This document shows positions 1 to 64,000 of a stretch of DNA of 64,000 nucleotides, one piece after another; the stretch's first letter is position 1; every line of letters starts with the position of its first letter. The notes below the pieces were generated by a model. That model did not search any database, was not told the origin of the DNA, and saw only the letters and a list, made by a program, of their open reading frames with translations. The DNA is from Gilliamella sp. ESL0443 (GTDB taxonomy: Bacteria; Pseudomonadota; Gammaproteobacteria; Enterobacterales; Orbaceae): the NCBI RefSeq assembly GCF_019469165.1, contig NZ_CP048263.1, positions 1,984,001 through 2,048,000 on the forward strand, read 5' to 3'. Position numbers and translations under genes: made by a program.

Positions 1-759
1 CATACTTAACTCAAATCGCATTCGTGCAAGAGGGGTTCGTAGTTCATGTGCCATCGCATGTGAAATTGTTTGGTTAGTGCTGACAAGATGCTCAATGTGA
101 GTCCCCATATTATTTAAAACATTGGCTAATGGTTTGAATAACCAACCTTTCACATTTTCCGTTCGAGCCTTCAAATTGCCCTGTCCAAGTTGTTCTGCGG
201 TTTGACGTATGTTGACCAGATCTTTCCATACAGCACTAAACGCGAAATAGATTAATATAAAAAAGATTATGGCACTAAATAATGCCCAAATAATAAGGAA
301 AACGCTCAACGACATGGTATTTGATTCTAATATATCTCGCATTAAAATCGGCCCCAATTGTAATAAATGACCATCATTGAGATTGATATAGACAACTTCG
401 TCATCACCATCATAAGCAAAATCAAGTTTTTCAATTTCTTTTTTTACAGAATGAGATAATTCTGTATTTGCAGGTAATACTTTGATTGGATAACCAAAAT
501 ATGGTTGTAACTCGTCAACTACTGCTTGCAGTGGACGCTGTTTATTTTCATCAATGTGTTTGCGAATTAAGTTGACTGTTCCTCGTTGTGATTCACGAAA
601 AACGATATGATCATCTGGCATATCAGTTAATGATGAAGGTAGTGAATCAAACACTAATAATGCACCATAGGCGATAATACATTGCAATGAAAGTAAAATA
701 ACTAGATAAAAGACGATGCGGCGGTTAAAAAATAGCGGTTTAGCTAATAACTGTCTCAA
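1..759 (-). CDS. rstB: RstB-like sensor histidine kinase, N-terminal part (runs off the window)
   Basis: Membrane sensor kinase of a two-component system, partner of the RstA-like regulator just upstream. The visible part holds an N-terminal transmembrane helix (about residues 15-37), a periplasmic sensor region of about 100 residues, a second transmembrane helix, a HAMP-like linker, and the start of the DHp domain with the H-box MAHELRTPLARMRFEL near bases 15-60. The catalytic ATPase domain lies beyond base 1. The best start is a TTG at 759-757, overlapping the stop of the regulator gene, which implies translational coupling. The layout and H-box resemble E. coli RstB; the sensor domain is divergent, so the signal cannot be inferred. 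Confidence 0.8.
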   Translation of the reverse strand, partial: MRQLLAKPLFFNRRIVFYLVILLSLQCIIAYGALLVFDSLPSSLTDMPDDHIVFRESQRGTVNLIRKHIDENKQRPLQAVVDELQPYFGYPIKVLPANTELSHSVKKEIEKLDFAYDGDDEVVYINLNDGHLLQLGPILMRDILESNTMSLSVFLIIWALFSAIIFFILIYFAFSAVWKDLVNIRQTAEQLGQGNLKARTENVKGWLFKPLANVLNNMGTHIEHLVSTNQTISHAMAHELRTPLARMRFELSM

Positions 760-1478
760 TGGTTTTCCCCTTCGCGCATGAATAAATACCCCTTTCCTCG
801 AACCGTTTTAATTCTTGAAGGATTATCAGGATCATCAAGGAGTTTACGTCTTAACCGAGAAATTCGGGCATCAATTGAACGATCGCTACCGTCAAAATCA
901 ATCCCTCTAACTTGGGAAAATATATCGTCTCGAGATAGAATCTTACCTGCGTTATTAGCTAACAACCAGAGTAAGTCAAATTCGGCAGTCGTTAAATCTA
1001 TTTCATGCCCGTCTAATAACACTTTACGATTTTCACCATCAATCACTAAATTTTCAAAGGCTAAAGTATTATTGTTAAATAAAGCAATTTGCTCTTTTAG
1101 GCCTTCTGTTTCATTTTGTTTTCGGCGTAGCAATGCTCGAATCCGAGCTAGTAATAATCGTGGTTCAACCGGTTTAGCTAAATAATCATCAGCGCCTAAC
1201 TCTAATCCCACGATTTCATCAATATTATCTTCGCTAGCCGTCATTATAAGAATATAGTTACTGAACCATGAACGTATATCTCGACAGATATCAAATCCAG
1301 TTTTTTCAGGTAACATTACATCTAAAATAACCAAATCAGGGTTGATTTGTTGTATTTTTTCTTCTGCTCCTTCACCACTATTATGCCAATCGACCCTATA
1401 TCCTTGACGGATTAGGTAGACTTGTATTAAATTGGCTAATCTTTCATCATCTTCGATAATTAATATGCGTTCACTCAT
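756..1478 (-). CDS. rstA: RstA-like OmpR-family response regulator
   Basis: DNA-binding response regulator of 240 residues. The N-terminal receiver domain (about 1-120) has the acidic pocket (IIEDD), the phospho-acceptor Asp in LVILDVMLPEKTG and the Lys in DDYLAKPVEP. The C-terminal winged helix (about 140-235) ends in the OmpR/PhoB-type RIKTVRGKGYLF. Length and sequence resemble enteric RstA (239 residues), including the segment FDGSDRSIDARISRLRRKLLD. The gene overlaps the start of the kinase gene by 4 bases. It is divergent from the phosphatase gene at 1637; the 158-bp gap between them must hold both promoters. The regulon is unknown here. Confidence 0.85.
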   Translation of the reverse strand: MSERILIIEDDERLANLIQVYLIRQGYRVDWHNSGEGAEEKIQQINPDLVILDVMLPEKTGFDICRDIRSWFSNYILIMTASEDNIDEIVGLELGADDYLAKPVEPRLLLARIRALLRRKQNETEGLKEQIALFNNNTLAFENLVIDGENRKVLLDGHEIDLTTAEFDLLWLLANNAGKILSRDDIFSQVRGIDFDGSDRSIDARISRLRRKLLDDPDNPSRIKTVRGKGYLFMREGENH

Positions 1479-1636
1479 TTCTGATTCTCTTTACCGTAAA
1501 GTGGACTTCGAGATGCTTCATTATACAGGCAAATAGAGCCTCGTTACAAAATATATACAAAGAGCCAACAAAGTTAGCTACCGCTTTGTGAGAAAATTGT
1601 CGCCAATATCTATAACTAGCAATTTTTACTTGGAAT

Positions 1637-2365
1637 ATGAATACTTTTTCATCAATTACTAATCATCTTTTTCAACCATCTTACACTCGCTATCACAACC
1701 CTATTATTTTGTGTGATTTTGATGGAACAATTAGTGTTAAAGATGTAACTGATACTTTACTTAGTCAGTTCGGCCAAGATGGCTGTGATGAGCTCGAAGA
1801 GTTGTGGGTTAGTGGTAAAATTGGTTCTCAAGAGTGTATGAGTAAACAGATTGCCTTAATGGACGCAAGCTTAGAAGAGCTTAATCAAGCATTGGAAAAA
1901 ATTGAAATTGATTCTAGCTTTAAATCATTCATTAAGTATACCGAAAAAAAACATATACCAGTTCATGTAGTTAGTGATGGTTTAGATTATGCTATCCAAT
2001 TTGTATTAAAGCGTCATGGTATTGAACATTTACCTATTTATGCCAATAAACTAATGCATGATAATCACAGAAGTTGGCGCCTTGAGTTTCCTTACGCTAA
2101 TAAGGATTGTATAAAACAAAGTGGTAATTGCAAATGCAATCATGTAAAACAACAGCAACATTTTCCTCAAATATTGTATGTTGGTGATGGTACTTCTGAT
2201 TTTTGCGTTTCACATCATGTCGATCTGGTTTTTGCTAAAGATAAGCTGATCAATTACTGTGAAAAAAATAACATTAAGCACACTGCTATTGTTAATTTTG
2301 CTGATGTAACAGAGGCTTTAAAACAAGCAGAGCAATCACTAATTCCAGTCATGATGGTGAAATAA
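1637..2365 (+). CDS. HAD-IB phosphatase, MtnX-like
   Basis: Haloacid-dehalogenase-fold phosphatase of 242 residues. Motif I is DFDGT (residues 27-31; D27 is the likely nucleophile and D29 the acid/base). Motif II is the Ser of HVVSDG, and motif III is YVGDGTSD. A Cys-rich insertion (KQSGNCKCNH) may bind a metal. The family includes MtnX and phosphoserine-phosphatase-like enzymes, but substrates vary widely. It is first in a tightly packed run with an alpha/beta hydrolase (10-nt gap) and two small transporters, and faces an arginase-fold/acyltransferase/aminotransferase group. I infer a role in making or dephosphorylating an exported small molecule rather than methionine salvage, since no other mtn gene is nearby. 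Confidence 0.75.
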   Translation: MNTFSSITNHLFQPSYTRYHNPIILCDFDGTISVKDVTDTLLSQFGQDGCDELEELWVSGKIGSQECMSKQIALMDASLEELNQALEKIEIDSSFKSFIKYTEKKHIPVHVVSDGLDYAIQFVLKRHGIEHLPIYANKLMHDNHRSWRLEFPYANKDCIKQSGNCKCNHVKQQQHFPQILYVGDGTSDFCVSHHVDLVFAKDKLINYCEKNNIKHTAIVNFADVTEALKQAEQSLIPVMMVK

Positions 2366-2375
2366 AGGAACAATA

Positions 2376-3203
2376 ATGAGTACAATTGAAGATTTATCTT
2401 ATTTTTTACCAGGAAATAAAAATGGCGTGCTATTAATTCATGGTTTAACTGGCACACCAAATGAAATGCGTATTTTAGCCAATGGTTTACATAAAGCAGG
2501 ATTTACTGTTTATGCAATACAATTGGCAGGTCACTGTGGTACTGAAGCAGATCTATGTAAAACAACTTGGCAAGATTGGTATAAAAGCGTTCAAGATGGT
2601 GCTGATTATTTAGCTAAACATGTAGACAACCTTTTTGTCGCAGGTTTATCAATGGGCGCCCTTTTGGCGTTGAAACTTGCTGCAGATCGTCCAAATCAAG
2701 TTAAAGGTGTTGGTGTTCTAGCACCTACATTTTATTATGATGGTTGGAGTATGCCATTTTGGGCTAAAAAGTTTTTCTTTTTATTGGTCTATTTTAAAAA
2801 ACTTGGTATTTTTCAAAAAGTCTCTTTTATTGAAAAACCGCCTTATGGTCTTAAAGATGAGCGTATCCGAGCGGTGGTATCAGAAAGCATGTTAAGTGGC
2901 GATGCTGCATCCGCTGGGCTTGCTGGAAATCCATTTCCTGCATTAGCAGAAATGCAATTATTGGCAAAACATGTTCGCCAAGAATTACCAAAAGTTACGT
3001 CACCTTGTTTAATTATGCATTCAGGTAATGACGATATTGCCAATATTGAAACTAATGCAAAATTAGTTGAGAAGCATGTTTCTGGTCCAAAACGATTAGT
3101 TGTATTAAATGATAGTTATCATTTAATTACTATTGATAGCCAACGTCGTGAAGTAATTAAAGAGTGCGCTTCATTTTTTAATAATCTGGCAGAAGGAACT
3201 TAA
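2376..3203 (+). CDS. alpha/beta-hydrolase, carboxylesterase/lipase-like
   Basis: Serine hydrolase of 275 residues, without a signal peptide, so probably cytoplasmic. The oxyanion-hole motif IHGLTGTPNE (about 21-30) and the nucleophile elbow GLSMG (Ser92) are clear. The acid is probably in SGNDDI and the catalytic His in SYHLITID near the C-terminus. It resembles the Est30/monoacylglycerol-lipase-like carboxylesterases. An AAGGAACAATAATG ribosome site supports the start. It lies 10 nt after the HAD phosphatase and 5 nt before the transporter pair, so co-transcription is likely. The substrate is unknown; an editing or ester/thioester-releasing role in the cluster is a guess. Confidence 0.75.
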   Translation: MSTIEDLSYFLPGNKNGVLLIHGLTGTPNEMRILANGLHKAGFTVYAIQLAGHCGTEADLCKTTWQDWYKSVQDGADYLAKHVDNLFVAGLSMGALLALKLAADRPNQVKGVGVLAPTFYYDGWSMPFWAKKFFFLLVYFKKLGIFQKVSFIEKPPYGLKDERIRAVVSESMLSGDAASAGLAGNPFPALAEMQLLAKHVRQELPKVTSPCLIMHSGNDDIANIETNAKLVEKHVSGPKRLVVLNDSYHLITIDSQRREVIKECASFFNNLAEGT

Positions 3204-3208
3204 GCATA

Positions 3209-3565
3209 ATGTCATCCTTAGTTATTTTTCTTTGGGTTAGTAATATTTGTTTTGATACCTTAGGACAAGTTGCTTTTAAATATGCTGCAATATCACCTAC
3301 CAATAGAGATGGATGGTACTATTGGTTAGATCTCGCCAAAAATCATTGGATTTGGATAGGAATATCATCTTACATTGCCGAATTTTTACTGTGGTTAGCT
3401 TTTTTAACTTTAGTTCCACTTTCCCAAGGTGTATTGCTCGCCTCATTTAATATCATTACTATCATGTTAGTAGGTCGGATTCTATTTAAAGAATTACTGA
3501 CGGTATATCGTGTTATTGGCATGTCTTTAATTACTGCTGGTGTGATCTTTGTGGGGTTATCTTAA
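3209..3565 (+). CDS. small EamA/SMR-type membrane transporter, subunit 1
   Basis: Hydrophobic protein of 118 residues with four predicted transmembrane helices, the size and layout of small multidrug resistance (SMR) and ArnE/ArnF-type half-transporters. The C-terminal part (YRVIGMSLITAGVIFVG) is typical of EamA/SMR repeats. It is followed after one base by a second protein of the same type. Paired SMR proteins usually form an antiparallel heterodimer. The position downstream of a phosphatase and a hydrolase suggests export of a polar or amphipathic metabolite; substrate not deducible. Confidence 0.7.
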   Translation: MSSLVIFLWVSNICFDTLGQVAFKYAAISPTNRDGWYYWLDLAKNHWIWIGISSYIAEFLLWLAFLTLVPLSQGVLLASFNIITIMLVGRILFKELLTVYRVIGMSLITAGVIFVGLS

Positions 3566-3566
3566 T

Positions 3567-3968
3567 ATGGCTAAGTTCTATTTAATTGGTTTTACCGTAT
3601 TATTAATGTTTGATACGATTGCACAATGTAGCTTTAAATTGGCTGCCGAACATGCCCAGCCACTTTCGATGAGCGTTGAATGGATAGTTAGGGTATTTTC
3701 CGGTCATTGGATCTATGTATCAATAGCTGGCTACATTTTTACCTTCTTTACTTGGATGACTTTATTAAAAAAAGCGCCTGTAGGACCTGCTTTTGCTGCT
3801 TCACATTTTGAAGTTGTTACCGTAATGATTGCTTCAGTTTGGCTATTTAATGAACCTATCACTTTATTTAAGTTAATTGGAACTATATTGATTGTTTCAG
3901 GGATTTTGTTTTTAGCACTAGCAGAAAGTAAACTTGCGAAGAAAGATACTCATCATCGTTCTAAATAA
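3567..3968 (+). CDS. small EamA/SMR-type membrane transporter, subunit 2
   Basis: Protein of 133 residues with four predicted transmembrane helices, paralogous in layout to the preceding gene (both share an FDT(L/I)(G/A)Q segment near the N-terminus and a conserved TM4 ending). I place the start at the ATG at 3567, one base after the upstream stop; an upstream in-frame extension to 3549 would overlap the previous gene without need. The Lys-rich tail (KLAKKDTHHRSK) is probably cytoplasmic. It likely pairs with the preceding subunit. It ends this + strand unit, which closes at the terminator hairpin at 3985-4027. Confidence 0.7.
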   Translation: MAKFYLIGFTVLLMFDTIAQCSFKLAAEHAQPLSMSVEWIVRVFSGHWIYVSIAGYIFTFFTWMTLLKKAPVGPAFAASHFEVVTVMIASVWLFNEPITLFKLIGTILIVSGILFLALAESKLAKKDTHHRSK

Positions 3969-3984
3969 CTTCAAGATAAGGATT

Positions 3985-4027
3985 AAAAACCTGGCAAACT
4001 ATATCAGTTCTTGAATGCTAGGTTTTT
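3985..4027. terminator. probable bidirectional terminator hairpin between convergent genes
   Basis: AAAAACCTGGCA (3985-3996) pairs with TGCTAGGTTTTT (4016-4027) over 12 positions with one G-T pair and a 19-nt loop. A-runs and T-runs flank both sides, so it can act in both directions. The minus-strand arm overlaps the last codons and stop (4018-4020) of the arginase-fold gene. Confidence 0.6.
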
Positions 4028-4890
4028 AAAGCTTTTAATAATGTTAAATTAAGTTGATGTTGTTCTTGTTGCCAATCATTTAACTTTTCTAATGATATCT
4101 CAGGCTGTTTGTCCAGTGAACTTAGTAATCTCTTAAACCAATTTTTAGGCTGCCATATTGATAATTCGCCCGTGATATCACTACCGATAATCCGAGGCTT
4201 AATAGATGTAATAGTATCTAATAAATGATAGGTTTGTAGTTTTCCTTGGTCCCAATTGGTATGAATAACTTCTTCACTTAAGGCATCTTTATCTATCGAT
4301 AAATATATCGGTTTAGTATTACGGTATTGTTCGGATAGAAACTGAGTAATAAGATCATCTGGCGAATCAAAATAGCGAAAAGCATGACTTAAACCAATTT
4401 TCTTAGCCCAGGAGACATTAACATCTATGCTCCAATAAGTCAGTTTTTTATGAAACAATGGTGACCATCTATTTTCCCAAAAATGCCATAAGCCAATATC
4501 ATGTGATGTAATTCCTAATACATGTACATGGCTAACAAAAGGTAAACTAGCCACATAGCTAACCCATGATCCACAGTGAATGCCAAACAGATAACGCATG
4601 TTATCTGGATGGTTGTCGAAAATAACTACTTCAATGGGATTTTCTTCTGTATATTGCTTAGCTAGCTGCTCAATAAGTAATAACGAAATATGGTGGTAAT
4701 CACCACTACCCATTAATACCGTACCATAGCTTTCTGGTAATGATTGTTGTAATACCTTTTTAAAGTTTTGGAATTTTTTTGTACTACAACCAAAGCGAAT
4801 GACATCTTGCCACTGAGTAAAATCAATCGTTTTAGCATTATCAATTTCACCTACACTTTGATCAAAGTTAAGGATAACTAGCGATGTCAT
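4018..4890 (-). CDS. arginase/ureohydrolase-fold protein of unknown substrate
   Basis: Protein of 290 residues with recognisable ureohydrolase metal motifs in degenerate form: GSGDYHHIS (61-69, in place of GGDHS), DNHPDN (92-97, in place of DAHxD), SIDKDALS (198-205, in place of SxDxDxxDP) and DITGE (238-242). The His and Asp residues that hold the binuclear manganese centre in arginases and agmatinases therefore seem to be present, while the residues that contact the guanidino substrate differ. It is 4 nt overlapped (ATGA) with the upstream acyltransferase gene. I infer an active metallohydrolase on a guanidino- or amide-containing intermediate; arginase itself is unlikely because the motifs diverge so far. 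Confidence 0.65.
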   Translation of the reverse strand: MTSLVILNFDQSVGEIDNAKTIDFTQWQDVIRFGCSTKKFQNFKKVLQQSLPESYGTVLMGSGDYHHISLLLIEQLAKQYTEENPIEVVIFDNHPDNMRYLFGIHCGSWVSYVASLPFVSHVHVLGITSHDIGLWHFWENRWSPLFHKKLTYWSIDVNVSWAKKIGLSHAFRYFDSPDDLITQFLSEQYRNTKPIYLSIDKDALSEEVIHTNWDQGKLQTYHLLDTITSIKPRIIGSDITGELSIWQPKNWFKRLLSSLDKQPEISLEKLNDWQQEQHQLNLTLLKALKT

Positions 4891-5936
4891 GCTACTTTCT
4901 CCTTATCAGTTTCGAAATGGCCAATTAATCTACGCAAAACAGCCCTTAATAAAGGATTTCGTATATAAACTAAGTGTTTAGTTAAGGTAAAACTAGCACC
5001 TAAAGAAGCTTTAACTTCTGGATCAGTCCAACCTGCAACATAATTACTAAGTTTTTGTTGTAATGCATATTCAAGATTAACAAACCAACTAACAAAATAG
5101 AGGTTTAATTCTCTTGCTTGAGGATAAACCATTCCTATGTATTTATCGATTAAAACATTGTTCACTACAAAACAGATGTTATAACCAATTAATTGTCCAT
5201 TATGATGATAAGTAAAAATACGTCCATTTGAGGATTTGCTTTGCAGTAATTGGGTGAAAAATGGCTTAGTTAATAAATCAAAATGTACTTCACTCTGCTC
5301 ATATACATTCAGATAAAGTTGATAATATAGATCAAGAGTCGCCTCATCAAAAAAACAATCATCACCAGTTTGTAAGATGTTAATCTCCAATTTTTCACGG
5401 GACTTTAGTTTTCTTCTTAAATTTTTACGACGACTGTATGATAGTTTTGCAAAAAAATCATCGATCGACTCAAAATCAATTGGAACCCAAGCTAAAGCTT
5501 GTCCTTCAACTTCAATAAACCCCCGTTCTTTTAAGGAACCAATAATCTGTTTAGAATATTGATTATCCTGCTTACTAAGCAGAGGTGAATCGGATGGCAA
5601 ATCTTTAACAATAACAAATGGATATTTTTTTGTATAAGCAGCCTTAACATTGTCAGCTAATTGATGCGCATCGATTTTATTAGTCAATAAACTATATTCT
5701 GAAACGGTTGTACCCACAAAGCATGTTTTTGGTTGTAACCAATGCCGCCATTTTTTATAAAAAGGCAATTTATGAACTTTATGTTTAAAATCATCATCAG
5801 CAGTTATGAGCAAATCAAACTTAGCGGAAAAAGCAGGTATACCGTCTTCACTCATCCAGCTAGTAAACTCTCGCGGAGGATGAGAAAGAAAATTGTTGAT
5901 TAATTCATTAGGTTCTAATTGATTGATATATCGCAT
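4887..5936 (-). CDS. GNAT/FemAB-like acyltransferase (Acetyltransf_6 type)
   Basis: Protein of 349 residues without signal peptide. The central and C-terminal parts look like the BioF2/FemAB-type GNAT fold: a basic helix LSYSRRKNLRRKLKS (around residues 170-184), a HHNGQLIGYNICFVVNNV beta-hairpin, then DKYIGMVYPQARELNLYF. Members of this family acylate amino groups of small molecules or transfer aminoacyl groups. The gene lies between the aminotransferase and the arginase-fold gene, sharing 4 bases with the latter. I infer an N-acylation step in the same pathway. The donor and acceptor cannot be read from sequence. Confidence 0.6.
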   Translation of the reverse strand: MRYINQLEPNELINNFLSHPPREFTSWMSEDGIPAFSAKFDLLITADDDFKHKVHKLPFYKKWRHWLQPKTCFVGTTVSEYSLLTNKIDAHQLADNVKAAYTKKYPFVIVKDLPSDSPLLSKQDNQYSKQIIGSLKERGFIEVEGQALAWVPIDFESIDDFFAKLSYSRRKNLRRKLKSREKLEINILQTGDDCFFDEATLDLYYQLYLNVYEQSEVHFDLLTKPFFTQLLQSKSSNGRIFTYHHNGQLIGYNICFVVNNVLIDKYIGMVYPQARELNLYFVSWFVNLEYALQQKLSNYVAGWTDPEVKASLGASFTLTKHLVYIRNPLLRAVLRRLIGHFETDKEKVA

Positions 5937-5960
5937 AACTTTCTATAAATGATCTGAAAT

Positions 5961-5984
5961 TCCCGCTAATTGATATTAGCGGGA
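5961..5984 (-). terminator. hairpin between the aminotransferase and acyltransferase genes
   Basis: TCCCGCTAAT (5961-5970) and ATTAGCGGGA (5975-5984) form a perfect 10-bp stem with a 4-nt loop. In the minus direction it is followed only by AATTTC, so it is a weak terminator or an attenuator that lowers expression of the two downstream genes relative to the aminotransferase. Confidence 0.5.
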
Positions 5985-6001
5985 TTATTTTGATTTAAGA
6001 C

Positions 6002-7411
6002 TTAAAGTTCTTTTTTAGCTCGAGTAATTAATTGATCGAGTAGTTCAATACCTTGATCAATCTCTTGACGAGTAATATGTAATGAAGGAGCAAAAGTGAT
6101 AACATTTTTGTAATAACCACCAATATCAAGCACCAAGCCCATTTTGTTACCTTTCCAATCAAGATCACCTGACATACCAATATCTACCATTTTATCAACT
6201 AATGCTTTGTTAGCTGTAAATCCATCTTCGGTACAAATTTCAGCACGAAGTGCAAGACCTAGGCCATCAACTTCGCCTATTTCTTTATGTTTCTTCTCAA
6301 GTGTTTTTAATCCTTCAAGGAAATATGCACCGCTATCCATTACCATTTTTTCGTAATCTGTTTCAGAAGTCATTTTTAATACTTCTAGGCCAACTGCGGT
6401 ACCTAAAGGATTTGAAGCAAACGTAGAGTGGGTTGAGCCAACTGGGAATACTTCTGGATTGATTAACTCTTCACGAGCCCATAAACCACCTAATGGATTT
6501 AAACCATTAGTTAATGCTTTCGCAAATACCACCACATCAGGTTTAACATCAAAATGTTCAATTGACCATAATTTACCAGTACGATAAAAGCCCATTTGAA
6601 TTTCATCAACAACTAATAAAATACCATATTGATCTAAAACTTTTTTCAGACCTTTAAAGTAATTACGAGGAGGAACAATATAACCACCCGTTGCTTGTAA
6701 TGGTTCGGCATAAAATGCAGCATATTCTGCTTGTCCGACTTTGGGATCCCATACACCGTGATACTCAGTTTCAAATAAACGTGCAAACTCAGCAACTAAG
6801 TGTTCACCATATTCTTCTGCTGTCATTCCTTTTGGACGACGGAACGGATATGGGAATGGTACAAACATTGCACGATCACCAAAATGACCATAACGACGAC
6901 GGTAACGGTAGCTCGAAGTAATTGAAGATGCACCCAAAGTACGACCATGGTAACCACCTTGAAATGCAAACATCAGGGATTTACCACCAGTAGCATTACG
7001 AACGACTTTTAATGAATCTTCAATACATTGTGAACCACCAACATTAAAATGAACTCGTCCTTGGTAACCGAATCGCTGTTCCATACCTTGAGCAATTGTT
7101 TTTGCTAATTCGATTTTAGTTGGATGTAAATACTGGCTAGCACATTGCGGTAAAGTATCGATTTGCTTTTTAAGTACGTTATTTAAACGCTCATTAGCAT
7201 AACCAAAGTTACAAGCAGAGTACCACATTTGTAAATCAAGGAAGGCTTTACCTTCTTTATCATACATGTAACTACCTTCACAACCATCAAAAATCTTTGG
7301 TGGTTCAACATAATGCACGGTATCACCAAATGAACAGTATTTTGCTTCATCCGCTAATAACGTTGCATCGTCGGGACGACTATTAATCATTTCTAAAGTT
7401 GGTTTACTCAT
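6002..7411 (-). CDS. class III PLP-dependent aminotransferase
   Basis: Fold-type I aminotransferase of 469 residues. The PLP-phosphate motif (FQGGYHGRTLG, 150-160), the cofactor-ring Asp in VVDEIQMGFYRTG (267-279; D269) and the Schiff-base Lys in FAKALTNG (K298) are all visible. Family members transaminate omega-amino groups (ornithine, GABA, diaminobutyrate, putrescine and others). It is the first gene of the three-gene minus-strand unit with the acyltransferase and arginase-fold genes. Together with those, it could build or modify a diamine or basic amino acid. No specific family name is safe. Confidence 0.8.
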   Translation of the reverse strand: MSKPTLEMINSRPDDATLLADEAKYCSFGDTVHYVEPPKIFDGCEGSYMYDKEGKAFLDLQMWYSACNFGYANERLNNVLKKQIDTLPQCASQYLHPTKIELAKTIAQGMEQRFGYQGRVHFNVGGSQCIEDSLKVVRNATGGKSLMFAFQGGYHGRTLGASSITSSYRYRRRYGHFGDRAMFVPFPYPFRRPKGMTAEEYGEHLVAEFARLFETEYHGVWDPKVGQAEYAAFYAEPLQATGGYIVPPRNYFKGLKKVLDQYGILLVVDEIQMGFYRTGKLWSIEHFDVKPDVVVFAKALTNGLNPLGGLWAREELINPEVFPVGSTHSTFASNPLGTAVGLEVLKMTSETDYEKMVMDSGAYFLEGLKTLEKKHKEIGEVDGLGLALRAEICTEDGFTANKALVDKMVDIGMSGDLDWKGNKMGLVLDIGGYYKNVITFAPSLHITRQEIDQGIELLDQLITRAKKEL

Positions 7412-7486
7412 AATTTATCTCACTAATCCATATTCAAATATGACAAAATGTGGCATTATTATCAGAGAAAATGGATTGTAACAATG

Positions 7487-7499
7487 TACATTTAATGTA
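7487..7499. promoter_or_regulatory. palindrome in the divergent aminotransferase/mipA-like promoter region
   Basis: TACATTTAATGTA is a perfect 6-1-6 inverted repeat. It overlaps a second dyad, TGTAACAATGTACA (7477-7490). It lies in the 170-bp divergent intergenic region and could be an operator for either gene. No known consensus matches exactly. Confidence 0.3.
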
Positions 7500-7581
7500 T
7501 AGATTTTGTGACAACAAGCCTTGAGTGACAAAATAACTACAATAATTGTCTTAAATCATATCAGTATGAGTGGTTATCAAA

Positions 7582-8331
7582 ATGAAAAAATTAAGCTGCA
7601 TAATCTCACTATTATCAATGTTTCCTTTAGGGTATACTCATATTGCGTCAGCAGATCCTACTTCATTAGGCGTCGGTTTGGGTTGGTCTAACTCACCATA
7701 TAAAAATTATAGTTCAAGTTACTATCCGGTTCCTCATATTGATTATGATAATGGCTATTTTTTTATTGATGATCTATCAGCTGGTATTTACGCTTTTAAC
7801 AACGATAATCAAAGTTTATCATTTGGCGTTCGTTATCTTGCTAATGAATTTAAACCTCATGATTCTGACAATCATAAGTTAAGACAACTTAATAGTCGTC
7901 ATTCCACTGTGTTAGCTGAAATTGATTATGATATCACCACTAATTGGGGTATTTTTTCAAGTAGTATTGGCGCTGATATGCTCAATAATAGTAATGGAAT
8001 CTTAGTTAATGCCGACTATACTGTTCCTTATATACAAGGTAATTTAATTATTGCACCTACTATTGGTATAAACTGGGCTGATGGTAAACATAATGACTAT
8101 TATTATGGTGTATCTCATAAAGAATCTTCACGTTCAGGATTACGCTATTTCAATGCAGATAGTTCTTTTACACCTTACTTTGAAATCGGTGCGCAATATT
8201 CTTTAACAGATAATATCGCTACTTTTGGCGGAATTCATATTGATAAACTGACTGGTGATGCAGCTGACAGCCCTATGGTTGATGATAGTACGATAACATC
8301 CATTTATATGGGCTTATCTTATAAATTTTAA
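7582..8331 (+). CDS. MipA/OmpV-family outer-membrane protein
   Basis: Outer-membrane beta-barrel protein. The ATG at 7582 gives a signal peptide (MKKLSCIISLLSMFPLGYTHIASA, written here only by its ends: Met1 to Ala24) followed by a mature region rich in alternating aromatic strands. It ends in GLSYKF with a C-terminal Phe, the hallmark of barrels inserted by BamA. The starting segment LGVGLGWSNSPYKNY and the final HIDKLTGDAADSPMVDD are typical of MipA/OmpV scaffolding proteins. An upstream GTG at 7570 is possible but puts extra residues before the signal peptide. Role in this organism unknown; MipA tethers murein hydrolases in E. coli. Confidence 0.75.
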   Translation: MKKLSCIISLLSMFPLGYTHIASADPTSLGVGLGWSNSPYKNYSSSYYPVPHIDYDNGYFFIDDLSAGIYAFNNDNQSLSFGVRYLANEFKPHDSDNHKLRQLNSRHSTVLAEIDYDITTNWGIFSSSIGADMLNNSNGILVNADYTVPYIQGNLIIAPTIGINWADGKHNDYYYGVSHKESSRSGLRYFNADSSFTPYFEIGAQYSLTDNIATFGGIHIDKLTGDAADSPMVDDSTITSIYMGLSYKF

Positions 8332-8437
8332 TACTTTTATTAAATCTTATTAATAATACTTTATTTTCTGTGAAAATCTTATTTTAATTATTTTAATTAA
8401 ATAATTTTCATGGATTAATTTTTGGAAAAATTACACT

Positions 8438-9346
8438 ATGCTTTGGTTTAAAAACGCAATTATCTATCAACTTAATAATGATAATTTACTGGATAAACAG
8501 ACTATTGAAAATGCACTCAAATCTGCTTTATTTTCTCCTTGTGGTAATTTAGATACCACCAAAATGGGTTGGGTATCCCCTTACGATGATAACAATTTGG
8601 ATGATTTTATTATTGATATGCAAGGGCATTTATTATTAAAAATAAAGAAAGAAACTAAAATTTTACCTGCACCTGTCATCAAACAAGCCTTAAATGAGAA
8701 GATTGACAAGCAAGAGAAGGCATTAAGCCGTAAACTTAGTAAAAATGAAAAAGCGACATTAAAAGATGAAGTGATGATCGATTTAATGCCTAGAGCATTT
8801 AGCAAATATAACTATTATTGGTTATGGATCGACATTGAAAATAAAAGGATTATTATCGATTGCAGTAGTTTTAAACTTGCTGAAGATATTCTAGCGATTT
8901 TACGGAAAGAACTTGGAGCATTAGCATTAACGCCTCTTTCCATCGAAAAACCGCTTGAAAAGATTATGACAACTTGGGTTAGAGAAAAACTTAGTTTTCC
9001 TCCTTTTATATTGGGTGATGAAGCAGAATTAAAAGATCCACTTGAGGGTAATGGGATTATCAGTTGTAAAAATCAAGATATTACAAGTGATGAAATGTTA
9101 GTTCATTTAGATTCTGGTAAATGGGTCACCAAACTTAAAATCATTGATGAACGTGGAATCAATTTTATTATTAATCCTGACTTAACATTGAAAAGAATTA
9201 AATTTGATTCTGTTATTTTAGATGAAAATGAAGATATTGGATCTGATGAATTTGATAAACGTTTAGAAGCTGATTTCTATATTATGGCTAACACATTATC
9301 AAACTCAATTAACGATTTATATATTATTATAAATAAGATTGTTTAA
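8438..9346 (+). CDS. rdgC: recombination-associated protein RdgC
   Basis: RdgC is a ring-shaped, non-sequence-specific DNA-binding protein that limits RecA filament formation. The 302-residue length matches the family. N-terminal MLWFKNAIIYQLN and the central segments PRAFSKYNYYWLWID and LREELG-like LRKELGALALTPL are characteristic, as is the late LDENEDIGSDEFDKRLEADFYIM. No signal or membrane segments. It stands as a single gene between the mipA-like gene and ompA, with about 100 bp of AT-rich sequence before it. Confidence 0.88.
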   Translation: MLWFKNAIIYQLNNDNLLDKQTIENALKSALFSPCGNLDTTKMGWVSPYDDNNLDDFIIDMQGHLLLKIKKETKILPAPVIKQALNEKIDKQEKALSRKLSKNEKATLKDEVMIDLMPRAFSKYNYYWLWIDIENKRIIIDCSSFKLAEDILAILRKELGALALTPLSIEKPLEKIMTTWVREKLSFPPFILGDEAELKDPLEGNGIISCKNQDITSDEMLVHLDSGKWVTKLKIIDERGINFIINPDLTLKRIKFDSVILDENEDIGSDEFDKRLEADFYIMANTLSNSINDLYIIINKIV

Positions 9347-9394
9347 TTTTTTTACAATATATTATCAATTATCCTAGATCCGAATAATAATTGT

Positions 9395-9402
9395 GCTATA
9401 AT
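9395..9402 (+). promoter_or_regulatory. extended -10 promoter of ompA
   Basis: TGCTATAAT (TG at 9394-9395, TATAAT at 9397-9402) is a perfect extended -10 with no good -35. It would give a transcript with an untranslated leader of about 115 nt, in keeping with the long stabilising leader of enteric ompA mRNA. Confidence 0.55.
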
Positions 9403-9526
9403 ACGTAATAGATTATGTGTAACATAATTGGTCATTAAGTATAAAACACCGTAAAAATTAAGTAAAATTAAACAATAAAAGCAAATTAAACAACGTCTAT
9501 TACAACAAATAAGTTGAGGCAAAAAA

Positions 9527-10627
9527 ATGAAAAAAACAACTCTAGCTCTAGCAATGGCTGTTGCAAGTTTAACCGCTACTGCCGCTAACGCTGCATATGA
9601 AGACAATACTTTTTATGTAGGTGCTAAATTAGGTTGGTCAGAACTTTATAATTTAGACGCAAATAAAGTTCGTGGTTATGATAAAGATGAAGCTGGTATT
9701 AAAACTTCTAATAGAAGTAATGTTGCTGGCGGTGCTTTCCTTGGTTTCCAAGCTAATCCTTACTTAGCTTTTGAATTAGGTTATGATTGGTTAGGTTCTG
9801 CAAAATATAAAAGAACTTATCTTGGTGATCATTCTAACGCTGGTAATAGTAAAGTTTCAGCACAAGGCGTTTCTTTAACTGGTAAATTAAGTTACCCACT
9901 ATCATTCATTTCTGACGATTTAGATATTTATGGTCGTGCAGGTGGAATGGTAACTATTGCTAAATGGAAAAATAGTGGTGATATCAAAGAAGCTTACGGC
10001 CGTGGTAAAACAAAAACTGATTTATCACCAGTTTATGCTTTAGGTCTTGATTATCGTCTTAACGAAGATTTCTCTACTCGTTTAGAATACCAATATGTTC
10101 AACATATTCATACTAAAACTCACGCATCTCCAGATGCAGGAACTGTAAGCTTAGGTATTACTTACCGTTTAGGTTCTCCATCTGTTGCAGCTCCAGTTGA
10201 AATCAAAACTGAAGTAAATCGTTATGTTTTAAATGAAGATGTGTTATTTGCTTATGCAAAATCTGATTTAAAAGCAGAAGGTCGTCAAGCACTTGATAAT
10301 TTATTAACTACTCTTGTTAAAATTAACCCAACTCAAAGTGCTATCGTAGTAATTGGTCACACTGACCGTATCGGTTCAGATAGCTATAACCAAAAACTAT
10401 CAGAACGTCGTGCACACACTGTATTGAACTATTTAGTTCAAAAAGGTGTTCCAGCTGAAATCATCACTTCACGCGGTATGGGTAAAGCACAACCAGTTAC
10501 TGGTAATAAATGTAATGCACTTCGTGGCGCTGACTTAAAAGCATGTTTAGCACCAGATCGTCGTGTTGAAATTGAAGTTAAAGCACGTAACGTGCAAGAG
10601 GTCCAAGTAATTGATCAAACAAAATAG
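9527..10627 (+). CDS. ompA: outer membrane porin OmpA
   Basis: Major outer-membrane protein of 366 residues. It has a signal peptide with cleavage after ATAANA (residue 22), an eight-stranded OmpA barrel to about residue 200, and a C-terminal peptidoglycan-binding OmpA domain (about 230-350) with GHTDRIGSDSYNQKLSERR and the conserved PDRRVEIEV end. The Cys pair of the C-terminal domain (in NKCNALRG and KACLAPD) is kept. A long leader and a strong terminator (10652-10676) frame a single-gene unit. It lies directly upstream of dnaA, where rpmH is usual in gammaproteobacteria. Confidence 0.93.
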   Translation: MKKTTLALAMAVASLTATAANAAYEDNTFYVGAKLGWSELYNLDANKVRGYDKDEAGIKTSNRSNVAGGAFLGFQANPYLAFELGYDWLGSAKYKRTYLGDHSNAGNSKVSAQGVSLTGKLSYPLSFISDDLDIYGRAGGMVTIAKWKNSGDIKEAYGRGKTKTDLSPVYALGLDYRLNEDFSTRLEYQYVQHIHTKTHASPDAGTVSLGITYRLGSPSVAAPVEIKTEVNRYVLNEDVLFAYAKSDLKAEGRQALDNLLTTLVKINPTQSAIVVIGHTDRIGSDSYNQKLSERRAHTVLNYLVQKGVPAEIITSRGMGKAQPVTGNKCNALRGADLKACLAPDRRVEIEVKARNVQEVQVIDQTK

Positions 10628-10651
10628 TTTTTGTTATTAATTACACCTTTG

Positions 10652-10676
10652 AACCCAGCTTCGGCTGGGTTTTTTC
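10652..10676 (+). terminator. rho-independent terminator of ompA
   Basis: AACCCAGC (10652-10659), TTCG tetraloop, GCTGGGTT (10664-10671), then a T-run. A classic stable hairpin with a UUCG loop. Confidence 0.92.
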
Positions 10677-10722
10677 ATTTATATGTTAATAATTAAATTA
10701 TATCTTGCTTGAACCCTACAAA

Positions 10723-10745
10723 TTATCCACAAAAAAGATTATAAT
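10723..10745 (+). promoter_or_regulatory. DnaA box and -10 of the dnaA promoter
   Basis: TTATCCACA at 10723-10731 is the perfect consensus DnaA box, followed by a TATAAT at 10740-10745, 40 bp before the dnaA start. The box sits in the promoter spacer, so DnaA should repress its own gene. It is the only box I see in this 157-bp gap. Confidence 0.7.
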
Positions 10746-10784
10746 TATTCCAGTATTGTTAGTATCCCAATTAAAGGAGTAGCC

Positions 10785-12137
10785 ATGTCTACCTCGATTT
10801 GGCAAGATTGTCTTTCTCAATTACAAGAAGCGCTTCCTACAACAGAATTCAATTTATGGATTCGACCGTTACAAGTGGAAATGGTTGAGAATAAACTTTA
10901 TATTTATGCTCCAAACAGATTTGTATTAGATTGGGTTAAAAATAAATATTTAACGACTATCTCGCAATTATTGAATAATTTACTGGGTAATGATTCACTA
11001 AAATTATATTTGGAAGTTGGTTCAACTTTATCTGTAGAAAAAAAATCTAAAATTAATAAATCTGATGTTGTACCTTCTTGGAAAACAACAAAAGAGAATA
11101 ATAATAATCACACTTATTATTCGGGTATTAATCATAAGCATACTTTCAACAGCTTTGTTGAAGGTAAATCTAATCAACTTGCTGTTGCAGCAGCTAAACA
11201 AGTAGCTGAAAATCCAGGAAAAGCTTACAACCCTCTTTTTTTATATGGCTCAACAGGTTTAGGAAAAACTCACTTGTTACATGCTGTTGGTAATGAAATT
11301 ATGGCAGGTAAAGCTAACGCTAAAGTTGTTTATATGCATTCAGAACGCTTTGTTCAAGACATGGTCAAAGCTTTACAAAATAATGCTATTGAAGAGTTTA
11401 AAAACTATTATCGATCTGTTGACGCTCTCCTTATTGATGATATTCAATTTTTTGCAAATAAAGAGCGTTCACAAGAAGAGTTTTTCCATACATTTAATTC
11501 ATTGTTAGAAGGCAACCAACAAATTATCCTAACCTCGGATCGTTATCCTAAAGAAATTGATGGTGTAGAAGATCGTTTAAAGTCAAGGTTTGGTTGGGGA
11601 TTAACCATCGCTATAGAACCACCAGAACTTGAAACTCGAGTGGCTATTTTGATGAAAAAAGCAGACGAAAACAAAATAAAATTACCTGAAGAGGTCGCTT
11701 TTTTCATTGCTAAACGACTACGATCAAACGTAAGAGAATTAGAAGGTGCACTTAATCGAGTTATTGCCAATGCTAATTTTACAGGCAAATCTATCACCAT
11801 TGATTTTGTCAAAGATGCTTTAAAAGATTTACTTGCCTTACAAGAAAAATTGATTACTATTGAAAATATTCAAAAAACGGTTGCTGAATATTATAAAATT
11901 AAAGTTTCTGACTTATTATCTAAACGCCGTTCTCGTTCTGTCGCAAGACCAAGACAAGTAGCAATGGCGTTAGCGAAAGAGCTAACCAACAAAAGCCTTC
12001 CAGAAATAGGTGATGGTTTTGGTGGAAGAGATCATACAACAGTATTACATGCATGTCGGAAGATCGCAGAGTTAAAAGAAGAAAGCAATGACATTAAAGA
12101 GGATTATTCCAATTTAATTCGAACATTATCAACTTAA
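10785..12137 (+). CDS. dnaA: chromosomal replication initiator DnaA
   Basis: AAA+ ATPase that binds DnaA boxes and melts oriC. The 450-residue protein shows domain I (1-85, [21 protein letters not shown]), a short linker, domain III with Walker [10 protein letters not shown] (around 155-163), Walker [10 protein letters not shown] and arginine-finger region, and domain IV with the DnaA signature ([15 protein letters not shown]). An AAGGAG ribosome site precedes the ATG. It starts a dnaA-dnaN-recF-gyrB unit, with dnaN 15 nt downstream. Slightly shorter than E. coli DnaA (467), mainly in the linker. Confidence 0.97.
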
Positions 12138-12152
12138 AAAAGAATTAACACT

Positions 12153-13256
12153 ATGAAATTTATTATAGATCGTGAAAAACTTATCAAACCATTGCAACTT
12201 GTTAGTGCACCATTAGGTAGCCGACCTACCCTCCCCATTTTAGGTAATTTATTATTGCAGGTGAGTGAAAACACGCTATCCATGACGGGAACAGATTTAG
12301 AAATTGAAATGATTTCTCATATTCCCCTAACAGAGCCTAGTGAAGCGGGTGCTACAACTGTTCCAGCTAGAAAGTTTCTTGATATCTGTCGAAATCTTCC
12401 TAGTGATGCTCAAATATCGATAAGCGTTGACGATAATCGATTGATTATTCAGTCAGGTCGAAGTAAATTTTCTTTATCTACACTACCTGCATCAGATTTT
12501 CCTAATCTAGAAAATTGGCAAAGTTATGTTGAACTTTCTATACCTCAAAAGACTATCAAACGACTTATAGACGCAGTTCAATTCTCAATGGCTAACCAAG
12601 ATGTAAGATATTATTTAAATGGTATGCTATTTGAAATTGAAGATGGTCTATTAAAAACCGTTGCAACTGATGGTCATCGATTAGCTGTGTGTGCTCAACC
12701 TGTTGGTCATGAGATCTCTGAATGCTGTTCAGTCATTTTACCAAGAAAAGGCGTAATTGAACTGGCAAAACTAGTTGGTGATAATGATGAGCTAGTTAAT
12801 ATGCAAATTGGTAACAATAATTTACGTATTAGTCTTGGCGATTTTACTTTTACTTCAAAACTTATTGATGGAAAATTTCCTGATTATAAACGTGTAATGC
12901 CTCGTAATCCTGATAAACCACTTGAAGTATCATGTGAAGAACTAAGAAATGCTTTATCTCGTGTTGCGATTCTTTCAAATGAAAAATTTCGCGGCATAAG
13001 ATTATATGTACATAGCAATCAGATTAAAATTACTGCAAACAATCCTGAACAAGAAGAAGCAGAAGAAGTTATTGATGTAAAATACGAATCTCAAGAGCTT
13101 GAAATTGGTTTCAATGTAACGTATTTATTGGACATATTAAACACATTAAAATGCGATAGCGTCCAATTATTATTAACTGATGCAACATCAAGTGTGCAAA
13201 TTGAAGATATCAACAACCAATCTGCAACTTATGTTGTTATGCCAATGCGCTTATAA
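12153..13256 (+). CDS. dnaN: DNA polymerase III beta sliding clamp
   Basis: Clamp subunit of 367 residues (E. coli 366) that forms a dimeric ring around DNA and tethers polymerases. The three repeated clamp domains run through the protein; TVATDGHRLAVC and the C-terminal ATYVVMPMRL are diagnostic. It lies 15 nt after dnaA and is likely co-transcribed with it. A GC-rich hairpin separates it from recF. Confidence 0.97.
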   Translation: MKFIIDREKLIKPLQLVSAPLGSRPTLPILGNLLLQVSENTLSMTGTDLEIEMISHIPLTEPSEAGATTVPARKFLDICRNLPSDAQISISVDDNRLIIQSGRSKFSLSTLPASDFPNLENWQSYVELSIPQKTIKRLIDAVQFSMANQDVRYYLNGMLFEIEDGLLKTVATDGHRLAVCAQPVGHEISECCSVILPRKGVIELAKLVGDNDELVNMQIGNNNLRISLGDFTFTSKLIDGKFPDYKRVMPRNPDKPLEVSCEELRNALSRVAILSNEKFRGIRLYVHSNQIKITANNPEQEEAEEVIDVKYESQELEIGFNVTYLLDILNTLKCDSVQLLLTDATSSVQIEDINNQSATYVVMPMRL

Positions 13257-13273
13257 TTAACGATCATTTAAAC

Positions 13274-13291
13274 TTCCGGCCTCGGCCGGAA
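13274..13291 (+). other. GC-rich hairpin between dnaN and recF
   Basis: TTCCGGCC (13274-13281) and GGCCGGAA (13284-13291) form a perfect inverted repeat that can fold with a CTCG loop. It stands out in this AT-rich sequence but is followed by ACTTTACC, not a T-run. It may act as a processing site or partial attenuator that keeps recF expression low. Confidence 0.4.
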
Positions 13292-13302
13292 ACTTTACCG
13301 AC

Positions 13303-14373
13303 ATGACACTTTCTCAAATCAAAATTTATCACTTTCGAAATATTGATTATGCTGAATTATCATTATCCAAACATTTTAATTATATAGTTGGTGATAATGG
13401 TAGCGGAAAAACCAGCCTACTAGAGGCGATTTATATGCTCGGACATGGTCGAGCTTTTAGACATATTCAATCCAATCGAATAATACAACATGAAAAACCA
13501 GAGTTAGTATTATTTAGTCAAATTGAATCTGCACAAAAAACTCGAACAATAGGTTTATCAAAAACACGCCATAACGATAATACGATAAAAATTGATGGTG
13601 ACGAAGGATATCGGTTGACGGATTTAGCTAAATTATTACCAATTCAACTTATTACGCCTGAAGGATTTGATCTACTTACCGGAGGACCAAAATATCGCCG
13701 TGCTTTTATAGATTGGGGGTGTTTTCATCACTATCCTGAATTTGTATCACTTTGGAATAACTTAAAACGCCTCTTTAAACAGCGTAATGCTTTATTAAAA
13801 CAGTCATCAAACTATAATCAATTATTACCTTGGGATAAAGAGTTAGCACCGATTGCAGAAAAAATCAGCCAGATTAGGGCTAGTTATAGTCAAAATATAT
13901 TTCCTCAAATTATGCAAACCTGTCATGATTTTCTACCAGAATATCAACTTAATTGCCAATATTATCAGGGCTGGGAGCATGGAATCAGTTATTCAGATAT
14001 ATTATATAGACAATTTGAAAGAGATAAGTTCATTAATTATACTTCGCTAGGTCCTCATAAAGCAGATTTAAAATTACGAATAGATAATATTCCTGTTGAA
14101 GATTTATTATCTCGGGGACAATTAAAATTACTCATGTGTGCATTACGTTTGTCTCAAGGTGAATATTTCTCAGAAACAACAGGCCAATCCTGTATTTACT
14201 TAATTGATGACTTTGCTTCAGAGCTTGATAAAAATAAACGTAACTTATTAGCAAAACGATTAAAATCAGCACAATCTCAAGTTTTCATTACAGCGGTTAA
14301 TCAAGAGCAAATTAGCCATATGATCGATGAAAATGATAAGATTTTTCACATAAATTCTGGTATAATTTCTTAA
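13303..14373 (+). CDS. recF: DNA replication and repair protein RecF
   Basis: SMC-like ATPase of 356 residues that helps RecOR load RecA at gaps. The Walker A motif GDNGSGKTS (about 29-37), the LTPEGFDLLTGGPKYRR-like stretch and the signature/Walker B pair SRGQLKLL and YLIDDFASELD are all visible. It lies 46 nt after dnaN, behind the hairpin, in the standard dnaA-dnaN-recF-gyrB order. Confidence 0.95.
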   Translation: MTLSQIKIYHFRNIDYAELSLSKHFNYIVGDNGSGKTSLLEAIYMLGHGRAFRHIQSNRIIQHEKPELVLFSQIESAQKTRTIGLSKTRHNDNTIKIDGDEGYRLTDLAKLLPIQLITPEGFDLLTGGPKYRRAFIDWGCFHHYPEFVSLWNNLKRLFKQRNALLKQSSNYNQLLPWDKELAPIAEKISQIRASYSQNIFPQIMQTCHDFLPEYQLNCQYYQGWEHGISYSDILYRQFERDKFINYTSLGPHKADLKLRIDNIPVEDLLSRGQLKLLMCALRLSQGEYFSETTGQSCIYLIDDFASELDKNKRNLLAKRLKSAQSQVFITAVNQEQISHMIDENDKIFHINSGIIS

Positions 14374-14403
14374 ATATACAAAATGATATAAATAATCAAA
14401 TAA

Positions 14404-16827
<2,424 letters not shown>

Positions 16828-16840
16828 TTAATTATCTAAT

Positions 16841-16873
16841 AAAAAAACCAGACATTATGTCTGGTTTTTTTTT
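16841..16873 (+). terminator. rho-independent terminator of gyrB
   Basis: AAAAAAACCAGACA (16841-16854) pairs with TGTCTGGTTTTTTT (16858-16871) around a 3-nt loop and ends in a run of T to 16873. The A-run on the other side lets it also serve as a minus-strand terminator for the vWA gene that ends at 16934, although about 60 nt beyond its stop. Confidence 0.9.
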
Positions 16874-16933
16874 GCAAATTTATTAAAAATTAAAAAGTAA
16901 TTTTATGTGATAAATTCCATCTATTAACTTTAA

Positions 16934-18511
16934 TTACTGACAAACAGACCTATTGATTTTTAAGTCTGACACAGCTTTATTCATCTGCCTAATCATATCT
17001 TTAGGACTTTGTGCAATATACACTTTGCCACCTGTCGCATTTGCGATACAGTCTATTTTATGTTCACCTGCAATATCTACTATATTTATCTTCAAACGAG
17101 GTTTTTGGGTAGCTATATGATTAGCAAGAGTACAAATATTTGCACGCGTACAATTATCCTCACCATCACTAATTATAAGAATATAATCATCACGTTTTAC
17201 ACCGTCAAGCATTTGGCTGGCTTTTTCTAATCCGCTATAAAGTGGTGTTCCTCCACCACCAGCAGCACTTGGTGTTAATCTATTAATTTTACTTTTCAAA
17301 GCACCTCTACTTGAATAATTATAAAAAGGCGTAGTATCGGCTACTGGGCAACCATTAAGTGCCACCAATGAAATATTAATATTTTGCTGTATTTTATCAA
17401 TACTTGTTAATGCAACTTTTTTACTGGTTGATAAACGAGTGGGTAAACGCGTCATTCGTTTGTCATAATCTATTTTATCTTGCTGAGACATACCTCTCGG
17501 ATAACCATAGCTTAAATAATTGAAATATTGCCCGACTTCCATTGGTGATTCAGCTAAAGTTACAGTCATCGATAATGAATTATCGAATATTAATGCCATT
17601 TTAGATGGATTACTATTTTTGGCTAATTCTTCTTTAGTAATACAATTTGGTGGATTTTTTACTTTTGGCTTTGGTTCAGGTTTAGGTTCAGGCTTAGGCT
17701 CAGGATTAGTAATCGGATCTGGAACCGGTTTTGGTTTAACAACAGGTTGAGGTTCAGGAGCTTTAGGCTCTTGTTTTACTTCAGGCTTAGACTCAGGATT
17801 AGTAATCGGATCTGGAACCGGTTTTGGTTTAACAACAGGTTGGGGTTCAGGAACGTTAGGTTCTTGCTTTACTTCAGGCTCTGGTTGAGGCTTAATAACT
17901 GGTTCTTTTGGTTGTTCAACAGTTGGCTCTACTTTTTTTTCTTCCTTGACAGTTATAGGCTCGACGTTTTTAGATTCTTTAAAAGGATTAAAAAAGTACC
18001 ATAATAATCCTAAAGCTGCTAATAAAAGTAAGGCTAAAATCAAAGTATACCACCATTTCCAGAAAGGTTTTGGTACTATTACTGGAGCAATTGGTAGTTC
18101 GATAGGTTCAAATGTATCGACAATAACCGGCTCATTATTGATTACATAAATATTATTCTTTAGGTTTTTAATTCTCAGTAACCATGAAGAAACTAGAGTT
18201 TTTTGTTCATTAGTTAAAGAAATTAATTTTGCTGCTGTTTCAATATCATTGATTCTAGTAGCTAGAGTTTGTTTAATTTCAGATTTATGAGATTCGTCAA
18301 TTATGTCATTAAGTAAGGTGGGTTGCCCTTCAAGATTTGTATACCAACCTATATATTGATTGTCTTCAATTAATTTTGGTGTAGCAAAAATTGAATATGT
18401 TCTAGCGGTTAGATGTGGTTTAAGTATTGAAAGTAAAGAGCCATACTGTTCCAGTAACTGCATCTTGTTTAAATTACTTTGTTCAAAAGCTATGCGAGTT
18501 ATTCTTTGCAT
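16934..18511 (-). CDS. membrane-anchored periplasmic vWA protein with SrfA-like N-terminal module (copy 1)
   Basis: Protein of 525 residues. Order: a cytoplasmic N-terminal module (1-150), a Trp-rich juxtamembrane motif KPFWKWWY (148-155), one transmembrane helix (about 155-174), a Pro/Glu/Lys-rich linker with 31-residue repeats (185-287), and a von Willebrand A domain (about 303-525) with MIDAS residues in FDNSLSM (D310, S312, S314) and ISDGEDNC. Topology places the vWA domain in the periplasm. The N-terminal module matches that of SrfA in landmark residues. It is the last gene of the srf locus and a tandem duplicate of the next gene upstream. Molecular role unknown; vWA domains bind protein partners through a metal. 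Confidence 0.75.
   Translation of the reverse strand: MQRITRIAFEQSNLNKMQLLEQYGSLLSILKPHLTARTYSIFATPKLIEDNQYIGWYTNLEGQPTLLNDIIDESHKSEIKQTLATRINDIETAAKLISLTNEQKTLVSSWLLRIKNLKNNIYVINNEPVIVDTFEPIELPIAPVIVPKPFWKWWYTLILALLLLAALGLLWYFFNPFKESKNVEPITVKEEKKVEPTVEQPKEPVIKPQPEPEVKQEPNVPEPQPVVKPKPVPDPITNPESKPEVKQEPKAPEPQPVVKPKPVPDPITNPEPKPEPKPEPKPKVKNPPNCITKEELAKNSNPSKMALIFDNSLSMTVTLAESPMEVGQYFNYLSYGYPRGMSQQDKIDYDKRMTRLPTRLSTSKKVALTSIDKIQQNINISLVALNGCPVADTTPFYNYSSRGALKSKINRLTPSAAGGGGTPLYSGLEKASQMLDGVKRDDYILIISDGEDNCTRANICTLANHIATQKPRLKINIVDIAGEHKIDCIANATGGKVYIAQSPKDMIRQMNKAVSDLKINRSVCQ
17701..17886 (-). repeat. tandem 93-bp repeat coding the periplasmic Pro-rich linker
   Basis: Two near-identical 93-bp units (17701-17793 and 17794-17886) encode 31-residue Pro/Lys/Glu/Val repeats. 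A degenerate EPKPEPKP run adjoins them. This is a recently expanded in-frame spacer, expected to span the cell wall; copy number may vary between strains. Confidence 0.75.
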
Positions 18512-18564
18512 TTCTTAACTTAATCCTCATCACTAGCCGGTAATTTGAAAAATTACTCGGTATT

Positions 18565-19995
18565 TTATTCGCAAATAGGCTTACTAATATTCATGTTTGA
18601 AACTGCATTATTCATTTGATTAATAAGCTCTGTTGGACTTTTAGCTATATAAACATTTCCCCCCGTTCTTTTTGCAACACAATCTATTTTATGTTGCCCA
18701 GCTATATCAACAATATTTATTTTTAAACGTGGTTTTTCTGCTGCAATTTTAGTAGCAAGGGTACAAATATTAGCACGAGTACAATTATCCTCACCATCGC
18801 TGATAATTAAAATATAATCATCACGATTAACGCCATCAAGGAGTTTACTCGCCTGTTTAACACCACTGTATAATGGTGTTGCACTGTTATAGTCTAAAGG
18901 ACGCAATCGTTTAATTTTATTTTTTAGTTTTTCTCTATTTTGATAAGAATAAAATGGTGTTGTTTGTGCTGCCGGACAGCTTGTTAATGTCACAAGTGAA
19001 ATATCGATATTTTGTTGTATTTTATCAATACTTGTTACTGCAACTTCTTTGCTTTTTGATAAACGATTAGGTAAACGGGTCATCCGCTTTTCATAAGCTT
19101 CAGCTTCTTTCCGAGTCATTGAATAAAAATTAGCTTTTAAAAACTTATTAATACTTGCTTGTGACTCCATTAAGGTAATTGTCATGGAAGCTGAATTATC
19201 GAAAATCAAAACCATTTTAGGTGCGTCTTTATTATTGAGCACTTCTTCTTTAGGTACACAATCTTTTGCTTTTTCTACTGGTGCAGGTGCAGGTGCAGGT
19301 TCAGGAATAGGTTCAGGAACCGGTTCTGGTTTAACATCTTCTGGTACAGATTTTATTTCAGGCTCTTTTGGTGGTTCAACTATTGGAGTTGGTTCCGTTT
19401 TATGTTCTTCTACATTTTGAGCAATTATTTGCTCAGGTATTTTTTCTTTTCCATATGGACAGAAGAAGTACCAAAGTAAACCAAGCAATCCAATTAAAAA
19501 TAAGGCAAGCAACAAGAAATACCACCACCGCCAAAATGATTTTGGTGGAACTACCGGTGGTGTTATAGGAGATTTAGGTAAAATAGGTTCTTCAAAAGTA
19601 TTAACTATAACCGGATCATCGTTGATAACATAAATTGTATTACCCAAACTTTTAATTCTCGGCAACCAGGTTGTTATTAAAGTTTGTTCTTCGATTGTTA
19701 ATGACATCGTTTTAATCGCTAATTCAATGTCATTAATCCGAGTATATAGCGTTTTTTCAATCTGCTTTTTATGTTCCTCGTTTTCAATATTACTAAGTAA
19801 GACAGGTTGACCTTCAAGATTACTATACCAACCAACATATTGATTATTATCAATTAACTTAGGAATACCTAAAATTGAAAACGTCCGCTCTGTTAAATTT
19901 CTTTTTAACAATGCTAACAAAGAATTATATTGTTCTAACAAAGACGCTTTATTAGGATCACCATTATCAAATATAATTCTTGTTATTCGCTGCAT
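18565..19995 (-). CDS. membrane-anchored periplasmic vWA protein with SrfA-like N-terminal module (copy 2)
   Basis: Paralogue of the preceding protein, 476 residues, about collinear with it. It has an N-terminal module (1-150; RTFSILGIPKLI, then GWYSNLEGQPVLL, then IYVINDDPVIV), juxtamembrane KSFWRWWYF (152-160), one transmembrane helix (160-178), a shorter Glu/Pro/Ala-rich linker (190-245), and a vWA domain with MIDAS FDNSASM (266-271) and ISDGEDNCTRANIC. The linker lacks the 93-bp repeats of copy 1. Gaps of 53 and 58 nt separate it from its neighbours. The two copies probably work as a pair or have specialised for different partners. Confidence 0.75.
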   Translation of the reverse strand: MQRITRIIFDNGDPNKASLLEQYNSLLALLKRNLTERTFSILGIPKLIDNNQYVGWYSNLEGQPVLLSNIENEEHKKQIEKTLYTRINDIELAIKTMSLTIEEQTLITTWLPRIKSLGNTIYVINDDPVIVNTFEEPILPKSPITPPVVPPKSFWRWWYFLLLALFLIGLLGLLWYFFCPYGKEKIPEQIIAQNVEEHKTEPTPIVEPPKEPEIKSVPEDVKPEPVPEPIPEPAPAPAPVEKAKDCVPKEEVLNNKDAPKMVLIFDNSASMTITLMESQASINKFLKANFYSMTRKEAEAYEKRMTRLPNRLSKSKEVAVTSIDKIQQNIDISLVTLTSCPAAQTTPFYSYQNREKLKNKIKRLRPLDYNSATPLYSGVKQASKLLDGVNRDDYILIISDGEDNCTRANICTLATKIAAEKPRLKINIVDIAGQHKIDCVAKRTGGNVYIAKSPTELINQMNNAVSNMNISKPICE

Positions 19996-20053
19996 TGTTT
20001 CTTTATTTCCCTATGTTCAACAAATTTTTTAGTTAATCAATATCAAATCATTG

Positions 20054-20539
20054 TTAAATATTTAACGCTTTTTGTAATCTTTGAAGCTTTTTATTTAACT
20101 TATCTAACTCAACTTGTTTTTCAATGTCAGATGCATTTGAATTATTAACTTTATTCATCTGCTGTTCAATGTCTTTAACTTGAGCTTGAAGATCATTACG
20201 ATTTTTAGCTTTTGCTTTGACCTCATTGGTTAACTGAGTTAACTCAGTTTTTAATTTTTGTAATTGAGCTTGTTTTTGTTTAACACTCAGTGATGTAGAG
20301 TTTTTCTGTCTCTCAATAGTTGCGTAAATTTCTCTAAACTGCGCATTAGCTCTTTTCTCGTTTTCTAATATTTGTTCTTTCTTATCAATACGAGCTTGAT
20401 AATTACCAGAATAATTACAGCTAATTTTGTCCAAAATACCAATGTTTGTATTGGTTGGATCGCACTGTTCTGGCGTTGTTGAACAACCACTCAAAAAAAC
20501 GAGCGAGCTTAGTAATAAAATAAGTGAAATCTTTTTCAT
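20054..20539 (-). CDS. coiled-coil lipoprotein
   Basis: Protein of 161 residues with a lipoprotein signal (LSSLVFLSGCS; lipidated Cys19) and a mature part that is almost entirely charged heptad-like helix (residues 45-160), rich in Lys, Gln, Glu and Asn. No known domain. The residue after Cys is Ser, which favours outer-membrane sorting by Lol. It lies 1 nt after the second lipoprotein gene, so the two are co-translated and may form a mixed coiled coil in the periplasm. Confidence 0.65.
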   Translation of the reverse strand: MKKISLILLLSSLVFLSGCSTTPEQCDPTNTNIGILDKISCNYSGNYQARIDKKEQILENEKRANAQFREIYATIERQKNSTSLSVKQKQAQLQKLKTELTQLTNEVKAKAKNRNDLQAQVKDIEQQMNKVNNSNASDIEKQVELDKLNKKLQRLQKALNI

Positions 20540-20540
20540 A

Positions 20541-21230
20541 TTAGCTTACCTTCACTGCTGAGCGTTGCTGAGTAACAAGGTTGACTTGCTTTTCAAGCAC
20601 AGCAATTTGTTTATGTAATTGGTTAATTTGTTTATCAAGTTTTGAAACGTTTACGCCTGATCGTCGTTCTTGAGCAGAAATTGATATCCAATCTCTTTCA
20701 ACTTTTTTCATACGAGATAATTTATCTGTTAAATAAGCAATGTTAGCATCAATTTGAGTTAAATCACGTTTAGCTTCGGTTTTATTCACTGTTTGTGACT
20801 TAATTTGATTATTTAATGTTTTAAGTGTTGCTAAATTTTTATCTAATACAGTTTTAGCTGTTTCTGTTACAGCTTGAACTTCATACGTATTTTGCTGAAC
20901 ATCTTGAATATAAACATCAAGTCGCATTTCGGCATCAGCGTATTCTGCACGTTTAGTATCAAGATAGTAATTTGCACCCATCATTACACCACAACCCACT
21001 GCAGCTGACGCAATACAAGTACCTGCTTTACCACCTAATAAAAAACATCCAACACCAGCTACACCTGCACCTACGGCGCAAGACTGCCATGCTGATTTAC
21101 TAAAGAACTTAGCACTATTACTTTTAGTTAAGGTAGGATCTACACCTTTAGTTCTTGCCCCACCCGAATTCTGACAACCAGTTAAAACCATTGAGATACA
21201 TAAGGTTATCGTTACTATTAGTTTATTCAT
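20541..21230 (-). CDS. lipoprotein with glycine-rich hydrophobic segment and coiled coil
   Basis: Protein of 229 residues with a lipoprotein signal (MVLTGCQNSGG; Cys19), a Gly/Ala/Cys-rich hydrophobic stretch (about 50-85, resembling glycine-zipper segments) and a long C-terminal coiled coil (about 95-229). Its start overlaps the stop of the FGE-fold gene by one base (TAATG-type), which implies coupling. Function unknown. The glycine-zipper plus coiled-coil form suggests oligomerisation at the outer membrane or periplasmic face. Confidence 0.65.
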   Translation of the reverse strand: MNKLIVTITLCISMVLTGCQNSGGARTKGVDPTLTKSNSAKFFSKSAWQSCAVGAGVAGVGCFLLGGKAGTCIASAAVGCGVMMGANYYLDTKRAEYADAEMRLDVYIQDVQQNTYEVQAVTETAKTVLDKNLATLKTLNNQIKSQTVNKTEAKRDLTQIDANIAYLTDKLSRMKKVERDWISISAQERRSGVNVSKLDKQINQLHKQIAVLEKQVNLVTQQRSAVKVS

Positions 21231-22837
21231 TATTTTTTCCCTTTTATTTCATTACATGTTTGAAGCCAAGTGGAACGCTCGATCTTCCCTGATTCAATAT
21301 ATTGATTAATATGTTTGAAATAGAGTTTTAAATAATCACTCATATTAGCCTTACCACTATTTTCTAAAATAAATTGTGTGGGTTTAGATTGATTATTAAT
21401 CGTGTCTATTTCATAATTTGTAGCAGTATTTACAATCGTATCAGAATAATATTTTAGTATAAAATCACGCGCCTTTTTAGATTCATCTAAGACATTTTTT
21501 AAATTATTTAATTTCACTTTCGAGCACATATTTTCATCATCTAAAGAATCTATTTCGTTTGGATCACAGATTTCTTCAGTCATTGTTTCATACAGATTAT
21601 TATTATATTCAAATTTATCATTCAAATCTGATACATTAGCACAGAGAAAAGCACCTAATTGTAGTGCTGATTGAATCGAGCGATCTCTTTGTTCATCTCG
21701 CGCTTGATTAGCGCTGCGTAATAGGGCATTTAGTTGATTTAATTCCTTTTTAGTTTTTTCATCATCAACTTGTTTAGTGATTTTTTCAAGTTCATTGACA
21801 ACATTCTCATTCTTCGAAATGCCAGCACCATTACCTAATTCGTTCCATTCTTGATCGAGCTGTTTTACCAGATCATTCGACTGAATAACTTCACTTGTAT
21901 AAACTAAACGAAAACCAACATCTTTGCTTTTATATGCACTTTGAGCATCATAATAAGGTTTTTCCGTTCTAATAGCTGTTGTCATTGAGGATTCAGGGGT
22001 TAAATAACTGCCTCCTCGAACAATCATACCGCCTTGTTGTCCATGGTAACGATCAAGCTTATTCATACGGAATGAATCAAACATCATTTCACTTGCATTA
22101 CCCAAAATATCATGGATATCAAGAGGGTTAGGTTCTAATCGCCCAATAAGCTGCAATTTACCATTTGCTGATTTAGCACCTGAGAACCAAGCATAATTTT
22201 CTAAGTTATTAGTCATAGGAAATCTTGATTCTCTAAATTCCGATTCCGTAACTTTAGACCCACCTCGTGCTGCATATTCCCATTCAGTATTACTGGGTAA
22301 TCGAACATAACCTTTAGGTACATCAATTGATTTAACTGTAGATTGATTAAGTAACCATCGATTATATTTATCAGTAAAAGAAACGGCATCAAACCAACTA
22401 ACTTCAGTAATTGGGAAAATAAGATTAGGTTTAGCGGTTGGACAAGTATCATTCATAACAGCTTGATATTGAAGTGCAGTAATTTCATATTTACCAATAA
22501 GAAAATACCTTTCCTTACCAGCATCGGAAAAACTACCAGATATATAATTAGGAGTCGCATACTCAGCAAAACCTAATTCTTTATTATTACTACCTAAAAC
22601 AATTTTGACATCATCTAGTAGTTTACGTGTTGGTGTAAAAACTTTTTTCATCACCAAACTGCCTTCACATGGCATAGGTAAAATAACGTCATCATTTGAA
22701 GGTTTGGGATTATAAAATTTACTATCCCATGGTTCAGCATAACTTATACTCGAAATTAAACCTAATCCAATTGCCAAGAAAACTGGTCTAAAATTACGCT
22801 TCGCGTAGGCTTTCTGCTGGTTGAATACTAATAGCAC
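21230..22837 (-). CDS. periplasmic FGE/SUMF1-fold protein lacking the catalytic cysteines
   Basis: Protein of 535 residues with a signal peptide (cleavage after ISSISYA, about residue 33), a formylglycine-generating-enzyme fold (about 95-320) and a charged C-terminal helical domain (330-535). FGE landmarks: KYEITALQYQAV, EVSWFDAVSFTDKYN, RLPSNTEWEYAARGG, IVRGGSYLTPESS and DVGFRLV. The two active-site Cys of true FGEs, expected near RGGSYLTPESSM, are Thr and Met, so it should be a binding or structural domain. The start is a GTG at 22837 behind a perfect AGGAGG that itself lies inside the ABC permease gene; the two genes overlap by 44 bp. Confidence 0.75.
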   Translation of the reverse strand: MLLVFNQQKAYAKRNFRPVFLAIGLGLISSISYAEPWDSKFYNPKPSNDDVILPMPCEGSLVMKKVFTPTRKLLDDVKIVLGSNNKELGFAEYATPNYISGSFSDAGKERYFLIGKYEITALQYQAVMNDTCPTAKPNLIFPITEVSWFDAVSFTDKYNRWLLNQSTVKSIDVPKGYVRLPSNTEWEYAARGGSKVTESEFRESRFPMTNNLENYAWFSGAKSANGKLQLIGRLEPNPLDIHDILGNASEMMFDSFRMNKLDRYHGQQGGMIVRGGSYLTPESSMTTAIRTEKPYYDAQSAYKSKDVGFRLVYTSEVIQSNDLVKQLDQEWNELGNGAGISKNENVVNELEKITKQVDDEKTKKELNQLNALLRSANQARDEQRDRSIQSALQLGAFLCANVSDLNDKFEYNNNLYETMTEEICDPNEIDSLDDENMCSKVKLNNLKNVLDESKKARDFILKYYSDTIVNTATNYEIDTINNQSKPTQFILENSGKANMSDYLKLYFKHINQYIESGKIERSTWLQTCNEIKGKK

Positions 22838-24017
22838 CTCGTCCTCCTATCGCAACAACAACAAATGATATAAATAACGTTAATACAAATGCGATAATAA
22901 AATGATAAAATTGTAATTGACTTACAATTGGTTGTGAAACTAAATTTTTACCTAAGACCAGATTAAATGTACAATTCCCTAATAAAAAAAGTACACATGA
23001 AACAATAAAAGCTAAACAACTTAATGCCATCGCTTGAGTAAGCAAATAAAACATCACTTCCTTAGACTTAAATCCGATAAGTCTCATAAAAGCAATATCT
23101 TTACGCTTTCGCTCAATATTAGATAAAAATGAACCACTAAAGGATAATATACAACCAAAAATTGCGGTAATAGCAATCACGCTGAAAATAAAACTAAGTA
23201 CCTTATCAATTGCTTGCATATTTTCAATTGCATTTGCTTGTGTTCGAGTTTCTATATTTTTTTCACGTAATTTCAATGATAAAGGCGCAACATTATCAAG
23301 AGAATTGGCATAAATTCGCGCTCTGGCAAATGAATCAGGATAAGTAGAATTAGCCAAACCGGTTCCGGTTGAAAAAATTTCACTTTGAAAACCATCGTAA
23401 AAATGTTCCATTTCAATTAAAAGGTCTAAACTTACAAAGCCGGCTGCACGTCCATAATAAGTTTCAGGCACAATGCCAATAACATCCAATTCCGTCATAC
23501 CTTTTTCAATTTTGCCATCCAGTTGCCTTGTGATTACCATTTTTACTCGGCTTCCTATTTTTGCTTGCATTTTTTCAGCAGCTAGAGCGCTCAATAAAAC
23601 TTGATTTTCTTGACTAATCAATGGCATATTTTGGGTTATCGGATCACCTTTTGCTGTTGGAAGAACTTCAACATTATTAACAAAATGTCCAGAATCTTTA
23701 AACATATCTGCTTGGGTATTCAATGAACGTGTAAGAGGAATAACAAATGCAGTTTCAGGTTGGTTTTTAATCCAATCAAACATTGAATGATCAAATTGTA
23801 AATTACCAACAATTTTTACTTCTAAATTTTGTGGATCATTAAGTAATTGATGGCGTAGCTGTGCAACAACACCATATTTTAAACTAAACAAAAGTAACAA
23901 GGGTGTAATAACTGATATTATTGAAGCAATAATACAAAATGATACTTTCTTGTCATACCATAAATCGGCCAATGATAATCGAGAAATAAACCGCCACTTT
24001 GATGTTACTTTATCCAT
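22794..24017 (-). CDS. FtsX/MacB-type ABC transporter permease
   Basis: Permease of 407 residues with the type VII ABC (MacB/LolCE/FtsX) layout: one N-terminal helix (about 26-46), a large periplasmic domain (50-270) and three C-terminal helices (about 272-294, 325-347, 375-395). The coupling-helix segment SNIERKRKDIAFMRLIGFKSKEV and the C-terminal SIQPAESLREA are typical. It lies 10 nt after its ATPase. These permeases usually move periplasmic substrates by mechanotransmission rather than pass them across the membrane, for example lipoprotein release or signalling. Here the likely partners are the two lipoproteins and the vWA proteins encoded next to it. Confidence 0.8.
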   Translation of the reverse strand: MDKVTSKWRFISRLSLADLWYDKKVSFCIIASIISVITPLLLLFSLKYGVVAQLRHQLLNDPQNLEVKIVGNLQFDHSMFDWIKNQPETAFVIPLTRSLNTQADMFKDSGHFVNNVEVLPTAKGDPITQNMPLISQENQVLLSALAAEKMQAKIGSRVKMVITRQLDGKIEKGMTELDVIGIVPETYYGRAAGFVSLDLLIEMEHFYDGFQSEIFSTGTGLANSTYPDSFARARIYANSLDNVAPLSLKLREKNIETRTQANAIENMQAIDKVLSFIFSVIAITAIFGCILSFSGSFLSNIERKRKDIAFMRLIGFKSKEVMFYLLTQAMALSCLAFIVSCVLFLLGNCTFNLVLGKNLVSQPIVSQLQFYHFIIAFVLTLFISFVVVAIGGRGAISIQPAESLREA

Positions 24018-24027
24018 ATTTTACACC

Positions 24028-24741
24028 TTACTTTATAACGGACGGTAAAAATTCTGACGATTGCATAGATGTTAATTTTGCCGATAAAGTGAACAACCCT
24101 TTATTTTCAATACTTTGCCAATCATGTGTAACAATCATTGCAGCAATATTATCTTGTTGAGCTTGTTCTATTATTAAATCAAATAACAAATTTGCATTAT
24201 AAGGATCAAGAGCAGAGGTTGGCTCGTCAGCTAATAATAACGCGGGTTTATGAATAATAGATCGAATAAAAGATGCCCGTTGCCTTTCACCTATAGATAG
24301 TTGTTTCGGATATTTATTCAATAAATGAGCAATATTAAGTTTATCAACCAAATAGTCAAATCGATTATAATCAACAGGTTTTCGCAATACTTTAGCTGAT
24401 AACAAAATATTATTTTTAATATTTAAAAATGGAAGTAATCCACCAGTTTGTAACATAAAACCCAAATATTGCGCTCGGATATTGGCTAATTGATTAATAT
24501 TATTCTGATGAATCACATTAGCAATGTCATAAGTTTCATTATCAACCATAAGATTATAACAATCGACTTCATCTGGCTTAAGAATTAAGCCTATCATCTC
24601 AAGTAAAGTACTTTTACCGCAACCACTATCACCTTTAATGACAACCACTTGCCCTGCTTTCACCGAAAGCTCAGGCAAACAAACCTTAAAAAAAGATTTA
24701 CCGATCGGTCTAGAAATCACCAAATTATTTATAGTTAACAT
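24028..24741 (-). CDS. ABC transporter ATPase, LolD/MacB type
   Basis: ATP-binding subunit of 237 residues. Walker A GDSGCGKST (about 36-44), Q-loop MLQTGGLLPFL, signature LSIGERQRA, Walker B ALLLADEPTSALD and switch His in VTHDW are all present. It pairs with the FtsX-like permease 10 nt downstream and follows the vWA gene after 3 nt. The family drives lipoprotein release or other periplasmic mechanical work. Confidence 0.85.
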   Translation of the reverse strand: MLTINNLVISRPIGKSFFKVCLPELSVKAGQVVVIKGDSGCGKSTLLEMIGLILKPDEVDCYNLMVDNETYDIANVIHQNNINQLANIRAQYLGFMLQTGGLLPFLNIKNNILLSAKVLRKPVDYNRFDYLVDKLNIAHLLNKYPKQLSIGERQRASFIRSIIHKPALLLADEPTSALDPYNANLLFDLIIEQAQQDNIAAMIVTHDWQSIENKGLFTLSAKLTSMQSSEFLPSVIK

Positions 24742-24744
24742 ATT

Positions 24745-26709
24745 TTATGGCAACATTTCTAACGGAATCGGGTAAACGTTTTCTCTAGGGTCACTACCTT
24801 CAGATAGTGATATCCAACGATCAACATCAGCATTACATTTTTGGTAATAACGCACTTTACTATTTAGATTACGTATGAATTTTTCTTGTTCAATCCCACT
24901 CATACTTTTCCATGTCTCTTGATCAAGACTAGTTACATCACTTTTATACGGAATATTATCTAAATATTCACCTAATAGTCCTAAATCAGCAATTTTTGTG
25001 ACTGAATCTGATTTTAATTTACTTGGATCTTGCCCCATCGCAGCAGCAACAGAACGTAATTGTGAGAACATATCATCGGCAGAAATTAACCCATCATTAG
25101 CAGCATTAGCGATTTTAGTTACAATATCGCTTAAATCACTTAATTGTGATTTAGTTAGTAAAATTCTAGGTTCTGCTGTTGGAATTGTCGGTTTAACAAA
25201 GTCTTTATCAGCTATCCAGGCTTTAAAAACTGACGGAGCCTTAGTGCCGTTAGTATCACCTAAATAAGCTAGCTGCATTGCTTTACCTAATAGTAAAGCA
25301 TCTTTTAACATATTAGAGTCATTATCATCTTTGGCATTAAGGGCATTACCAACTGAAGACTCACCTTTATAGGCTAATTTAACTTGCTCTGATAATGCTT
25401 GAGCTAATGAATCTACTTTTTTACCAAACTCATTTACATCGCCAGCATTAACAGGATAATAAAGTGATTTATGAATAAAATCGTTATAGGTCAAATCAGA
25501 ATATTGCTTTTCGGCCACTTGATGATCTTTTTCACCACTTGGCGTTTTTAAATGTAAAGCATAAATTGCAACACCTTTATGCTGTGCTTCAAGTCGTAAT
25601 TGAGCAGCATCCATACCTGTACTTGAAAGCTTATCATCGCCAGGAATAGCGCTTGCATCAGTAATTAGAATCATATATCGAGCGCCAAAATTATTCCAAT
25701 TAATATCATTTAACGCTTGTGCAACGCCCGCGTAAGAGTCCTCAGCAAAATAAGTTGTTGAGACCGTGGCTTGTTTAAGAGAGGCACTAAGTTTTTTGAA
25801 TTCTTCCTTATTTTTTACTTGATTTGGATCTACAAATATCTTACTGACAAACTCCAATTTATCCGAAGCTTTTAAGCTTGAACGAAAGGATACCAATCCA
25901 AATTTAACCTGATCTTGTAACTGCTCTTTTTCAATACGCTGATAAACTCGTTCAACAGCCTCTTTTGTTCTCGATATATAAGGATCCATCGAAATCGTTG
26001 AGTCAATAACAAACACAATTGCAGCTTTAAATGGAGCAACTTGGTTAGTATTATCATCCGAAGATGAGGTAGATGGTTTATTATTACTTTTAACCACCGC
26101 TTGTTGTTTACTAACTGAAGCCACCTCTAAAATTCGTTCATAAAAACCTTGCCCATTCATTACCTCCTCACCTTGTAAAATCGGTAATAAATAAAAATTA
26201 TTCTTGAAATCAACAAATTCCTTAGGTTCTTGAGCCAGAATCTGTGGTACGGCTTTATTCTCTTTTAGTGCGTCTCGAATGGGTTTTAATAACGTTTCAG
26301 GATTATCCGCATCAACAATTGAGGATAATGAGGCTTTATCTTTAAAAAATAACAGAGGGTCACGATCAACTGGATTTGTGAACACTAAAGTCAATTGCAT
26401 ATTCCACTCAACCGCACATGAATTATTAATCCAACCAACTGTATTGCCGTAAGAATCTGGACCAACATTCAACCATTCTTGATTATTCTCATTTTTACGT
26501 TCATAGACATAATAACGAGAAAACGCAGGTACTGATTGGCCTTTAGCATCATTAATATTTTTCTTCAATTCACACGTCGGAGTACTAAGAACTCGCTGAT
26601 AAAGTGTTGTTTTACCTGCTTGCTTTAATGGTTCTAAAGCTGACGTAACTAAAGGTAAGCAAGTAAGACTAAATCCGATAATCAATATTGAAATTAATGT
26701 TTTTTTCAT
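24745..26709 (-). CDS. secreted vWA-domain protein with SH3b-like N-terminus
   Basis: Protein of 654 residues with a signal peptide (cleavage near VTSA, residue 24), an SH3b-like domain (about 30-105, ending in GNTVGWINNSCAVEW), a linker and a vWA domain (about 226-440) with MIDAS FVIDSTISM (D236, S238, S240). A helical C-terminal region of about 200 residues follows. It has no second membrane segment, so it should be soluble in the periplasm. It stands between the single-pass protein at 26722 (12-nt gap) and the ABC ATPase (3-nt gap). A likely role is docking between peptidoglycan-facing and membrane-bound parts of the srf machine. Confidence 0.75.
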   Translation of the reverse strand: MKKTLISILIIGFSLTCLPLVTSALEPLKQAGKTTLYQRVLSTPTCELKKNINDAKGQSVPAFSRYYVYERKNENNQEWLNVGPDSYGNTVGWINNSCAVEWNMQLTLVFTNPVDRDPLLFFKDKASLSSIVDADNPETLLKPIRDALKENKAVPQILAQEPKEFVDFKNNFYLLPILQGEEVMNGQGFYERILEVASVSKQQAVVKSNNKPSTSSSDDNTNQVAPFKAAIVFVIDSTISMDPYISRTKEAVERVYQRIEKEQLQDQVKFGLVSFRSSLKASDKLEFVSKIFVDPNQVKNKEEFKKLSASLKQATVSTTYFAEDSYAGVAQALNDINWNNFGARYMILITDASAIPGDDKLSSTGMDAAQLRLEAQHKGVAIYALHLKTPSGEKDHQVAEKQYSDLTYNDFIHKSLYYPVNAGDVNEFGKKVDSLAQALSEQVKLAYKGESSVGNALNAKDDNDSNMLKDALLLGKAMQLAYLGDTNGTKAPSVFKAWIADKDFVKPTIPTAEPRILLTKSQLSDLSDIVTKIANAANDGLISADDMFSQLRSVAAAMGQDPSKLKSDSVTKIADLGLLGEYLDNIPYKSDVTSLDQETWKSMSGIEQEKFIRNLNSKVRYYQKCNADVDRWISLSEGSDPRENVYPIPLEMLP

Positions 26710-26721
26710 ACCTGCACCTTA

Positions 26722-27777
26722 TTATTTTTGCAATTCAGCTAGACGTTCTTTAGCTAAAACATTATTAGGATCATTATTCAATGATGTTTCATACCAATAA
26801 ATTGCGGTACCTTTATCAATTTTAAAGCACTGATTATCTTGATAAAATTTTTCATCATATTCTTTAGCATAAAGTAAAGCAATTTTAGCATTCAGCAAAG
26901 ACTGATTAGCATATAAACGCTGAGCGATATTACATTTATTGGCTTGTTTTGCTTGATTTATTATCTCAATTATTGCGTCCGTATCAGGTTTTGACTGTAA
27001 ACACTGTTGAATAAAAGATAAATCATTACTGTTTGCATTTGTAACGTCACACTGACTATTCATTGTCGCAGTCAAAGGACTCTTATCTTTTGAAAAGAAG
27101 AAATACCATGCCGCTACACTTAGACCAGCTAAAACTAATAATGTGATAAAAATTAGGATAATTATTCCCTTTTTACTTTTTGATTTAACTTGTTGTGGAG
27201 TAGAAACTTCTTCTGGTGTAATCACAGGTTCAGGCTCTGGCTCAGGAGCTGCTTCTATTTCAACTTCAGGCTCGGCAATTACCTGATTTTCTTCTTCAGC
27301 AACAGGCAATTCAGTTTGAGGAATGTCAGATTCTGAAGGTGCTTTAGAATCTGATTCAGTAAAATTCGAAACAATATCATCAGGCTCAATTTTATCTTCT
27401 TCTATAGCATCAGATTGTTGAGTATTTAGAGCAGATGATGGAAATACTGTTTCACCAATATTAACAACACCACTATCGGTATAACTTTCATTTTGCTTAT
27501 CACGGATCTGAATAAGAAATCTAACACGGTTTTCTTGAGACAATAATGAGTCAACTAACCACTCATCAACTTGGCCAGTTAATTGCTCATTATCTACCGA
27601 CATATTAGTTAATGTATGCCAATTTTTTTCTGGTCCCCACTGATTAAGACCTGATAAATAATAACCATCCTGGTTACGTTGAATAAGCATATCAATATCA
27701 GCACTACCATTCCATTTTTGTGCCAAAAATTTAGCAATACCTGGCTTGTAGCCTTCTAATTCAATTTTTAATGCCAT
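26722..27777 (-). CDS. single-pass membrane protein with acidic linker and periplasmic repeat domain
   Basis: Protein of 351 residues, not a family I can name. Visible parts: an N-terminal globular domain (1-110, with GYYLSGLNQWGP), a long acidic Glu/Pro-rich linker (130-195), a Lys-rich stop and transmembrane helix (about 200-222, GIIILIFITLLVLAGLSVAAW), and a C-terminal periplasmic part (230-351) ending in a TPR/Sel1-like segment (GTAIYWYETSLNNDPNNVLAKERLAELQ). The topology (N-domain inside, C-domain outside) is the same as that of SrfA and the vWA pair, though the N-domain is not obviously related. It lies 127 nt after srfC. Confidence 0.6.
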   Translation of the reverse strand: MALKIELEGYKPGIAKFLAQKWNGSADIDMLIQRNQDGYYLSGLNQWGPEKNWHTLTNMSVDNEQLTGQVDEWLVDSLLSQENRVRFLIQIRDKQNESYTDSGVVNIGETVFPSSALNTQQSDAIEEDKIEPDDIVSNFTESDSKAPSESDIPQTELPVAEEENQVIAEPEVEIEAAPEPEPEPVITPEEVSTPQQVKSKSKKGIIILIFITLLVLAGLSVAAWYFFFSKDKSPLTATMNSQCDVTNANSNDLSFIQQCLQSKPDTDAIIEIINQAKQANKCNIAQRLYANQSLLNAKIALLYAKEYDEKFYQDNQCFKIDKGTAIYWYETSLNNDPNNVLAKERLAELQK

Positions 27778-27838
27778 GATATCCTCTATCTCACAATTAT
27801 AATGTTATCAATATGAATTGATAAATCTTTCATAATAG

Positions 27839-27858
27839 AAGGTAGTTTAAGCTACCTT
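27839..27858 (-). terminator. small hairpin inside the srf locus
   Basis: AAGGTAG (27839-27845) pairs with CTACCTT (27852-27858) around a 6-nt loop, in the 127-bp gap after srfC, the widest in the locus. On the minus strand it is followed by CTATTATG, so it is at most a weak attenuator that could set expression of the accessory genes below srfABC. Confidence 0.35.
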
Positions 27859-27904
27859 ATTTTATAATTATTAAATGATAACCATCTAATATAATCACAA
27901 CATA

Positions 27905-30577
27905 TTATTTTATTTGTGATTGTTTAAAGATAGTTAAAACCTCACCAAGTTGAGAGTTTTGTTCTTGGCTGATTTCACGTCCAGCATGATGACCAACATT
28001 TTCTTGAGCCAGTACAGCAAATGCAATAAACCAATCAAATATAGCAAACTGAGAATAATTTTTAGTCTTATCATCAAGCACTGGAAGTGGATGAGATAAT
28101 TGACTTGAAAATTGGCTCAACGGTGAAGAAAATATAGGTTTACCTTCATTAACACGGCTTGTCGGTATTTCATTTGCTTGCCCTTGAATAAACCCAAGCC
28201 AAGCAATAAAGTCGGTCAAAAAGAGATGAATAGAGCTAATTTGTCGAGACTCAAGATCATCACGTTTACTTCCCATATTTTCGATATCTAAAATTTTCTG
28301 CGTTAAACTTGCTTCAAGTTTTAAACGGTTAGCGGCAGTTATTAATTCTTCAACAATAAAAGAGAGTGATTTTTGTTCAAGTCCAAAAAATTGTAATATA
28401 TGTTTATCTAATACAATATTTCTTAAATGCTCCAACCATGCAGTAAATACGTTTTTCGCAAATTTTGATTCAGTAGGTAAACTCGCAACAGCTTTAGGTT
28501 TTAGAGGAGAGCTAGAATCGGGGAACAGCTCAAATTCAGTATTTAAACCAAAATCGTTTGAAGAATTATCGGTTATATCATCACCACCAGTACTGCTAAC
28601 TTCATTATTTATATGGCTTGAATGATAAAGGGCTCGAATAGTTTGATCAGGCAATTCTAAAACTTTAAGTAGTTCGCCTAATAATAACGCTTTACCTTGC
28701 AGTTCTTTTACTACACCACTAATGACTTGCTTTTTCTTACCAAGCTCCTCATCACTACCCGATTGATACCAAGTATCAAAACGCATATTGATGATATAAT
28801 CTATTTTTTCATTGAGTTGCTCAACAATTCGTTGTTGTTTAACTTCAGTAATAGCGACTTGTTCTAAATATTGACTAATTCGACCAATTCCACCATCATT
28901 TAGCTTCAACATCGCATCCCAAGCTTGGTCTGGATCGCTTACATACTCTTTAATATCTGGATTTTCAACAAATGTCTTTTTCAAAATTGACATTTCTTGT
29001 TGATAATTATCATTATAAGATAGTTCAAGATTTGCCTTGGCGTCGACATTTAAAAACGGTACATCAAATCCAGGTTTACGAACCAAAAAAACATTATTAA
29101 ATTTACCATTATTTGACCAATTGGATAACCAATCATAGCTACCAAAACGTTCTAAAATAGTCTGTTGTAATAAGCCGCCTTTACCCCAAGTATTACTTAG
29201 ATTATCTTCTGATTGATGTAATGATGCTCCAATTCTTTTATCAAACATGGTAATAGCCCATAGTAAGCCAGCTTTTTTAGTGGCTCTTTTCTCAGCAGTT
29301 TCACCTTGCGTTTTATCAATCCAACGTTCTAATACTGGACCAACATCATTAACATCTGACTGTTTATCTGATGGAGTACAAACAACCAAAACATTCATTT
29401 CTTGGCTATCAGTATATTTCTCAAATAGATAAGCAACTTTACCACGCAATAAAAGTTGAGCAATTGGATTACCTTCTTTAACATCAGAGATAGAAATTAA
29501 ATTTAATCGACCTCGATATCCAGGAAAATCAAGTAAATCGACCTTCTCAAAAGTTGGTACTCGAGTTTGATTTACTAAGGGGAAGATTAATTCTGCGGTT
29601 AAAAAAGCTAATTGAGCTAATGATATCGAAGTTGGTATTCCATTAAGTGGTGTAACGGATACAGATGAATCTTTCTCCGTATTTAACCTTTCAAGCATAT
29701 CAACATTCATTATGCTATCAATCTGTGACTTTTTACCATCATGCTCCTTCACCAATACTGAAAGAGGTGCATAAATAGTATTAGCATGGTTTAAACTTGA
29801 CAAGGTCGTAGCTAACTGCACATAAATTGCAGTGAGTTCACTTATGCCTCCCCACAACACAGAGAATAAAGCACCTCTGTCTACAGTCGAAAGATAAGGT
29901 AGTAAAGACACAGCTTTCTCCCAATACCCTCCTTTTAAACCTTCAAGTGAATTACCAAAGTTTTCAGATAAATAATCATAGAGATCAACAATATCATCTT
30001 CAGTTATACCACCCGTATAATCAGATTGTTTTTTATTTTCAGATTGTTGAATAAGTTGATTTAACTCTGAAAATTCAATCTTATTCACAACTTTCTGTTG
30101 ATCAAAATCTTTAAAATATGCATTAATTAAAATTTTAACAATTTCGATTTCTTGAAAAAGTTTAAGCTCTAGCGGATAGTTGGCAATGCCACCTTTAGCG
30201 GTACGGCTAAATCGTGTAACAAGTCCCGTTGCCTCTTTACCACCGCCAACAGGATTGACATGATCAATAAAATCTAAAATTTCATTATCGACAACGGTTT
30301 CAAGCTTACCATTCTCACCCGCTGCTAACGCTGAAATGAGATAAGATTTACCTGCTTGCGACAATCCAAAAAAGCCCACTGCAACAGACTTGGTTGACAC
30401 ATCACCCAATCGTTTTGCGCTATTACGCAAACGACGTAGATCTAGAATTAAATTATCAGCCTCATTGTTCAAACGCTTTGATGAATCTCGGGTTTGACTC
30501 ACCCACTCTATTGCCTGTTCTGATGCTTGATAAACCTGTTCCCAAGATTTAGGGAGTTGTTCATTTAAATTTTTCAT
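27905..30577 (-). CDS. srfC: SrfC, dynamin-like GTPase of the SrfABC system
   Basis: Protein of 890 residues of the SrfC 'putative virulence factor' family. It has a large P-loop GTPase domain: G1 GLSQAGKS (71-78), a candidate switch I Thr in GKEATGLVTRF (about 113-123), G3 DFPG (350-353) and a G4-like TMFDK (443-447). Long helical stretches follow, as in dynamin-like proteins. No signal or clear membrane segment, so cytoplasmic or peripheral. Its start overlaps the stop of srfB by 4 bases (ATGA). In Salmonella, srfABC genes were named as SsrB-regulated factors; biochemical function is not established. I infer a GTP-driven assembly or remodelling role. Confidence 0.82.
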   Translation of the reverse strand: MKNLNEQLPKSWEQVYQASEQAIEWVSQTRDSSKRLNNEADNLILDLRRLRNSAKRLGDVSTKSVAVGFFGLSQAGKSYLISALAAGENGKLETVVDNEILDFIDHVNPVGGGKEATGLVTRFSRTAKGGIANYPLELKLFQEIEIVKILINAYFKDFDQQKVVNKIEFSELNQLIQQSENKKQSDYTGGITEDDIVDLYDYLSENFGNSLEGLKGGYWEKAVSLLPYLSTVDRGALFSVLWGGISELTAIYVQLATTLSSLNHANTIYAPLSVLVKEHDGKKSQIDSIMNVDMLERLNTEKDSSVSVTPLNGIPTSISLAQLAFLTAELIFPLVNQTRVPTFEKVDLLDFPGYRGRLNLISISDVKEGNPIAQLLLRGKVAYLFEKYTDSQEMNVLVVCTPSDKQSDVNDVGPVLERWIDKTQGETAEKRATKKAGLLWAITMFDKRIGASLHQSEDNLSNTWGKGGLLQQTILERFGSYDWLSNWSNNGKFNNVFLVRKPGFDVPFLNVDAKANLELSYNDNYQQEMSILKKTFVENPDIKEYVSDPDQAWDAMLKLNDGGIGRISQYLEQVAITEVKQQRIVEQLNEKIDYIINMRFDTWYQSGSDEELGKKKQVISGVVKELQGKALLLGELLKVLELPDQTIRALYHSSHINNEVSSTGGDDITDNSSNDFGLNTEFELFPDSSSPLKPKAVASLPTESKFAKNVFTAWLEHLRNIVLDKHILQFFGLEQKSLSFIVEELITAANRLKLEASLTQKILDIENMGSKRDDLESRQISSIHLFLTDFIAWLGFIQGQANEIPTSRVNEGKPIFSSPLSQFSSQLSHPLPVLDDKTKNYSQFAIFDWFIAFAVLAQENVGHHAGREISQEQNSQLGEVLTIFKQSQIK

Positions 30578-33500
30578 CGTTTTATCATTCCACTATCAAG
30601 CCAATATTGTGTGCTAATTAAACCTGAATTTACCATTGTGTTTAAATTAAGTTTGATATCCTTGGTTTTATTACAAGCACGTCCATCTGAAGCTTTGACA
30701 TCTTTAATATAAAAATTCTCAACAGTTTTTTGTCGATTTTTAATGCCTAAAGTTACCTCTAAAACCACCCCCTCAGCACTCAACCGTTTAGCCACATCAC
30801 TATTTTCAATAGTCAAAATATAAATTGGTGATGCAGGCCAACGATCGATTTCAAGCTGTTTAAAACCAAGCCTTGTTGTGCCTCTAATTTCGAAAGAATG
30901 GTCAGGAAAATCATAATCAGGATCATCTAAATCAATATCTTGATAATAAATATTTTCTTTCTTTATCATGTTTAGATTATCTAACAAACCAATGTATTTG
31001 ACTGTTGAATATAAATCCATATTCGATGATCTAAAATAGAAATTCGGTAATCTTAAGTTTTTACTTAGAAAACATAACATAGCGCCAACAGCAGCCGTTG
31101 TTTTTGGATCATCAATACGTTCTTGTTTATGGAATGGATACCATCCACCTGTATAATAACCATGTAATGGTAATATACGTCCTACTGGCATTGATAATCG
31201 TGAACGGAAATAACTTTGTACACCAGGCAGCCGCGAAGGACGGCCAGTTAATAACAATACATCACATTGATAACAGCTAATAATCTCAGATAACGCATCA
31301 AACGTTTTACAAATATTGTAATAATCACCACGAATAAATAAGTGATGAATACGTTTAAGGTCAATTTCCACATTTAGATCAAGCACAGAAAATTCAGGAT
31401 TATTTAATGCTCGACTAATCGGTTCATTAATAAAATTCAGAACATGATCGGTCATCGCATTATTTTGCAGTAATTCACTAAATGTCATGTTATAAACATG
31501 CTGCTCAGCATGTAATGGATCATAAAGCTCATAAAGCTTTAATACATGCAAGCCTACTGGCGTAAACAGTTGTAAAGTTAATTGTTGGCGCAGTACTGCA
31601 TCTTGTATTGATACCTGCTGAGAACCAATAATAGTAGATAAAATCGGATTAGGATCTGCAAGCCCAGCTTGTTTTAGGCCATTGTTTAGCGAAGATAAAA
31701 CGGTATCTTGAATAATATCAAGTAAAATATCATCACCAGCGACTTTAAATCCATCACGAAAACGTTGTGTCGGAACAATGTAAGCATTACTGCCACTAAG
31801 CTGTTTATTAGCACCATAATCAAGTTCATAATCATTTATAACTAAATCAGTTGTGCCACCACCAATATCAACGGTCGCAATCGTTAATTTTTGTTTATTG
31901 GTTTTATCTGGTCTGACCATTGAAGCTATAAATTCTTCTGATCGACCATTATAATTGTTTTGGGTTTCATTAAAGAGATAGACCACTTGACCACAGGTCG
32001 CTTCATCCCATTGAATGTAAATTTCAGGGATATTTGGCCATATACTTTTTAATTGTTCAGGATCACTAAAATTTATATCATCGTCAGAACTATCCCAACC
32101 TAAACTTTTCCATACCAAACCGATAGCTTGATAAACACAGCTTTTGAAGATAGCTTGTTCTGGTTTTGGCATCGCTGGGGGAATAGTAAGAATAATTGAA
32201 CGTAAATTACGAGGCGTTCTAGCGTGTTCAAGCTTATTACGCTGAGCAACACTATTTATTTGCATTAAAGCATGCATTAATACTTCACATAGCATAAATG
32301 TCATTAGTGAGCTACGTGAATATTTTGGATGAAACACAGGCATTTTACGATCAAATTCTTCCTCAATTTCATTACTGAGGACATGCAGTGCTTCACCATA
32401 TTCATTAATTAAGCTAGAGAACGGCTCTGCCGTTGCAAAGGGTTCATGATCGCTCTTCACATAATGAGAATTGAATCGCCAACCTTGCTCATACTTCTCC
32501 TGATCCCACAAATAACGTTTTGGACTTGAAAGCCCAGTTGCACCTTCGTTCCCTTCACGACGACTAGCTAAACGACTGGCTTCTTTTCCAACTCGTACAA
32601 TACTAGGCCAGCGGAAAGTATCACGTCGTCCACTTTGTAAAGAAAAGTGCTCTTTACCAAAAAAGGTTTGTGCAAATTCTACTCGGCTCTCAAACGGTTC
32701 ATTATAGATATGTTCAGGTTGAGTTAAATCCCGAATTTCAAGCTCATAGCGACGATTTAAGCTATCTTTATCTTGAACGTGATCTTCAATTAGTATTCCA
32801 CATGTTCTAGAATTACCAACATCTAAAATCATATCAACAGGAATTGATTTAACCACATCATCTCGATTATTTGAGACAATTTTGATTTTTGGTAACTGTA
32901 ATGAATCAGCAAGCAAATTAAGAATATTTAAATAATGACCATAGTAAGCTTTATTATTTATTTCTAACTCAATATCATCTTTATGAATTTTTAGTCGCTC
33001 TGGTTGGGGCGCTAACTCTTGAAATAGATCAATTAACCAACTGGTGATCCACTTTTGCTCTAAGTACCAAGCAACTTGATCTGAACGATGAGCTAAACTA
33101 AAAACAGCTCCTGTTTTGACATCATTTTCAGTCGGCGCTAAATAAGCAACGTCCTGCATATTGCTGAAAATTTTTGTATCAAAGGCGAATGTAATGCGGT
33201 GTGTATTGCCATCGGAATCTTCACCTTCTGGAATACTAACAATTCGAACTCGACTCCAGTTATGCGGGCCTTTATCAAAACGCTCTGGTGGCATTGATCT
33301 TAAAACTGGCACCGGCAACCAAATGCCATCAAACAGTTTTAATGATTGGTCAACACTTATCTCTTGAGTTGGCGTAACAGCAAAAGAGAGATTATCCGGC
33401 GCAAAAAATTTACCACTATCGATATCTTCAATTAATCTAACTAGTGCTCCGCTTTCTGATGGATCAATAAAACAGCCATTAACTTTACTTCGCCATTTAT

Positions 33501-33600
33501 TATCTTTCCAATCTATTTTTAATGCAAAATCAAGAAACTGAATTCCACTATTCATGATAAGTGTGACTTCTTGACCATAATTGCGTATTTCTGGAAGCAT
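30574..33600 (-). CDS. srfB: SrfB, actin/Hsp70-fold ATPase of the SrfABC system
   Basis: Protein of 1008 residues (from the ATG at 33600; a TTG two codons earlier is less likely) of the SrfB family. The actin/Hsp70 nucleotide-binding motifs are clear: phosphate-1 LDVGNSRTCG (about 259-268), phosphate-2 IATVDIGGGTTDLVI (about 574-588) and the adenosine motif LLLTGRPSRLPGV (about 782-794). A large N-terminal domain (1-255) precedes the fold. No signal peptide, so cytoplasmic. srfA ends 8 nt before this start, and srfC begins inside the last codon. An ATPase with this fold next to a GTPase suggests a nucleotide-cycled complex built on SrfA. Confidence 0.85.
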   Translation of the reverse strand: MLPEIRNYGQEVTLIMNSGIQFLDFALKIDWKDNKWRSKVNGCFIDPSESGALVRLIEDIDSGKFFAPDNLSFAVTPTQEISVDQSLKLFDGIWLPVPVLRSMPPERFDKGPHNWSRVRIVSIPEGEDSDGNTHRITFAFDTKIFSNMQDVAYLAPTENDVKTGAVFSLAHRSDQVAWYLEQKWITSWLIDLFQELAPQPERLKIHKDDIELEINNKAYYGHYLNILNLLADSLQLPKIKIVSNNRDDVVKSIPVDMILDVGNSRTCGILIEDHVQDKDSLNRRYELEIRDLTQPEHIYNEPFESRVEFAQTFFGKEHFSLQSGRRDTFRWPSIVRVGKEASRLASRREGNEGATGLSSPKRYLWDQEKYEQGWRFNSHYVKSDHEPFATAEPFSSLINEYGEALHVLSNEIEEEFDRKMPVFHPKYSRSSLMTFMLCEVLMHALMQINSVAQRNKLEHARTPRNLRSIILTIPPAMPKPEQAIFKSCVYQAIGLVWKSLGWDSSDDDINFSDPEQLKSIWPNIPEIYIQWDEATCGQVVYLFNETQNNYNGRSEEFIASMVRPDKTNKQKLTIATVDIGGGTTDLVINDYELDYGANKQLSGSNAYIVPTQRFRDGFKVAGDDILLDIIQDTVLSSLNNGLKQAGLADPNPILSTIIGSQQVSIQDAVLRQQLTLQLFTPVGLHVLKLYELYDPLHAEQHVYNMTFSELLQNNAMTDHVLNFINEPISRALNNPEFSVLDLNVEIDLKRIHHLFIRGDYYNICKTFDALSEIISCYQCDVLLLTGRPSRLPGVQSYFRSRLSMPVGRILPLHGYYTGGWYPFHKQERIDDPKTTAAVGAMLCFLSKNLRLPNFYFRSSNMDLYSTVKYIGLLDNLNMIKKENIYYQDIDLDDPDYDFPDHSFEIRGTTRLGFKQLEIDRWPASPIYILTIENSDVAKRLSAEGVVLEVTLGIKNRQKTVENFYIKDVKASDGRACNKTKDIKLNLNTMVNSGLISTQYWLDSGMIKR

Positions 33601-33608
33601 ATACAAAC

Positions 33609-35258
33609 CTATTGTTTTTTCATCGTAATTGGGAATGAAGTCCCGTTATCATAAACGCCCTGACAATCAGCTTGATTATTTTTGCCAGGTTTACACTGAA
33701 TATTTGGTAATTTATATTTAGTATTATCACTACAAGTAGCTTCGGTATTACCCACAATATTTAAATTCGCGTTTTGAATACCACTACCGACCTTACCAAC
33801 ACATTTGACGCCATCACTACGAGTAAGCGTCACTTCACCATTGCCTTGATTAAAATTATAACTTAATTGTAATGGTTTACCGGTTGCTTTATCTTGAATA
33901 CCGGCTCCAACTGACCATTGACCATTTAAAAAGTTTGTTGATCCTTGCTTTAATGCATCAGTAGGTAAAGCTAAATTTTGGGATTGATTAGCATTGGTAT
34001 CTGGTGAATTACCTTGATTAGAATTGTTAGACTCAGGATTATTAACGACATCTGGTGGCGCCGTTTGAGCATTTTTATCGTCATTATTCTGACCATTTTG
34101 ATTATCTTTATTATCATTAGGCGAATTAGGATTATTAGGGGTATTATCATCTTCACTCCCTTTATTTCCTTGATCACCTTGATCACCGTTATTTCCTTTA
34201 TCATCAGGATTATTTGCATCAGGAGGCGTAGGTTGAAGTGGATCTGTAACACCATTTGCAATATTTTCTACTGTTTCGTTTGGAGCAGCAGGCGGTACGG
34301 CTGAATTATCAACAGCAGCAGAATCGGTAGAAACAACATTCACTGCATTAGGATCTACAGCAACAGTCCGATTTGATACGACACCATTAACCACACCAAC
34401 AGGCCTGTTATCTATGATAACTTCTTTAGGTTTTCCCTCAGGATCCTGTTTATTATCCTCTGGTTTTTTGAGTTCTTCTGGTTTTTCTTCTTTCTTTTCA
34501 TTGTTAACAACAGAAGAATTAACTTTATTATCTATCGAGACATTTGGATCTAAAGTTATACTTGGTTTTAACCAATAACCATTTAACCACAGCAACGCTA
34601 ACAATAGTAATAAAAGGAGTAATAATCCCAATAACCAAACCCACCAACGCTTCCACCAAGGCTTTTTAACAACAACAGGTATTTTTTGAGAAGGTGCGGG
34701 TGCTGTACTTCTAAAGGCCTCTAAACAATAAAATGGCGAAGTCGCTTGTGGTGTTTGCGGATTAACAAAGCCCCAAAAAGTAATAACGGGTTTGCCATTA
34801 ACAATATAAACAAACTGATTGCTAGGAAAGCGTATCGCCATCAAATTAGGTTCAAGGCTATCTGCGCTTTGTTTAGGATCATAGATAAGCCGACTAAAAA
34901 GCAGTTGGTCACCTTCTAAATTGGGGTTTCTGGATAATTTTTGACCTAATTCGATAACTTTGTTTTCAAAATCTTTAAGCAAAACTAGGGCAGATTCTTT
35001 TTCTGATTCACTAGCCGATGTCCAAGGAACAATATCATATTCCCCATCAGGTGAGTCTGAATCGAAAGGGATATACCAATCAACAATATTACCCTGATCA
35101 TTACGTTGTGGGATAGCTAAACAATCTGAGTATTGACGCCCTAATTTGACTCGGAACATTTCGCGAATTTGAGAAGCAACAAGATAAGCCGCTTTCCCAT
35201 CATGCCCGAGCATCTTGAAATCTTTTATATCACCACTTCGGAGTAATGTGTTTGCCAT
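33609..35258 (-). CDS. srfA: SrfA, membrane-anchored protein of the SrfABC system
   Basis: Protein of 549 residues. Order: cytoplasmic N-domain (1-195) with a YSDCLAIP element, DWYIPFD and VYIVNGKPVI (150-159); basic Trp-rich motif KKPWWKRWW (198-206); one transmembrane helix (about 207-225); a low-complexity Asn/Asp/Pro/Gln linker (240-435); and a Cys-containing beta-rich periplasmic domain (about 440-549). It is the first gene of the locus, with SD AGGA and a promoter candidate at 35320-35349. The N-domain plus juxtamembrane motif recurs in the two vWA proteins at the far end of the locus. It matches the SrfA family in size and place; function unknown. Confidence 0.78.
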   Translation of the reverse strand: MANTLLRSGDIKDFKMLGHDGKAAYLVASQIREMFRVKLGRQYSDCLAIPQRNDQGNIVDWYIPFDSDSPDGEYDIVPWTSASESEKESALVLLKDFENKVIELGQKLSRNPNLEGDQLLFSRLIYDPKQSADSLEPNLMAIRFPSNQFVYIVNGKPVITFWGFVNPQTPQATSPFYCLEAFRSTAPAPSQKIPVVVKKPWWKRWWVWLLGLLLLLLLLLALLWLNGYWLKPSITLDPNVSIDNKVNSSVVNNEKKEEKPEELKKPEDNKQDPEGKPKEVIIDNRPVGVVNGVVSNRTVAVDPNAVNVVSTDSAAVDNSAVPPAAPNETVENIANGVTDPLQPTPPDANNPDDKGNNGDQGDQGNKGSEDDNTPNNPNSPNDNKDNQNGQNNDDKNAQTAPPDVVNNPESNNSNQGNSPDTNANQSQNLALPTDALKQGSTNFLNGQWSVGAGIQDKATGKPLQLSYNFNQGNGEVTLTRSDGVKCVGKVGSGIQNANLNIVGNTEATCSDNTKYKLPNIQCKPGKNNQADCQGVYDNGTSFPITMKKQ

Positions 35259-35319
35259 ATATTTCCTGATATTCCTTTAAATTACTTATATTTTTTGTAA
35301 TTATTATTTAATTAAATCA

Positions 35320-35349
35320 ATTCTATCAGAAATAGCAAGTTGTTGTCAT
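35320..35349 (-). promoter_or_regulatory. candidate promoter of the srf locus
   Basis: On the minus strand ATGACA (35349-35344) and TGATAGAAT (-10 TAGAAT, 35325-35320, with an extended TG) are 18 bp apart, about 60 nt before the srfA start. The surrounding 210 bp are very AT-rich, as expected for an H-NS-silenced region. Confidence 0.45.
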
Positions 35350-35470
35350 TGTTAACCCAAAAGATAATATGATTTTTTTGTCATATTTAATTCTTTATAA
35401 TGATTTAAGCTATAAATATTCAACTAATTAATGACTAAATTGTTAAATTAGACCTCAAAAACCCCGTTCC

Positions 35471-37363
35471 TCAACTTTTTTTTGATTTCTGTTTTAAAAA
35501 TTCTTCATCCGTTAACACTCGTAGTGGTTGCATATCACTTTCTCCTCTTATAACCAAAGAAGGATCAGAACGTAAACACGCACCTCCATAATGACCACCA
35601 ACGGTGAAAGTACAAACTTGCAAATAACGATCATCAACTTTTGGCAAACACCATAATTCTTGATAAATATTTTCCTGTTTTGCAAATCGTCCAACAGTTT
35701 TATCCAACACTTGTTCATGACTACCAACTAACTCAATATCACTACCTCTTCGCCCGGCAATAGGCTTAATTGCGTAGCCTTTTTTGATTAAGTTGTCATT
35801 AAGTTCAAATGTAGATTCAAGCAAATAACGATGATTCGGAAATAGAGACCATAATACAGGTAAAATAGCTTTATTACTTGGGATTACAGTCCATAAAGGC
35901 TCAAAAACAGATACCTCAGGCCGCAGCAATACATCAATTAATCTAACCGCATTTTCAGGATGCCATGTTCGAATCGGCAATCCTGCTACTTGTGCTTCAC
36001 TTTCTTGGCGTAATTGTTCAAGTACAGTTTCCCATGCCCACGTTTTCCAGACACAGGTAACTTGACGATCTTCATCATCAACTAAGCGTCCGCGTTTATC
36101 CCATCTTAACCCGGTTAGTCCTCGTAAAATTTTACTTTTAAATCCAGCTTGAGTCAGGGCCTTTTGCATAAATAGTGCATGATAATTTTCCTCATTGTCA
36201 TTATCTTGCATAATGTGTACAAATGCTTTTGCGTCGCTATGCTTCCAACAACTAGCTAAAGCATTGAGTAATCCTGCACTCGGGTTTACCCCAACATTTA
36301 ATTCGGCTTGGATTGCCCAATTTTCCAATATTTTTCCAGCTTCGGTATGACATGATGCAGAATCAGCATTGTATTCATAAACTTTAAAGCCTCTCTCATC
36401 CATACAAAAATCTAATCGACCAGTGATCATTTGATAACGCCGTTGCTGCCAAGATAACCGAAGTCTAGGCCAAAGAATTTCAGGAATATTGAAATTGCAT
36501 AATAAATTATCATCTTTTAATACTTTATCTGTAGCATGTAAATACATTAAATGAAGTTCATTTGTGGCACGAATAAGTTCCTGTTCTGCACTTTCAGAAA
36601 TAGTGAAATAGCGATATTGATCATCATGACTAATAGCATGGCCAGTTGCTGACACATAAGCGCTTTCTAACGGATCGTTTTCGTTTAGCCATTTGCCATC
36701 AAATTGACCATGATTTTCAATGTGTACGCTGTGGATATCAAGTAAGTGCTTATTAACTTCAGGTTGTGGTAGGCTATAAAGTGTATTATCTGTTTGAATC
36801 ATCCAACCTAAAATTTTGGTATCATCAAAAGTATCATGTAAATAAAAACCATCATCAGATACGGTCATCTCCAACTCACGCGTCCATTGCTGACCAATAG
36901 GAAGTCGGGTATGGATAACATTTTGTTCCGCAATTCGAATTTTATTATCAAAAACTTCAGTAACAATAGCAACATGGCCTGTTCTATCAAATATACCGCC
37001 ATCATCCCATATTAATAATGCTCCTGCTTCTGGCATTTTTTTACTGCCGTTAGCAAATGCTTGTAATGGTAAAATTGCTTCATTGATAACCTGGCGAAGA
37101 AACCTTAACGAGAAAATTTCATGTGCCATGCCAACATCAGTAAAAACAATACCATAATTTAAAAATAAAAATCTTCTGGCAAATTCAACACATTGCCACT
37201 TGTACCCCATATACTCATGACCAGAATAGCTTCGAAATGAAGCATCATTAGGAAATTGTTCAGGATCTAATGTTTCATAATCAGATGAATAAATTGCGAC
37301 ACCACCTGGTGCATAACCAAGTAATGTACCAAAAGGTTCTTTATTAGCGGATTGGGATGACAT
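35471..37363 (-). CDS. gss: bifunctional glutathionylspermidine synthetase/amidase
   Basis: Protein of 630 residues (E. coli Gss 619). The N-terminal CHAP-type amidase domain (about 20-200) has the catalytic Cys in YMGYKWQCVEFARRF and the His in TGHVAIVTEV. The C-terminal ATP-grasp synthetase (about 210-620) has RLDFCMDERGFKVYEYNADSA (given here as two landmarks: RLDFCMDE and YEYNADSA) and KPIAGRRGSDIELV. It joins glutathione to spermidine and can hydrolyse the product. A single gene divergent from ybeD; implies that the cell holds both glutathione and spermidine. Confidence 0.92.
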   Translation of the reverse strand: MSSQSANKEPFGTLLGYAPGGVAIYSSDYETLDPEQFPNDASFRSYSGHEYMGYKWQCVEFARRFLFLNYGIVFTDVGMAHEIFSLRFLRQVINEAILPLQAFANGSKKMPEAGALLIWDDGGIFDRTGHVAIVTEVFDNKIRIAEQNVIHTRLPIGQQWTRELEMTVSDDGFYLHDTFDDTKILGWMIQTDNTLYSLPQPEVNKHLLDIHSVHIENHGQFDGKWLNENDPLESAYVSATGHAISHDDQYRYFTISESAEQELIRATNELHLMYLHATDKVLKDDNLLCNFNIPEILWPRLRLSWQQRRYQMITGRLDFCMDERGFKVYEYNADSASCHTEAGKILENWAIQAELNVGVNPSAGLLNALASCWKHSDAKAFVHIMQDNDNEENYHALFMQKALTQAGFKSKILRGLTGLRWDKRGRLVDDEDRQVTCVWKTWAWETVLEQLRQESEAQVAGLPIRTWHPENAVRLIDVLLRPEVSVFEPLWTVIPSNKAILPVLWSLFPNHRYLLESTFELNDNLIKKGYAIKPIAGRRGSDIELVGSHEQVLDKTVGRFAKQENIYQELWCLPKVDDRYLQVCTFTVGGHYGGACLRSDPSLVIRGESDMQPLRVLTDEEFLKQKSKKS

Positions 37364-37544
37364 GTTATTTTAGCCTTTTAGAATAATAGTAAGGTAGGTT
37401 TTACTAAGCTATGTTAGAATTTGCTTATCATAGATCAAATTATAAGCTTTAAAAAGTGATGTTTATGGCTTGAAGAATAATAAATTGACTATATATATTA
37501 GCAAAAGTTAGTAGTTATATTGATAAAACGAGAAAAAGACTATT

Positions 37545-37811
37545 ATGCAACAAACAAAATTAAATGAATTATTAGATTTCCCTTGTTCTTTCACTTATAA
37601 AGTAATGGGTGAAGCAAAACCTGAATTAGTTGATAAAGTGGTGTCAGTTATTCAGCGCCATGCGCCTGGAGATTATACACCGTCGATTAAACCAAGTAGT
37701 AAAGGTAATTATCATTCTGTTTCAATTACGATTAATGCAACACATATTGATCAGGTGGAAAGTTTATACAAAGAATTAGGTGAAATAGATATAGTGAGAA
37801 TGGTTTTATAA
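37545..37811 (+). CDS. ybeD: YbeD/DUF493-family protein
   Basis: Protein of 88 residues (E. coli YbeD 87) with an ACT-like ferredoxin fold. Characteristic segments are [28 protein letters not shown] and the end IVRMVL. The family is widespread in gammaproteobacteria, next to lipB in E. coli, and its function is unclear. Here it is followed by metY instead of lipB. Confidence 0.88.
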
Positions 37812-37842
37812 TTCTTTACTTTTTGGTAATTTTTTGCACAAA

Positions 37843-37878
37843 ATAAGAGTCTTATAGTTGTAAATATGAGGCTCTTAT
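37843..37878 (+). promoter_or_regulatory. inverted repeat across the metY ribosome-binding site
   Basis: ATAAGAG (37843-37849) can pair with CTCTTAT (37872-37878), directly before the ATG, with the GAGG ribosome site (37868-37871) at the edge of the loop. It could modulate translation initiation of metY. Could also be chance in AT-rich DNA. Confidence 0.25.
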
Positions 37879-39154
37879 ATGAAACCAGAAACAATTGTTT
37901 TGCACGCAGGCTATACTCCTGAACCAACCACTCACTCCGTCGCTGTTCCCATATATCAAACGACATCTTATGCTTTTGATGACACACAACATGGTGCCGA
38001 TTTATTCGATTTAAAAGTCGCGGGGAATATTTATACTCGAATAACAAATCCAACAAATGCAGTACTTGAAGCACGTGTTGCTGCTCTTGAAGGTGGTATA
38101 GGCGCTCTTGCGGTAGCATCTGGTATGGCGGCGATTACTTACGCAATACAAGCCATCACATTTGCCGGAGAAAATATTGTTTCAGTGTCTAAACTTTATG
38201 GTGGCACATATAATTTACTTGCTCATACATTGCCTAATTTTGGTATTACAACTAAATTTGCACCACACAATGACCTAAACGCTATCGAAAACCAAATTGA
38301 TGACAAAACTAAAGCCATATACTGTGAAAGTATAGGTAATCCGGCTGGTAACCTTGTTGATTTGACTGCACTTGCTGATATTGCCCATCGGCATGGTATA
38401 CCATTAATTGTTGATAATACAGTTGCCAGCCCTGCCCTGCCGACCATTTGAATTTGGCGCTGATATAGTTGTACATTCATTAACTAAATATATCGGTGGG
38501 CATGGCAATAGTTTAGGTGGAATGATAGTTGATTCTGGTAAATTTCGTTGGAAAGATCATGCCGATAAGTATCCTATGTTAAACCAACCAGACCCTTCTT
38601 ATCATGGCGTTTCTTATACTGAAAGCTTTGGTGATGCAGCTTATATTGCACGTTGTCGAGTAATACCTCTTAGAAATATGGGAGCAGCTTTATCGCCATT
38701 TAATACGTTCTTATTATTGCAAGGCCTTGAAACACTCTCTTTACGTATTGAACGTCACTGCCAAAATACACTTAAAGTTGCCAAGTATTTGGCTTCACAC
38801 CCTCAAGTTGAGTGGGTCAATTATGCAGGGCTTATTGATCATCCAGAACATCATCTAGCCGTAAAACAAATGGATAATGGATTACCTGCCGGGATTTTGT
38901 CTTTTGGTATTAAGGGGGGAAAACAAGCTGGTGCAAAATTTATTGATGCCTTAAAATTGATTATTCGTTTAGTCAATATTGGCGATACGCGTTCATTAGC
39001 TTGTCACCCAGCATCAACTACGCATCGGCAACTCAATGATGACGAATTGCAAAAAGCAGGAGTTAACCAAGAAATGATTCGTTTATCAATTGGTATTGAA
39101 CATATTGATGATATTATTGAAGATTTAGAGCAAGCACTTAACTCTGCTAAATAA
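37879..39154 (+). pseudogene. metY: O-acetylhomoserine sulfhydrylase with a one-base frameshift
   Basis: Cys/Met-metabolism PLP enzyme that makes homocysteine from O-acetylhomoserine and sulfide. The first part (37879-38451) is in one frame up to [10 protein letters not shown] and then hits TGA; the second (in frame from about 38433 to 39154) resumes at [14 protein letters not shown] and runs to the normal C-terminus. The PLP Lys motif HSLTKYIGGHG lies in the second part. The break is in the short CCCTGCCCTGCC stretch at 38430-38441, where one missing base would restore SPALCRPFEFG. Joined length, about 424 residues, is normal for MetY. Either a recent inactivation or a sequencing error, because nothing else is degraded. 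Confidence 0.85.
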
Positions 39155-39167
39155 TAAATTTGATAAT

Positions 39168-39196
39168 ATGAGGGATGAGTATCATCCCTCATTTTA
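39168..39196 (+). terminator. terminator hairpin between metY and adk
   Basis: ATGAGGGATGA (39168-39178) and TCATCCCTCAT (39182-39192) form a perfect 11-bp stem with a 3-nt loop, followed by TTTT on +. It can serve the convergent adk gene too, though the minus-side T-run is poor. Confidence 0.8.
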
Positions 39197-39200
39197 AAAA

Positions 39201-39878
<678 letters not shown>

Positions 39879-40130
39879 CTATTCTGGTAAATAATGAAAT
39901 ATCACTTTACTGCTGGAGATTAAGCCATCAGTGTGACAAATGTAGTTTATAGCACCACAACCTTTAACTATTTGAGCACTTTGCTGACAAATTGGACAGA
40001 TATACTGTTCTAGATAATGTTGCTTGCAATAAGGACAGTCATAATGTTGTGGCGACACAATGTCCATTTTATTATGGCATTTCGGACAAATACCTTCTTG
40101 CCCCTCATCAATACTCTTTTTTGTTGTCAT
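39879..40130 (-). CDS. yfgJ: YfgJ-like zinc-ribbon protein
   Basis: Protein of 83 residues with three Cys-pair units (CPKCHNK, CPYCKQ, CPICQQ) plus GCGAINYICHTDGLIS, matching the E. coli YfgJ zinc-ribbon. It follows der after 3 nt, as yfgJ neighbours der in E. coli. Function unknown. Confidence 0.85.
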   Translation of the reverse strand: MTTKKSIDEGQEGICPKCHNKMDIVSPQHYDCPYCKQHYLEQYICPICQQSAQIVKGCGAINYICHTDGLISSSKVIFHYLPE

Positions 40131-40133
40131 ACG

Positions 40134-41600
40134 TTATTTACGCCCTCGTACATGTTTCATTAAACGACGACGTTTACGTTGTTGGGAAGCCGTCAAACTA
40201 TTTTTTCGACCTTCAAATGGATTTGCGCCTTCTTTAAATTGAATTCGTATTGGTGATCCCATAATTTTTAATGAGCGCCTAAAATAATTCATTAAATAGC
40301 GTTTATAAGAATCAGGTAAATCTTCAACCTGATTACCATGAATAACAACAATTGGTGGGTTGTATCCACCTGCATGAGCATATTTTAATTTTACTCGACG
40401 CCCTTTCACTAATGGTGGCTGATGGTCATCTTGCGCCATTTGCATGATTTTGGTTAATAATGCAGTATTAACACGACGTGTTGCACAATCATATGCTTCT
40501 TGAATCGAGTCAAATAAGTTACCTACACCACTGCCATGAAGTGCAGATATAAAATGTAAACGAGCAAAATCGATAAAATCCAGCCGATCATCTAACGTCG
40601 TTTTTACTTGCTCTTTGATATCTTGTGATAAACCATCCCACTTATTGACTGCAATAACAAGTGAGCGCCCACTATTAATAATGAAACCAAGCAAGGACAA
40701 ATCTTGATCAGATATGCCTTCTCGGGCATCTATTACTAAAATAACAACATTAGCATCTTCTATCGCTTGCAGGGTTTTAATAACAGAGAATTTTTCAACG
40801 GTTTCTGTTACTTTACCTCGTTTACGAACTCCCGCTGTATCTATCAAGATATATTCACGATCATCACGCGTCATGGGGATATAAATACTATCGCGTGTTG
40901 TGCCAGGCATATCATAAACAACAACCCGCTCCTCACCTAAAATTCGATTAGTGAGTGTTGACTTACCTACATTTGGTCTTCCAACAATAGCAACTTTAAT
41001 TGGCTGGTTGATGAGTGAGTCAGCTTCATCTTCAATATCATCATAAGATTCCGGAAGCTCTTCATCTTCTGAATCATTTGATAAGATTTCATGCTGCTCA
41101 TCTTCAAAATGGAAAATAGGATCGAGTACAGTTTCAATTAAAACATTTACACCACGTCCATGACTTGCCGCAATTGGATGAATGTCCCCTAATCCTAAAC
41201 TATAGAAATCAGATATTGCGCTATCTGCATCAATACCATCAATTTTATTAGCAACTAAAAATGTTGCTTTTTCACGAGCTCGAAGATGCTTAGCAATTGC
41301 ATGATCAGCAGGCATCGCACCAGCTCTTGCATCAACTAAAAAAAGGACAATGTCTGCTTCTTCAATTGCTTGTAGGGATTGTTCTGCCATAAAGCTTTCA
41401 ACCCCATCTTCAGTGCCATCAATACCACCAGTATCAATGACGATATATTCATGCCCTTTGATTTCTGCTCGTCCGTATTTACGGTCACGAGTTAATCCCG
41501 GAAAATCAGCGACTAAGGCGTCTCGAGTTCGAGTTAATCGATTGAATAAAGTCGACTTTCCTACATTCGGACGACCAACTAGTGCGACAACAGGTACCAT
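40134..41600 (-). CDS. der: ribosome-biogenesis GTPase Der (EngA)
   Basis: Double-GTPase of 488 residues for 50S subunit assembly. Two G domains: GRPNVGKST at about 8-16 and again at about 212-220, each with a DTxG-type G3 (DTGG, DTAG) and NKxD (NKID, NKWD). An acidic linker (about 170-200) and the KH-like C-terminal domain follow. It lies in the bamB-der-yfgJ order found in E. coli, 18 nt after bamB. Confidence 0.96.
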
Positions 41601-41618
41601 ATTTATTCTCTAATTACC

Positions 41619-42791
41619 TTAATTTTTTGTGAATGCGTAAATATCACCATTTTTAGCTTGGACAATAACTTTATTGTCGACAACTAATGGTTTCGAAATC
41701 AATCCACTACTACTAACTTGTGTTTTAGCAACGACTTCACCGTTATCTTTACTTAACCAATATAGATAACCTTCAAAATCACCAAGAACAATATAGTTTT
41801 CATATAAAGCAGGATCGGTTAATTGACGATGTAACAAATCAGCTTGAGTCCAGAGTACTGTACCACCATTTTTGCTGACGGCTTGTACATTATCATCTTG
41901 ATCTACAACAAATAAATGTTGACTATCAACTGCAAAACTATGCGTTGACCCCATCTCTTTACGCCATACAATCTGACCATTACTTAAGTCAAGTGCTACA
42001 ACATTACCATTGTACCCAATTGCATAAGCTAAATTACCTTCGATGACAGGCGTTGAATCAACATCATTTAATTTTGCAATTTCAGTAGATCCACTTGGGT
42101 GTGAAATACGTTGTTGCCAAATTAATTGTCCATCGTTTATATAGTAAGCATTTACATGGCCAGTATCATCTCCAAGTATTGCTGCGCCATGTGCAATTGT
42201 TGGGGTTGAATTACCTCTTAATGAAAGAGGTGGAACTTCAAGCATTACATCCCATACATCCTCACCGGTATTACGATTCAAAGCTTGTAAATTACCACTT
42301 GCGGTATAAACAATGAGTTTATCTTCAGAAGAAATAGGACGAGCAAGTACTTCGCCTTTTACCGGTTTTTCCCAAATAACATTACCATCGTTACGATCCA
42401 AAGCATATACAACAGCACGTTCACTACCTACATATACATATTTATCATCTGCACTTACACCGCCAGAAAATAGCGCCGTTTTACTGCTAAATAATGTACT
42501 TTTTGATAAATTTTTATCCCATATTGTATGACCATTTAATAGATCAATAGCTTTAACTTGTCCGCTTCGGCTAGCAGCATAAATAGCATTATCATAATTA
42601 ATAGGACCTAATAATGAATAAATATGTGTATTGCCTGATGTACTATTTCGCCATACTTCTTTTATTGAAAATTGGTTACTTACTTTCGGCGAAGGTGATA
42701 CTTGTACTATCTCTTCTTCTCCACCAAACAATGAACATCCAGCAAGTGAAAACACAAAAACACTAATAGAAAGACATTTTGTTAACTTCAT
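41619..42791 (-). CDS. bamB: outer-membrane assembly lipoprotein BamB
   Basis: Lipoprotein of the BAM complex, 390 residues (E. coli 392). Signal with lipobox SLAGC (Cys19), then eight PQQ-like beta-propeller repeats (for example GSERAVVYALDRNDGNVIW, written in parts: VYALDRNDG, VKAIDLLNG, VVALDLSNG, LYWLSKDNG). It helps BamA fold outer-membrane proteins such as OmpA and the MipA-like protein in this window. Follows yfgM after 26 nt. Confidence 0.95.
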   Translation of the reverse strand: MKLTKCLSISVFVFSLAGCSLFGGEEEIVQVSPSPKVSNQFSIKEVWRNSTSGNTHIYSLLGPINYDNAIYAASRSGQVKAIDLLNGHTIWDKNLSKSTLFSSKTALFSGGVSADDKYVYVGSERAVVYALDRNDGNVIWEKPVKGEVLARPISSEDKLIVYTASGNLQALNRNTGEDVWDVMLEVPPLSLRGNSTPTIAHGAAILGDDTGHVNAYYINDGQLIWQQRISHPSGSTEIAKLNDVDSTPVIEGNLAYAIGYNGNVVALDLSNGQIVWRKEMGSTHSFAVDSQHLFVVDQDDNVQAVSKNGGTVLWTQADLLHRQLTDPALYENYIVLGDFEGYLYWLSKDNGEVVAKTQVSSSGLISKPLVVDNKVIVQAKNGDIYAFTKN

Positions 42792-42817
42792 TGTATAAAC
42801 CCTTATATCAGGATAAA

Positions 42818-43585
42818 TTAATTATTATTTTCTTGCGCTGCATTTACGTTAGCTTCTGCTTCTTGCTTTGCTTTATCTTTGGCGTCTTGAGCTTCTTGTT
42901 CAGCTTGTTGCTTATCTTTAAGATATTGAGCCTGATTTAACTTCATTTTGATATTTTTATCTAACTGTTCTGTAGGCAATGAAGCTTTGGAATTATTTTC
43001 CCCTGATTGATCAGCTGGAGCAGGAGCTAATGCAACATTATAAGCTGCAACAGCTTCAGCGTAATTATTCAATTTCATATAGGCATCACCACGAATATCA
43101 TTAACTACAGGTACCCAACTTTTTTCAGTTACCTTATTTAAGGTCGCTAAAACATCTTGATAACGTTCAAGTTGATATTGTATTCTTGCAATACGAATAT
43201 AACTGATTGATTTAATAACTTCTGAATCAGTCTTACTTAATGAATCAGTGAGTAACTTTTCAGCTTTTGGATAATCTTTCAATTCTTCAACATAAAATTT
43301 AGCTGCTTTTAAATTAGCAAAAACACTATAAATAGTATTATCACTCTCTGCGAAAGAGACTAATTCATTTACTGAATCTGGTTTATTTTTATCTAAATTA
43401 GCTATTAATTGTTCATACCGTTCGGAAGATTCAATCGTTTTTTCTAATTTGTAAGATTGCCAGTAACGCCAGCCATAAAAAGCTAGTAATCCAATTACTA
43501 TAACTGCAACAATGATTTTCCACGTTTTAGCAAGAAATTCTTTTATCTCTGAAACTTGTTCTTCGCCAGATAATTGATAACTCAC
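42818..43585 (-). CDS. yfgM: YfgM-like ancillary SecYEG translocon protein
   Basis: Inner-membrane protein of 255 residues: short cytoplasmic N-terminus, one transmembrane helix (about 24-44, IIVAVIVIGLLAFYGWRYW) and a periplasmic TPR-like domain. GTG start at 43585 behind AGGAGAAGAAC. It matches YfgM (206 residues) but has an extra Lys/Gln/Glu/Ala-rich tail of about 50 residues. YfgM connects SecYEG with periplasmic chaperones. Lies between hisS (23-nt gap) and bamB, as in E. coli. Confidence 0.85.
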   Translation of the reverse strand: MSYQLSGEEQVSEIKEFLAKTWKIIVAVIVIGLLAFYGWRYWQSYKLEKTIESSERYEQLIANLDKNKPDSVNELVSFAESDNTIYSVFANLKAAKFYVEELKDYPKAEKLLTDSLSKTDSEVIKSISYIRIARIQYQLERYQDVLATLNKVTEKSWVPVVNDIRGDAYMKLNNYAEAVAAYNVALAPAPADQSGENNSKASLPTEQLDKNIKMKLNQAQYLKDKQQAEQEAQDAKDKAKQEAEANVNAAQENNN

Positions 43586-43608
43586 GTTCTTCTCCTATTT
43601 TCCTTAAC

Positions 43609-44886
43609 TTACAATATTGCCAAACACGTTTGAACAATCTCTTTTTGTGCAACTTCAACTTGTTCACCTGTTTGTAAATTTTTAATTGTTACTGTTTGAT
43701 TGGCTATTTCATTCTCACCAATGATTACAGCTATTTTAGCACCTAATTTGTCAGCTTTGGCAAATTGTTTCTTAAAATTACTACTACCATAATTTGTAAC
43801 AATTCTTCTATCAGGTAAACCATCACGTAATATTTCCGCCGTTCTTTGTGCAGCAGATATTGTTTGCTCATCACCAGAAGATATCATATAAATATCAATC
43901 GAGTTGTCACGATTTAAAGAAGGGTTAACCGCTTGTACAAGCAATACTAAACGCTCAACGCCCATGGCAAAACCTACAGCTGGGGTTGGTTGTCCACCAA
44001 GCTGACTAACAAGCCCATCATAGCGTCCTCCACCACACACGGTACCTTGAGCACCTAAACTGGTAGTAACCCATTCAAAAACAGTTCGATTATAATAATC
44101 TAAACCACGAACTAATCTTTGATTAATATTATATTTTATTCCTGCGTTGTCCAATAAATGACATAACCCATTAAAATGATTTTTAGATTCTTCATCTAAA
44201 TAATCAAATAATTTTGGCGCCTGATTAAGCAATTCTTGTACAACAGGGTTTTTTGAATCTAACACACGTAATGGATTAGTATACATTCTACGTAAACAGT
44301 CTTCATCTAATTTATCTTTATGTTGTTCTAAGAAGCTAACTAACGCGTTACGGTAATTGGATCTAGCTTCAACTGAGCCAATTGAATTAAGTTCAAGTGT
44401 AGTATGCTTTTCAATACCAAGAGCTTTCCAAAAACGAGCGGTTAATAATATAAGCTCTGCATCAATATTCGGTCCTTCAAGGCCAAATACTTCAACACCA
44501 AATTGGTGAAATTGGCGATAACGCCCTTTTTGAGGTTTTTCATAACGAAATGCAGGCCCTAAATACCATAAGCGCTGCTCTTGATTATAAAACAGACCAT
44601 GTTCAATTCCTGCACGAACACAACCTGCTGTAATTTCTGGGCGAAGAGTAAGACTTTCATCATTACGATCGTTGAAAGTATACATCTCTTTTTCAACGAT
44701 ATCTGTCACTTCACCAACTGCTCGTTTAAATAATCCAGTATCTTCAACAATTGGGGTTCTAATTTCATTATAACCGTAACTGTTTAGCACACCTTTGACA
44801 ATTTTTTCAATTTGTTGCCATGTTGCACTATCACTTGGGAGTAAATCATTCATTCCCCGTATTGATTGGATTTTTTTTTCTGTCAT
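43609..44886 (-). CDS. hisS: histidyl-tRNA synthetase
   Basis: Class II synthetase of 425 residues (E. coli 424). Motif 1 near the start, motif 2 [20 protein letters not shown], and the His-binding [15 protein letters not shown] and motif 3 GFAMGVERL are clear. The C-terminal anticodon domain (about 330-425) follows. It lies 24 nt after ispG, as in enterics. Confidence 0.96.
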
Positions 44887-44910
44887 ATTTTTATTCGCTA
44901 TCTAATAAGA

Positions 44911-46020
44911 TTATAGTTCAGTGGTTGCTATTCTATTTTTCAAAATTAAGGCTTTAGCCCGTATTTTAGCTTCCAACTCATCTATCATTTTTTCATTATC
45001 TATACGCCCTATGCGCACACCATCTTCATAAAAACCGCTTTTATTGTGCCCACCAGCAACACCCATTGTGGAAGCTAATGCTTCACCTGGACCATTAACA
45101 ACACAGCCAATAATAGAGACATCCATCGGTGTTATAATATCTTCAAGTCGTTGCTCTAGCGTATTAACGGTACTAATTACGTCAAATTCTTGTCTTGAAC
45201 AAGTTGGACAAGCAATGAAATTAATCCCTCTAGATCGGATACGTAAAGATTTCAAAATATCAAATCCAACTTTGACTTCTTCCGTCGGATCGGCAGCTAG
45301 TGAAACTCTTAATGTATCGCCTATACCTTCAGATAGCAATAAACCGAGCCCAATTGCTGATTTTACAGCACCCGTACGAATACCTCCGGCTTCAGTTATA
45401 CCTAGATGTAAAGGCTGCTTAATTTGTTTTGCTAATAATCGATACGAATCAACTGCGGTAAAAACATCTGACGCCTTAACACTTACCTTAAATTGCTCAA
45501 AATCAAGCCTATCAAGAATATCTACATGGCGCATCGCAGACTCAACTATCGCTTCTGGTGTTGGTTCACCATACTTTTCTTGGATATCTTTTTCTAGCGA
45601 ACCTGAATTAACACCAATACGTATTGGAATATTTTTATCTTTAGCACAATCAACTACTGAACGAATTCTCGATTCATTACCAATATTACCAGGATTAATC
45701 CTTAAACAATTAACACCATATTCAGCAACTTTTAAAGCTATTCGATAATCAAAGTGAATATCGGCAATCAAGGGAACTCTTACTTGTTGCTTAATAAATT
45801 TAAATGCTTCAGCAGCTTCCATCGTTGGAATAGAAACGCGCACAATATCAACACCAACACGCTCAAGCGTTTGGATTTGAGCTACTGTTTTCTCTACATC
45901 TGTTGTTCGTGTATTGGTCATGGATTGGACAGCAATCGGAGCTCCGCCTCCAATTGGCACATCACCGACATAAATTCGGGTAGATTCTCTCCTAACAATT
46001 GGTGATTCTTGATGACTCAT
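44911..46020 (-). CDS. ispG: 4-hydroxy-3-methylbut-2-en-1-yl diphosphate synthase IspG
   Basis: Iron-sulfur enzyme of the MEP isoprenoid pathway. From the ATG at 46020 (SD AGG 6 nt upstream) it is 369 residues (E. coli 372). The TIM barrel starts with [19 protein letters not shown] and the [4Fe-4S] Cys are in [10 protein letters not shown] and [13 protein letters not shown] 15 nt earlier is possible but lacks a ribosome site. Lies between rodZ and hisS. Confidence 0.95.
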
Positions 46021-46106
46021 AAGATGCCTAATCACATTACAAAATAACTAGGTCGCGATCTTAACAAGATTTGGGGCAAATGTCTGTATGTGAATTCGAA
46101 AATTTG

Positions 46107-46550
46107 CTAACTGTTAACGCGATCAGAGGCTCCAGGAGAAATATAATGGCTAACTTCAACATAATTATTTTTGTTTTGGCAGGTAGCGTAATATAATCCA
46201 ACACCTAATAACAAAATAAAAATGGATAAAGTAATGAAGATAATCTTTTTACTATGATTTTTTTTATTATCTATTGATTCAAGTTTGAAAGGTTTTTTTA
46301 CTGAATATTGCTTTGCTAATGCCTCAAGATAAGGTTGATATTCTTCACTAGGTAAACCAACAATTTTTGCATAGTTTTGAATATAGCTTTTAACAAGAAC
46401 ATAAGGGGCATGAACTAACTGATTATTTTCTATTTCTGAAATAACTTGAGTTCTAACATGAAGTTGAGCAGAGATATCTTTTTGGGTTAAGCCCATGTTA
46501 TCCCTTAAATCGGAAAGAATCTTACCCAAAGTAATATTGTTTTCCATCAT
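46107..46550 (-). CDS. rodZ: truncated RodZ-like cell-shape protein
   Basis: Protein of 147 residues: N-terminal HTH (about 10-75; LRDNMGLTQKDISAQLHVRT) that in RodZ binds MreB, a basic juxtamembrane segment, and one transmembrane helix (about 103-122). The periplasmic tail is only about 25 residues, whereas E. coli RodZ (337) carries a beta-domain of about 200. The next gene, ispG, starts 86 nt later, so the periplasmic domain is absent rather than displaced by a frameshift. Gene order rodZ-ispG supports the name. The MreB link should remain; the periplasmic part is dispensable in E. coli in some assays. Confidence 0.75.
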   Translation of the reverse strand: MMENNITLGKILSDLRDNMGLTQKDISAQLHVRTQVISEIENNQLVHAPYVLVKSYIQNYAKIVGLPSEEYQPYLEALAKQYSVKKPFKLESIDNKKNHSKKIIFITLSIFILLLGVGLYYATCQNKNNYVEVSHYISPGASDRVNS

Positions 46551-46633
46551 TCTCTCTTATTTCGCCTTCCATTAGTTTACATTTTTTTAACTTATTCTTA
46601 CATAATTTTATATATTTTTACATACTTTAGAAA

Positions 46634-47500
46634 TTAATCAATTTTTTTTGCATTAAACCATTGTTTCGGTGTTTCAATTTCATTTTGTGCAGCGACTAAT
46701 TGCAATTCATATTCATTTTGTTTTAATGTTTCAAGCATAACATCATAAACTGCGGAGGTAGTATGTTCGAAAGCTTCGACCATTGATTTACCAAGCATTA
46801 TATTTGCTAAAAATAGTCCACTAGTCACATCCCCAACACCAACTGGTTGCTTATCCCCAAAATCAACTAAGGGACGATCGATATGCCAAGCTTCATCCAT
46901 AGTTACAAGCAACATTTCAAAACGATCTTTTTGATAACCTGCTCGACTTAAGTGTTTAACTAATAAAACTTTAGGCCCTTTTTGACAAATTGAGCGACAG
47001 GCTAAAATTGCTTCATTAACATTATTGATTGGTTGTTTACCGTTAAGTTCCTCAAGCTCTAAGATATTTGGAGCCATCATATCTGCAATAGGCAAAGCGG
47101 TATTACATAAAAATTCGGATACACCTGGCGCAACAAAACAACCTTTTTCAGGATGTCCCATTACCGGATCACAAAGATAAATTGCTTCAGGATTTACTGC
47201 TTTTATTTTTTTAACTATGTCGATGATTGCATTACCTTGCTCTGGTGATCCCATATATCCACTTAATACAGCATTACATCGGTCTAATTCCCCAATGGAA
47301 TTAATTCCTTCAGCAATATCTACCAAATGAGATGCTGACATTACCGATCCTGTCCATTGACGATATTGGGTATGATTTGAAAATTGAACCGTATTTAAAG
47401 GCCAAACATTCACACCCAAACGACGCATTGGAAATACAGCTGCACTATTCCCTGCATGACCAAATACAACATGAGACTGAATCGATAAAATATTTTTCAT
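46634..47500 (-). CDS. pdxY: pyridoxal kinase PdxY
   Basis: Ribokinase-fold PLP salvage kinase. From the ATG at 47500 (SD GGAG 8 nt upstream) it is 288 residues (E. coli 287). Typical segments: [28 protein letters not shown] and [12 protein letters not shown] with the catalytic Asp. It starts 4 nt after tyrS, the same order as E. coli tyrS-pdxY. Confidence 0.93.
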
Positions 47501-47504
47501 GAAA

Positions 47505-48776
47505 TCATCTCCAAATGAGTAAGCAATAGTATTTTTTACCTCGACGTAATAATGTATAACGATTAAAGAGTTTATCGCTACTTGAAAAACGATAATCTGT
47601 TGTGGAGTTACGTTCACCATTAACAGAAATAGCATTTGATTCAATCATTGTTCTTGCCTGACCTCTTGAAGGTGCAAAATCTGCATTAACGATTGCTTGT
47701 TGCAAATCTAGCTCTTCTTCAACAGCCAATGTAGGCATACCATCTTGAGCTAACTGCTCAAAATCAGCTTCAGATAAGTCTGTTAACTTACCAGAAAATA
47801 AACTTTCAGTGATACGTTTCGCTGCGGTTAAGCCGTCTTCGCCATGAACTAAACGAGTAACTTGCTCAGCAAGTACATATTGAGCTCTAGGGGCTAAACC
47901 ACTATTCTTATCTTCTTCCTCCAATGTATCAATTTCTTCCAATGGCATGAATGTAAAGAACTTAAGGAAACGATAAACATCGGCATCAGCAGTATTAATC
48001 CAAAATTGATAAAATTTATACGGACTGGTTTTTTTAGGATCTAACCATACTGCACCGCTTTCAGTTTTACCAAATTTGGTTCCATCCGATTTAGTAATTA
48101 ATGGTACGGTCAAACCATAAACTTGTTTTTGATGTAAACGGCGAGTTAAATCGATACCTGCAGTAATATTACCCCATTGATCAGAACCACCTATCTGTAA
48201 CACGACATTATGTGCTTTGTTTAGGCTTGCAAAATCATAAGATTGTAACAAGCTATAAGAAAACTCAGTAAATGAAATGCCTGACTCATCGCGGTCAATA
48301 CGTTGCTTAACAGATTCTTTATTAATCATTGAATTGACGGAAAAATATTTACCAATGTCCCGTAAAAAAGATAAAACATTCATGCCACCAAACCAATCAT
48401 AGTTATTGGCAACAATAGCTGCATTATCACCACATTCAAAATCCAAAAACGGCGATACTTGCTGTTTGATTTTCTCACTCCATTCAATAACAGTATCTTC
48501 AGTGTTAAGCTTACGTTCAACGGCTTTAAAGCTTGGATCCCCAATTAGTCCAGTTGCACCACCAACTAATGCAATTGGTTTATGACCAGCCAATTGAAAA
48601 CGTTTTAAACAAAGTAATGGAACTAAATGACCAAGATGCAAACTGTCAGCTGTTGGATCAAAACCACAATATAGCGCAATAGGATTTTTTTCGATTAATT
48701 CCATTAGCGCGTTTTCATCAGTAAGTTGAGCAATAAGCCCACGCTCTTGCAGTTGTTTGATCACATTTTTTGTCAT
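47505..48776 (-). CDS. tyrS: tyrosyl-tRNA synthetase
   Basis: Class I synthetase of 423 residues (E. coli 424). HIGH-type motif HLGHLVPL (about 45-52), KMSKS-type KFGKT, and a C-terminal S4-like RNA-binding domain ([13 protein letters not shown]). The C-terminus [14 protein letters not shown] resembles E. coli TyrS. Upstream of pdxY. Confidence 0.96.
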
Positions 48777-48817
48777 GATATTTTACCTATTAACGTTTCT
48801 ATTCTATTTAATTACAT

Positions 48818-50299
48818 TTATTTATTATGATATCTTTTATATGCTTGTTCAAAATGATCTTCGACTATTTCATTTGGTTTTTTATCTAATAAACTAAAAA
48901 TAACTATTGCTATTGACGCAAATAAAAAGCCAGGAATCAATGAATATAAATTAAACCAATTGAAATTTATCCAAAGTAAAACGGTAATTGCTCCCGTTAT
49001 CATTCCTGCTAATGCACCATTACGAGTCATTCGCGCCCAGAAAACCGAAAAGACAACAATAGGACCAAATGCCGCTCCAAATCCTGCCCAAGCATGACTG
49101 ACTAAATCAAGCACACTGTTATTTGGGTTTATTGCGAGTAAAATAGCAATAACTGAAACTAATAAGACCATAACACGCCCAACCCAAACTAATTCTCGTT
49201 GTTTAGCCTTTGGTCTGATAAATGCTCGATAGAAATCTTCAGTTAATGCACTTGAACAAACTAATAATTGGCAACTTAGGGTACTCATTACTGCAGCTAA
49301 GATAGCTGCAAGCAAAATACCTGCAATCCACGGATTAAAAAGTAATTTAGATAATTCGATGAAAATACGTTCATGCTTACCATCATTAATTAAATAAGCT
49401 AAATTTGGATTGTTAGCAAAAAAAGCTATGCCAAAGAAACCAACTGTAATAGCACCAGCTAAACACAAAATCATCCACGTCATACTAATTCGACGAGCAT
49501 TTTTCATTACTTCATGTGAATCAGCAGCCATAAACCTTGCTAAAATATGGGGCTGACCAAAATAACCAAGTCCCCATCCTAATAAAGAGATAATGGCAAT
49601 AAAATCCATATGTGAAAAGATGTTTGTATAATCGGGATTTAATGATTGAATATTAGCCAACGCATCTGAAAAACCCCCAGCATTTATCATAACCATGATT
49701 GGGGTTAAAATTAATGCAAACATCATTAAACTAGCTTGAATAGTATCTGTCCAGCTGACCGCTAAAAAACCACCGATAAAAGTATAAGCAATGGTTGCAC
49801 CTGCACCAGCAAGCATAGCCCAGCCATAACTAAGGCCAAATGTACTTTCAAATAATTTAGCGCCAGCAACTACACCAGAAGCACAATAAATTGTGAAAAA
49901 GATTAAAATTATTACTGCCGAAATAATTCTTAGTAATGAGCTGTTATCGTCAAATCGACGAGAAAAATAATCAGGTAAAGTTAATGAATTATGATTTATT
50001 TCAGTAAAAACTCTTAGTCTACCCGCAATAAGAAGCCAATTTAAATAAGCACCAATTATTAAACCTATTGCAATCCAACTTTGTGAAATACCAAATAAAA
50101 AGACTGCACCCGGCAATCCCATTAATAACCAACCACTCATATCAGAAGCACCAGCAGAAAGTGCAGTCACTACACTACCGATACGTCGCCCACCTAATAT
50201 GTAATCACCAAAATTTCGCGTTGCACGGAATGCAAAAAAACCGATAGCAATCATTCCTAATATGTAAACAGCAAAGGTGACAATCATTGGTAATGACAT
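48818..50299 (-). CDS. putP: sodium/proline symporter PutP
   Basis: SSS-family transporter of 493 residues with about 13 transmembrane helices. GGRRIGSVVTALSAGASDMSGWLLMGLPGA contains the Na+/proline site region (here cited as SAGASDMSGW and LMGLPGA), plus AWAGFGAAFGPIV near the end. Proline uptake for nutrition or osmoprotection. No putA is next to it. Single gene, divergent from nth. Confidence 0.93.
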   Translation of the reverse strand: MSLPMIVTFAVYILGMIAIGFFAFRATRNFGDYILGGRRIGSVVTALSAGASDMSGWLLMGLPGAVFLFGISQSWIAIGLIIGAYLNWLLIAGRLRVFTEINHNSLTLPDYFSRRFDDNSSLLRIISAVIILIFFTIYCASGVVAGAKLFESTFGLSYGWAMLAGAGATIAYTFIGGFLAVSWTDTIQASLMMFALILTPIMVMINAGGFSDALANIQSLNPDYTNIFSHMDFIAIISLLGWGLGYFGQPHILARFMAADSHEVMKNARRISMTWMILCLAGAITVGFFGIAFFANNPNLAYLINDGKHERIFIELSKLLFNPWIAGILLAAILAAVMSTLSCQLLVCSSALTEDFYRAFIRPKAKQRELVWVGRVMVLLVSVIAILLAINPNNSVLDLVSHAWAGFGAAFGPIVVFSVFWARMTRNGALAGMITGAITVLLWINFNWFNLYSLIPGFLFASIAIVIFSLLDKKPNEIVEDHFEQAYKRYHNK

Positions 50300-50561
50300 T
50301 TTTATAATAAACCTTGAATGATGAAATTAAAAAATAGTTGGCTAGCTTACCACAAAAAGCCAATGCTAAAAAGCAGGTGATTACTGCAGGTAAATATTAA
50401 ATAAAAAAGAAAAAACAATTCAAAAGTAAAAATATTTTATTATTTTCCAATAGATAGATTTTTAATAGTCTTAACTTTTATAAAAACTCAATAGATCCTA
50501 CGGTTAAATCTAAAATAAAAGTATATAATATTAATTAACCATCTTATGTTTATAATATATT

Positions 50562-51200
50562 GTGAAACAATCAACACGAATACAAATTTTAGAAAGACTA
50601 AAAGATCATATTAAAGATCCTACAACAGAATTGGTGTATCAAACACCGTTCGAGCTACTTATTGCCGTTGTGCTTTCAGCCCAAGCTACAGATGTTAGTG
50701 TTAATAAAGCTACAAAACCGTTATTTGCGATTGCAAACACTGCAGAGCAAATTTTAGCGTTAGGCGTCGATAAATTAAAAGATTATATCCGCACAATAGG
50801 TTTATATAATAGTAAAGCTGAAAACATTATTAAAACTTGTCAGATTTTGGTTGATAAATATCAAGGACAAGTCCCCGAAAACTTTGATTCATTAATTGCG
50901 CTACCTGGTGTGGGTAGAAAAACAGCCAACGTTGTGTTAAATACAGCTTTCGGCTGGCCAACTATTGCGGTCGATACACATATATTTAGGGTAAGTAATC
51001 GAACTGGTTTTGCTCCAGGTAAAACCGTTGAAGCAGTTGAAGAGAAGTTACTAAAAGTGGTACCAAAGGAGTACAAAATAAATTGTCACCATTGGTTAAT
51101 ATTACATGGTAGATATACGTGTATTGCTAGAAAACCTCGTTGTGGATCTTGTGTTATTGAAGATTTGTGTGAATTTAAAGAAAAAGTTTATCCAGAGTAA
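50562..51200 (+). CDS. nth: endonuclease III
   Basis: DNA glycosylase/AP lyase for oxidised pyrimidines, 212 residues (E. coli 211). HhH motif LPGVGRKTANVVL with catalytic Lys, catalytic Asp in VDTHIFRV, and the [4Fe-4S] cluster motif CIARKPRCGSCVIEDLC. The start is a GTG at 50562, which matches the length of the family. Followed after 6 nt by smrB. Confidence 0.95.
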   Translation: MKQSTRIQILERLKDHIKDPTTELVYQTPFELLIAVVLSAQATDVSVNKATKPLFAIANTAEQILALGVDKLKDYIRTIGLYNSKAENIIKTCQILVDKYQGQVPENFDSLIALPGVGRKTANVVLNTAFGWPTIAVDTHIFRVSNRTGFAPGKTVEAVEEKLLKVVPKEYKINCHHWLILHGRYTCIARKPRCGSCVIEDLCEFKEKVYPE

Positions 51201-51206
51201 GAATCA

Positions 51207-51737
51207 ATGTCGAATAAATTTATATTAGATCATGAAGACATAGACTTGTTTAAAAATAGTATTGGTAAAACCAAACAGCTCAAACAAGATACTGTGATTC
51301 ATAAACCTCAAAAACGATCTCAAAAGCTAATAGAAAATCAAAAAATTCAACATGAAAAAGTAAATAATGAATTTTACTTTTCTGATGATTACCAACCTCT
51401 ATTACAAGAAGATCCGATTCGTTATAGTCGTGAAAACTCAGATCCTAATGAATTGAAAAAATTACGACGTGGATTTTATGCACCTGAATTCTTTTTAGAT
51501 TTACATGGATTAACTCTGCAAGAAGCGAAAAAAGAAATAGCAGCATTAATCGCCGTTTGTTTAAAAGAAAATGCCAATTGCGCTTGCATCATGTATGGGC
51601 ACGGTAAAAACATATTAAAAAAACAAACCCCAATGTGGTTAGCCCAGCATCCTAATATCATTTGTTTTCATCAAGCACCGAAAGAATTTGGCGGCAGTGC
51701 AGCATTACTTATTTTATTTGATACCATCAATAACTAA
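51207..51737 (+). CDS. smrB: ribosome rescue endonuclease SmrB
   Basis: Smr-domain nuclease of 176 residues (E. coli SmrB 183) that cuts mRNA between collided ribosomes. N-terminal TKQLKQDTVIHKPQKR and the Smr domain (about 92-172) with FLDLHGLTLQEAKKE and the GHGKNILK catalytic loop are conserved. It follows nth after 6 nt. Confidence 0.92.
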   Translation: MSNKFILDHEDIDLFKNSIGKTKQLKQDTVIHKPQKRSQKLIENQKIQHEKVNNEFYFSDDYQPLLQEDPIRYSRENSDPNELKKLRRGFYAPEFFLDLHGLTLQEAKKEIAALIAVCLKENANCACIMYGHGKNILKKQTPMWLAQHPNIICFHQAPKEFGGSAALLILFDTINN

Positions 51738-51770
51738 AAAATAAATTTTAAATATATAAGGAATAAAAAA

Positions 51771-52130
51771 ATGAAATTATTAAAAAAAATAAAACATGTT
51801 TATTTATTTCTAATACTTGCTATCTTTATAACTGCATGTGGCGGACTTGATGCAATTCCTTCAGAAAAAAGTAACTATATTGGCAAATGGCAAGGTGAAT
51901 ATATGGTGATAACTATCACTAAAGACGCCAAAGTTATTTACAATTATAAAAAAGATGGGGTAACTAAAAGCGTTGAAGGGCCGATACAAGAATTTATTGG
52001 TGATGATTTTAAAGTAGGGGTTTTAGGTTTAAATTCTTTATTCAAAGTAAGTAAGCCTCCTTATTTTGAGGAGGATCAATGGAAAATGGTCATTGATGAT
52101 CAATTAGTTATCAAAACATCGTATTTTTAA
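51771..52130 (+). CDS. small lipoprotein of unknown function
   Basis: Protein of 119 residues with a lipoprotein signal (IFITACGG; Cys23) after AAGGAATAAAAAAATG. The mature part looks like a small beta-barrel or lipocalin-like domain (IGKWQGEYMVITITKD, then DQWKMVIDDQLVI). No family recognised. It is just upstream (in map terms) of the convergent RyhB-like RNA gene, whose terminator lies 12 nt past its stop. Confidence 0.6.
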   Translation: MKLLKKIKHVYLFLILAIFITACGGLDAIPSEKSNYIGKWQGEYMVITITKDAKVIYNYKKDGVTKSVEGPIQEFIGDDFKVGVLGLNSLFKVSKPPYFEEDQWKMVIDDQLVIKTSYF

Positions 52131-52142
52131 TCACTTTAAAAT

Positions 52143-52240
52143 AAAAAAGCCAGCATAGTTGCGCTAGGCTGGCAAACATTGGAAGCAATGTGAGCAATGT
52201 CATACTTTTTCAGAAGTCTTGCGACGCTCTAATCAAGTAC
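52143..52240 (-). ncRNA. ryhB: RyhB-type iron-regulated small RNA
   Basis: RNA of about 98 nt, read on the minus strand. Its core GACATTGCTCACATTGCTTC (within 52180-52202), followed by CA, is the E. coli RyhB core as I know it. It is followed by a rho-independent terminator (52143-52173: GCCAGC and GCTGGC arms with an inner TAG/CTA, then six U) and preceded by a 5' hairpin with a GCAA tetraloop (52216-52225). A promoter and a Fur box sit just upstream. RyhB is an Hfq-dependent RNA made when iron is scarce, which pairs near ribosome sites of mRNAs for iron-using proteins. It fills the 333-bp gap between the lipoprotein gene and obgE. Its targets in this genome are unknown. Confidence 0.9.
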
Positions 52241-52246
52241 ATTTTA

Positions 52247-52275
52247 ATGATAATAATTCTCATTATTAAAAGCAA
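52247..52275 (-). promoter_or_regulatory. promoter of the RyhB-type RNA
   Basis: On the minus strand TTGCTT (52275-52270) and TATCAT (52252-52247) are separated by exactly 17 bp. Initiation would fall near G at 52240. Confidence 0.65.
52248..52262 (-). promoter_or_regulatory. Fur box over the ryhB promoter
   Basis: TGATAATAATTCTCA reads as the 7-1-7 Fur motif (TGATAATnATTATCA) with one mismatch. It lies between the -35 and -10 of the small-RNA promoter, where Fe-Fur would block transcription. Confidence 0.8.
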
Positions 52276-52372
52276 GCGTTTTTTTGATTTTTTTCAAAAA
52301 ATAAAAGAAAAATGTAAAACACCAATTTTTTTAATATGAAATCATTGTGTTAGCGTTAGAATAATAGAGAGG

Positions 52373-52401
52373 AATACAGGGCTATGTCACCCTGTATTTT
52401 T
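52373..52401 (+). terminator. hairpin between ryhB and obgE
   Basis: AATACAGGG (52373-52381) and CCCTGTATT (52390-52398) form a perfect 9-bp stem with an 8-nt loop and a T-run on +. In the minus direction it lies about 65 nt after the obgE stop and may terminate obgE, insulating ryhB; the A-rich side there is a poorer fit. Confidence 0.65.
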
Positions 52402-52463
52402 CGCAATGGTGATTTTTTAGTTAATAATTTGAAGTGATAAGTTTAACCTATTTTAGGTTATTA

Positions 52464-54591
<2,128 letters not shown>

Positions 54592-54623
54592 AATGAATTA
54601 ATTTATATAAATTTCACGAAATG

Positions 54624-54650
54624 AAAAAAGCCCCACAATAACTGTGAGGC
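54624..54650 (-). terminator. terminator after rpmA
   Basis: On the minus strand GCCTCACA (54650-54643) pairs with TGTGGGGC (54637-54630, one G-T pair) around a 5-nt loop, then six T (54629-54624). It sits between rpmA and yhbE, so it should reduce read-through from the ribosomal genes into yhbE-obgE. Confidence 0.8.
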
Positions 54651-54677
54651 TTCTATAACTTATGAACCGCTGGTTTA

Positions 54678-54938
54678 TTAGCTGTTAGCAACTACACTAA
54701 CATAACGGCGGTTTTTAGGTCCTTTAACTTCAAACTTAACTTGTCCATCAACTAACGCGAATAGGGTATGATCACGACCACAACCTACATTAGTGCCTGG
54801 GTGGAATTGAGTTCCACGTTGACGAACTAAAATATTACCAGCAAGAACTTCTTGAGAACCATAACGTTTAACACCTAAACGTTTACTCTGGGAATCACGA
54901 CCATTACGTGATGAACCACCAGCCTTCTTATGTGCCAT
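54678..54938 (-). CDS. rpmA: 50S ribosomal protein L27
   Basis: L27 of 86 residues with N-terminal [17 protein letters not shown], which reaches the peptidyl-transferase centre, and the core [20 protein letters not shown]. It follows rplU after 15 nt. Confidence 0.97.
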
Positions 54939-54953
54939 TGTTCGATACTCCTA

Positions 54954-55262
54954 TTAAGCGATTGCAGTGATCTTCACATCAGTGAACCACTGACGGTGAC
55001 CTTGTTGTTTACGATAGTGTTTACGACGACGGAATTTAACAATTTTCACTTTCTCGCCACGACCGTGCTCAACAATCTCTGCTTTAACTGTTGCACCTTC
55101 AACAAACGGAGCACCAACTTTGATGTCTTCACCATTTGCTACCATTAAAACTTTATCGAAAACAACTTCTGCACCTGTTTCGACTTCAATTTTTTCCAAG
55201 CGAACGACTTGTCCTTCGCTAACTCGGTGTTGTTTACCACCACTTTGGAAAACTGCGTACAT
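54954..55262 (-). CDS. rplU: 50S ribosomal protein L21
   Basis: L21 of 102 residues (E. coli 103). [17 protein letters not shown] and the C-terminal [16 protein letters not shown] are diagnostic. First gene of the rplU-rpmA unit, with a strong promoter at 55340-55368. Confidence 0.97.
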
Positions 55263-55339
55263 ACTTAACTCCGCAATAAAAAGCAGACGATTCCTGATTT
55301 AACATATATGTCTGCATTGATTAATCTTATAGGGCGTGA

Positions 55340-55368
55340 ATTTTACGCAAAATTTATGCTTGTTGCAA
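55340..55368 (-). promoter_or_regulatory. promoter of rplU-rpmA
   Basis: On the minus strand TTGCAA (55368-55363) and TAAAAT (55345-55340) are 17 bp apart, giving a leader of about 70 nt before rplU. Confidence 0.65.
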
Positions 55369-55494
55369 GCGCTGTTTAATAAAAGATCGCAAAAAGTCAT
55401 AAAAAAGATCTTTGATCAACGGTTTTCACGATACAATAGCGCTAAATTATTATTTATTTAAACAATATTTAACACAAAAATATTGAGTATCGAT

Positions 55495-57303
55495 ATGCTA
55501 AAAAGAAAATTTTGCTACAGTGCATCTATTTTAAATCGTTTAACACTTTTAATGTTTTCTTTAGGTGCCATGGCGTTATTAGCTTTGTTTTTATCAATAC
55601 AAGTAGCTAATGATACTAAAGGCAGTGCTTATATGATAAACCAATTGGGTTTAATTAGGATGAAAAGCTATCAATTTTTAGCCATGATCCCGATTGAAAA
55701 AAAGGACTATGATCGACTTAATATTTTTAATGATATTCCGTCTTCTGAGCAATTAAAATTATTTGAACGTTACCATTTAATTGATGAGCTTAACCAATTA
55801 CAGTCTCAATGGATAACTGATATTGTCCCCAAAATTAAACAAGCAAACAGTATAGATGAAATAAAAAATGAAATTGATAAGTTTGTAACTCAGACCGATA
55901 AATTAGTCCATCAAATTGATCAAAAAACAGAAAATCAAATCCATTATATATCACAACTGCAATTTGTTTTTATCATTCTTATTGTTCTATTTCTTCTTGC
56001 GCAAATTTACTATTTACGTCGTTATCTTCTTGCGCCTTGGCGCAAATTAATAAATATGGCTGAATCTATTTCGCAACATAACTTTAGCCAACGATTTAAC
56101 AGTAAGAAAAGTAAAAAGAACGAATTTGATTTATTGGGGCAAGCCTTCAATGAAATGGCAGAACAAATTGAATTGCAGTACCAATTATTAGAAGAACGTG
56201 TCACAGAAAAAACTGCCGAATTACAACAAATCAATAAAATATTGTCGTTTCAGTATCAAGCTATAAAACAACTGCACACATCAGATCCATTATGTGAACG
56301 CTTTTTAATTATACTCCGCCAGCTTGAGGAATTAGTGCCATTAACACAGTTTCAAATTCGTTTTTATGAGTCGGATAATATAGAACATTATCAACAAATC
56401 AGCTATGCCAACCAACAAAGACTACCTTATTGCCAAAATTCAGAATGTAACGCTTGCCTTATTCCATCAAAATCTTATCAAGAAAATGGATTTCAACGTT
56501 ATTGGTATCTTCAAGAAAAAGGTGAAAAATTTGGTATTTTATTTGCTCTACAACCATCAACAATGCATCTAAGTGCAGAACAAGAAAATTTAATTACAGC
56601 CTTAGTCGAGCAAATGACGACAGCACTAATGCTTGATAGGCAAATAGAACAACAAAAACAATATCTATTAATGAAAGAGCGCTCAGCAATGGCCAGAGAG
56701 CTACATGACTCTATAGCACAATCTCTTTCTTGTTTAAAAATTCATCTTAGTTGCTTACAAATGCAACCAGATTTAACCTCACAGACAAGTAGTGATTTGC
56801 TAGCTATTATGCGTACAGAAGTTAATATTACATATTCTCAATTAAGAGAATTAATAACTTCTTTTCGTTTACGTCTTAATCAAACCGGTTTTTATGCCAG
56901 CTTAATGGAATTGATCGAAGAATTTAATCAAAAATTGAAATTTAAAATACAAGCTGAATATCAACTACCTCTCAATGTCATTAAGAGCAAATATGCATTC
57001 CATCTATTGCAATGTGTACGCGAATCTTTAAATAATATTTATAAACATGCTAATGCAACACAAGTTAAAATAAGTTTAACTATTGATGATAACCAGATTA
57101 TTACTGTCAGCATAAAAGATAATGGTATTGGTTTACAAAATAATGCTAATCAAGATAATCATTATGGATTAATAATTATGCGTGATAGAGTTGGAATATT
57201 AAATGGAAATTTAACCATTAATAGTAAGCCTAATCTAGGTACTGAGATTGTAATAACGTTTAAAGCAACTACAATGATCCCATTTAAAATGATAGAAGAA
57301 TAA
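55495..57303 (+). CDS. narX: nitrate/nitrite sensor kinase NarX, with altered P-box
   Basis: Sensor kinase of 602 residues from the ATG at 55495 (a TTG at 55483 has no ribosome site); E. coli NarX is 598. Two transmembrane helices flank a periplasmic helical sensor. HAMP (PWRKLINMAESISQHNFSQR), a Cys cluster (CQNSECNACL), the NarX-type H-box ARELHDSIAQSLSCLKIHLS and a HATPase domain follow. The nitrate-binding P-box, AGSLRMQSYR in E. coli, reads LGLIRMKSYQ, so one of its two Arg residues is Gln (Q60). Sensing may be altered. narL begins 3 nt downstream. Confidence 0.87.
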   Translation: MLKRKFCYSASILNRLTLLMFSLGAMALLALFLSIQVANDTKGSAYMINQLGLIRMKSYQFLAMIPIEKKDYDRLNIFNDIPSSEQLKLFERYHLIDELNQLQSQWITDIVPKIKQANSIDEIKNEIDKFVTQTDKLVHQIDQKTENQIHYISQLQFVFIILIVLFLLAQIYYLRRYLLAPWRKLINMAESISQHNFSQRFNSKKSKKNEFDLLGQAFNEMAEQIELQYQLLEERVTEKTAELQQINKILSFQYQAIKQLHTSDPLCERFLIILRQLEELVPLTQFQIRFYESDNIEHYQQISYANQQRLPYCQNSECNACLIPSKSYQENGFQRYWYLQEKGEKFGILFALQPSTMHLSAEQENLITALVEQMTTALMLDRQIEQQKQYLLMKERSAMARELHDSIAQSLSCLKIHLSCLQMQPDLTSQTSSDLLAIMRTEVNITYSQLRELITSFRLRLNQTGFYASLMELIEEFNQKLKFKIQAEYQLPLNVIKSKYAFHLLQCVRESLNNIYKHANATQVKISLTIDDNQIITVSIKDNGIGLQNNANQDNHYGLIIMRDRVGILNGNLTINSKPNLGTEIVITFKATTMIPFKMIEE

Positions 57304-57306
57304 CAA

Positions 57307-57960
57307 ATGGAACAAGTTAAAAGTTCAATATTACTTATTGATGATCATCCCATGTTAAGAAATGGGGTTAAGCAGCTTATAAAAACAATCAATAATTTTG
57401 AGGTTATCGGTGAAACAGGCTCTGGCTTAGAAGGGGTTATGCTTGCAGAAACACTTGATCCGGACATTATATTATTAGATATCAATATGAATGATGTGAA
57501 TGGATTAGAAATCTTGCGTTATTTACGAGAAAAAAATATTTCTGCACGAATCATTATATTTACTGTATCAGATGCAAAAGAAGATATCATTACTGCTATC
57601 AAAACCGGTGCTGATGGCTATTTATTAAAAGATATGGAACCGGAAAACCTTCTGAAAGCATTAATAGATATTTCTGAAGGCAAAATCACCATGGATGAAG
57701 CAATTTCACCTATTATTCTTGATTATATGCGTCATGGTGGAGGCACGACTACAAATCAGTCCCATAATATTAATTTACTCACACCAAGAGAACGAGAAAT
57801 ATTTAATTTATTAGTTCAAGGATTATCAAATAAATTAATAGCGAAAGAGTTAGATATTGTCGAAAACACAGTAAAAGTCCATATAAAAAGTATATTTAAA
57901 AAATTAAATTTTAAATCAAGAATGGAAATGACTGTATGGTATTTACAAAGTAAAGAATAG
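57307..57960 (+). CDS. narL: nitrate/nitrite response regulator NarL
   Basis: Response regulator of 217 residues (E. coli 216). Receiver: LLIDDHPMLRNGVKQLI, phospho-acceptor Asp in IILLDINMNDVNG, Lys in GYLLKDMEPENLL. C-terminal LuxR-type HTH: LTPREREIFNLLVQGLSNK and ENTVKVHIKSIFKKL. With narX it probably controls the nirBDC-cysG genes that face it. No narGHJI or napABC is in the window. Confidence 0.92.
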   Translation: MEQVKSSILLIDDHPMLRNGVKQLIKTINNFEVIGETGSGLEGVMLAETLDPDIILLDINMNDVNGLEILRYLREKNISARIIIFTVSDAKEDIITAIKTGADGYLLKDMEPENLLKALIDISEGKITMDEAISPIILDYMRHGGGTTTNQSHNINLLTPREREIFNLLVQGLSNKLIAKELDIVENTVKVHIKSIFKKLNFKSRMEMTVWYLQSKE

Positions 57961-57997
57961 CTAGTACTAATTATGCCATTCTTCACTTTATCTAACA

Positions 57998-59371
57998 TTA
58001 AAGTTTAGAAAACCAATTTAACTTTTTGCGTAATGCAACTACACGTCCAATAATAATTAAACTAGGACTACAAGCATGTAATGCAAGTTGAGTAAGATCA
58101 CATAATAATCCCTCTACAACTTTCTGATTGGCTTTTGTACCTTCTTCTACTATAGCCACAGGTATATTACTATCCATACCATGTTTAATTAATTGTGTTT
58201 TAATATTTTCTGCTTGTGATAATCCCATATAAAAAACGAGAGTCTGTTTTTCAGCAGCTAAACTTTGCCAATCCAAATGAGTGCCATCTTTCAAATGCCC
58301 CGTAATTAAACGAACACTATGAGCATAATCACGATGAGTTAATGGTATTCCACTATAGGCTGAGCATCCTGAAGCAGCTGTAATTCCTGGTACTAACGAA
58401 AAAGGAATATTAGCATCAAATAGTGTTTCAAGCTCTTCTCCGCCTCGACCAAAAATGAAGGGGTCACCACCTTTAAGTCTTACTACTCGCAACCCTTTTT
58501 GGGCTTGCTCAAGTAATATTTGATTAATTTGTTCTTGTGGCACACAATGAAAACCAGGCCGCTTACCGACAAAAATTCGCTGAGCATCTCGTCGAGCTAA
58601 ATTCATTATTTCATCGGATACTAATCGATCGTAAACAATAATATCGGCTTGTTGAATTTGTTGAAGAGCTTTTAATGTCAACAACCCTGGGTCACCCGGA
58701 CCGGCACCAACTAAAACCACTTCACCTCGATAATCAACGGGCTCTTCAAATAATTCATTAGTTAACATTTCAACTTTTTCTGAATCATTATTAGCTATAG
58801 CTTGAGCTAACCTATCATGTGTAAATAGCTTTTCCCAGAATCTTCTTCGTTCAGTCATGCTTTGATAAGTTGCTTTTACTTTATTACGCAAATAACCAGC
58901 ATATTTCGCTAGTTTGCCAATATTTTGCGGTAAAATCGCTTCTAGTTTTTCACGTAATAACCGTGCCAATACAGGAGCATGACCTTCTGAAGATATCGCA
59001 ACCATTATTGGAGAGCGATCAATAATAGAAGGCATAATAAAACTAGCACCTTTAGGTGAATCAACGATATTACAAAAAATACGTCGCTTTTCTGATTCTA
59101 TACTGACTTGCTGATTGGTTTGTTGACAATCTGTTGCGGCAATAACTAACCATTTATTATCGAGTAGTTGTGTATCAAATTCACCTTGTATTAAAACCAA
59201 TTGTTTTTGTTCTTGCCAACAGACAAATTGCTGAGTAAATTCAAGAGCATTGACAGTTAAATTTGCGCCAGCTTCAAGCAATAACCGAGCTTTACGCTCG
59301 GCTATTTCCCCACCACCAACTAATAAGCAATCACGGTTTTCTAATTTACAAAATAAAGGTAAATAATCCAT
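57998..59371 (-). CDS. cysG: trifunctional siroheme synthase CysG
   Basis: Makes siroheme from uroporphyrinogen III. From the ATG at 59371 it has 457 residues, as in E. coli (start MDYLPLF resembles MDHLPIF). N-terminal precorrin-2 dehydrogenase/ferrochelatase with Rossmann [21 protein letters not shown] (landmark [14 protein letters not shown]), and a C-terminal methyltransferase ([31 protein letters not shown]). It follows nirC in the enteric nirBDC-cysG order and supplies the NirB cofactor. Confidence 0.95.
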
Positions 59372-59482
59372 AGACTTTAAAAACAACCATTAATATCTTA
59401 TTGATCTAAAAAATTTACTGTTAATAATCCAATAATTCTTAAAAACAGTAAGCTAAACAATTACAACCTTATTCAATAATGA

Positions 59483-60250
59483 TTAAGGTCGATCTGCTTT
59501 AGGTGTTGAAAACCAATATCCTAAGCCCATAAAGAGTGCTCCAGATACTAAATTACCCAACGAAACCCATAACAAGTTATGCCCAATACCACCTAAAGTA
59601 TAGGCATCAGTATGATTTCCAAACCAAGAAAGAGAAAATAACGTCATATTAGCAACACTATGCTCATACCCACAAGCAATAAATGCCAATAAACACCACC
59701 ATATAGCAATAAATTTGGCTGAACCTTCAACTCGATTTGCCATCCAAATAGCTAAACAAACTAACCAATTACATAAAATTCCACGAAAAAATAGAGCCAT
59801 TGCGGGAGTGGATGTTTTTGCTAATGCCGCAGTATGTATAAGGGAAGTATCTGTTGCCAATAATGGGCTTGCCGCCCAATAAAATAAAGCAGCAACAAAA
59901 ATAGATCCCAGTAAATTGCCTAGCCACGTTTGTGGTAATACCCACCACATTTGAAAGTGTGTAATCTTTTTAGCTTGAACACCAAATGTTAAAAACATGG
60001 TATGCCCAGTAAATAACTCCGAGCCTGCTATAACAACTAAAGTTAATGCAATTCCAAATGTTGCTCCCATAACTAAAGGTCTAACTGATGCATCAAGCAA
60101 ATTACCCAGCGTAAAAATTAATATGATACCCAGACCAACATAAGCACCAGCCATAGCAGAACTTAGCCAAAACCCTATAGGATTGGTTTTAGCTAATTTA
60201 ACAATACGTGCTGCATTAACAGCACATTTATTAATTGTTTCTGTATACAT
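59483..60250 (-). CDS. nirC: nitrite transporter NirC
   Basis: FNT-family channel of 255 residues, six helices. GSELFTGHTMFLTFGV and NWLVCLAIWMANRVEGSAKF are FNT signatures. It lies 22 nt after nirD and 110 nt before cysG. Moves nitrite (and possibly formate) across the inner membrane. Confidence 0.92.
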   Translation of the reverse strand: MYTETINKCAVNAARIVKLAKTNPIGFWLSSAMAGAYVGLGIILIFTLGNLLDASVRPLVMGATFGIALTLVVIAGSELFTGHTMFLTFGVQAKKITHFQMWWVLPQTWLGNLLGSIFVAALFYWAASPLLATDTSLIHTAALAKTSTPAMALFFRGILCNWLVCLAIWMANRVEGSAKFIAIWWCLLAFIACGYEHSVANMTLFSLSWFGNHTDAYTLGGIGHNLLWVSLGNLVSGALFMGLGYWFSTPKADRP

Positions 60251-60272
60251 TTATTATTCCTATTTTTATTTA

Positions 60273-60605
60273 TTAGTTAAATTTAACTTTAACAAATCCA
60301 TCATTATCAATTTTGACCTCATAGTGTGCGATGGAATAACTTGCATCTTCAAAACAATAACCATCTTTTAAACGAAAGCGTTGTTTTTTCAGAGGACTAG
60401 CAACCCATAATTCATTTTCATGCTCACAAATAATCCCCCTAGAAAGCACACTAGCATTAGCAAAAGGATCAATATTACTAATCGCATAAAGCTCGTCAGA
60501 ATGAAAAGGACGAAAAACAGCGACATGCTCTTTACCAACTAAAGCACAAACCCCTGTTTCAGGAAAAATATCTTCAATTTTACAGATAGTTACCCATTGA
60601 CTCAT
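60273..60605 (-). CDS. nirD: nitrite reductase small subunit NirD
   Basis: Rieske-fold small subunit of NADH-nitrite reductase, 110 residues (E. coli 108). It keeps the Rieske-like frame (ISNIDPFANASVLSRGII, SPLKKQRFRLKDGYC) but lacks the cluster Cys/His pairs, as is normal for NirD. It follows nirB after 3 nt. Confidence 0.93.
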   Translation of the reverse strand: MSQWVTICKIEDIFPETGVCALVGKEHVAVFRPFHSDELYAISNIDPFANASVLSRGIICEHENELWVASPLKKQRFRLKDGYCFEDASYSIAHYEVKIDNDGFVKVKFN

Positions 60606-60608
60606 AAT

Positions 60609-63131
60609 CTACTCTCCTGACATAACTTGACGTTCTTCAAGGGTGGCGGGACGATGTTGTTGTCGCTCAGGTACAAACTGAACATTATCGTCTCGTTTAG
60701 GACTATTAATAAAATGAGCAAACCGGATTTGTGCTTCTGGATTATTAACAGTTTCTTTCCATTCACAAACAAAAAGCTTACGAATGCGAGCCATCTCTTT
60801 TTCAAGTTCGTCATTGATACCTAATTTGTCATCAATAATGACACTACGCAAATATTCGATCCCCCCCTCAAGGTTTTCAAACCAGACAGAAGTCCGTTGT
60901 AATTTATCCGCTGTACGAATATAGAACATAAGGAAACGGTCTAAGTAGCGAATAAGGGTTTCTCGATCTAAATCAGCAGCTAAAAGATCGGCATGACGAG
61001 GTTTCATACCACCATTACCACAAACATAAAGATTCCAACCTTTTTCAGTTGCAATAACGCCAATATCCTTACCCTGAGCTTCGGCACATTCACGGGTACA
61101 ACCTGAAACACCAAGTTTGAATTTATGAGGCGCTCGAATACCTTTATAGCGGTTTTCTAATTCGACACCTAAACTAACACTATCTCCTACCCCAAACCGA
61201 CACCAAGTGCTACCTACGCAAGTTTTTGCCATACGTAATGCCTTAGCGTAAGCGTGACCACTCTCAAAACCAGCATCAATCAGTTCTTTCCAGATAGCAG
61301 GAAGATCATCTTTTTGCGCACCAAACAACGCTATACGTTGTGAACCAGTAATTTTTGAATAGAGATTGTATTTCTTAGCAATCTGACCAACCGCAATCAA
61401 TCCTTCTGGAGTAATTTCACCACCAGCACTACGAGGAATAATTGAATAAGTACCATTTTTTTGAATATTACCTAAAAAGATATCATTACTATCTTGTAAC
61501 GGTACAAGATCTGGTTTAAGAATATAATTATTCCAACATGAAGCTAATATAGATCCAACTGTTGGTTTACAAACTTCACAGCCATAGCCGGTACCATGCT
61601 TTTTTATCACTTCATCAAAGGAAGTTAATCCTTCAACACGAATTAAGTGAAAAAGCTCTTGCCGAGAATATTTAAAATGTTCACAAAGTGCATGGCTTAC
61701 TTCAATACCTTGTTTCGCTAATTCCAAATTAAGGATTTGCGTTACTAGTGGTATACAACCACCACATCCACTACCCGCTTTAGTTTCAGCTTTAATTGCA
61801 GCAACAGTATGACAACCAGCATGAATAGCTTGAACAATTTTTGCCTTTGTCACATCAAAACAAGAACATATTTGTGCACTATCAGGTAATGCGTCAGCGC
61901 CTAATGCAGGCTTAGCACCTGCATGTGATGGTAAAATTAGAGAATCAGGATGTTCAGGTAAATCCATATCATTAAGCATCAGTTGCAGCAAGTTACTATA
62001 ATCAGATGTATCACCAACTAAAACAGCACCTAATAGTTTTTTATTATCATTAGATACCACTAACTTTTTATAAACTGGTACACTTTCATCTAAATAAACA
62101 TAGCTTCTGCTAGCTATTGTTTTAGCCTTTGCATCACCAATACTACCAACGTCGACTCCCATTAATTTGAGTTTAGCACTCATATCGGCACCTTCAAATT
62201 TAGCGCTTTCACCGATTAAATGTGCTAAGGCAACTTGTGCCATTTTGTAACCAGGTGCAACTAAACCGTAAACTTTACCTTGCCAACAGGCGCATTCACC
62301 TATGGCATAAATATCCGGATCTGAAGTTTGGCAATAATCGTTAATAACGATACCTCCTCTAGGTCCAATATCTAATTCACACGCTTTAGCTAATTGGTCA
62401 TTGGGACGGATGCCAGTTGAAAAAACAATAAAATCAATTTCAAGTGATGAACCATCAGAAAATTGCATAACTTTACCTGATGGGGTATGAATAATTTCTT
62501 GAGTATTTTTGCTTGTATGAACTCCAACTCCCATCTCTTCGATTTTTCTACGCAGTTGATCACCACCCATTGCATCAAGTTGCTCTGACATTAAGACTGG
62601 AGCAAATTCGACAACATGAGTTTCAACACCTAAGTTTTTCAATGCACCAGCAGCTTCAAGTCCAAGTAAACCTCCACCGACAACTGCACCTATTTTACAA
62701 TTACTAGCACAATCACGAATCGCATCGAGATCTTCAATGGTACGATAAACAAAACAATTCGCCCCTTCAGCACCTTTAATTGGAGGAACCCATGGATAAG
62801 AGCCCGTTGCAATAATCAACTTATCATAAGAAACAATACGCCCAGTTTGTGAATGCACCTCTTTACGTTGGCGATTAATCAAAATAATCCGTTCATTAAG
62901 TAAAATATTAATATCATTTTCTTGGTACAAGCCTTCCCGAACTAAAGACAGAGCTTCTGCAGTATGGCCTGAAAAATAGGAAGAAAGATGAACACGATCA
63001 TAAGCTACTCTTGGTTCTTGGCAAAAGATGGTAATTTTAAAATTATCAGACTGCATTTTTTCGATAATTTCTTCGACAAAACGATGTCCAACCATCCCAT
63101 TGCCTATAATAACGAGATTGGTTTTACTCAT
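60609..63131 (-). CDS. nirB: NADH-dependent nitrite reductase large subunit NirB
   Basis: Siroheme/FAD enzyme reducing nitrite to ammonium in the cytoplasm; 840 residues from the ATG at 63131 (SD GGAG 6 nt upstream), E. coli 847. Order: FAD/NAD(P) domains (VIIGNGMVGHRFVE; VVGGGLLGLEAAGAL), a BFD-like [2Fe-2S] domain (CSCFDVTKA and GSGCGGC), a nitrite/sulfite ferredoxin-like half-domain, and the siroheme/[4Fe-4S] domain (GCTRECAEAQGKD, LYVCGNGG). First gene of nirBDC-cysG. I looked for FNR and NarL sites upstream and saw no convincing match. Confidence 0.96.
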   Translation of the reverse strand: MSKTNLVIIGNGMVGHRFVEEIIEKMQSDNFKITIFCQEPRVAYDRVHLSSYFSGHTAEALSLVREGLYQENDINILLNERIILINRQRKEVHSQTGRIVSYDKLIIATGSYPWVPPIKGAEGANCFVYRTIEDLDAIRDCASNCKIGAVVGGGLLGLEAAGALKNLGVETHVVEFAPVLMSEQLDAMGGDQLRRKIEEMGVGVHTSKNTQEIIHTPSGKVMQFSDGSSLEIDFIVFSTGIRPNDQLAKACELDIGPRGGIVINDYCQTSDPDIYAIGECACWQGKVYGLVAPGYKMAQVALAHLIGESAKFEGADMSAKLKLMGVDVGSIGDAKAKTIASRSYVYLDESVPVYKKLVVSNDNKKLLGAVLVGDTSDYSNLLQLMLNDMDLPEHPDSLILPSHAGAKPALGADALPDSAQICSCFDVTKAKIVQAIHAGCHTVAAIKAETKAGSGCGGCIPLVTQILNLELAKQGIEVSHALCEHFKYSRQELFHLIRVEGLTSFDEVIKKHGTGYGCEVCKPTVGSILASCWNNYILKPDLVPLQDSNDIFLGNIQKNGTYSIIPRSAGGEITPEGLIAVGQIAKKYNLYSKITGSQRIALFGAQKDDLPAIWKELIDAGFESGHAYAKALRMAKTCVGSTWCRFGVGDSVSLGVELENRYKGIRAPHKFKLGVSGCTRECAEAQGKDIGVIATEKGWNLYVCGNGGMKPRHADLLAADLDRETLIRYLDRFLMFYIRTADKLQRTSVWFENLEGGIEYLRSVIIDDKLGINDELEKEMARIRKLFVCEWKETVNNPEAQIRFAHFINSPKRDDNVQFVPERQQHRPATLEERQVMSGE

Positions 63132-63352
63132 AAAAAGCTCCAAATTTATTTTTAATTCAATTATTTAATTTTTATCTATACGATATTTTAAGGAACTTTA
63201 GATAGAATATAATTACCCTCAAGGATTACCACTTTAGTAGTAGATTAAATAATAAGCTTTAAAACAATAAGTTATCATTCTTGACTAACTAAATATCAAT
63301 GAAAATTAACAAATTAATGAGATCAACCTCTCAAACTAAAGTAAAAAAACAA

Positions 63353-63380
63353 TTGCCAATTTAGGACAAACCAGTATAAT
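63353..63380 (+). promoter_or_regulatory. promoter of the MarR-family gene
   Basis: TTGCCA (63353-63358), 16-bp spacer, TATAAT (63375-63380). Initiation near 63387, inside the palindrome that follows. Confidence 0.7.
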
Positions 63381-63391
63381 TAGCCGACTAA
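63380..63391. promoter_or_regulatory. palindromic operator, copy 1
   Basis: TTAGCCGACTAA has TTAG/CTAA arms. Its first base is the last base of the -10, so a repressor bound here would block initiation. The same element recurs at 63950-63961. Confidence 0.6.
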
Positions 63392-63409
63392 ATAAATTAG
63401 GTAAAGCAA

Positions 63410-63907
63410 TTGAATTACAACTCAAGAATACTTCCTTCGCGCGAAACTTTAGCAAAAGCACAAAGTTTTAATGATGAAATTATCGAGGTTTCAGGCGTTG
63501 ATCTGGTCCTAAGTTTAATTACTACTGCCGATTTAATTCGTTCTAATATTTATGCACAACTTGCAAAAGATTATGATGTTTCTGAAGGAAAATTTGAATT
63601 GCTAATGTCATTGTATAGTGAAGGTGAAACCTGCGCTAGCGAGCTAGCATTGAAAGTTGGCGTCACTCCTGCAACTGTCTCAGTAATGGTTAAACGGATG
63701 TTAGCTGCGCAAGATCCTTTAATATCGATGACGAAAAGTGGGGAAGATGGTCGTTCTCGACTAATCAGGCTCACCACAACTGGTGTAAATCTTATACAAA
63801 AAGCGCTACCTAATCACTTAAAATCGATTCGTGCTTTTGCTCAGGTTTTAAATGCACAAGAGCAGGAATCTTTAATTGCAATGTTACGTAAATTATTACG
63901 TAAATAA
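63410..63907 (+). CDS. MarR-family transcriptional regulator
   Basis: Protein of 165 residues with a winged-helix domain (about 55-145). Recognition helix CASELALKVGVTPATVSVMVKRM and the wing DGRSRLIRLTTTG are typical of MarR. The start is a TTG at 63410 with AGG 8 nt upstream. The gene is preceded by a strong promoter overlapped by a palindrome, and the same palindrome occurs in the promoter of the next gene. I infer autoregulation and control of that neighbour, the common MarR arrangement with efflux or detoxification genes. Ligand unknown. Confidence 0.82.
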   Translation: MNYNSRILPSRETLAKAQSFNDEIIEVSGVDLVLSLITTADLIRSNIYAQLAKDYDVSEGKFELLMSLYSEGETCASELALKVGVTPATVSVMVKRMLAAQDPLISMTKSGEDGRSRLIRLTTTGVNLIQKALPNHLKSIRAFAQVLNAQEQESLIAMLRKLLRK

Positions 63908-63944
63908 TTGCTTTTAATCACTAAAAATCATGATATTTTAACAA

Positions 63945-63961
63945 TATACTTAGCTGACTAA
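63945..63961 (+). promoter_or_regulatory. -10 and palindromic operator, copy 2, upstream of the next gene
   Basis: TATACT (63945-63950) and TTAGCTGACTAA (63950-63961), in the same register as copy 1 and differing by one base. No good -35. The downstream gene lies beyond the window edge. Confidence 0.6.
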
Positions 63962-63965
63962 ATAA

Positions 63966-64000
63966 ATGAAAAATAAACTAAACTTAGATTTACCAAAAAA
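63966..64000 (+). CDS. possible start of the next gene (partial)
   Basis: An ATG at 63966 opens a frame MKNKLNLDLPK that stays open to the window edge. It would start only about 9 nt after the predicted transcript start and has no ribosome site, so the true start could be farther on. Confidence 0.3.
   Translation, partial: MKNKLNLDLPK

Follow-up and report, generated by a model that had tools for sequence, protein, structure and literature searches.

Between a small lipoprotein-like ORF and obgE, the 64-kb stretch of Gilliamella sp. ESL0443 DNA analysed here (64,000 nucleotides, hereafter the window) contains a gap for which an earlier note, made from the letters alone, proposed a small RNA of the RyhB type on the minus strand. 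The question raised by this locus is twofold: whether the gap encodes a genuine RyhB, and which mRNAs such an RNA would act on in a bacterium of the family Orbaceae. The placement of the candidate between the two neighbouring genes was borne out (Table 1). An Rfam covariance search of the window, the check that the note had named, returned RyhB (RF00057) as the sole family above its cut-off, with a match at 52209-52141 on the minus strand that spans model positions 1-67, end to end, and passes the gathering score of 55 by 1.8 bits (56.8 bits, E 6.8e-08); this is the single match in the 2.40-Mb genome. The core GACATTGCTCACATTGCTTC occurs exactly at 52182-52201 (-), has no other match in 64 kb even when 3 mismatches are allowed (0 in 100 shuffles), and is identical to that of E. 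coli K-12 ryhB (NC_000913), so that the 20-nt identity given in the note proved correct letter for letter; the core GACATTGCTCACATTGCTTCC that marks a RyhB is likewise present.

RF00057 was matched in 33 of the 35 genomes of the genus and, at E <= 0.001, in 42 of the 44 Orbaceae genomes (34 of the 44 above the gathering cut-off). All 39 high-quality genomes of the family (completeness of 90% or more, contamination of 5% or less) and all five genera carry it, and the two genomes with no match are 67% and 81% complete. The note had suspected a distant member of the RyhB family in Orbaceae, and RyhB can now be placed in every Orbaceae genus examined. A 30-mer from the Orbaceae ryhB alignment was found in 27 records of a named genome collection, all of them Orbaceae, the carriers being Gilliamella, Orbaceae bacterium ESL0727 and ESL0721, Frischella japonica, Orbus hercynius and Candidatus Schmidhempelia bombi. 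An apparent second ryhB copy in genome G043, at C1:1224597 (31.4 bits), was rejected as false because it lies within a 258-aa open frame, which we take to resemble a DeoR-type regulator. Our literature search found no paper on RyhB together with Orbaceae or with Gilliamella, and none combining Gilliamella, small RNA, Fur and iron. Judged by its sequence, the ryhB locus is a genuine orthologue of E. coli RyhB and is ordinary by ancestry.

The gene keeps its neighbour across the family: obgE was matched in 41 of the 42 ryhB loci, taken as stretches of about 3 kb. One Schmidhempelia-type locus contains only the end of obgE, and in the one locus that gave no obgE match, the longer version from a named record has obgE about 1.8 kb from ryhB. 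The lipoprotein-like ORF adjoins ryhB in 6 of the 42 loci, the window included. No tRNA was found in the window, and a distant-mode plasmid search gave 18 records, all short pieces, none covering 80% of the query.

Table 1. Features of the ryhB locus, with positions counted from the first letter of the window
Feature	Position	Strand	Basis
Small lipoprotein-like ORF	51771-52130	+	no NCBIfam match
ryhB, predicted ~98-nt transcript	52143..52240	-	RF00057; 5' end inferred from -10 box, 3' end from T run
Terminator T run (six T)	52143..52148	-	sequence
Intrinsic terminator stem	52149..52173	-	sequence, covariation
Second seed copy, can form hairpin ACAUUG-CUUC-CAAUGU	52176..52191	-	alignment and consensus fold
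First seed copy GACATTGCTC, predicted leuC/katA pairing region	52192..52201	-	exact; invariant in 42 copies
5' hairpin with GCAA loop (GNRA)	52210..52232	-	fold of single sequence
-10 box TATCAT	52247..52252	-	sequence
Fur-box-like palindrome AATAATGAGAATTATTATC, overlaps -10 box	52249..52267	-	match to 19-bp consensus
-35 box TTGCTT	52270..52275	-	sequence
obgE, conserved neighbour (context)	52464..53627	-	TIGR02729 / NF008955

The promoter described in the note is present, its two boxes being separated by 17 nt, and the arrangement of TTG, a 17-nt spacer and TATCAT is found in 42 of 42 ryhB loci. Compared with the sigma-70 consensus, the -35 box agrees at 3 of 6 and the -10 box at 5 of 6 positions, and a stricter promoter scan gave 7 sites versus 5.1 expected, with the TTGCTT/TATCAT pair not among them. 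In addition, the promoter contains a Fur-box-like palindrome, absent from the note, which matches 16 of the 19 positions of the consensus. Matches of 14-15 of 19 on one strand are also reached by ten random 64-kb sequences, and the lone box of the window would prove little without the comparison of the 42 loci. Every one of these has a Fur-like box matching the consensus at 14-18 of 19 positions; its best match falls in either of two registers that are offset by 6 nt, one used in 34 loci and the other in 8. We read this palindrome as a putative Fur box of the ryhB promoter.

The architecture of the RNA was examined in alignments of 41 and 42 Orbaceae ryhB copies. The fold of the single sequence has a z of -2.26, with 2 of 200 shuffles as stable. 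The 5' hairpin with a GNRA loop that the note had claimed is formed, with a GCAA loop, in the fold of the single sequence, but it is not in the consensus structure of the 42 relatives, and the 5' third of ryhB varies freely across the aligned copies. On the other hand, the columns ATGACATTGCTC-ACATTGCTTCCAAT are invariant in the 42 copies, barring insertions in two of them. The first seed copy is complementary to the starts of leuC and katA (see below). The second copy is followed in Orbaceae by the arm CAAUGU, with which it can form the hairpin listed in Table 1; five of its six pairs are invariant in the 42 copies and the sixth is disrupted in a single copy, so that the first copy, GACAUUGCUC, would be left as the open seed. 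The terminator with six U described in the note is present, all 42 loci have six or more T after the stem, and four of the stem pairs show compensatory changes, both partners being altered in one or more copies. The base of the stem has changed from G-C to A-U in 5 of the 42 copies, and pairs further in are lost to mismatches or gaps in 1 to 6 copies. The most divergent member of the family is that of the fifth genus, G043 (L038, G043:C1:199370-199437, and L073), which has an extra base between its two seed copies. Furthermore, in L041 (G006:C72), from one species, 9 nt of the seed are duplicated in tandem, so that ACATTGCT is present three times; if this is not an assembly error, it is a natural seed variant.

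The proteins expected to work with a RyhB are encoded as well: this genome has two Fur-family proteins (150.9 and 57.4 bits), and Hfq was found in 43 of the 44 Orbaceae genomes. The textbook targets sdh and sodB, in contrast, appear to be missing, because the SdhC/D family is above its cut-off in 0 of the 44 genomes (with one sub-threshold match), and the sole Fe/Mn superoxide dismutase, of which there is one per genome in 40 of the 44, is in this genome closest to Mn-type enzymes such as that of E. coli. A survey of 95 Gilliamella genomes, as far as its available part goes, likewise called the TCA cycle severely lacking (PMC11325843). The pairing to sdh and sod leaders expected in the note mostly fails for these reasons. 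The sodA leaders contain short matches that overlap the SD, namely GAGCAAT in 12 and GAGCAA in 8 of 30, with other sequence in 9 of 30; only in genome G043 is there a longer one, GAGTAATGTCAT at the sodA start, with 12 pairs including one G-U. We therefore rejected sodA as a family-wide target, its short sites ranking 52 (duplex) and 120 (cofolding) among the 169 starts compared below.

To find other candidates, short seed-complement patterns were scanned genome-wide, SD sequences being called by a pattern of our own. The word GCAATGTC has 48 sites in the genome, one of them within ryhB itself, and among the 47 others the only SD-backed starts are those of leuC and of a 486-aa catalase gene (katA). 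AGCAATGT has 90 sites in the genome, and TGAGCAAT has 223, with no convincing start site among the 71 examined. A TolA-like ORF (a provisional name, like those of the cupin-like and glycosyltransferase-like ORFs mentioned below) has AGCAATGTC in its start region, with no SD by the pattern used.

The start of leuC is covered by GCAATGTC in 42 of the 43 leuC-bearing genomes, and the E. coli sodB word GCAAUGUC, with the start codon inside, covers leuC in 42 of 43 as well; the leuC of G043 keeps only CAATGTC (CAAUGUC). In K-12 the word is not found at leuC, whereas sodB has AGCAATGTCA. Across 42 leuC leaders, positions -3 to -1 are conserved at 98, 100 and 100%, while positions -12 to -4 reach only 50-76%. 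No comparable peak at -3 to -1 was seen for obgE (37 loci), sodA (29), leuB (30) or a prfB-like gene (19); leuD does keep a GTC in 28 of 30 leaders, but its leader is conserved in general, and smrB leaders were caught in 4 loci, too few for a comparison. The gene lies 64 nt after leuB, with frames on either side that we presume to be leuA-like and leuD-like. Besides a full leuC at another site, three genomes carry additional leuC-like fragments (G023:C33:8126-8683, G017:C19:134928-135095 and G020:C23:92216-92377), some of which contain stop codons. We found no report of leuC as a RyhB target in the passages of PMC10965054, PMC5428311, PMC5471319 and PMC5286369 at hand, and the parts of PMC11257911, PMC7377471 and PMC4666370 available to us contain no passages on leuC.

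The start of katA carries the exact GCAATGTC in 24 of 28 KatA-type loci, where it is likewise covered by the sodB word GCAAUGUC, and that of G002 has GTAATGTC, in which a G-U pair is retained; the KatA-type loci of G040, G042 and G043 are without the word, as are the two KatE-type catalases (G035 and G036). A catalase was matched in 32 genomes, from which the match of G041, the fragments of G028 and the second match of G042 were left out of this reading. In G028 (C1:62576-65973) the catalase was seen only in two pieces lying apart, of which one contains an in-frame stop; the gene is apparently broken. The katA leader is more generally conserved, and therefore its peak is less telling than that of leuC. 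A weaker site is found at aconitase (TIGR01340), where AAGCAAUG-g-GAGC over the SD would form twelve pairs and a single mismatch; of this element, the first part reads GCAAT in 15, GCAGT in 4 and GTAAT in 1 of 21 leaders and is absent from 1, and the second part is the SD itself. In addition, the start of ilvD, encoding an Fe-S dehydratase (L263 697-2547, -), reads GGGAGCAACAAATG and is partly complementary to the RyhB seed; ilvD, which belongs to branched-chain amino-acid synthesis, may be another target.

Pairing energies were ranked over 169 SD-supported starts, a sample enriched for seed words. By duplex energy katA ranked 4, ilvD 5, aconitase 7 and leuC 10, and by cofolding katA ranked 5, leuC 7, aconitase 20 and ilvD 22. 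The best cofolding score belongs to a cupin-like ORF (L076 990-1310, +) with no NCBIfam match above cut-off, which has GAGTAATGTCATG at its start with 12 seed pairs including one G-U, and this ORF and others, e.g. a glycosyltransferase-like one, outscore the predicted targets in cofolding. Energy alone would therefore not have found the targets, and the argument for them is carried by conservation, not by pairing energy.

The same observations leave some room for a true RyhB of which leuC and katA are not targets; GCAAUGUC would then reflect common ancestry or a context that favours translation initiation, and RyhB would act on other mRNAs, e.g. those of isc, fum, frd or ferritin. It fits this account that the duplex energies of the leuC and katA sites are not extreme, and that the scan covered short patterns only, with the fum, isc, frd and ferritin leaders outside it. 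However, GCA precedes the start codon in just 3 of the 169 sampled starts, two of which are leuC and katA; initiation context or ancestry would also have to explain why positions -3 to -1 of leuC are fixed while its remaining leader drifts, why both genes encode iron enzymes (the leuC product is, as is generally known, a [4Fe-4S] enzyme and KatA a haem catalase), and why the word is identical to that at K-12 sodB, where RyhB is known to act on the start codon. We thus consider this account unlikely. That ryhB is a decayed or silent relic, kept by descent and non-functional, seems very improbable: the TCA-cycle targets are indeed missing in the lineage (by the SdhC search and by the accessible part of PMC11325843), but the seed columns are invariant in copies from five genera, and the promoter with its Fur-like box and the terminator are kept, the latter with compensatory changes. 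A chance covariance match, or a different RNA such as an antisense or 3'UTR transcript of obgE or the lipoprotein gene, is hardly credible, since the narrow excess over the gathering score is outweighed by the E-value in 64 kb, the single genome match, its presence throughout the family, a promoter of its own, and the lipoprotein gene standing beside so few copies.

The explanation that we favour, and regard as quite likely, is that the locus encodes an orthologous, Fur-silenced, iron-sparing RyhB that pairs at the starts of leuC and katA and, more weakly, at the aconitase leader. In an iron-replete cell, Fur-Fe(II) bound at the promoter would silence ryhB; upon iron shortage the ~98-nt RNA would be made, and its exposed seed, probably with the help of Hfq, would pair with the words over the start codons of leuC and katA, the aconitase leader being paired less strongly. 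The pairing would repress these genes by blocking ribosome loading and would probably trigger mRNA decay, and scarce iron would thereby be spared from dispensable [4Fe-4S] and haem enzymes. As leuC follows leuB, with the leuA-like and leuD-like frames flanking it, repression could uncouple the iron enzyme LeuCD from leuAB. By this scheme ryhB probably now switches off other iron enzymes, such as those of leucine synthesis and hydrogen-peroxide breakdown. On balance we lean, with somewhat less confidence, towards a broader interpretation, in which the Orbaceae RyhB has outlived its textbook regulon: with SdhC/D and the Fe-type SodB gone, the seed and the sodB-type word would have been kept or re-created on leuC, katA and aconitase, a family-wide hairpin would hide the second seed copy, and the RNA, its regulon rewired, would now spare iron by regulating leucine synthesis and peroxide defence in these bee-gut symbionts. 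The locus would then offer a natural case of a small RNA whose textbook targets are missing while its seed and target word stayed, and the throttling of leucine synthesis and catalase in iron-short bee-gut symbionts becomes directly testable at the exact sites given here.

Compared with RyhB of E. coli K-12, the Orbaceae RNA has the identical 20-nt core, a similar length and layout, a U-tailed terminator and a Fur-box-like palindrome just upstream. It differs in its neighbours, which are yhhX and yhhY in K-12 and obgE in Gilliamella; in the conserved hairpin over the second seed copy, whose 3' arm is not in K-12 RyhB; and in its predicted targets, which are leuC, katA and aconitase in a family where neither SdhC/D nor an Fe-type superoxide dismutase was found. 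E. coli RyhB represses katG, for which sequence inside the ORF is required, according to the part of PMC4666370 available to us. RyhB of Shewanella oneidensis, for which AcnA and SdhA have been reported, in the available part of PMC2964681, to be outside its control, is likewise a gammaproteobacterial RyhB without a link to the TCA cycle; there, however, the TCA genes exist and are uncontrolled, whereas in Orbaceae the SdhC/D family itself was not found. HrrF of Haemophilus influenzae is another Fur-regulated small RNA from a gammaproteobacterial family; as described in the accessible part of PMC4144887, it occurs only in Pasteurellaceae, its stability is Hfq-independent, and it has different targets (modABC, asnA, asnC and nrdB). 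Similar kinds of targets are found for Fur-controlled RNAs of Firmicutes, namely FsrA of B. subtilis, which has leuCD and citB (aconitase) listed among its targets in the passages seen of PMC8464778, and IsrR of S. aureus, which acts on katA and TCA enzymes according to those of PMC11257911. Without claiming sequence homology, we regard these two as analogous Fur-controlled iron-sparing RNAs directed at the same kinds of targets as those predicted here for the RyhB of Orbaceae.
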